Source: a virus. Taken from it: a stretch of DNA of 25,656 nucleotides. Shown here piece after piece: positions 1-25,656 of the stretch. The stretch spans positions 1-25,656 of IMG/VR virus record IMGVR_UViG_3300025132_000263; one strand, written 5' to 3'. Position 1 is the first letter of the stretch, and each line of letters starts with the position of its first letter. The notes beneath the pieces were generated by a model. It saw only the letters and a program-made list of their open reading frames with translations. It did no database searches and was not told the DNA's origin. The position numbers and the translations under genes are program-made.

Positions 1-60
1 AACAACTTTTTTTTGTAAAGCTTTTAAATATCTAGTTGTTCTATACATTCTTTTTTTCAT
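1..60 (-). CDS. Hypothetical basic protein, partial (N-terminal 20 residues)
   Basis: An ATG at 60-58 directly abuts the stop codon of the upstream gene (TAA at 63-61, so the junction reads TAAATG). The frame stays open to the window edge, giving 20 codons. The visible part starts MKKRMYRTTRYLKAL and is strongly basic. The exact abutment with the gene before it fits the tight, coupled layout of this operon, so I think it is a real gene whose 3' end lies outside the window. Function cannot be assigned from 20 residues. A small DNA-binding or regulatory protein is possible but is a guess from charge only. Confidence 0.5.
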   Translation of the reverse strand, partial: MKKRMYRTTRYLKALQKKVV

Positions 61-315
61 TTAATTAAATGGTTCGTTAATACCTCTTTCTCCTAATAGT
101 TTTTCTTTAGCGCTATCCCACATCATATCACCTTTCTTTTTTTTACTTAATGACGCTTCTGTTCTTTTAAGGCTAGGCATACCATCAGCAGGTTTTGAGG
201 TCATATATTTACCACAACTACATATTACATCTGCAACCCACTTGTTATCTCTATACACTATCTTAGCTTTTAAGACTTCTTTGGTTTTATTACATTCACA
301 AGTGTATAGTGTCAT
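61..315 (-). CDS. Small zinc-ribbon-like hypothetical protein (84 aa)
   Basis: The protein has a CEC motif at residues 6-8 and a CSC motif around residues 33-35, separated by a short beta-type segment that includes the stretch KWVADVICSCGKY. This pattern is typical of small zinc ribbons in phage accessory regions. The C-terminal half is lysine-rich (KKKK around residue 60). Its ATG overlaps the stop of the upstream DUF3310-like gene as ATGA (positions 315-312), which indicates translational coupling. A zinc-binding role is inferred from the cysteines. No enzymatic motif is visible and a specific function cannot be given. Confidence 0.7.
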   Translation of the reverse strand: MTLYTCECNKTKEVLKAKIVYRDNKWVADVICSCGKYMTSKPADGMPSLKRTEASLSKKKKGDMMWDSAKEKLLGERGINEPFN

Positions 316-569
316 TTTGCTAATCCTCCAGTTAGTGTTTTGCTTTCTTCATGTATTTTTTCTAATTCAAAGTGCAATACATTTATAGCTTTTTGTATAT
401 CTTGCTCAGGAGGATTTCCTTCTTTGTTTCCTGCCCTTAATATATATTGTACTGCCTGTGCCTTCCATGCACTTAAATCAAAGTCATCAACAATATCTTT
501 AGCTGAATATCCATATAAGTTTCCTGTATAGTAGTGGGGTTGTGGTGTTTTTTTATAATTTTTAGTCAT
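312..569 (-). CDS. DUF3310-family protein (85 aa)
   Basis: The sequence matches the DUF3310 pattern well: a PHYYTG segment near residue 12, a DIVDDFDLSAW segment, then the conserved core QAVQYILRAGNKEG and a following D-IQKA-N-L-FELEKI helix. DUF3310 proteins are short phage proteins also found fused in T7 gp1.7, a nucleotide kinase, so a role in phage nucleotide metabolism is a family-based possibility. No P-loop or other catalytic motif is visible in this short version. It overlaps its upstream neighbour by 8 bases and its downstream neighbour by 4 bases, placing it in the early operon. Confidence 0.8.
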   Translation of the reverse strand: MTKNYKKTPQPHYYTGNLYGYSAKDIVDDFDLSAWKAQAVQYILRAGNKEGNPPEQDIQKAINVLHFELEKIHEESKTLTGGLAK

Positions 570-972
570 TTTTATGTTTTTTATATATTTGTTTTATACC
601 ATTAAAGCAAGTGTTTAAACATGATGCGCAATTAGTATTAGTGTCATAATTAGTTCCATGTATAACATTGTAAATTGAAATCATCTTAGCTTTTGCTTCA
701 GTATTTTTTGCTACTCCTGATTTTAAATCCTCCCAAACTAAAAGAGCTTCTTTTATTATTTCTTGCGGTAAGTCTTCAGGCGTTTCTATTTCTGTTGTTT
801 TTTCCCATTTTTTAGGTTTGTCTGCACATTCCATTGGTGCTAGTCTTGCCTTTACTTTCATAAAGCATTTACATATAGAGCAGTTTCCTAATAAACTAAG
901 ATATTTATCACAAGCTCTGCATATTGCTATTCTATCTTCATAAACATTATTAGAAACAAAAAACTTATTCAT
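562..972 (-). CDS. Cysteine-rich protein with two putative zinc-binding modules (136 aa)
   Basis: The N-terminal half holds CRAC around residues 18-21 and a CSICKC cluster around residues 31-36, followed by a conserved-looking basic KVKARLAPMECADKPKKW stretch. This resembles small phage zinc-ribbon proteins with the pattern C-x2-C, C-x2-C-x-C and a trailing Cys-Lys-Trp segment. The C-terminal part has a second cluster, NCASCLNTCFNG, near residues 113-124. The two clusters are joined by a helical linker. Binding of nucleic acid or protein through zinc is inferred. I do not recognise a specific function. Its start overlaps the stop of the small ORF before it. Confidence 0.7.
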   Translation of the reverse strand: MNKFFVSNNVYEDRIAICRACDKYLSLLGNCSICKCFMKVKARLAPMECADKPKKWEKTTEIETPEDLPQEIIKEALLVWEDLKSGVAKNTEAKAKMISIYNVIHGTNYDTNTNCASCLNTCFNGIKQIYKKHKND

Positions 973-1060
973 TCTTTACTGAGTAATATGGTTCTCTCCA
1001 GTCAGGGTGTTTAAAGCCAAACTGCATAAAAAAAAGGTCGTGGGTTTTTGGGTTATACAT
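965..1060 (-). CDS. Micro-ORF (31 aa), coupled, unknown function
   Basis: The stretch between the sigma-like gene and the cysteine-rich gene is exactly filled by an ATG-to-TAA frame of 31 codons. Its start at 1060 overlaps the end of the sigma-like gene by 8 bases. Its stop (967-965) overlaps the start of the next gene by 8 bases. The protein starts MYNPKTHDLFFMQFGFK and continues with an aromatic, charged segment, HPDWREPYY. The tight fit on both sides and the protein-like, non-repetitive composition argue that it is real. No motif is recognised. The alternative is an untranslated 80-base spacer. Confidence 0.5.
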   Translation of the reverse strand: MYNPKTHDLFFMQFGFKHPDWREPYYSVKNE

Positions 1061-1646
1061 CTTCATTTAATTCTTTTTTTAATATTGTTCTTACTTTGTC
1101 TATTGTTGTGAATATACTATTTCTACTTATTCTAGTCTTTGCTGCTAATGAGTCTAGTGTATTGCCTTCATAATAATATAGTTTAAATAACTCTCTATCA
1201 TACCATGATTCTAGTTTGTCTAATTCAACATCAATCATTTCAAGCTTTTCCAAACTTTCATTATCAACATCTTGATTTGGTAGATTATATAAATATCTAT
1301 TGTTTGCGTCTTCCCTTCCACTATTCCATTCAAGAGTACTATTACTACTAGAGTCTATATTATAATTAGCACCATCTAAATGAGTGTAATATTTTTCATA
1401 TTTATAGTAAAAATTGCTTCTTGTGCTAGTCAACGCTCTTCTTAAAGCTACCGCTCCATAATTTAATATGCCTTTAATACCATCTTTTTCATATATATTT
1501 CTAAGGGTGTCGGGATTCATTTGCAGAAAATAAATCATTAATTCTTGGACAGCTTCATTTATTTTGTTTTCATCAACTACAATACCGTAAGCCATAGTCC
1601 TAAATTTATCTGTTAGCTTTGATATTTCAATATAAATATCAGTCAT
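1053..1646 (-). CDS. Sigma-70 (ECF-like) RNA polymerase sigma factor-like protein (197 aa)
   Basis: The C-terminal 60 residues read as a sigma region 4-type helix-turn-helix: YDRELFKLYYYEGNTLDSLA is followed by a turn and a recognition-helix-like ISRNSIFTTIDKVRTIL. This equals the E-L-Y-x-G-x-S-x2-EIA-x-S-x2-V-x3-V-x-R-x2-L pattern of ECF factors with changes. The N-terminal 80 residues are helical (ELMIYFLQMNPDTLRNIY, then an ALRRALTSTRSNFYYKY helix), consistent with a diverged region 2 that binds core polymerase. A linker rich in Ser/Asn (SSSNSTLEWNSG) joins them. Length is typical of ECF-type factors. A role in switching host RNA polymerase to phage genes is inferred. It could instead be a plain HTH regulator. 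Confidence 0.65.
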   Translation of the reverse strand: MTDIYIEISKLTDKFRTMAYGIVVDENKINEAVQELMIYFLQMNPDTLRNIYEKDGIKGILNYGAVALRRALTSTRSNFYYKYEKYYTHLDGANYNIDSSSNSTLEWNSGREDANNRYLYNLPNQDVDNESLEKLEMIDVELDKLESWYDRELFKLYYYEGNTLDSLAAKTRISRNSIFTTIDKVRTILKKELNEDV

Positions 1647-1995
1647 TATCAGGCTCTAAAGCGTCTAGTCTTGTTACAGTCTCAGTTAGCATTTGCTCTA
1701 ATACCACCTTATAAGCTCGTATAACTGCTGAGTTTGTTTTTGTTTCTATTCCTGCATAGAATCCACTTGTTGCAACTGATATGTTTATTGGTAAGATTAC
1801 TATCCAATCGTAAAAATTGTTTTCTCTTACCCCTTCACCATATCCGTTAGAATATTCTACTATTAAATCAATAACCTCTAAATAATTTTTGTATCTTGCT
1901 TGGGATGCTACCTCTTCTGTAAACTGTTTGCACATTGTAATATAAGACTCAACTATTAATCTATGTTCTTCACTTGAATAAATCGGAGTGTGCAT
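1639..1995 (-). CDS. Hypothetical protein (118 aa)
   Basis: This is an open frame of 118 codons that overlaps the start of the sigma-like gene by 8 bases, so the two are probably co-translated. The sequence is predicted to be mostly helical, with a long N-terminal helix (EEHRLIVESYITMCKQFTEEV) and a moderately hydrophobic centre (WIVILPINISVATSGFYAG). The C terminus is acidic (ALEPDND). I see no catalytic or metal-binding motif and do not recognise the family. Its position directly ahead of the sigma-like factor may mean a functional link, for example as a partner, but nothing in the sequence proves it. Confidence 0.65.
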   Translation of the reverse strand: MHTPIYSSEEHRLIVESYITMCKQFTEEVASQARYKNYLEVIDLIVEYSNGYGEGVRENNFYDWIVILPINISVATSGFYAGIETKTNSAVIRAYKVVLEQMLTETVTRLDALEPDND

Positions 1996-2017
1996 ACGGC
2001 TAAATTAAAATAAAAGT

Positions 2018-2434
2018 TTATTCAATTCCCTTTTCTTTCTTTAAGTTTTTAACAGCCTCTTTGTAATAACTTATCTTTTCTTCATAGTCAGTCCTAGACA
2101 TTTTGCAAATTTGTCTTGATTTTATTTGCAGCTCTTCTGCTGTTCCCTCTCCATATTTATGATCTAATGCTATGCCGAATTTATACTGTTCACCTTGACC
2201 AAATAAATTATCTGCGGCTGACTGTGCTTGAACGTTATATTCGCACCATCTAGTTGATAAATGCCTTCTTGACATAAAATGACCTGCATGAATTTTACCG
2301 CTTTTATAATGGTAAAGTTTTCCAGAGGTTATACATTGAACCATCCCTTCATCAGTTGCGTCTCTTAGCCTAATAAAAAGACTAAACCATTTATCCAGTT
2401 CTTTTTTTAATCTACTTATTGACTTGGTAGCCAT
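2018..2434 (-). CDS. NinG/Rap-like recombination nuclease family protein (138 aa)
   Basis: The protein follows the NinG/Rap family layout. An N-terminal KKELDKWFSLFIRLRDA segment comes first, then VQCITSGK, a KIHAGHFMSRRH motif with the conserved Gly-His and Arg, then STRWCEYNVQAQ and GEQYKFG. Lambda Rap (NinG) is a Holliday-junction and branched-DNA endonuclease. In most relatives the two flanking elements are CxTC and QCxxCN zinc ligands. Here they read CITS and QSAADN, so three of four cysteines are replaced (see findings). The C terminus is a lysine-rich helix. A recombination or DNA-resolution role is inferred from the family and the nearby replication genes. Confidence 0.75.
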   Translation of the reverse strand: MATKSISRLKKELDKWFSLFIRLRDATDEGMVQCITSGKLYHYKSGKIHAGHFMSRRHLSTRWCEYNVQAQSAADNLFGQGEQYKFGIALDHKYGEGTAEELQIKSRQICKMSRTDYEEKISYYKEAVKNLKKEKGIE

Positions 2435-2654
2435 TTTTGTTTATTAAAGAGTATTTACTAAATGACACAGGTTCATTATACCTATTTCTACTGCTTACAA
2501 ATTCACTTCTAATATTATAACCTTCGTTTCTTAATTCTAAAACTCTAGATGATAATCTCATAATTCCATATTCACTCATGGCTTCTCTTGATGTAATTGC
2601 TCCTTTGTCATTTAGATGTCTAATGATTCTTTGCTTTTGTGTTAGTGTTTTCAT
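2412..2654 (-). CDS. Small helix-turn-helix protein (80 aa)
   Basis: The N-terminal half reads as a winged HTH: TQKQRIIRHLNDKGAITSRE is followed by a recognition segment, MRLSSRVLELRNEGYNI. This matches short phage HTH proteins of the HTH_39 type, in which the pattern I-x-S-x-E-A-x3-Y-G-I-x-R-L-S-x-R-I-x-EL is conserved. The rest is a Ser/Asn/Tyr-rich wing and tail. It overlaps the NinG-like gene by 23 bases and is started from an ATGA overlap with a micro-ORF. A DNA-binding regulatory role is likely. The target is unknown. Confidence 0.75.
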   Translation of the reverse strand: MKTLTQKQRIIRHLNDKGAITSREAMSEYGIMRLSSRVLELRNEGYNIRSEFVSSRNRYNEPVSFSKYSLINKNGYQVNK

Positions 2655-2713
2655 TCTTTCAATTTATAGTTTATATGCAGCACTATTGCTGCGATTAATA
2701 CCCAGCCTATCAT
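2651..2713 (-). CDS. Membrane micro-ORF (20 aa)
   Basis: The interval between the 122-residue and HTH genes is filled by a 20-codon frame reading MIGWVLIAAIVLHINYKLKE. It begins with an ATGA overlap with the stop of the gene before it (2713-2710) and ends with an ATGA overlap with the start of the gene after it (2654-2651). The peptide is one short hydrophobic helix followed by a basic tail, the usual topology of single-span bacterial small proteins. The double four-base overlap is the main support. Function is unknown. The possibility that this is a chance frame cannot be excluded because it is so short. Confidence 0.45.
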   Translation of the reverse strand: MIGWVLIAAIVLHINYKLKE

Positions 2714-3078
2714 TTGAGTAATTTTGGTTCTGGTCTGTAATGTAATACGTGTTCTGGACTTTCTCCTTGATCTACTCTTGCTCTTGCATCCCAAATTGAA
2801 TCTTTATGATCTCTTAACCACTTTACATAAATAGGTCTATTTAAATGTATAAAACTTGTATTTATAGGACTAGAAACACCAAAATCAAAAGCATTCTCAG
2901 CATCTTCAAAATAAAAGTTCTTATAAATTCTATTTAAATCTTTTGCTAAACTCCTAGCCATAACTTCAATAGTCTCTTCCTCAATATTGTGTTGTCCTAA
3001 TTCAATATATGTTTTACTTATTAAATCTACACAAGACAATAATAAGTCTTTTTTTGTCATTGTTTTAATTAGTCTCAT
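2710..3078 (-). CDS. Hypothetical protein next to the replication initiator (122 aa)
   Basis: The start at 3078 overlaps the end of the replication-initiator gene by 14 bases. A second ATG at 3060 (MTKKDLLLSC) would leave a 4-base gap instead and is equally plausible. The protein is helical in its first 60 residues. It then has a FEDAENAFDFGVSSP segment and a conserved-looking VKWLRDHKDSIWDARARVDQG segment, ending basic. I recognise the general layout from Bacteroidetes phage replication regions but not a named family. A helper role in replication, such as helicase loading, is only a guess from its position. Confidence 0.65.
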   Translation of the reverse strand: MRLIKTMTKKDLLLSCVDLISKTYIELGQHNIEEETIEVMARSLAKDLNRIYKNFYFEDAENAFDFGVSSPINTSFIHLNRPIYVKWLRDHKDSIWDARARVDQGESPEHVLHYRPEPKLLK

Positions 3079-3709
3079 TTTTAAATTGTCTTTTAAGTTT
3101 TTCTTTTACATTCATATTTTTTTGCAAGTGCTGATGTATCTTACTCATTGTAGGTTTTTTAGTTTCTCTACGTTCCCAAGTACGAACACAAGCCTTCCAG
3201 TCTTTCATTTTGTTTTTCCCAATTTTCCAATCTTTACTTTCATAAAAGTCATAAAAGGCTTCTGCATCTATATTATTGTTTCGTAAGTTACAATAATTTT
3301 TAACATCATTAATAGATGGTTTTTTAAAGAGAGACTTTTTATTACTATCTGTAAGATTATTATTATTAATTGTATTGTTATTCTTTAGCATTTTTGCTAA
3401 TACCTCTTTGTCATTTTTATTAACACCCTCATAGCAAATTTGTATATACCTGTTATCAATTTCTTTAGTACCCTCTTTATATGTGAAGCTAACTTTTATG
3501 AATCCATTTTTTTTTAACTCACTAATCCATCTTGAAATAGTTACTTTATTCTTGCCATAAAGTTTGCTAAAGTATTGGTTAGAAGCAAAACAAACGCCAT
3601 TCATTTGTAATAAAGCTGTTATTTCAGCAAAAAGTAATTTAGCATTTGGTGTAATATCAGCATACCTTATATGTGCAGGAATATACGAATAGTAATTAGG
3701 TTTTTCCAT
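3065..3709 (-). CDS. Winged-helix replication initiator-like protein (214 aa)
   Basis: Residues 1-75 match the N-terminal winged-helix domain of phage replication proteins: YSYIPAHIRY, AKLLFAEITALL, then ASNQYFSKLYGKNKVTISRW and ISELKKNGFI. A Lys/Asn-rich linker covers roughly 85-130. The C-terminal part has KKPSINDVKNYC, then EAFYDFYESKDWKIGKNKMK and DWKACVRTWERR, a pattern common at the end of DnaD-like and replisome-organiser proteins of low-GC and Bacteroidetes phages. It probably binds the phage origin and recruits host helicase, which is family inference. Its neighbours (DnaA IV-like protein, SSB-like, Rad52-like) support a replication module. Confidence 0.8.
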   Translation of the reverse strand: MEKPNYYSYIPAHIRYADITPNAKLLFAEITALLQMNGVCFASNQYFSKLYGKNKVTISRWISELKKNGFIKVSFTYKEGTKEIDNRYIQICYEGVNKNDKEVLAKMLKNNNTINNNNLTDSNKKSLFKKPSINDVKNYCNLRNNNIDAEAFYDFYESKDWKIGKNKMKDWKACVRTWERRETKKPTMSKIHQHLQKNMNVKEKLKRQFKNETN

Positions 3710-3713
3710 TATA

Positions 3714-4232
3714 TTATTTTAATTGTAAAATGTTAATAGTAAAATGATAATTTTTGAGTGCTAAGTTAATATTTTCAATTTGATTAGAAAAATCAAAATA
3801 AGTTGTATGTATAATACATATAGCTTCTCCACTTTTAACTTGTAGTTTTACATCTGATTTTCTTGATTCATTAACCTTATTTTGTAACAAGTAACTTTTC
3901 ATGTGTTTGCCAGAGACAAATATTTCTTTTTGATCATCAATATCTTTATACTTTTTATAAACCTTTGTAAAGGCTCTTCTATAAATTTTACATTTTTTAA
4001 AATTTTTTTTATGTGCTTTTACATAATGATATGTTAAAGACCTATCCCTATCTAAAACTTCTGCTATGACATATCTACTTATACTCTCTTCAGTCAATCC
4101 AATATATGCAGCAATTGACCTTGATGACTGTAACTGTCTTTTTCTGCTCTTATCTGACAAAGAGCCTTTAGGCAACCCCATTACTTCAGTAGTGAGGTTG
4201 CAAATAGCTTTAAAATTTAATTCTTCAGTCAT
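3714..4232 (-). CDS. DnaA domain IV-like DNA-binding protein without the ATPase domain (172 aa)
   Basis: Residues 10-75 resemble the DnaA C-terminal DNA-binding domain: EVMGLPKGSLSDKSRKRQLQ, then RSIAAYIGLTEESISRYVIA and DRDRSLTYHYVKAHKKNF. The basic loop, the R-x2-A-x-Y helix and the GRDHSTV-like RDRSLTYHYV helix are all recognisable. There is no Walker motif, so this is a stand-alone DNA binder. The rest is Lys-rich and then beta-type, with no recognised domain. I start at the ATG at 4232, one base after the upstream stop. A longer frame to 4274 would add a Leu/Met-rich stretch that is only the out-of-frame copy of the neighbour's acidic tail. Origin binding or transcription control are both possible. 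Confidence 0.7.
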   Translation of the reverse strand: MTEELNFKAICNLTTEVMGLPKGSLSDKSRKRQLQSSRSIAAYIGLTEESISRYVIAEVLDRDRSLTYHYVKAHKKNFKKCKIYRRAFTKVYKKYKDIDDQKEIFVSGKHMKSYLLQNKVNESRKSDVKLQVKSGEAICIIHTTYFDFSNQIENINLALKNYHFTINILQLK

Positions 4233-4233
4233 C

Positions 4234-4557
4234 TTAAAAAATATCATCATCATCAGTAGTAACAAAACCCTCATTACTTTCTGAATTTTTATTATTCCAA
4301 CGCCAAGAATTTATATTTGTATAATAACGACCGTTAAATTCGTTACTCTTAATATTAACTGAAACCTCAACAGTATCACCAATATCAAAATTATCTAGCT
4401 TTTTTAATTCTTCATTACCAAAGGCTGTAATACATACCTCTGTTTCAAATTGGTCAAACTGCTTTAAGATCACATCTTGTTTTTTCCATTCTTTACCTGC
4501 ATTAGATATTCCACTTTGTAGCGGTAAAATTTTACTAATTTTTCCTTTAATTTCCAT
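4234..4557 (-). CDS. DUF3127 OB-fold, SSB-like protein (107 aa)
   Basis: The sequence matches DUF3127: MEIKGKISKILPLQSGIS, then G-K-E-W-K-K-Q and an OB-fold strand pattern through GDTVEVSVNIKSNEFNGRYY, ending with a Trp-containing strand. Such proteins are common in Bacteroidetes and have the fold of single-stranded DNA-binding proteins. The C terminus is TTDDDDIF, an acidic tip with a terminal Phe like the protein-docking tail of bacterial SSB. This supports a role as the phage SSB that protects ssDNA and recruits partners. Its position next to the Rad52-like and initiator genes agrees. Confidence 0.8.
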   Translation of the reverse strand: MEIKGKISKILPLQSGISNAGKEWKKQDVILKQFDQFETEVCITAFGNEELKKLDNFDIGDTVEVSVNIKSNEFNGRYYTNINSWRWNNKNSESNEGFVTTDDDDIF

Positions 4558-4562
4558 GTTTA

Positions 4563-4736
4563 TTATTTATTAATTATTTTTAAAATTTCTTGTAATTTTT
4601 TATTTGTTTTTATAAGATCCATTTTTAACTGTAAGTTATATTCTTTAACTCTTTTGTTTTCACTTTTAAAAAACTCAATTTTTTCACTATTTTCTAAAGG
4701 TGTGTTAATACTGTTTCTTGGCATATTTGTTTCCAT
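4563..4736 (-). CDS. Small coiled-coil protein (57 aa)
   Basis: An ATG at 4736 opens a 57-codon frame that ends at TAA 4565-4563, six bases before the SSB-like gene starts. The N terminus is METNMPRNSINTPLENS. The remainder is a continuous Lys/Glu-rich amphipathic helix (EKIEFFKSENKRVKEYNLQL and onward) with Leu/Ile spacing of a coiled coil. The upstream sequence is A/T-rich, as for other starts here. No known domain is seen. It is the only gene between the structured element at 4766-4835 and the SSB-like gene, and without it the interval would hold 285 empty bases. Confidence 0.6.
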   Translation of the reverse strand: METNMPRNSINTPLENSEKIEFFKSENKRVKEYNLQLKMDLIKTNKKLQEILKIINK

Positions 4737-4765
4737 ATTATTTTATTTAGTTATTAAAAAAGAAA

Positions 4766-4835
4766 GTGAAAAGGAGTTGGTAAACTACAAAGTATAACAG
4801 CTAATTATTAAATGTTTTATACCTAACCTTTTCAC
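4766..4835 (-). terminator. Long imperfect hairpin followed by a T-rich tract (terminator or structured RNA)
   Basis: The arms GTGAAAAGG (4766-4774) and CCTTTTCAC (4827-4835) are perfectly complementary. Read on the minus strand the structure continues inward after a small internal loop with GGTA/TACC and a nested GTATAA/TTATAC pairing. It is followed by TTTCTTTTTTAATAAC. This lies between the Rad52-like gene and the coiled-coil ORF. The T-rich tail fits a terminator or attenuator, but the roughly 50-base inner part is larger than usual, so a structured leader for the downstream genes is also possible. Confidence 0.45.
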
Positions 4836-4843
4836 AATCTATA

Positions 4844-5311
4844 TTATTTATTTTTAAGTTTCCAGTTTATGTACTTTGTCAAAGTATCACCATCAAAAAT
4901 TATTTTATCTTTTTCTGGTGCGTATGGATATTCTTTTCCATTAGTATGTTTCTTAGTTTTTAATCTTTGAATAGGTAATCTATACAAAAACCTACCAATG
5001 CCAAAACCAACACAAGCTCTCTTAAAAGCATCTGAAGCATGACCCTTATCTTTTTCCACATTACTTTCTGAGCCTGTATCATCTTGCCAAACCCATTCCT
5101 TGCCGTTGAATATTTCTACTCTGCAAAACAAAAGTCCATCAGCAGAATAATATGACTTTTTCCAATTTCCAACACCAACAACATCATCTAACAAATCCAT
5201 ACAATCTCTAGCGTCAATATAAGCAACACAAGTAGTTATTCCAAATTTAGTTGACTGAACCCTCCATTTATATGGAAGCTCTTTACATAAGTCTTTAAGT
5301 TTAGTTTTCAT
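4844..5311 (-). CDS. Rad52-like single-strand annealing protein (155 aa)
   Basis: The sequence follows the Rad52/Rad22 phage annealing family: WRVQSTKFGITTCVAYIDAR, then DLLDDVVGVGNWKKSYY, an EWVWQDDTGSESN strand-turn, and the conserved KGHASDAFKRACVGFGIGRFLY followed by LP. Phage members form rings on ssDNA and anneal complementary strands in recombination-dependent replication and repair. The length is close to that of minimal phage versions, without a separate C-terminal protein-interaction domain. It lies directly upstream of the SSB-like region, a typical partner, and starts two bases from the preceding gene's stop. Confidence 0.85.
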   Translation of the reverse strand: MKTKLKDLCKELPYKWRVQSTKFGITTCVAYIDARDCMDLLDDVVGVGNWKKSYYSADGLLFCRVEIFNGKEWVWQDDTGSESNVEKDKGHASDAFKRACVGFGIGRFLYRLPIQRLKTKKHTNGKEYPYAPEKDKIIFDGDTLTKYINWKLKNK

Positions 5312-5312
5312 T

Positions 5313-5594
5313 TTATCTTAAATTTATTATTAGTGCTTTGTTTTTATACTGCTCTGCATATTCTTTTAATTTATCTTTATCTTCAAAGTCATAAACTTCG
5401 TCAAGATTAAGTCCTGATCTATCACAATAATCATCTAAAGCCTTGTCTATTTGTTTTCTAGTACCAAATATTCTAATAGCTTGACTATATTCTTTAATGT
5501 CATTATCATTACACTTTAAATGACTGTTTCTTTTTCTTGTTGTTGTATATAAACCGCTAGGGTAAAAATAAAACGTATCGCATTCTAGTTTCAT
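5313..5594 (-). CDS. Hypothetical protein (93 aa)
   Basis: An open frame of 93 codons sits tightly between the first gene of the early operon and the Rad52-like gene. The first part has a short beta-like stretch (DTFYFYPSGLYTTTRKRN). The second half is charged and helical (RKQIDKALDDYCDRSGLNLD, then KDKLKEYAEQYKNK). Two cysteines are present but not in a zinc pattern. I do not recognise a family. Operon position suggests early expression with the replication genes. Confidence 0.6.
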   Translation of the reverse strand: MKLECDTFYFYPSGLYTTTRKRNSHLKCNDNDIKEYSQAIRIFGTRKQIDKALDDYCDRSGLNLDEVYDFEDKDKLKEYAEQYKNKALIINLR

Positions 5595-5596
5595 AA

Positions 5597-5827
5597 TTAG
5601 TAGTTAAATTGTAAGAATAAATAAATAGAAGCGTATGCTAATGCAAAAAGTGACGTAATTATTAAATAAAATTTAAACTGACTTATTTCATTATCATAAT
5701 TATGTATAATATACTCTTCTCTCCAGTTAATAAATTGACCTTTATTATCCTTCATATAAAAAAAGTCTGCTGCTTCTTTAGGTGTTAAAGTAAATGTAAT
5801 ACCTGTTTGTTTGTTTGTTAGTTTCAT
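5597..5827 (-). CDS. Small C-terminal membrane-anchored protein (76 aa), first gene of the early operon
   Basis: The N-terminal 50 residues are soluble and charged, beginning MKLTNKQTGITFTLTPKEAA. Residues 53-73 form one hydrophobic helix (FYLIITSLFALAYASIYLFL), giving a tail-anchored topology. It is the first gene after the probable promoter at 5857-5890, so it should be among the earliest products. First-gene position and a membrane anchor fit phage host-takeover or superinfection-exclusion proteins, but that is inference only. No known domain is recognised. Confidence 0.6.
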   Translation of the reverse strand: MKLTNKQTGITFTLTPKEAADFFYMKDNKGQFINWREEYIIHNYDNEISQFKFYLIITSLFALAYASIYLFLQFNY

Positions 5828-5856
5828 TTTTCTTTTTTTTATTGATTAATATGGTA

Positions 5857-5890
5857 CAAAAGTAAAAAGAAATATTAATTATTAACACAA
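5857..5890 (-). promoter_or_regulatory. Bacteroidetes-type promoter for the early/replication operon
   Basis: On the minus strand TACTTTTG (5864-5857) is an exact match to the TAnnTTTG -7 element of Bacteroidetes. A TTG lies 23 bases upstream (5890-5888), at the long end of the spacing accepted for flavobacteria. Transcription would begin near 5850, about 20 bases before the ATG at 5827. The box sits in the only sizeable gap between the lysis region and the replication genes, where a promoter is expected. This is a consensus match only. Confidence 0.5.
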
Positions 5891-5914
5891 TTGCTTACAA
5901 AGTTATTAACAATT
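5878..5914 (-). repeat. Short direct repeat upstream of the early operon (possible operator)
   Basis: On the minus strand two near-identical copies of AATTGTTAATAA lie in the same orientation. The one at about 5914-5903 reads AATTGTTAATAA and the one at about 5892-5878 reads AATTGTGTTAATAAT. They are about 22 bases apart, roughly two helical turns, and the second overlaps the -33 region of the proposed promoter. This geometry fits an operator for a dimeric repressor or activator. The sequence is very AT-rich, so chance similarity is possible. Confidence 0.3.
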
Positions 5915-5949
5915 TAAGTGTTAAGAAGGGTTTTACTAGATTAAAATTT

Positions 5950-6027
5950 TTATAAATTTAATAGTAAAATAAATAAGATAAGTAGGGAATAAAGTGTGTA
6001 AACCTGCCAATTAAGCTCTTCTTTCAT
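5950..6027 (-). CDS. Membrane micro-ORF (25 aa) after the phosphoesterase
   Basis: A 25-codon frame starts with a TAATG overlap with the phosphoesterase stop (ATG at 6027-6025) and ends at 5952-5950. It begins MKEELNWQVYTLYSLL and continues as an uninterrupted Leu/Ile/Phe helix to the end, so it is a single-span membrane peptide with a charged N terminus. The coupled start and clear membrane helix favour a real gene. Its place at the end of the lysis cluster would fit a holin accessory or antiholin, but this is inference. Confidence 0.45.
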   Translation of the reverse strand: MKEELNWQVYTLYSLLILFILLLNL

Positions 6028-6758
6028 TATAATGGCATTAATAAATTTAAAGGAGTTTTACCGTTGTTTAGTATTACAGCACAACCAACTGCTGGTCTTT
6101 TTCCGTATTTAGCATATGCCATAGCGTATGACTTATGATTAATTCCGCAACCGACTTGAGTTCCAAAGACTCTAAACTTTTTTCCAACATAATGTTCTGT
6201 ATAGCATTGAGTATGCAAGTGACCTTGTACCGTATTCATCATATCGGCACGACATTTAGTTCTAGCAGTACCACCTTCACCGTGTATATATTGAACGCCA
6301 TCCTGCTCAAATCTTTCTACAAACTCCCAATTAGGTGTTCCTAACACTTCTTTATAAGACTTAATCCATTTAGAAGGTATTGCAGAGGTTTGTGCCTTAC
6401 GCATTATAATACGATCATGATTTCCTATAATAACTTTAGTACCAATATCGTCAAAAGCATCATACCATTTAGATATTTTGCTTATAGCTAAATCTAACTC
6501 TTCTAAGCCACCCATTCCGTCTGCTGAGGTCTCATGATAGCTACTATAATGATTGTCGATTATATCGCCTATAAAGATGGTTTGTGTGCAATTAAATGCT
6601 TCATATTGTTCTAAACACCAATCTAAATAACCGTCTAGGCAAAACGGCTCATGAAGGTCACCGATAACTAGGACATTCCTAGCTTCGGTTTCCCTCATTT
6701 TTTCTAATGCCACAATTTCATGTGGTTTTAGTCTGTATCTATTATTTCTTTGCTGCAT
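6027..6758 (-). CDS. Calcineurin-like metallophosphoesterase (243 aa)
   Basis: All metal-binding signatures of the family are present in order: GDLHEPF at residues 33-39, GDIIDNH at 64-70, GNHDR at 112-116, HGEGG at 159-163 and GHLHTQ at 179-184. These ligate two metal ions that hydrolyse phosphoester bonds. The substrate cannot be read from sequence. Phage members may act on nucleotides, RNA or DNA ends. The gene overlaps the holin-like gene by 17 bases, so it is co-transcribed with lysis genes, and a TAATG micro-ORF follows it. The protein is full length and carries no signal peptide, so it should act in the cytoplasm. Confidence 0.85.
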   Translation of the reverse strand: MQQRNNRYRLKPHEIVALEKMRETEARNVLVIGDLHEPFCLDGYLDWCLEQYEAFNCTQTIFIGDIIDNHYSSYHETSADGMGGLEELDLAISKISKWYDAFDDIGTKVIIGNHDRIIMRKAQTSAIPSKWIKSYKEVLGTPNWEFVERFEQDGVQYIHGEGGTARTKCRADMMNTVQGHLHTQCYTEHYVGKKFRVFGTQVGCGINHKSYAMAYAKYGKRPAVGCAVILNNGKTPLNLLMPL

Positions 6759-6936
6759 CCGCCCATCCTTGCCCTAATACAAGTGCAATTACTCCGTATA
6801 AGATGTTTTGAGATGTCTCAGGGTTTATACCCCAATTATCACTTAAAAGCTGAACAATTACACCAACAGCAGTATATAAAAATTTACGACTTGCTAATGC
6901 TTTTTTTAATGTTTGAATTAAAATCCAATTTCCCAT
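6742..6936 (-). CDS. Holin-like small membrane protein (64 aa)
   Basis: I start at the ATG at 6936 (MGNWILIQTLKKALASRKF). An upstream in-frame ATG at 6993 would overlap the endolysin end and add a polar stretch unlike a membrane protein. There are two hydrophobic helices, FLYTAVGVIVQLLSDNWGI and SQNILYGVIALVLGQGW, separated by a short loop, ending in a charged DAAKK tail. Size and topology fit class II holins, which permeabilise the inner membrane to let endolysin reach the wall. It directly follows the endolysin gene. Holin function is inferred from topology and context. Confidence 0.6.
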   Translation of the reverse strand: MGNWILIQTLKKALASRKFLYTAVGVIVQLLSDNWGINPETSQNILYGVIALVLGQGWADAAKK

Positions 6937-6977
6937 AATTATTTGTTTTTGATTATTAATTAATTTAGTAAAGTTAC

Positions 6978-7439
6978 TTATCTGTAAAGCCAAAACACAT
7001 CTTGGTCTTTTTTATTATCAACATCACAATGTATAAAAGTCTTACCTATTCCTATTCTTGTAATACCTACCTCTAGTAATGCTGTGATTATCAATGCTCT
7101 ATGTCTACTACCATTACAATGAATATCACATGCAACCCCATATTGATGACTAGAGCCTACTCGCCCACCTATTTTCAAATTCCATTCTTTTGTTCTATAA
7201 CCAGAATTTATCTTAAAAGGTATATCAGCATTTCCTCTAGCATAGTCTAATTTTTCAAGGAATTTATGATTCATCTTTGAACCTGATCCTGGTTCATCTG
7301 GACTATCAAACTCAGAAAGAGAAAAGTATTTTAAATTCAAAGTGTTACTGTTTGATTCAACAATATTAGAGATAGTAGGTTTTATAAATTTTGCAGCCTT
7401 TAACTTCTTTAACAAATTCATGACGCATTTTAACCACAT
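6978..7439 (-). CDS. Endolysin, peptidase M15-type (D-Ala-D-Ala carboxypeptidase-like) (153 aa)
   Basis: The M15 zinc peptidase pattern is clear. YFSLSEFDSPDEPGSG (residues 39-53) is the typical phage N-terminal motif. INSGYRT (77-83) precedes a GGRVGSSHQYGVACDIH segment in which H98 and D105 are zinc ligands. FIHCDVD (136-142) gives the third ligand H137 with D139. These enzymes cut peptide cross-links in peptidoglycan. There is no convincing signal peptide, so export needs a holin, and the next gene is holin-like. The start could also be the internal ATG at 7421 (MNLLKKLK). The longer start is chosen because it is preceded by A-rich sequence. Confidence 0.85.
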   Translation of the reverse strand: MWLKCVMNLLKKLKAAKFIKPTISNIVESNSNTLNLKYFSLSEFDSPDEPGSGSKMNHKFLEKLDYARGNADIPFKINSGYRTKEWNLKIGGRVGSSHQYGVACDIHCNGSRHRALIITALLEVGITRIGIGKTFIHCDVDNKKDQDVFWLYR

Positions 7440-7494
7440 TATCTTTGTTTTTGTTATACTTCGGATTGGTACTATTTAGCTTATTCTTCTTCAT
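7366..7494 (-). CDS. Basic small ORF overlapping the endolysin start (42 aa)
   Basis: An ATG at 7494 overlaps the stop of the Cys-rich 31-residue ORF as ATGA and opens 42 codons of Lys/Asn-rich sequence, starting MKKNKLNSTNPKYNKNKD. It then runs out of frame through the first 74 bases of the endolysin gene. The coupled start and strong charge are in its favour. The long overlap with a well-supported gene is against it. It might act mainly to couple translation from the upstream ORFs to the endolysin. No domain is seen. Confidence 0.3.
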   Translation of the reverse strand: MKKNKLNSTNPKYNKNKDNVVKMRHEFVKEVKGCKIYKTYYL

Positions 7495-7586
7495 TTGCAA
7501 CCTTTAAATTCACAATTACCACACCATTTTAGACAATAAGTTTGTCCTGTCAATTTATATATTAGATTGCATATTAATTTTCTCAT
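7491..7586 (-). CDS. Cysteine-rich micro-ORF (31 aa)
   Basis: The frame starts in an ATGA overlap with the 50-residue membrane ORF (7586-7583) and ends in an ATGA overlap with the next ORF (7494-7491). The peptide begins MRKLICNLIYKLTGQTYC and then has a compact cluster, KWCGNCEFKGCK, so five cysteines lie within 26 residues. This looks like a designed metal-binding or disulfide knot rather than random AT-rich translation. Coupled start, coupled stop and non-random cysteines support a real gene. Function is unknown. Its position in the lysis region is the only context. Confidence 0.55.
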   Translation of the reverse strand: MRKLICNLIYKLTGQTYCLKWCGNCEFKGCK

Positions 7587-7735
7587 TTCTTAAATTTTAC
7601 GAATTTATAAATAGTGAAACTTATCGCTAGGATAAGTGAAATTAGCGTAAGGTATTCATTGCAATCAGTAATACTGAAACCAATTGCTGATCCGTTAGCT
7701 AGTCCTACTTGTACTGTGTCTCTTAGGTCTGTCAT
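7583..7735 (-). CDS. Small membrane protein of the lysis region (50 aa), holin-like candidate
   Basis: The ATG at 7735 opens 50 codons beginning MTDLRDTVQVGLANGSAIGF. Residues 28-45 are one hydrophobic helix (EYLTLISLILAISFTIYKF), followed by a basic FVKFKK tail. This layout, a soluble N-terminal part with one membrane span and a positive C terminus, recurs in small proteins of Bacteroidetes phages near structural and lysis genes. It might be a pinholin-type holin or virion membrane protein. The next ORF starts within its stop codon. Confidence 0.6.
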   Translation of the reverse strand: MTDLRDTVQVGLANGSAIGFSITDCNEYLTLISLILAISFTIYKFVKFKK

Positions 7736-7817
7736 TGTTTTTTGTATTAGGCTTTTTATCCAAGTAGGATTTTAGCTTCGTTATGTTTATTAATTTTGGT
7801 TTATAATACTTTCTCAT
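7695..7817 (-). CDS. Basic small ORF after the adaptor gene (40 aa)
   Basis: The start at 7817 overlaps the adaptor gene stop as ATGA, and the 40-codon frame ends 41 bases inside the next ORF. It begins MRKYYKPKLINITKLKSYLD and is strongly basic throughout. Its second half overlaps the 50-residue membrane ORF in another frame and is Ser/Arg/Thr-rich, which may not be constrained. It fills the gap between the adaptor and membrane ORFs. No domain is recognised. Confidence 0.4.
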   Translation of the reverse strand: MRKYYKPKLINITKLKSYLDKKPNTKNNDRPKRHSTSRTS

Positions 7818-8389
7818 TGATTTTGTATTGGAATAAAGTCTCTTATTGTAAGTTTAGCTCCCTGACCTTCAGGTCTTTCAAGGTTCATTCCTGCATAATA
7901 ATTAGCAGTTGATGGCTTTACGTCTGCGCCCTCATTTTGATTGTATTCTGCAAAGCTGCCAACATTATTGCGTATATAAGAAATTAATCTCTCTCTGTAA
8001 TATTGGGCTGTATTGGAAATTTCTTCTCTTAAATGTTGCGCTTCTTCTGTACTTAAAGCTGTTCCTGTTTCCGAGCTTTTTGAATATATGTTTCCATTCT
8101 CTATCTTAAAACGTAAAAAAGGTACAGCATGATAAAATGAATAATTTACAAGAACAAAAGAAATATAATCTTCAAGCAATGTTTTGTAAGCAGCATTAGC
8201 CACATCGTTTATAGTTCCGTTTGTTATTAATGTTTTAATCTTATCATTTAATTCAGTTCCAAGAGCTGTCTCTATATATAATTTTTGACTCTGTAATATA
8301 TAAGGGCGTAGTAGCTCTGGATCACAATTAAGGTTTATTGCGCTTAAATCTTTTAATTTTTGTTCTGATATAAATAGTACGTATGCCAT
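7814..8389 (-). CDS. Head-completion / head-tail connector adaptor-like protein (191 aa)
   Basis: The protein is helical, with FISEQKLKDLSAINLNCDPE at the N terminus, then YILQSQKLYIETALGTEL, a central YKTLLEDYISFVLVNYSFYH segment and VPFLRFKIENGNIYSKSSE. Small connector (gp6-like adaptor) proteins share this layout of helices binding under the portal. In Bacteroidetes phages this type appears next to the portal gene, as here (five bases after it). It likely joins the DNA-filled head to the tail. The assignment rests on pattern and position, not on a motif with defined catalysis. Confidence 0.65.
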   Translation of the reverse strand: MAYVLFISEQKLKDLSAINLNCDPELLRPYILQSQKLYIETALGTELNDKIKTLITNGTINDVANAAYKTLLEDYISFVLVNYSFYHAVPFLRFKIENGNIYSKSSETGTALSTEEAQHLREEISNTAQYYRERLISYIRNNVGSFAEYNQNEGADVKPSTANYYAGMNLERPEGQGAKLTIRDFIPIQNQ

Positions 8390-8394
8390 AATTA

Positions 8395-10467
8395 TTATTC
8401 TAAAAATCCTTCATTCTTCATAGTCTTAGGCGCTCTTGCAACTAGACTATCATTTCTTTTAATTGTAAAACCTTCACTTCTAGCCTTTGTAGCAGTTATG
8501 ATTTTGTCAGTAGTTATATTATCAGGATAAACTACGAACCCCTCGTCACTAGCAGGCGCTTGAAAAATCCTACGTTTCCAGTAGTGATGGCAGTTTCCGC
8601 CTCCTTTGTAAAGCCAGCAACTATATGTTGCAGCTCCTCTAGGTCCCCATCCTGGATTTACAGGTATTGTTGACATTCTTAAAATATCCTCCTTCCTGTA
8701 AACTTTTTTTGTCGCCATCATAAGCTTGCAAAAGCTTCTAGTTTCTCCTTCTTGACTTAAAGAGTTGTTTCTAGTGTAAACATATCTAACTTTAAAAAAT
8801 TCATCCCCTGCCTTATTAAGACCATCCTGCTCACTTCTTACATTTGGATTAGCTCTTCCTGTTCTAACGAAATCAAATTTTTCACCTGCAACTTTATTTA
8901 ATTCTTTTTCAAAATCAAAGTCTTGATGTTCTCCATCTACTATTTCATCATCTATCATTTCCCATCCTTCAGGAATATCTTCACCATATTCTGCTATAAA
9001 TTTTTCTAATTCTGTTTTTTCAAATTTTTGTTTTTTACAATTACAATTTTGTAAATTAGTAATTTGTTCATGGTCTTCGCAAGGCATATAAACGTCTTTA
9101 CCATCTAAAGTATGTACGTGATACCCTTTGCATCCTAATCGTTCTGCTTCAGCTTCAGCTTCTTCTATTGTGTCATATAAAGGCAAATCTATTTTACCAT
9201 CTTTACCATCAGTAACCATGCTCCCAACTTTACTAAGCTTAACATCTTGCTCAACAGTATCTTCGTCACCTAAAGGCTCTAGTCCTAATTCGTCACGTAT
9301 TTCATCAGTTGTCATCACCTCTCTAATAGTCTTAGAGTCAAATTGTACTGTTATTGGTTTAAGTTGCACAAAATTAACAGGCATATCCATGTTGTTAATC
9401 TGAAATATTTTTCTTAGCTGTTTTACTATTTGGTCTTGAAATGGTTTAATTACAGTATTAAGATAAAAATTAGCAGCGTTTATAATTTCGTCTGTATTGC
9501 TTGAAAAACCATTAGCGGAGTCAATACCCATCAGAGTCTTAGATGTTACCCTGTGACCGCTTAAAATGTTGCTAGTAAGCAATTCTTGAAGTGCTATATA
9601 TTGCTTGTCAAGATCACTTGTACTAATAGGGGTTATCTCAGGAGTTCTTGTCTTATCATCTGAGAATGTAAGTACAAATTTTCCTGCATTAGTTTCAGAA
9701 CAGAATTTATCAGTAAGACTTTGCTCTATCTGCATTCTTTCTTCGTATGAAGGTACTCCATTTGCGAAGGAAATCAGAAAGCTCCCAGCAAAACCATTAG
9801 ATATATTGTTTAGATGAAACTCTGAAACTCTAGCGTCAATCAACGCCCAATTGTTACAAGATACATAATCAGGAGTGTAATACGAATTCATGTTAGGGCT
9901 GTAAAGACCTGAATACATTATTTGGTTAGCTGAAGTCCTATCGTTAGCATTAAAAGCAGGAACATAGTTAGGTTTGTTTTGTCTTGTGTTTGACCAATCA
10001 GATGAGATGTAATATCCAGGTGTTTTACCAAATTCGTCAGGTCTTGCGCATCTTAACTTAGAAACATCTAAATGATAAACCTCCGCAATCTGAGTTCTAT
10101 CTTTTGACCATACTATGTTTAAAGCAAATGCTCCTTGTAGCTTAAAGTCAAATGCTAATTTTTTTATTACTTCATGAAGACTCTCATTACCATTTGCTCT
10201 ATTAATAAAGTTTTGTAGCTTTACAGTAGCCTCTAAATCTCTATCGTCTTCGTCTTCTATTATAAGTGCTTCACCTGCTATCATCTCAGATGTTGCGTTT
10301 ATAATAGCTGCTGATATTGAGCTTGAGTAGTATAAATCAATTAAAAACTGTGGATATAAATTTCTCCAATTATCTGTACCGTATTCAATCCAATCTTTAC
10401 CTCGCGTCTCTTGTACGATTGGCGCTGTACTTGTTTCTAAATTAATATTTATGATATTGTCTTTCAT
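8395..10467 (-). CDS. Portal protein with Cys/His-rich C-terminal extension (690 aa)
   Basis: Residues 1-390 look like a portal: DNWRNLYPQFLIDLYYSSS near the start, AFDFKLQGAFALNIVW, a wing with FHLNNISNGFAGSFLISFAN, then KRFT-type SHRVTSKTLMG stretches and a long helix ending near the clip (IKPFQDQIVKQLRKIF). Portals form the dodecameric channel for DNA packaging. The remaining 300 residues are extra. They contain a DTIEEAEAEAERLGC-HVH-YMPCEDH module (about 435-465), an acidic linker, and a conserved domain from about 555 with FKVRYVYTRN, TRSFC, YRKEDILRMS and YKGGGNCHHYW near 620-630. The extension may be a fused minor head or zinc domain. The portal call is strong and the extension's role is unknown. 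Confidence 0.8.
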   Translation of the reverse strand: MKDNIININLETSTAPIVQETRGKDWIEYGTDNWRNLYPQFLIDLYYSSSISAAIINATSEMIAGEALIIEDEDDRDLEATVKLQNFINRANGNESLHEVIKKLAFDFKLQGAFALNIVWSKDRTQIAEVYHLDVSKLRCARPDEFGKTPGYYISSDWSNTRQNKPNYVPAFNANDRTSANQIMYSGLYSPNMNSYYTPDYVSCNNWALIDARVSEFHLNNISNGFAGSFLISFANGVPSYEERMQIEQSLTDKFCSETNAGKFVLTFSDDKTRTPEITPISTSDLDKQYIALQELLTSNILSGHRVTSKTLMGIDSANGFSSNTDEIINAANFYLNTVIKPFQDQIVKQLRKIFQINNMDMPVNFVQLKPITVQFDSKTIREVMTTDEIRDELGLEPLGDEDTVEQDVKLSKVGSMVTDGKDGKIDLPLYDTIEEAEAEAERLGCKGYHVHTLDGKDVYMPCEDHEQITNLQNCNCKKQKFEKTELEKFIAEYGEDIPEGWEMIDDEIVDGEHQDFDFEKELNKVAGEKFDFVRTGRANPNVRSEQDGLNKAGDEFFKVRYVYTRNNSLSQEGETRSFCKLMMATKKVYRKEDILRMSTIPVNPGWGPRGAATYSCWLYKGGGNCHHYWKRRIFQAPASDEGFVVYPDNITTDKIITATKARSEGFTIKRNDSLVARAPKTMKNEGFLE

Positions 10468-10481
10468 GTTTTTTTATTTAA

Positions 10482-11165
10482 TTATGGCATCAAACTTGCT
10501 AATCTAGCAGTAACATTTGCTGTTAATGCTGCACTACTTGAACTGTATATTTGTATCTCTGAAAGGTCTCCATTATACGCATTTCGATTTGTTTCTCTTA
10601 CACCTATGCAATCAATATCTGCTATTCCTGATAATGTTCCTGTCGTTGTTTGTGCTACCCCCTTCCAATACATTGTTATTGTATTGCTAACACGAGTGAA
10701 AACAACGTATGCTTCTTCAGCATAATTGCCGCTATCTTTAGGAATGTCAAGTGAAGCATTATTTATTTTTATTTTGACGTTGCTATTTGAAGAGAAGCGT
10801 ACAAATTCCCCACTTGTAGTGTTGTCTCCTAAAAGAGAACCTAGTGTTGTTAATTTTAGTTTTGCACCAATAGTAAAATCCCCTGTTAGTTCTATTTGTC
10901 CTGATGATTGAAGAAAATCAGAAGCAGCACTATTAAATGATAATACACCATCTGCATAAGCAGGTTGTTTAGGAAGACTGGATTGCTCCATATCTATATT
11001 ATTTGAAGAACTATCAGCCCAAGCACTTACATCAGAGCCATTTAAGGTAATACCCACACCTTTTTGATACCAAGCCTCTAAACTTGATTCATCAGTAGGA
11101 GACCATGCACTACTAGATGGGTAGTTTGATGAATTTAAACTTAAACCTAATTTTAATGATAACAT
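10482..11165 (-). CDS. LamG/concanavalin-like virion protein (227 aa)
   Basis: The sequence shows the LamG-like jelly-roll pattern: LEAWYQKGVGITLNGSDVSA with WADSSSNN, then LTGDFTIGAKLKL, a TITMYWKGV strand and the terminal YNGDLSEIQIYSSS signature seen in phage and marine adhesion proteins. These domains bind carbohydrate or decorate capsids. It lies just upstream of the portal gene and downstream of another small beta protein, so it is probably a surface-exposed virion component. Ligand specificity cannot be read. The very N terminus (MLSLKLGLSLNSS) may attach to another virion part. Confidence 0.7.
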   Translation of the reverse strand: MLSLKLGLSLNSSNYPSSSAWSPTDESSLEAWYQKGVGITLNGSDVSAWADSSSNNIDMEQSSLPKQPAYADGVLSFNSAASDFLQSSGQIELTGDFTIGAKLKLTTLGSLLGDNTTSGEFVRFSSNSNVKIKINNASLDIPKDSGNYAEEAYVVFTRVSNTITMYWKGVAQTTTGTLSGIADIDCIGVRETNRNAYNGDLSEIQIYSSSSAALTANVTARLASLMP

Positions 11166-11166
11166 A

Positions 11167-11436
11167 CTATTCTGTATATCCTATTCCAACACCTCCTGAG
11201 ATAGTTATTGAAGTGATATTCATAAAAAGAGATGTGCCAGCAGGTACTTCGACATGTAACTTAGTAGCATCTGTAACATTATTTGCCCCTAGAGCTGTTA
11301 TTGTGCTAGTTACTGGGAAGTAAACACAGTAAAAATTCTTACCTGTTAAAGCTCCACTTGTTGAGTCAAAAACTAATGTGCCTGCATTTTTACCTAATTG
11401 CTCTGTTAATAATTGTTGTACGTTTTCTATTGCCAT
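11167..11436 (-). CDS. Small beta-rich structural protein (89 aa)
   Basis: After a short helix (IENVQQLLTEQLG) the protein is almost wholly Thr/Ser/Gly/Val-rich beta sequence, with segments such as FYCVYFPVTSTITALGA and EVPAGTSLFMNITSITISGG. This is a common composition of small capsid decoration or fibre-base proteins. It is encoded one base upstream of the LamG-like gene, so the two may act together on the virion surface. I do not recognise a family. The call is based on composition and position. Confidence 0.55.
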   Translation of the reverse strand: MAIENVQQLLTEQLGKNAGTLVFDSTSGALTGKNFYCVYFPVTSTITALGANNVTDATKLHVEVPAGTSLFMNITSITISGGVGIGYTE

Positions 11437-11447
11437 TTTTTTTTATT

Positions 11448-12146
11448 TTATTGTCCGTAATATATATAATTTGTTTTTTCTATACTTGCTGAAATAGACG
11501 CATTAATTACCCCACCTGTAACTGTTACAGTTGGATTTTCAGTATAACCACTTCCTGGATTTGTTATTGTTACTGCTGTAATTACACCACCATCTATTGT
11601 TGCTGTTGCTGTTGCTTGAGTTATACAGTCTCCTGTTATTGTTATTGTAGCTGTTGTATATCCTCCCCCTCCATAGTCAATTGTTAGTGATTCAACACTT
11701 TTACCATTCTGTATGTATGATACTTCTTCATTTCCAGCCCTATCATCTAAATACATTTTGCCCTTTGTAACTAACCCTTGTACAATACCCTTCTGATTAG
11801 ATGCTGGTGTAAGTACAGCTAACTCAGTTTGAGGCGCTCTGCTTGTTATTAATGTAGGTGCTTCAACCCAACTTACTTCATACACTTCATATTTCCAATA
11901 TCCTGCTGGAGACAGGTTTATTCTGCCATCTAATGTGCTTGGAGTTGCGTTATATTCAAACAATAAGTAAGTATATCTATCATAAATTGTTTCAGTCTTT
12001 GCATAAGCATATTGTACACTCCCATCCATGTCATTAGTAAACTTAAATAAGTGCCTAATGTTTGAAGACGCAACAGAAGTATCAATTCTATTATCCTCAG
12101 TTTGTATATAAGCCTCTATATTAGTTTCTGTAAATCCTTGTATCAT
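11448..12146 (-). CDS. Structural protein with C-terminal GxGYT beta repeats (232 aa)
   Basis: The first 145 residues form a mixed domain (FTETNIEAYIQTEDNRID, then YTYLLFEYNATPSTLDGRIN). From about residue 152 to 223 two copies of a beta module occur: DYGGGGYTTATITITG and NPGSGYTENPTVTVTGG. Such modules are found in phage tail and fibre proteins. I start at the ATG at 12146. A GTG three bases upstream is in frame but weaker. It is the first gene after the terminator at 12187-12215, and a 22-base leader shared with the tail chaperone gene precedes it. The role may be tail or head decoration. Confidence 0.65.
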   Translation of the reverse strand: MIQGFTETNIEAYIQTEDNRIDTSVASSNIRHLFKFTNDMDGSVQYAYAKTETIYDRYTYLLFEYNATPSTLDGRINLSPAGYWKYEVYEVSWVEAPTLITSRAPQTELAVLTPASNQKGIVQGLVTKGKMYLDDRAGNEEVSYIQNGKSVESLTIDYGGGGYTTATITITGDCITQATATATIDGGVITAVTITNPGSGYTENPTVTVTGGVINASISASIEKTNYIYYGQ

Positions 12147-12164
12147 CACTATATAATAGAAAAA
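12143..12164 (-). promoter_or_regulatory. Shared 22-base leader, copy 1
   Basis: The 22 bases here are identical to 25395-25416. On the minus strand the core reads TTTTTCTATTATATAGTG directly before the ATG. This copy precedes the first gene downstream of a terminator, so it is placed where a promoter or translation-start element is expected. Which of the two it is cannot be decided from sequence. Confidence 0.5.
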
Positions 12165-12185
12165 ACATGATTTTATTTGGTCTTA

Positions 12186-12215
12186 TAAAAAAAGAGTGAC
12201 ATATAAGCCACTCTT
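12186..12215 (-). terminator. Rho-independent terminator after the tail-tube-like gene
   Basis: On the minus strand AAGAGTG (12215-12209) and CACTCTT (12198-12192) form a perfect 7-base-pair stem with a 10-base loop, followed by a run of seven T (12193-12187). This lies about 35 bases downstream of the tail-tube-like stop codon and before the next gene start, the expected position for an intrinsic terminator. It splits the late region into two transcription units. Confidence 0.8.
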
Positions 12216-12247
12216 CTCTAAGAAATATTTAAAAACTAATAATAATA

Positions 12248-12844
12248 TTATAAGTTAGTTGATACAATTGGAATTGGTGATCCTGAATCTAAGTTGTCAA
12301 ATGGTGTATTCGTGTAGTCTTTTACCATTGCAAAAGGCTCTGTTTCCATTCCGTCAAATGTCAATGTATATCCGTTTCTATCTCCTAATGCCGCGCCACT
12401 ATCCATAGTACCTGCATTAAGCTCCATACCATTTACCATACCCATAGCTGTAATCACATTGTGACCATCAGCTCCGAATGTTTGGTTTAACTCAGCAAAT
12501 ATAATTGTTTTAGTTTGTCCTAATAATTTTATTTCTGCTTGGTCTGCTCTACTTAGTTTATTATATATTATGTTAATTGTCGGAGTGTAATATAAAGTTG
12601 AATTTTCTCTACTACCAACGATCGTATCTGTTAAAGATGATGTACCCATAGGTAAAGTATATTTATAAATACTGTTACTTCCCATGTCTATATCATCTAT
12701 TTCTCTAACTTGATTTGGTGATGCTGTTGAGTCGTAAGTTATTGTTCCAACTTGATCAAGAACCGCGAAATAAACCGCTTTAATACCCCCCGAGATTCTA
12801 TTACAATCTAACGATCGTCCTCTTGTAAGTGCTGTACATGCCAT
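12248..12844 (-). CDS. Probable major tail tube protein (198 aa)
   Basis: The protein is beta-rich and begins MACTALTRGRSLDCNR, with ISGGIKAVYFAVLDQVGTIT as the next segment. Then come KYTLPMGTSSLTDTIVGSRE, a TINIIYNKLSRADQAEIKLL helix-strand pair and a C-terminal GYTLTFDGMETEPF strand. This is the pattern of tube-forming proteins seen in Bacteroidetes siphophages. It follows the capsid gene and precedes a terminator, which fits a highly expressed tube subunit. The tail tube call is inferred from fold-like pattern and position. A head-derived structural role is the alternative. Confidence 0.6.
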   Translation of the reverse strand: MACTALTRGRSLDCNRISGGIKAVYFAVLDQVGTITYDSTASPNQVREIDDIDMGSNSIYKYTLPMGTSSLTDTIVGSRENSTLYYTPTINIIYNKLSRADQAEIKLLGQTKTIIFAELNQTFGADGHNVITAMGMVNGMELNAGTMDSGAALGDRNGYTLTFDGMETEPFAMVKDYTNTPFDNLDSGSPIPIVSTNL

Positions 12845-12873
12845 AAGTTGTTAATTTTTAAAGGGTTAAAGAT

Positions 12874-12895
12874 GCAGAGGTTTTTACGCCCCTGC
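12874..12895 (-). terminator. Hairpin downstream of the capsid gene (mRNA processing or weak terminator)
   Basis: The minus strand reads GCAGGGG, an 8-base loop, then CCTCTGC. It forms a 7-base-pair stem with one G-U pair. On the plus strand the same position would be an A-C mismatch, so the structure favours the minus transcript. The following bases are not a strong T run. It sits just after the capsid stop, where such hairpins often stabilise the highly translated mRNA or attenuate the next gene. Confidence 0.5.
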
Positions 12896-12914
12896 TTCTA
12901 TTAATTTAGTTTAT

Positions 12915-13832
12915 TTACGATTGTCTAACTACGTCAGCTCCAATACCTGCAACTACACCTGCTGTATAACGAGCTACAAGGTTAATGTTGTCTGACCCTG
13001 TTACAGTACTTTGATCTAGTAAAGAAATTCTTGTACTATCTGAAAGTAAATCAGTACCAAAAAATAAATTTGATTTTTGAGCAAATACTAACTGGTTGTC
13101 TACCATACCTGGACAAACTGCAATCTTAATACCTTCAAATACTGGAATAAAATCTTCACTCATGTACTGATAAGGCATTCCAGTTAATGCTGACATTGCT
13201 TGTATGTATAATTGATAAGTCTTAGTATTCATGTAGATATAAGCATCATCTTTTCCTAATACATTAGCAGCAGTTCCGCCAAGAATATCATCAGTTAATT
13301 TTTGCAACTCTCCTATAATAGTAGCGTTAGTATAAGCACCTGCTGCTGCTGACTGAACAACTGTTGCGTCAGTACCAGGTAATAACCAGTATCCTGTAAA
13401 TCCGTTGAACTCACCAGCATTTCCTGTTACACCACCCCAAATAGAAGTTTCAGTAGCGTTTGCAATAATCTCACCCATGTAAGAAATAACGTAGTCTTCA
13501 AAGCTTACTGAAGGCATTGCGTCTCTTCCTGCTCTCATTTGAAGCGCCTCGTAACTAGTTAGCAACGTACCCTTGCAAATGCTCAAATTTATTTGTAAAT
13601 CCTTCGGAGTTAAAGTCGCCTCGGTCAAACTGAGATTTCCACTAGTTGTAAATGCATTACAGTCACCATCCACCACTAAGGATGATCCAGCCATTCTCTG
13701 AATGTTTTCTTTATATTTTATGTTTTCTAAAACCGTCATAAAGTCTAACGATTTTGCTTCTTTTAAAGCGCTTGATATGTAAAATCCTGCTGCTTTACCG
13801 TTGAAGTTCGGTTGTGTTACACTAAAAGCCAT
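12915..13832 (-). CDS. Major capsid protein, HK97-fold type (305 aa)
   Basis: The gene follows the protease and scaffold genes and has the size and composition of a capsid subunit. There is an N-terminal arm (MAFSVTQPNFNGKAAGFYIS), a helix with KENIQRMAGSS, then a beta region with LQINLSICKGTLLTSYEALQ. A P-domain-like part includes YVISYMGEIIANATETSIWG, with the T-GM segment TGMPYQYMSEDFIPVFEGIK near residue 220. The end is LVARYTAGVVAGIGADVV. Sequence pattern and neighbours both support an HK97-fold major capsid protein. I see no crosslinking motif. Confidence 0.85.
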   Translation of the reverse strand: MAFSVTQPNFNGKAAGFYISSALKEAKSLDFMTVLENIKYKENIQRMAGSSLVVDGDCNAFTTSGNLSLTEATLTPKDLQINLSICKGTLLTSYEALQMRAGRDAMPSVSFEDYVISYMGEIIANATETSIWGGVTGNAGEFNGFTGYWLLPGTDATVVQSAAAGAYTNATIIGELQKLTDDILGGTAANVLGKDDAYIYMNTKTYQLYIQAMSALTGMPYQYMSEDFIPVFEGIKIAVCPGMVDNQLVFAQKSNLFFGTDLLSDSTRISLLDQSTVTGSDNINLVARYTAGVVAGIGADVVRQS

Positions 13833-13866
13833 AATTTTTTTGTTTTAAATTATTAATTAATTATTT

Positions 13867-14583
13867 TTATTTTGCTAGCTTCATTAAAATCCTTTCACGC
13901 TTAGATAGCTTACTTAATGCTACTTCAGTCATTTTAGGAGATTCTGAGCTAAATTTATTTGTATTTATTGGTGCATCAGCAGGTGTTTCTGCTAATTCCG
14001 TTTTAAGTCTTTCGTTTTCTTCTTTTAATTTTTTAATTTCATCTTCTGCTGAAAATTCAACTACTTCAGTTGTTTTAATTGACTTAGGCTTATCAGAAAC
14101 TTCTGTATTTTCTTCTGACATTTCTTCTACTTCGTCATCACCACCTACTTTGTCTCTTTTAAGATCAGCTACTGCATCTTCTAGGTTCTTGATACGCTTT
14201 TCCATACCTTCCCAGTCATATACTGCTGCTTCTTCGTCATAATCGTCTTTGTCTTCTTCAGCTAATTCAGTTTCTTCTGACATTTCTTCTTTTTCTTCTT
14301 CTGCCTCTACTTCTTCTTCAGTTTCTGATTCCATAACCTCAGCAACTACTCCTTCTTCTTCAACTCTAAAAGATACGCCATCTTCTGTCTTGTAAGTTCC
14401 GATAGGTAAAAGGATTGTTGTGCCATCTTCTGTTAATACTGAGATGTCCACCCCAGCTTCAAGTTCTTCAGCAGTAGAAACGAAAATTGTACCATCTTCG
14501 CTTTTAGATTGCCAAGCTAATTTAATTTCTTCCTCAGCTTTGTTTAAGCCAAGCGCTACTAATATTTGTTCTTTAATGTCCAT
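13867..14583 (-). CDS. Capsid scaffolding-like acidic coiled-coil protein (238 aa)
   Basis: This is a very acidic protein with Glu/Asp-rich stretches (ETEEEVEAEEEKEEMSEE), coiled-coil segments (MEKRIKNLEDAVADLKRDKV and IKKLKEENERLKTEL) and a short basic C-terminal helix, KLSKRERILMKLAK. Acidic coiled-coil proteins with a basic capsid-binding tip between the protease and capsid genes are typical scaffolds, which shape the procapsid and are then removed by the protease. The N-terminal part (residues 1-75) is a small beta domain, TEDGTTILLPIGTYKTEDG, found in some scaffolds. Composition and position support the call. Confidence 0.8.
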   Translation of the reverse strand: MDIKEQILVALGLNKAEEEIKLAWQSKSEDGTIFVSTAEELEAGVDISVLTEDGTTILLPIGTYKTEDGVSFRVEEEGVVAEVMESETEEEVEAEEEKEEMSEETELAEEDKDDYDEEAAVYDWEGMEKRIKNLEDAVADLKRDKVGGDDEVEEMSEENTEVSDKPKSIKTTEVVEFSAEDEIKKLKEENERLKTELAETPADAPINTNKFSSESPKMTEVALSKLSKRERILMKLAK

Positions 14584-14613
14584 AGTTTCGTTTTTTATTA
14601 AATAGAATTATTG

Positions 14614-15327
14614 TTACTTTGTTTGATTTTCGTTTATTATCTCGTTTAAAGCTGATAGTATCTCTTCGTCTGTTGGTGTTCTCTCTGACATTTTTTCCAT
14701 CTTATCTGTGAAATACCCTTCTATACTCAGACCTTTTAAATTGCCTTGTTTTATCTCTTGCCAAAGGTCATCATTAGTTATTTTCATCTTAACAAACCAA
14801 GTGCCGTTAGGCAAATCATATCCGTATAATTTAGATTTATCTTGGTCACCCTCTTTAATCCATGATTCGACAGTTAAAACACCTGAAACTCTATCTTGAT
14901 GTTCATACGTTGCTTTGTGATGATTATTGTGTTTTAAATATAACTCACTAGCCTGTCTTACTGTTTCAGGACTAAAGTAAACATAATACTCTGAGTCTGT
15001 ATTTGGATTATATCTAAATATTTGCTTATTAGGTATTAAAGCAGGACTAACTAGCATACGCTTTTCTTCATCAACCTTAGCAAATGTAAGGTTGTTCTTT
15101 TCTTTTCCAAAATAAACAAAGTCTTGTTCAATAGCTGGTGCTGACACTAAGCTAATAGCATCAATAGCTAATTCTTCACTATCATCATCAATAACTAATT
15201 CTACAATAGAAGTAGTCTTTTCGTAATAGTCTTTATTTGCAGCTTCACATTCTGCAATGGAGTCATATTCACAGTCTCCTGTCTTACCCCATTTTACTTT
15301 TCCATTTTCACATTCTTCGCACGGCAT
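14614..15327 (-). CDS. XkdF-type prohead serine protease (237 aa)
   Basis: Residues 1-30 carry a small cysteine module, MPCEECENGKVKWGKTGDC with further Cys at position 27. Residues 75-210 match the XkdF phage protease family: AKVDEEKRMLVSPALIPN, IFRYNPNTD, YYVYFSPETVRQ, then HHKATYEH with the likely catalytic His143. The WFVKMKITND strand and GLSIEGYF with the likely catalytic Ser201 follow. Such proteases mature the capsid by digesting the scaffold. It precedes the scaffold and capsid genes, the usual order in tailed phages. Catalytic residue assignment is by family pattern only. Confidence 0.8.
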   Translation of the reverse strand: MPCEECENGKVKWGKTGDCEYDSIAECEAANKDYYEKTTSIVELVIDDDSEELAIDAISLVSAPAIEQDFVYFGKEKNNLTFAKVDEEKRMLVSPALIPNKQIFRYNPNTDSEYYVYFSPETVRQASELYLKHNNHHKATYEHQDRVSGVLTVESWIKEGDQDKSKLYGYDLPNGTWFVKMKITNDDLWQEIKQGNLKGLSIEGYFTDKMEKMSERTPTDEEILSALNEIINENQTK

Positions 15328-15363
15328 ATTATTAAATAGATTTTAAGTTAATATATTTGATTT

Positions 15364-17118
15364 TTAAATTGTTGCTCTACGTCTTATATTCGCAAGCTGG
15401 TTCTGCGAATCTGTCATTTCGTCTGTAACTACAAACGCTTTGACTGGTTCAGGCTCTACCCCTCCTGTTAGATCGAAAGCACCTGACATCATCTGTGGTG
15501 CAGGTGTTGTTGGTGCTGCTCCACCTCCTCCTCTACTTCCTCCTCCACCCCCTCCTCCTCCGCCTGGAACTGGAGTTGAAACGATAGATGCTACATTGGC
15601 TAAACCTGCTGCAATTGCTGCTCCTGCCGCTACTGCTCCAAGTGCAGGTCCTGCTGGTCCTATACCTGCTAAAGACTTATAAGCTGCTGTTGCAGATGCA
15701 TAAGTGTCCATAGTTGTTTGTGCAATAGCAAAGGCTTTTCCTGCTGCTGTTTCTTCACCTAATATAGTAGCCATATCTCCCGCAGCATTAGATGCAATAC
15801 CTACCTGTTGATCTGCTGTCATATCTGACCATTTGACTTGTTGCTTAGAAAACTTAGCTTCAGCTTCTAGTCTTTTTCTATCAAACTTTTTTCTTATTTC
15901 TGCTTTAACAGCTTCAGAATTTTCTAATAATTCTGCACTAGCTAATTCTTTTTCTTCTTGTATTCTTAGCTCTTCCATAGCCCTTTTTTCAAGGTCTGTA
16001 ATTAAAGCTAATGTATTTTCTTGTTGTAAAGCTAATAATATTGCTGCTTCACTTTCTGCTTTTGCAATTTTAGCATCTTCTTCGTCTTGTTTTTCTTTTG
16101 CTCGTGCTTTTTGTTCTGCTGCTATTTCACGATCTAACGCATTAACCTCAGTAACTACTCGCCTTCGCATTTTAACAGAAGCAGTCTCTTTTTCTATAAT
16201 CTCAGCTTTTAATCTTGCTAAGTCTTGTTCATCTTGTGCAGAATTTTCACTAAGCGCCATCTCTGCTTCCTTAATACGCATTCTTTCTCTTGCTAAAGCT
16301 ATTTCTTTTTCTGTTGTTTCTGCTTCGAGTTCTAGTGCTTTCTTTAGATTATCTAATCTTTCTTGTGCTGACTTTGTTTCATCTTCTGCAACTAACCTAG
16401 CTTTTTCTATTTCTTGTCTAGTAGCCGCTTTTTGAATCATAAAAGCATTATCTGCATCTCTGAGTTGTTGAGTTCTTTTGGTTAAGGCTGCCATTGCTGC
16501 TGCTTCTCTAGCCATTTCAGCGCCCATTTCCTTAATACTATCTACAAACTCTTTTCTTTGTTCAGCATCTAATCCTGTTGACGTTTGTAATAAAGCATCT
16601 CCAAACGCCTTAGCACCTTCAGCAGCACCCTCAAAGTCTAATGTAAATACTGATTTAATAACATCACCCAAAGCACCAAAACCTTTAATAAGACCATCTA
16701 GTCTATTTACAAGTTGATTTTGTATAATTTCATATAATTGTTCAACCGCTTTTTGTGGATTTTCAAAAGCTGCAACCATTGTTTCTCCTAGACTTGAAAA
16801 AGCATCTGTTATTGCATCAACTATTGCACCTAATGCAGACATAGCTTGTGCCAACTTATCTGCTCCTCTTTTTGTATTAGTAAAATAAGACACTAAAGCA
16901 GTTACAGCAATTAACAAAGCCCCAATACCAGTACTCATTATTCCTGCTTTTACAGTTGCAAACATAGTCTTTGCAGTTTTACCAACTGATACAAATCCTG
17001 CTTTTACAGAATTTAAAGATACGCCCATTATTTTAAACTCACTAGCTAGTCCTGCTGCATCTTTACTTACTTCTCCTACATTTGATTTTACTTCTAATTC
17101 TATTGTTTCTTTTGCCAT
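15364..17118 (-). CDS. Tail length tape measure-like protein (584 aa)
   Basis: The protein is long and helical. A hydrophobic segment (STGIGALLIAVTALVSYF) is at about residues 62-80. Long coiled coils run through the centre (EKARLVAEDETKSAQERLDN and many similar Glu/Lys helices), with a second hydrophobic stretch (LGAVAAGAAIAAGLANVAS). A glycine-rich segment of nine Gly, Ser-Arg and more Gly follows near 520-535. The C terminus, FVVTDEMTDSQNQLANIRRR, is typical of Bacteroidetes phage tail proteins. At about 0.15 nm per residue this would measure a tail near 85-90 nm, an inference from known tape measures. It is in the tail cluster after the fibre-like gene. Confidence 0.75.
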   Translation of the reverse strand: MAKETIELEVKSNVGEVSKDAAGLASEFKIMGVSLNSVKAGFVSVGKTAKTMFATVKAGIMSTGIGALLIAVTALVSYFTNTKRGADKLAQAMSALGAIVDAITDAFSSLGETMVAAFENPQKAVEQLYEIIQNQLVNRLDGLIKGFGALGDVIKSVFTLDFEGAAEGAKAFGDALLQTSTGLDAEQRKEFVDSIKEMGAEMAREAAAMAALTKRTQQLRDADNAFMIQKAATRQEIEKARLVAEDETKSAQERLDNLKKALELEAETTEKEIALARERMRIKEAEMALSENSAQDEQDLARLKAEIIEKETASVKMRRRVVTEVNALDREIAAEQKARAKEKQDEEDAKIAKAESEAAILLALQQENTLALITDLEKRAMEELRIQEEKELASAELLENSEAVKAEIRKKFDRKRLEAEAKFSKQQVKWSDMTADQQVGIASNAAGDMATILGEETAAGKAFAIAQTTMDTYASATAAYKSLAGIGPAGPALGAVAAGAAIAAGLANVASIVSTPVPGGGGGGGGGSRGGGGAAPTTPAPQMMSGAFDLTGGVEPEPVKAFVVTDEMTDSQNQLANIRRRATI

Positions 17119-17130
17119 ATCTTTTTACTT

Positions 17131-17958
17131 TTATACTTTCATTTCATAAAGGTTAAGGGTACAACTCCATCTTATATTCATAAACCTACTGCCTGTAACT
17201 TGAACATGCATATCGTTAGTTCCACTAAATGCAATTTCTGCTGTCCAACCTGTAACTGTTCCAAAACTACCTAATGTTGTAACTGATTGATTATCTGCCT
17301 TTAAATAAGCTATGCCAGTTGCTCTTAATAATATTCTATCGTTTACATTTCCTGCTGCTGTTCCTCCAAACCTAACACCCATTACATTAGCCTCAAATCC
17401 AGTAAATGATGTTGATGATGTATCAGAATCTCTAGCAATAGTTGTCAATCCGTTTAATCCATTGACAAATAAGTTAGTTGGTGCTTCATTTTCTGTATCT
17501 CCTGACAAATGTATTGTTGAACTTTGGCTTTTGCCTAAAGAACCTCCCCCTCCAATAACAACCTCTCCTGGTCTTTGTACAACACCATAAGAACCTAAAA
17601 CAGCCGTGTTGCTTATGCCACTAGAAATTTCATTGTAATTACCTACAATTATATTGTTTCTTGAATTGCCTTTAACATTATTTTTTTCACCCATAATATA
17701 GGTGTTAGCAGTACCTATTTCTGTTGTATTTTGCGCGCCCCTTAATACATTCGTAGTATTGTCTGATGACGTTGTAACACCACGATTAAAGGTGTAAGCA
17801 AAGCAAGTCCCTGTTGCTATGTCATATTTATATCCATACGCTTGGCATTGTTCTTGGTTAGGGGTGAGTATATTAGTTCCATCAGTAAAAGAAACAACAC
17901 CAAATTTGTCTATTGAATTTGGTTTTACACTATATCCTGGTATAAAATTTATTGACAT
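17131..17958 (-). CDS. Tail fibre-like protein with YadA-head-like segment (275 aa)
   Basis: The N-terminal part is MSINFIPGYSVKPNSIDKFG, a likely attachment region, followed by NQEQCQAYGYKYDIATG with two cysteines. Residues 85-130 contain short repeats of the type GNSRNNIIVGNYNEISSG and SNTAVLGSYG, similar to the left-handed beta-roll of YadA-type trimeric heads. The rest is beta-rich (VNGLNGLTTIA, then GTVTGWTAEIAFSG). Proteins like this form trimeric fibres that bind host surface receptors. It lies between the baseplate genes and the tape measure, a typical place for a fibre. Confidence 0.65.
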   Translation of the reverse strand: MSINFIPGYSVKPNSIDKFGVVSFTDGTNILTPNQEQCQAYGYKYDIATGTCFAYTFNRGVTTSSDNTTNVLRGAQNTTEIGTANTYIMGEKNNVKGNSRNNIIVGNYNEISSGISNTAVLGSYGVVQRPGEVVIGGGGSLGKSQSSTIHLSGDTENEAPTNLFVNGLNGLTTIARDSDTSSTSFTGFEANVMGVRFGGTAAGNVNDRILLRATGIAYLKADNQSVTTLGSFGTVTGWTAEIAFSGTNDMHVQVTGSRFMNIRWSCTLNLYEMKV

Positions 17959-17968
17959 ATTTTAATTT

Positions 17969-20900
17969 TTATGGTATTAATATAAATTCAACAGTTGATA
18001 AATCTCCAGGTTTATAATCTATTTTATTAACCCTAAATGTTCGGTTTCTTATAAATACTTTGTCAAACATATTAAAGGTGTTGATGTCAGCGGCTGATAA
18101 ATTAACTTTTATACTCATAGACCTTGTGTCTGCATTGTATAGCTCACCAAAATAAGGTTGCCAATAATTTGAAAATAAAGTGTCAACAGGAGAATTCCCT
18201 AACCCAATTAAATCGCAAGGACCGAAATTAAAATCTCTTGTAGTGTTTACTGTTTGAATATCTGATAAATGACTAAATTGTAAAAATGTAGCCATCCACT
18301 CTTCAGCAACACCATTTTGAGCAGGTACTAAATACTCTGTTTGACTTAAAGTTTTTTCACCGTTGTTAAACATAATTCTTGGCTCATTCTCAAATCCTTC
18401 TGAAACGCCTTCATCATTTAATGAGTAAATTGCAGGAACTATAAGGTCAGGAAATTGTGACATCATTGGCTTACAAACAGTTGCTGCAAATGGGTCTGCT
18501 TCAATTTCTTCAGTTTCACCTCCTAAAATAGTAAACCCAGAGGCATCAAACAATCGGCTTCCATATAAGAATCCTGAAAGTTGTCTTTTATAATTCATAA
18601 AAGGATAATCATCCTCATCTTCTACGAATTTAAACAAAGTCTTTTGGTTTAAGTCTGTTAAAGGTGTTAATTTAATTTGACTTACATCTACCCTATCTGT
18701 CCAATCATGCTCAACAATATCAGTATTATCTATGAATATATCATTATAAGGCTCTATTGTGATATTGTTAGGGTTTTCTTTATTTGGAACTGTAATAAGG
18801 TTAAACATATTAATTAAGCCTTTTAAAAAGCTCCATTGTTCAGTTTCTCCTCTAAGCACTTTTAATTTAGCATCATCTACTGTTCCAGTATAACTTATTG
18901 AACAATCTAGGGTACTATTTAAAGACTCCATTTCTCTTGTTTGGTGGTTTTGTATACCAGTATCTCTTTGTCTTACCGCTGTAGCAACATCAGCTTTCCA
19001 TTGTAAAGCAAGAGTATCACCAGCTGACAAGGGTACAGTAGAAGGGCTTCCTGCTGTATAAGAACCAAAAGGATTTTTACTATTAAAAAAAAGTGTAGGT
19101 CCGCTAAAAGAATAATAAACACCTGAAACGTTAATAGTCATACTTGTTACAGCTGAACCTGTTAAGGTAGCTGTTATATCGGTTGGTAAAGGTGCAGGAA
19201 TACCTGTTGGGTCTGTTGTAACTGTTGGTGCTGATGTATAGTCACCACCTTCATGCAAATAAATACCAGTAATAGGGTGTGTAGTAGATGGAGAAAACCC
19301 TTGTAGTATAGGGAATGCTATTGCACTACCTGAAACCGCATAAGTAAACTCATTATAAACCGCCTCACTTGCTGTGCCTTGATTGACAACCCATCTGAAT
19401 GAAACATTACAATCTTTTTTAGCAACATAATAAAAAGTTGGCACAGCCTCCAAAAGCACATTGACTAAACCAGTAGGAATTTCAAATTGATTAGTTGTGG
19501 AGTTCCATCCAAAGGCAGGGCTAAAGTTGTTATGAGGAAATTGAATATTAGTATAACTAGTTGTTGCGTAATTAACAGGGTCACCAGCAATTAATGTGCT
19601 TGGAAAATCACCAGCATCTGCACTTATGGTTTTATAAGTAGCTGTTCCTGTATCGGATGCTGTTAAAGGTGCATCACCATTACCCCAGTTAAAATCCATA
19701 TATAACTTTTCAAAATCAGAGGAACTAAAAAAGTTACTTGTATATTCAAATGGAGACGAATCAAATATTCTGTCTACTAAATACTTTACATTTATAAAAG
19801 GTCTAAATGAAGTTTGTAAGTTTTCTAAAACAGGAAAAGTTTCATTGTTTGGATGTGTTCCACCAGTATCAACATAAGCGGTAAACTGATGAGTCCAATC
19901 ACAAAATGGATATTTAATTGTTGCAGCATTTCTAAAAGTTGTGACAGCAGAGTTTATATAATCAACGCCAATATTATCATCAAAACTTTTTTTAATCTGT
20001 GTTAAATTATAAGAATGTTCTAACTCACTAAAGTCTATGTCATTAAAAGTCTTTTCAGCTAGTACATCTGCTAATGCGACTGCCTCAGAATATAAATTGA
20101 CATTATAACTAATCTCCCCTTCTTTGTCTATAATATCAATCATTCTCAAATAACCTTCAAATAAAACAAAGCCATCTTCCTTTAATCTGCATTGAGTTTT
20201 TATATAAGGATTAAAAGAGTTTGTTCCACTTGCTGTTCTTGTAATTTCAAATATATTGTCAAATATTTGGCTGTTTCTTTTTGTAGATGGTAGCTTAAAT
20301 GCTTTTGAATAAGATTGAACTTTTTCAGCTACATTTTTAAAGTCATCAACACTTAATGTTAAAGGGATATCTTCCTCTTCATAAAGGTCTGCAATAACAG
20401 AACCATTACCAACTAAAAATTCTGTAACCTCAGTTCCTGTTTTAATGCATGATATAGACTCTATTTCTATATATTTTTGATAGTATTGGTCTACTTGAAT
20501 CCATATGCAATCGGTATTACCTACTGCTGTAAATGTTCCTTCAAGAACATCACCATTTGAAACTTGATTTAAATATACAAAGGCAGTTCCTGAAGGTATA
20601 GCAACTTGTGCTGAATTATTTAAAACAGGGAAGCCTGAAGGGTAAGGTAACCCAACAGATGGTGAATTAGGTTCATATGGCACATGCATTACTGAAAAAA
20701 GACCAACAGGGTCATTTCCTGATGTAACCTCAGCTATTTTAATTTTTAAAGTGTAATTCTGTCCAGGTATTAAGCTGTACCCAAACTTATAACCTAACCC
20801 AAATCTTGTGGGTAAGCTAAATGGTAGTAGCGGATCGGAACTTTGAGCATCCATAGCTAAATTAGTGTCATTTACAGGGTCTCTTTGCGGTCCTAGTCCT

Positions 20901-21205
20901 GTTGTTCCATCTCTATCCATTCTAAACGACACCCATTGACCTGGAAGCCAATTAAATAAATTGTCAAATAAATCTTGACTCATATTATTTAGCAATTGTG
21001 TTCTGCCCCAAAACCCAAAAGGGATTGTTGGCGCTCCTGCAGTAGCATAGTCTGTTATTAATCTTCTAGCTAGAATTGGGTCTTGTGCAGCAGGTAAATT
21101 AGCACCAAAAACCTGACCGTCTGTTACAAGTTCTAAGGGTGGGGGTGTAAAATCTGTTACATATCCTAAATAATTTTGTGGTAATATTTCTAATTGTACA
21201 CTCAT
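17969..21205 (-). CDS. Baseplate / tail-tip protein (1078 aa)
   Basis: This is the largest gene in the window. The first 30 residues, MSVQLEILPQNYLGYVTDFT, are followed by a beta-rich region. At about residues 280-390 there is a conserved-looking part with DIPLTLSVDDFKNVAEKVQ, YSKAFKLPSTKRNSQIFDNI and LFEGYLRMIDIID, resembling distal tail and baseplate proteins of Bacteroidetes phages. Residues 645-715 hold a beta repeat, EGGDYTSAPTVTTD, related to one in the 232-residue structural protein. The C terminus is also beta-rich. It overlaps the upstream gene by one base and is probably part of the tail tip with receptor-binding functions nearby. No enzymatic motif is seen. Confidence 0.7.
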   Translation of the reverse strand: MSVQLEILPQNYLGYVTDFTPPPLELVTDGQVFGANLPAAQDPILARRLITDYATAGAPTIPFGFWGRTQLLNNMSQDLFDNLFNWLPGQWVSFRMDRDGTTGLGPQRDPVNDTNLAMDAQSSDPLLPFSLPTRFGLGYKFGYSLIPGQNYTLKIKIAEVTSGNDPVGLFSVMHVPYEPNSPSVGLPYPSGFPVLNNSAQVAIPSGTAFVYLNQVSNGDVLEGTFTAVGNTDCIWIQVDQYYQKYIEIESISCIKTGTEVTEFLVGNGSVIADLYEEEDIPLTLSVDDFKNVAEKVQSYSKAFKLPSTKRNSQIFDNIFEITRTASGTNSFNPYIKTQCRLKEDGFVLFEGYLRMIDIIDKEGEISYNVNLYSEAVALADVLAEKTFNDIDFSELEHSYNLTQIKKSFDDNIGVDYINSAVTTFRNAATIKYPFCDWTHQFTAYVDTGGTHPNNETFPVLENLQTSFRPFINVKYLVDRIFDSSPFEYTSNFFSSSDFEKLYMDFNWGNGDAPLTASDTGTATYKTISADAGDFPSTLIAGDPVNYATTSYTNIQFPHNNFSPAFGWNSTTNQFEIPTGLVNVLLEAVPTFYYVAKKDCNVSFRWVVNQGTASEAVYNEFTYAVSGSAIAFPILQGFSPSTTHPITGIYLHEGGDYTSAPTVTTDPTGIPAPLPTDITATLTGSAVTSMTINVSGVYYSFSGPTLFFNSKNPFGSYTAGSPSTVPLSAGDTLALQWKADVATAVRQRDTGIQNHQTREMESLNSTLDCSISYTGTVDDAKLKVLRGETEQWSFLKGLINMFNLITVPNKENPNNITIEPYNDIFIDNTDIVEHDWTDRVDVSQIKLTPLTDLNQKTLFKFVEDEDDYPFMNYKRQLSGFLYGSRLFDASGFTILGGETEEIEADPFAATVCKPMMSQFPDLIVPAIYSLNDEGVSEGFENEPRIMFNNGEKTLSQTEYLVPAQNGVAEEWMATFLQFSHLSDIQTVNTTRDFNFGPCDLIGLGNSPVDTLFSNYWQPYFGELYNADTRSMSIKVNLSAADINTFNMFDKVFIRNRTFRVNKIDYKPGDLSTVEFILIP

Positions 21206-22650
21206 TATATTGCTTGTGTTCTTAGTGTTTGACTTTTTTCTACTTCAAAAGTATATTGTATGAGCTTATCATTTGCAATTGTCTTTTTAGTAAAGCTAGT
21301 TGATTTTAATCTTACTGGTGTAACATACTCATTTAATGCCTCATAGCCTGTTGCTGTTGATTGATAAGGTTGTAATATATAAACCTCAGGGCTGTTTGTA
21401 AGTTCTTCAAACATAACATTATCATTTTCACTTAAAAAGTCAGTATTGATAGTTATTGTCTCAGTTGCATTTACCCTAAATGATTTCTTACCTCCTTTGT
21501 ACCCATAAGGATTGTAAGTGGCTTCATTCCAAGTGCCTGGAAGTTGATTATAAGTAGTTCCTTTTGTTGATGTTTTTCTAATTGACTTTTTAGTAAAAGT
21601 GTAATAATCCCAAGCTCCCCATTGATTCAACCAACATAGTCTAACACTTTCATTTCCTTTTAAATCAGGGCAATTTATATATATTGTATAGACTTCCATT
21701 GTTTCAGTACTACTAACATTTTGAGTTGTTATTGTATAATAACTTACATTTCCTGCATCATAAGCTGTTTTAAAATTACTTCCCCAATTTCTAAGGTTTC
21801 CAGGAAAGCAACCAAAATAACCAATTTGCTTTTCTGTATTAGTATCCCATTGTGTATATCCATAACTACCCGCACCTGCTGTTCTATTAATTGTGTCAGT
21901 AGATAATGATGAACCTGAAGCATCAAAGGTTCTAATTAATATTTTTCTTACAGATTTGGATGTAGAATCATCTATTGTAAAAAATGCTAGTGTACCATAA
22001 TCACCACCATTGGCATATTGTGTTGTTGGTGCATTAGTTAAGAACAGTCCTGGTGTTGAAGTCTCAGGGTAAAACTTTTTAAAATCATAACCAAACCATT
22101 TTGTTGGTGCTGTAAAATTACCAAAAACACCACCCCTGTCTAAAGCGTCTGTTCTTTTTAAATAACCATTAAATATTCTGTAAACATCACTATTAACAAA
22201 TGTTCCTGCAACCTCTTCTATTGCATTTGTTGTGGTGTTTAAGTATTCAACAGTAAACTGAATAGCTAAATATCTTACAATGTTTTTACTTTTAGAATAT
22301 TTGTCAATCATATGTAATGGATGGGTCAATTCATCTGTTGTTTCTGCATTTTTAAATGAGCTTCCGTTTACTGCTGAATTATCAGATGATACATATTTTT
22401 CAACGACATTACTTACATCTATCATTCCAACCCCTGCATTGTTAGGCGATATTTTAAAAGTACCTATCAAATGATTGTTATTAGAAAGTACTGGGGGTGT
22501 ATCATTACTTATATGTATTTTTGCAACAAACTTTACTCTGCTTTCATTTAATACAGCATCCTGATTAGAAACAACAAACATTATCTCTGAGCCTACTGCA
22601 ATTGTTTCATATAAAGGTTTTTGTTCTATTATTGAATTAACTACTGCCAT
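21205..22650 (-). CDS. Tail / baseplate structural protein (481 aa)
   Basis: The protein is beta-rich through most of its length, starting MAVVNSIIEQKPLYETIAVG with a strand VGSEIMFVVSNQDAVLNES. A typical central aromatic segment reads CWLNQWGAWDYYTFTKKS, preceded by INCPDLKGNESVRL, and the end has a helix-strand mix with TFEVEKSQTLRTQAI. This is like tail-tip proteins that sit next to the large baseplate protein in related phages. Its stop overlaps the baseplate start by one base, so the two are co-translated. No catalytic motif is seen. Exact position in the virion is not known. Confidence 0.65.
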   Translation of the reverse strand: MAVVNSIIEQKPLYETIAVGSEIMFVVSNQDAVLNESRVKFVAKIHISNDTPPVLSNNNHLIGTFKISPNNAGVGMIDVSNVVEKYVSSDNSAVNGSSFKNAETTDELTHPLHMIDKYSKSKNIVRYLAIQFTVEYLNTTTNAIEEVAGTFVNSDVYRIFNGYLKRTDALDRGGVFGNFTAPTKWFGYDFKKFYPETSTPGLFLTNAPTTQYANGGDYGTLAFFTIDDSTSKSVRKILIRTFDASGSSLSTDTINRTAGAGSYGYTQWDTNTEKQIGYFGCFPGNLRNWGSNFKTAYDAGNVSYYTITTQNVSSTETMEVYTIYINCPDLKGNESVRLCWLNQWGAWDYYTFTKKSIRKTSTKGTTYNQLPGTWNEATYNPYGYKGGKKSFRVNATETITINTDFLSENDNVMFEELTNSPEVYILQPYQSTATGYEALNEYVTPVRLKSTSFTKKTIANDKLIQYTFEVEKSQTLRTQAI

Positions 22651-22656
22651 TTTATT

Positions 22657-23184
22657 TTATTTTACTGTTGTTATTCCTGCAATTATATCTTCTTTTAATG
22701 CTCCCATCATAGCCTTGCCAAATTGTCTCATTCCTAACATTAAAGGTTTTTGAAAAAAACTTATACCTTGTATTCCCTTTTTTTTGATTGATCTACCTAT
22801 AATAAATGCTAAAGACATGTTGCTTATAAATCTGCCTGACTTCTTATCTCTTCCTTTTATTCCTTTTTTGCTTATCCATTTAGAGAGCAGACTGGGTGGT
22901 GGCTGTTTAGTTGTATAACTATAAGGAGTAGAAACAACTTTATTTTCATAGTTCTTATATTTCCTTTTTGTTTGTGTTCCTGAGACTCCTTTGTCTACAA
23001 ATGTTCCATAACTGTTCATAAAGAATTGTACTGAGAAGCCTTTTTTGTCTTTGACTATTTTAAATTTAATAGACCCCTCAAGATTGCTTCCGCCACCCTT
23101 AGCTTTTTGCAATCCTCCTTTAGCTCTGTTGACTACTTGTTTACCAAAGCTGTTTAAGTACTTTTCTAAATTATCAGTTTTCAT
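22657..23184 (-). CDS. Neck / tail-completion protein of HK97 gp10 type (175 aa)
   Basis: The protein begins with a helix (NLEKYLNSFGKQVVNRAKGG), then a beta region with SNLEGSIKFKIVKDKKGFSV and the characteristic FMNSYGTFVDKGVSGTQ segment. This resembles the gp10-like neck and tail-completion fold, with the conserved Y-G-x2-VDKG turn. The second half is basic and helical (KKGIKGRDKKSGRF). Such proteins join the connector with the tail. It lies between tail genes and next to small structural proteins, consistent with that role. Confidence 0.7.
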   Translation of the reverse strand: MKTDNLEKYLNSFGKQVVNRAKGGLQKAKGGGSNLEGSIKFKIVKDKKGFSVQFFMNSYGTFVDKGVSGTQTKRKYKNYENKVVSTPYSYTTKQPPPSLLSKWISKKGIKGRDKKSGRFISNMSLAFIIGRSIKKKGIQGISFFQKPLMLGMRQFGKAMMGALKEDIIAGITTVK

Positions 23185-23643
23185 TTATAATACACCAACA
23201 AATATTTCTACATTTGCATTGTCAGTTGCACCTCTTGGCCTTACCTGTATAGTTTCAATATCTTCTAATGTACCGAATGCAGGACTTGTATCTGCCTCTG
23301 CTATTACTGCTGTATCTGCTTGACACAAAATATGAGAAGCTCCTGCTGTCAATACAACTTGATAATTTGTATTTTCACTTACTACCGCCAAATCACAAAC
23401 TGCTGTTGCACTTGTATTCGTTATTCTAATGTACTTAGTGTTTTCTAAATCTAAATTCATATTTCCAGCACTTCCAGCAACACTACTGTTGAAAGATGCT
23501 ATTGTAGTGGTGTTTGAGTGAGGACAAGTAACAGTTCTCTCAAAAGTATCTGTTATATCTGTAATTGTTAATGTGTTTGTTGATCCCCTTAATGCGCCAT
23601 TTATGGTTACACTCTCAGAAATCGTTGCTACTAAATTTGCCAT
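23185..23643 (-). CDS. Small beta-rich structural protein (152 aa)
   Basis: After a start of MANLVATISESVTINGALRG the protein is made of Thr/Ser/Asn-rich beta strands, including TKYIRITNTSATAVCDLAVV and TNYQVVLTAGASHILCQADT. This composition resembles small virion surface or tail decoration proteins, and in style the 89-residue protein at 11167-11436. I do not recognise a family. It sits between the cysteine-motif protein and the neck protein in the tail gene cluster, so a virion role is likely. Confidence 0.55.
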   Translation of the reverse strand: MANLVATISESVTINGALRGSTNTLTITDITDTFERTVTCPHSNTTTIASFNSSVAGSAGNMNLDLENTKYIRITNTSATAVCDLAVVSENTNYQVVLTAGASHILCQADTAVIAEADTSPAFGTLEDIETIQVRPRGATDNANVEIFVGVL

Positions 23644-23648
23644 AATTT

Positions 23649-23999
23649 TTATTTTTTATCTATTTGTTTTAATTTATTAATCGCCCAATTGATTCCACTT
23701 GAACCACCCCAAGCATCCCACATAAGACCCCCACAACCTTCTGAATACGGAACGTCTTTATATTGCTGATGTCTTTTAAATGATGCCATACGTGCTATTG
23801 TATCTCTACTTATCTTTTCTCTATTTGCTAACTGTGCGCTTCTAGTCCATCCAACACGTGTTCCACAGTCACTACCATTTTCTTCTTTCCACTTTCTAGC
23901 TTTCTTAGCGTTGTTACTAGCCGCTTCAGGATAGTCATTATAAGATTCTAATTTAATGCTTACTGCTTCTAATTTTTCTAATAAGTCTTGATAATTCAT
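23649..23999 (-). CDS. Conserved phage module protein with Trp/Gly-rich C terminus (116 aa)
   Basis: Residues 20-116 form a module I know from phage structural proteins: DYPEAASNNAKKARKWKEEN, then CGTRVGWTRSAQLANREKIS, RDTIARMASFKRHQ and a C-terminal GGLMWDAWGGSSGINWA. In many phages the same kind of module is attached to a head protease or portal rather than encoded alone. Here it is a separate gene with a short N-terminal helix. I cannot give a biochemical function. Being in the structural cluster it is probably part of the virion or its assembly. Confidence 0.6.
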   Translation of the reverse strand: MNYQDLLEKLEAVSIKLESYNDYPEAASNNAKKARKWKEENGSDCGTRVGWTRSAQLANREKISRDTIARMASFKRHQQYKDVPYSEGCGGLMWDAWGGSSGINWAINKLKQIDKK

Positions 24000-24085
24000 A
24001 ATCTTATTTTTATTGTTGGTGGTATTATCTTTATTTCTACTTTACCTATCTTTATCGTATTTAATCGTTTTAAGTATTCAATCAT
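23996..24085 (-). CDS. Micro-ORF (29 aa) between tail genes
   Basis: The 85-base gap between the tail terminator gene and the Trp/Gly module gene is filled by a 29-codon frame. The start overlaps the upstream stop as TAATG (24087-24083) and the stop overlaps the downstream start as ATGA (23999-23996). It begins MIEYLKRLNTIKIGKVEIKI and ends with a Pro-Pro-Thr-Ile-Lys-Ile basic tail. Exact coupling at both ends supports expression. No domain is recognisable, and it might only carry ribosomes across the gap. Confidence 0.45.
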   Translation of the reverse strand: MIEYLKRLNTIKIGKVEIKIIPPTIKIRL

Positions 24086-24633
24086 TAGTATCCTGCTCCT
24101 CTTGGGTTAACTGGTATGTCACATGTGCTGAAGTCATTTATTACTTGTATTCCAATTGTAAAAGTCCAACCACAAAGTAAGTTGTCAAACCTTTCTTGGA
24201 ATGGCTCAATATTAAATTGATCTTCAGTAAAATAAATTGGTTCATTAATATCATTGATTCCGTTTATTGATTGAGCTACACTATGTCGCAACATACCTAT
24301 AAAATCAGTACATATTGCTAATGTTTGATTCCACACTTCTTGTTCGTTATTTTTAGGATTAACTAATTTAGTTAATAATTTATGTTGCTCTGTTTGCCAA
24401 TCGTCTTTTTCACTTACTAAGTCAGCAACAAATATTTGGAAATTATATGTTAGTACAGAATCTCCCGTATCTACTGATGTAGGATTTATATGAAGCAAAG
24501 GCATTTTCTCCATTTTTTCTAAGTTTATATCAAATATATCACCTACTGAAACAGTTGATATTTGATGATGATATTCGCCTAGACGACACAATGTATTAAT
24601 AACATTATTATAACTCTTATTGTTTATTGGCAT
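24085..24633 (-). CDS. Tail terminator / tail completion protein-like (182 aa)
   Basis: A helix-strand protein beginning MPINNKSYNNVINTLCRLGE, with SVGDIFDINLEKMEKMPLLH as the next strand. Then come TYNFQIFVADLVSEKDDW, WNQTLAICTDFIGMLRHSVA and a beta-type C terminus, LCGWTFTIGIQVINDFSTCD. This layout is that of tail terminator proteins, which cap the growing tail tube. It directly follows the tail assembly chaperone frameshift region and overlaps its -1 frame by 17 bases, a usual gene order. Confidence 0.65.
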   Translation of the reverse strand: MPINNKSYNNVINTLCRLGEYHHQISTVSVGDIFDINLEKMEKMPLLHINPTSVDTGDSVLTYNFQIFVADLVSEKDDWQTEQHKLLTKLVNPKNNEQEVWNQTLAICTDFIGMLRHSVAQSINGINDINEPIYFTEDQFNIEPFQERFDNLLCGWTFTIGIQVINDFSTCDIPVNPRGAGY

Positions 24634-25398
24634 GTTTAACTCTATTTTGTGATTCTAAATCTGTTTCATAACTTAACCATGTAAATGCTTCTAATAAGTT
24701 TAACTTAGTTATTGCATCTAATTTTGATATATCGGCATTGCACAATCTATACATTACTCCAAAGTATCCCCATTTTTCTGCAAAAGATTCTGTTGCGATT
24801 GCTCTATCGTTTCCCTCAGCAGTTGAGTCGAATATGATTCCAAAATCAGATATAATATTTTTACGAAATGATAAAAAAAAACCAGCGCACTTTGCACTTG
24901 CTCTGCTACCATTTTTTTCATTGTATCTGCCCTTATACTTATATTACCATCATAGGCTTCAATAGTATAAACACCACTATCTGTCTCTTCTACAATTGGT
25001 CTGTATAAAATACTCATTATCTCAGGCAATCTTTTCTCCATTCCTTCTTTTATATAAGTCTCTAAATCTGACCATTCTCCAAGAGTTATGGAAGAAAGAT
25101 CAGGATGGAAACCATATCTTTTTCCTTTTATTTCAATTATTCTTTTTAAGGCGCTATCTTGCTTCTGCTGCATCTCAGCAAGTTTACCCATAATTACAGC
25201 AACATCTTTTAATTCTAATTGCTCTACTAACTTCTTTGGAATGTTAGACAAAGCAACTATTGTTTGGTGAGCTTCTTTGCTTTTTGTTCCATTTCTAAAG
25301 TCAACTAACTTTAACCACTTCTCTAGCGTTACATCTGACCAACTGCTAATTAACTTAAACTCTTTGTTCTTGCCTTCTTTTTTAATTTTAACCTTCAT
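24617..25398 (-). CDS. Tail assembly chaperone, -1 frameshifted long product (260 aa)
   Basis: At 24881-24873 the minus strand has nine T in the context GTT TTT TTT TAT, which includes a perfect U UUU UUU slippery heptamer. After a one-base slip back at codon TTT (24876-24874) the -1 frame stays open for 85 more codons to TAA 24619-24617. The extension starts LSFRKNIISDFGIIFDS and contains FAEKWGYFGVMYRL, a W-G motif typical of the second half of tail assembly chaperones, and then ITKLNLLEAFTWLSYE. Without it, 24634-24753 would be an odd gap in a compact region. This is the gpG/gpGT arrangement. A sequencing indel in the T run is the alternative. Confidence 0.65.
24754..25398 (-). CDS. Tail assembly chaperone, short 0-frame product (214 aa)
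   Basis: The zero frame from the ATG at 25398 ends at a stop at 24756-24754. The N-terminal 150 residues contain KLISSWSDVTLEKWLKLVDF, EAHQTIVALSNIPKKL and KRYGFHPDLSSITLGEWSDL, a pattern typical of tail assembly chaperones in Bacteroidetes phages. It continues to AEQVQSALVFFYHFVKILYL and a charged helix with QNLLQKNGDTLE. A GTG at 25401 is also in frame but the ATG is preferred. This corresponds to the gpG-like short form, abundant relative to the frameshifted long form described separately. Tail chaperones bind tape measure protein and help the tube polymerise. Confidence 0.7.
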   Translation of the reverse strand: MKVKIKKEGKNKEFKLISSWSDVTLEKWLKLVDFRNGTKSKEAHQTIVALSNIPKKLVEQLELKDVAVIMGKLAEMQQKQDSALKRIIEIKGKRYGFHPDLSSITLGEWSDLETYIKEGMEKRLPEIMSILYRPIVEETDSGVYTIEAYDGNISIRADTMKKMVAEQVQSALVFFYHFVKILYLILESYSTQLLRETIEQSQQNLLQKNGDTLE

Positions 25399-25416
25399 CA
25401 CTATATAATAGAAAAA
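25395..25416 (-). promoter_or_regulatory. Shared 22-base leader, copy 2
   Basis: Identical to 12143-12164. The minus strand reads TTTTTCTATTATATAGTG immediately before the chaperone ATG. Both copies sit at the start of a likely transcription unit of structural genes. As with copy 1, promoter and translation-initiation roles cannot be separated from sequence alone. Confidence 0.5.
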
Positions 25417-25430
25417 TTGATAATTTAGTT

Positions 25431-25457
25431 TAATAAATACTTTTGTTTTATTTATTA
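25431..25457. repeat. 8-base inverted repeat next to the plus-strand box
   Basis: TAATAAAT (25431-25438) and ATTTATTA (25450-25457) are perfect inverted repeats separated by 11 bases, directly upstream of the TATATTTG box. The dyad could be an operator for a dimeric regulator or just AT-rich chance. Confidence 0.3.
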
Positions 25458-25460
25458 GTG

Positions 25461-25562
25461 TATATTTGCCGTTAGTTTGTATTCATTTTTACTTTTGAAG
25501 GGGAGTAGAACATTCTATTTTTTTTAGTTATTATATTTTCTTTCTGACTACTCCCCTTTTTT
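25461..25562 (+). ncRNA. Possible plus-strand small RNA with its own promoter and hairpin end
   Basis: On the plus strand TATATTTG (25461-25468) is an exact TAnnTTTG box, with a TTG only 15 bases upstream, shorter than usual. About 90 bases further the sequence forms an 11-base-pair stem, AAGGGGAGTAG (25498-25508) with CTACTCCCCTT (25548-25558), around a 39-base loop, followed by a run of T to 25562. Read on the minus strand there is no T run. This may be a small antisense RNA or the hairpin may just follow the terminase gene. The long loop is atypical for a terminator. Confidence 0.35.
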
Positions 25563-25656
25563 ACTGCACAAAATATTTACCTGCATTCGGATTGTCTAAA
25601 TGATATATAACGTTATATCTTATTCCATCAATAGCATGATTCCAATTATCTATATA
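25561..25656 (-). CDS. Large terminase subunit, partial (C-terminal 31 residues)
   Basis: The frame from the right edge to TAA at 25563-25561 reads YIDNWNHAIDGIRYNVIYHL and ends with PNAGKYFVQ. The N-H-A-I-D-G-I-R-Y motif is the typical end of the terminase nuclease domain, where an Asp of the RNase H-like active site lies (N-x-A-I-D-A-x-R-Y in relatives). The enzyme packages phage DNA into procapsids using its ATPase and nuclease. Only the end is visible, so this is a confident family call on a short fragment. It is followed by a hairpin-containing gap and the chaperone gene. Confidence 0.7.
   Translation of the reverse strand, partial: YIDNWNHAIDGIRYNVIYHLDNPNAGKYFVQ

Follow-up and report, generated by a model that had tools for sequence, protein, structure and literature searches.

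Recoding in the genes for tail assembly chaperones is the textbook case of ribosomal frameshifting, and to our knowledge all of the tail chaperones that have been characterised use a ribosomal shift to make their longer product. In phage lambda, as far as the work of Xu, Hendrix and Duda (2004) is related in PMC3711429 and PMC5009743, a single gene yields a short product, gpG, and a longer -1 fusion, gpGT; the gene lies upstream of tail genes and adjacent to the tape measure gene, the shift takes place on G_GGA_AAG, and the stop of the extension falls at or within the next gene.

Recoding through the RNA polymerase is likewise already known, from runs of nine in bacterial and IS genes. The bacterial enzyme slips with high efficiency on nine A or T (reviewed in PMC5009743), and the E. 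coli polymerase favours poly(T) (PMC6260861). Thermus dnaX and Shigella mxiE and spa13 each carry a coding-strand run of nine with an open second frame, and give two products (PMC5009743). In a Roseiflexus IS, to the extent that the findings of Penno (2015) are described in PMC5009743, polymerase slippage is enabled by a terminator-like stem-loop of the nascent RNA that abuts the slip motif on its 5' side; the motif there is T5C5 and the outcome is a one-base deletion. For phage tail genes, no account of polymerase slippage turned up in the open-access literature, to which the search was confined, subscription papers lying outside it.

The locus described here combines features of these systems. 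It lies in a viral record of 25,656 bases, classed by IMG/VR (the whole stretch is called the window below), with its late genes on the minus strand. Like lambda G/GT, it is a siphophage gene upstream of the tail genes with a predicted short product and a longer -1 fusion, and its extension ends inside the next gene. Unlike lambda, it has a run of nine T in place of G_GGA_AAG, the run is never shorter than nine and has a terminator-like hairpin 5' of it, the gene stands after the terminase and is separated from the tape measure gene by several genes (about 7.6 kb), and its sequence matches none of the known chaperone families with confidence. The coding-strand run of nine and the open second frame are shared with dnaX, mxiE and spa13, from which the locus differs in having an extension that is conserved over very divergent phages. 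With the Roseiflexus IS, as that element is described, it shares a putative stem-loop of the nascent RNA immediately 5' to the slip motif; here, however, the motif is T9, a one-base insertion would be needed, and the hairpin is limited to the window's clade. Direct homologues with the same T9 and -1 extension are gp38/gp39 of the cultured Nonlabens phages P12024S and P12024L, which differ in having about 26% identity and in being annotated as two hypothetical proteins.

The recoded gene and its two frames

The features of the locus are collected in Table 1. The zero-frame gene is taken to start at the ATG at 25398, a GTG at 25401 being also possible. On the coding strand the slip region reads ...GCG CTG GTT TTT TTT TAT CAT TTC..., with a run of exactly nine T (A9 on the plus strand) and an in-phase heptamer T_TTT_TTT at 24880-24874. 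The -1 extension reuses the last T of the second TTT, and its landmarks are FR at codons 3-4, W at codon 35 and WLSYETDL at codons 66-73; it also contains EKWGYFGVMY. Between the zero-frame stop at 24754 and the next gene, which has its ATG at 24633, there is a gap of 120 bases (24634-24753), and the extension stop (24617-24619) falls within that next gene, giving an overlap of 17 bases. A sequence-only reading had placed the T9 run, the 85-codon -1 frame, the EKWGYFGVMY motif, the gap and the overlap correctly throughout, and its U UUU UUU is indeed in phase in GTT TTT TTT TAT. The fusion peptide, VFFLSFR, is the same for a ribosomal -1 shift and for one inserted U, so that the protein sequence cannot decide between polymerase and ribosome.

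Table 1. Features of the recoded locus, in positions of the window
Feature	Position	Strand	Basis or remark
Zero-frame gene, short product of 214 aa	24754..25398	-	ORF and homologues; putative tail assembly chaperone, G-like part
T9 slip run (GTT TTT TTT T)	24873..24881	-	T9 or T10 in 288/288 unique homology-found sites
-1 extension, 85 codons plus stop; putative C-terminal (T-like) domain of the long product	24617..24874	-	conserved in P12024S
Zero-frame tail past the slip point, 39 aa plus stop	24754..24873	-	overlaps the -1 extension; evidently under selection
Terminator-like hairpin AGUGC-AAAGU-GCGCU	24884..24898	-	2 nt separate its 3' arm from the T run
Next gene, first 17 bases shared with the end of the extension	24085..24633	-	neighbour conserved in relatives
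C-terminal end of upstream gene, probably large terminase	25561..25656	-	TerL occupies this position in relatives and in P12024S
Tape measure protein gene	15364..17118	-	PHROG 1538, 3336 and 9483 tape measure, E down to 4e-17

Two further elements lie in or near these frames. The intergenic stretch that separates the terminase end from the recoded gene contains, at 25498-25561 on the minus strand, an inverted repeat, GGGGAGTAG ... CTACTCCCC, whose loop is long and A/T-rich; the repeat is possibly a terminator or a promoter or packaging element. In the window's clade, extension codons 61-78 (~24641-24694) show low synonymous variation (AGT in 155/157, TTA in 151/155, ACA in 156/158), and this stretch, just upstream of the next gene's start, is perhaps that gene's initiation region.

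Conservation of the run and of both frames

Homologues of the zero-frame gene occur in hundreds of viral contigs, in P12024S (P12024S_38) and in PHROG 32199. Relatives were gathered by protein homology, the T run not being used as a query, which yielded 402 loci with 288 distinct sequences around the site; the main run-length counts use these homology-found loci only. The run is T9 in 280 of the 288 and T10 in the other 8, and no run of 7, 8 or 11 T occurs. The extension is offset by -1 at every site, the eight T10 sites included, and in no relative does it continue in the same frame. At least nine T are kept in three differently placed layouts, i.e. with the run beginning at the second base of a V, L or I codon (272 sites), with the run shifted 2 nt downstream by substitutions and R replacing V (8 sites), and in the T10 forms (8 sites). 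Searching with a DNA pattern for seven or more T added 71 further-spread homologues, all exactly T9, a count that is biased towards runs ending at a fixed spacing, together with nine unrelated chance matches of 7-8 T. Among 1,046 ORFs (822 kb) of these phages, all sense-strand runs of at least nine T are inside the recoded gene. At 26% identity, P12024S and P12024L keep C-T9-A and the same FFLSFR extension; RefSeq lists gp38 and gp39 of P12024S as separate hypothetical proteins, and together (NC_018271, 23136-23830) they make up the recoded gene, one half each. These comparisons of sequence confirm a recoding at the T9 run that is real and conserved, with a conserved extension, and with it the programmed entry into the -1 frame that the sequence-only reading had put forward; the outcomes named there as refuting it did not turn up.

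A distant structural homologue of 191 aa (BFVD E 1e-3) lies at 10047-10927 on the minus strand of Flavobacterium phage 6H (L249); its corresponding position carries just GTTTTTTC, and a frame resembling the extension begins after a -1 frame stop. Two phage contigs with the recoded gene (L083 and L084) have been placed in MAGs with the labels Euryarchaeota and Pseudooceanicola, labels that look like binning contamination rather than hosts.

The region past the run appears to be read in both frames. The zero-frame tail is open for at least 24 codons in 49/49 representatives, whereas randomising the codons beneath the -1 protein would leave it so in 5.6, a contrast whose probability is overstated by the relatedness of the representatives. 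Rare -1 codons (GCC, ATC, GTC) are favoured in the overlap where zero-frame residues are thereby kept. A BLOSUM conservation test of the tail gave z = 18; since relatedness inflates it and a control stretch near the site gave z = 15, the open-frame count is relied on instead. The count supports selection on the zero-frame tail of the short form and hence dual coding of the overlap, as had been suspected from the two protein-like frames.

Of 50 sequences, 48 lack any ATG in the -1 frame over the stretch that reaches from its preceding stop to extension codon 30, and the window has no GTG or TTG start there either. Conservation of the extension begins at the junction itself, where F3 and R4 are invariant, and this FR motif together with the lack of an ATG of its own indicates that recoding is needed. 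It is thus very unlikely that the extension is encoded independently and initiated within the overlap, as the annotation of P12024S has it, where RefSeq keeps gp39 apart from gp38: the conserved residues lie upstream of the gp39 start, and an independent start is rejected on these grounds. Homopolymers are error-prone, and for any such run one might think of an indel from sequencing or assembly, or of a pseudogene left by a recent frameshift; here the chance is negligible and the comparative data rule both out, since an error cannot give the same length and frame at 280 of 288 unique sites and in separately sequenced cultured phages, and since both frames are under selection. Phase variation by replication slippage, in which the DNA run length would toggle the long form on and off, has in its favour a homopolymeric tract within a gene, but the length is invariant apart from T10 in a few lineages, which keep the extension at -1, there being no tract of 7, 8 or 11 T, and this reading is rejected as highly improbable.

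Slippage by RNA polymerase or by the ribosome

We infer that the polymerase rather than the ribosome makes the change of frame, that a ratio of two products follows and that the products serve the tail. RNA polymerase slippage on T9 is, on a somewhat better than even judgement, the main route to the long form, and it is favoured by the minimum of nine, by the absence of C at a doubly silent position and by the 5' hairpin. Most messages would carry U9 and give the short form, i.e. 175 aa to the slip point plus the selected tail (here 39 aa). On the T9 template the polymerase would at times slip and add one U, and in the resulting U10 message the ribosome would read GUU UUU UUU UUA UCA without shifting. 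A minority of messages would thus be translated in the -1 frame beyond VFF, yielding the long product with its 85-aa extra domain (LSFR...WLSYETDL...). In the window's clade the nascent RNA hairpin just behind the run may promote the slip, as at intrinsic terminators. That the product ratio is set at transcription in this way, with an invariant T9 slip, a clade hairpin helping and the ribosome never shifting, we regard as an even proposition.

The hairpin is the sole terminator-like site in the region by a consensus scan. In the window's clade the consensus pairing is AGUGC/GCRYU, and the codons before the run depart from overall usage (GTG in 41/49 against 9%, CTG in 26/48 against 4%, GTT in 45/45 against 37%). 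The hairpin is 3.6 kcal/mol more stable than under synonymous randomisation, and a position scan makes it the strongest point of the gene, most other segments being within about 1 kcal/mol of their codon-randomised versions. Judged by codon choice and calculated stability, it is under selection in this clade. In the sister clade (34 representatives) it is not selected, with an excess of about 0; the T10 sites L151 and L203 lack it, and in P12024 it is weak. The hairpin as a general feature is therefore rejected in favour of a clade-specific one. An Rfam search gave no match.

At the third base of the second Phe codon a T-to-C change is silent in either frame (Phe TTT/TTC; Leu TTR/CTR) and leaves U_UUU_UUC, of the H_HH.U_UU.Y class that is shifty in E. 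coli (PMC4066793). C is found at this base in 0/78 T9 representatives against an expected 7.2% (P about 0.003, an optimistic value as the sequences are related), in an argument that takes its ribosome data from E. coli and applies them to a different host phylum. TTC is seen at the second Phe codon in L151 and L203, where T10 has arisen by leftward extension. A further point for the polymerase is that long A runs are scarce elsewhere in these phages: in the coding strands of the other genes of the window's clade, A8, A9 and A10 occur at 0.69, 0.16 and 0.26 of the codon-randomised expectation, so that avoidance of A runs of nine or more has a sharp threshold at nine, while the depletion of T9 in other genes is weak (0 seen, about 4 expected, with ORFs having at least nine T removed).

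A classical ribosomal -1 frameshift on U_UUU_UUU, in which the P- and A-site tRNA-Phe slip back by one base, is a serious possibility that we hold to be the less probable. The outer Ts of the run can also be explained by conserved hydrophobic residues (V/L/I first, L/F last), so that nine may equal a heptamer plus the protein sequence, and the heptamer is in the correct phase in every homologue and in all three layouts. It is shift-prone in E. coli even without a stimulator (PMC4066793), and genes of this class use the ribosome in lambda and many phages (PMC5009743), although the same review has U_UUU_UUU as much less shift-prone than A_AAA_AAG. None of the 288 sites uses any other heptamer, which counts against a ribosomal shift, as does the absence from T9 sites of the equally legal, doubly silent U_UUU_UUC. 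The structures that might stimulate a shift point the same way: no conserved or enriched fold was found 5-10 nt downstream of the heptamer in a scan that covered folds other than pseudoknots, a weaker peak starting about 33 nt on, and the conserved hairpin, 2 nt upstream and within the ribosome footprint, cannot stimulate a backward slip. Joint use of the run by polymerase and ribosome, both feeding the long form, is improbable; T9 satisfies the published needs of each and the product peptide would be identical, but one mechanism suffices. Of the frameshift claimed in the sequence-only reading, the recoding into the -1 frame has thus stood, and the ribosome is one candidate agent, polymerase slippage fitting at least equally well.

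Function of the two products

The name tail assembly chaperone rests on the two-product architecture of the gene and on its siphophage context, and the gene probably works in the manner of G/GT. As in that pair, a short zero-frame product is accompanied by a conserved -1 extension, and the tape measure gene marks a long-tailed phage. If the parallel with lambda gpG/gpGT holds, the tape measure protein would be coated by the short form, and the scarce long form would serve to bring in the tail tube protein. The recoded gene follows the terminase gene in the window, in the relatives and in P12024S and does not lie beside the tape measure gene, and the family matches are weak: PF10109 Phage_TAC_7 in 5/24 members (best E 0.012) and PHROG 166 'tail protein' (best E 0.0002-0.001), with a competing weak match to a terminase-small-subunit PHROG (E 1.2e-5). 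A BFVD search with the N part gave unnamed homologues and a named chaperone at just E 0.3, and with the extension nothing firm; AlphaFold models of the two parts are of low confidence (pLDDT 65 and 63), and a PDB search gave no match. Architecture and context make the chaperone role proposed at the outset likely, and the gene is taken as a probable rather than a proven member.

The long forms are missing from annotation, as with gp38/gp39 of P12024, and can be recovered with a simple regular expression together with homology; the cultured P12024S and P12024L make the question of mechanism testable. Hundreds of environmental phages, marine and other, the cultured Nonlabens phages included, appear to reach the same two products by way of a nine-T tract whose length appears to be fixed by selection. 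If it is the RNA polymerase that slips, homopolymer tracts in phages should not be 'corrected' or dismissed as errors, the control of the ratio of a virion assembly factor would lie in transcription, and these phages would have found a second, independent solution to the ratio problem of lambda G/GT.
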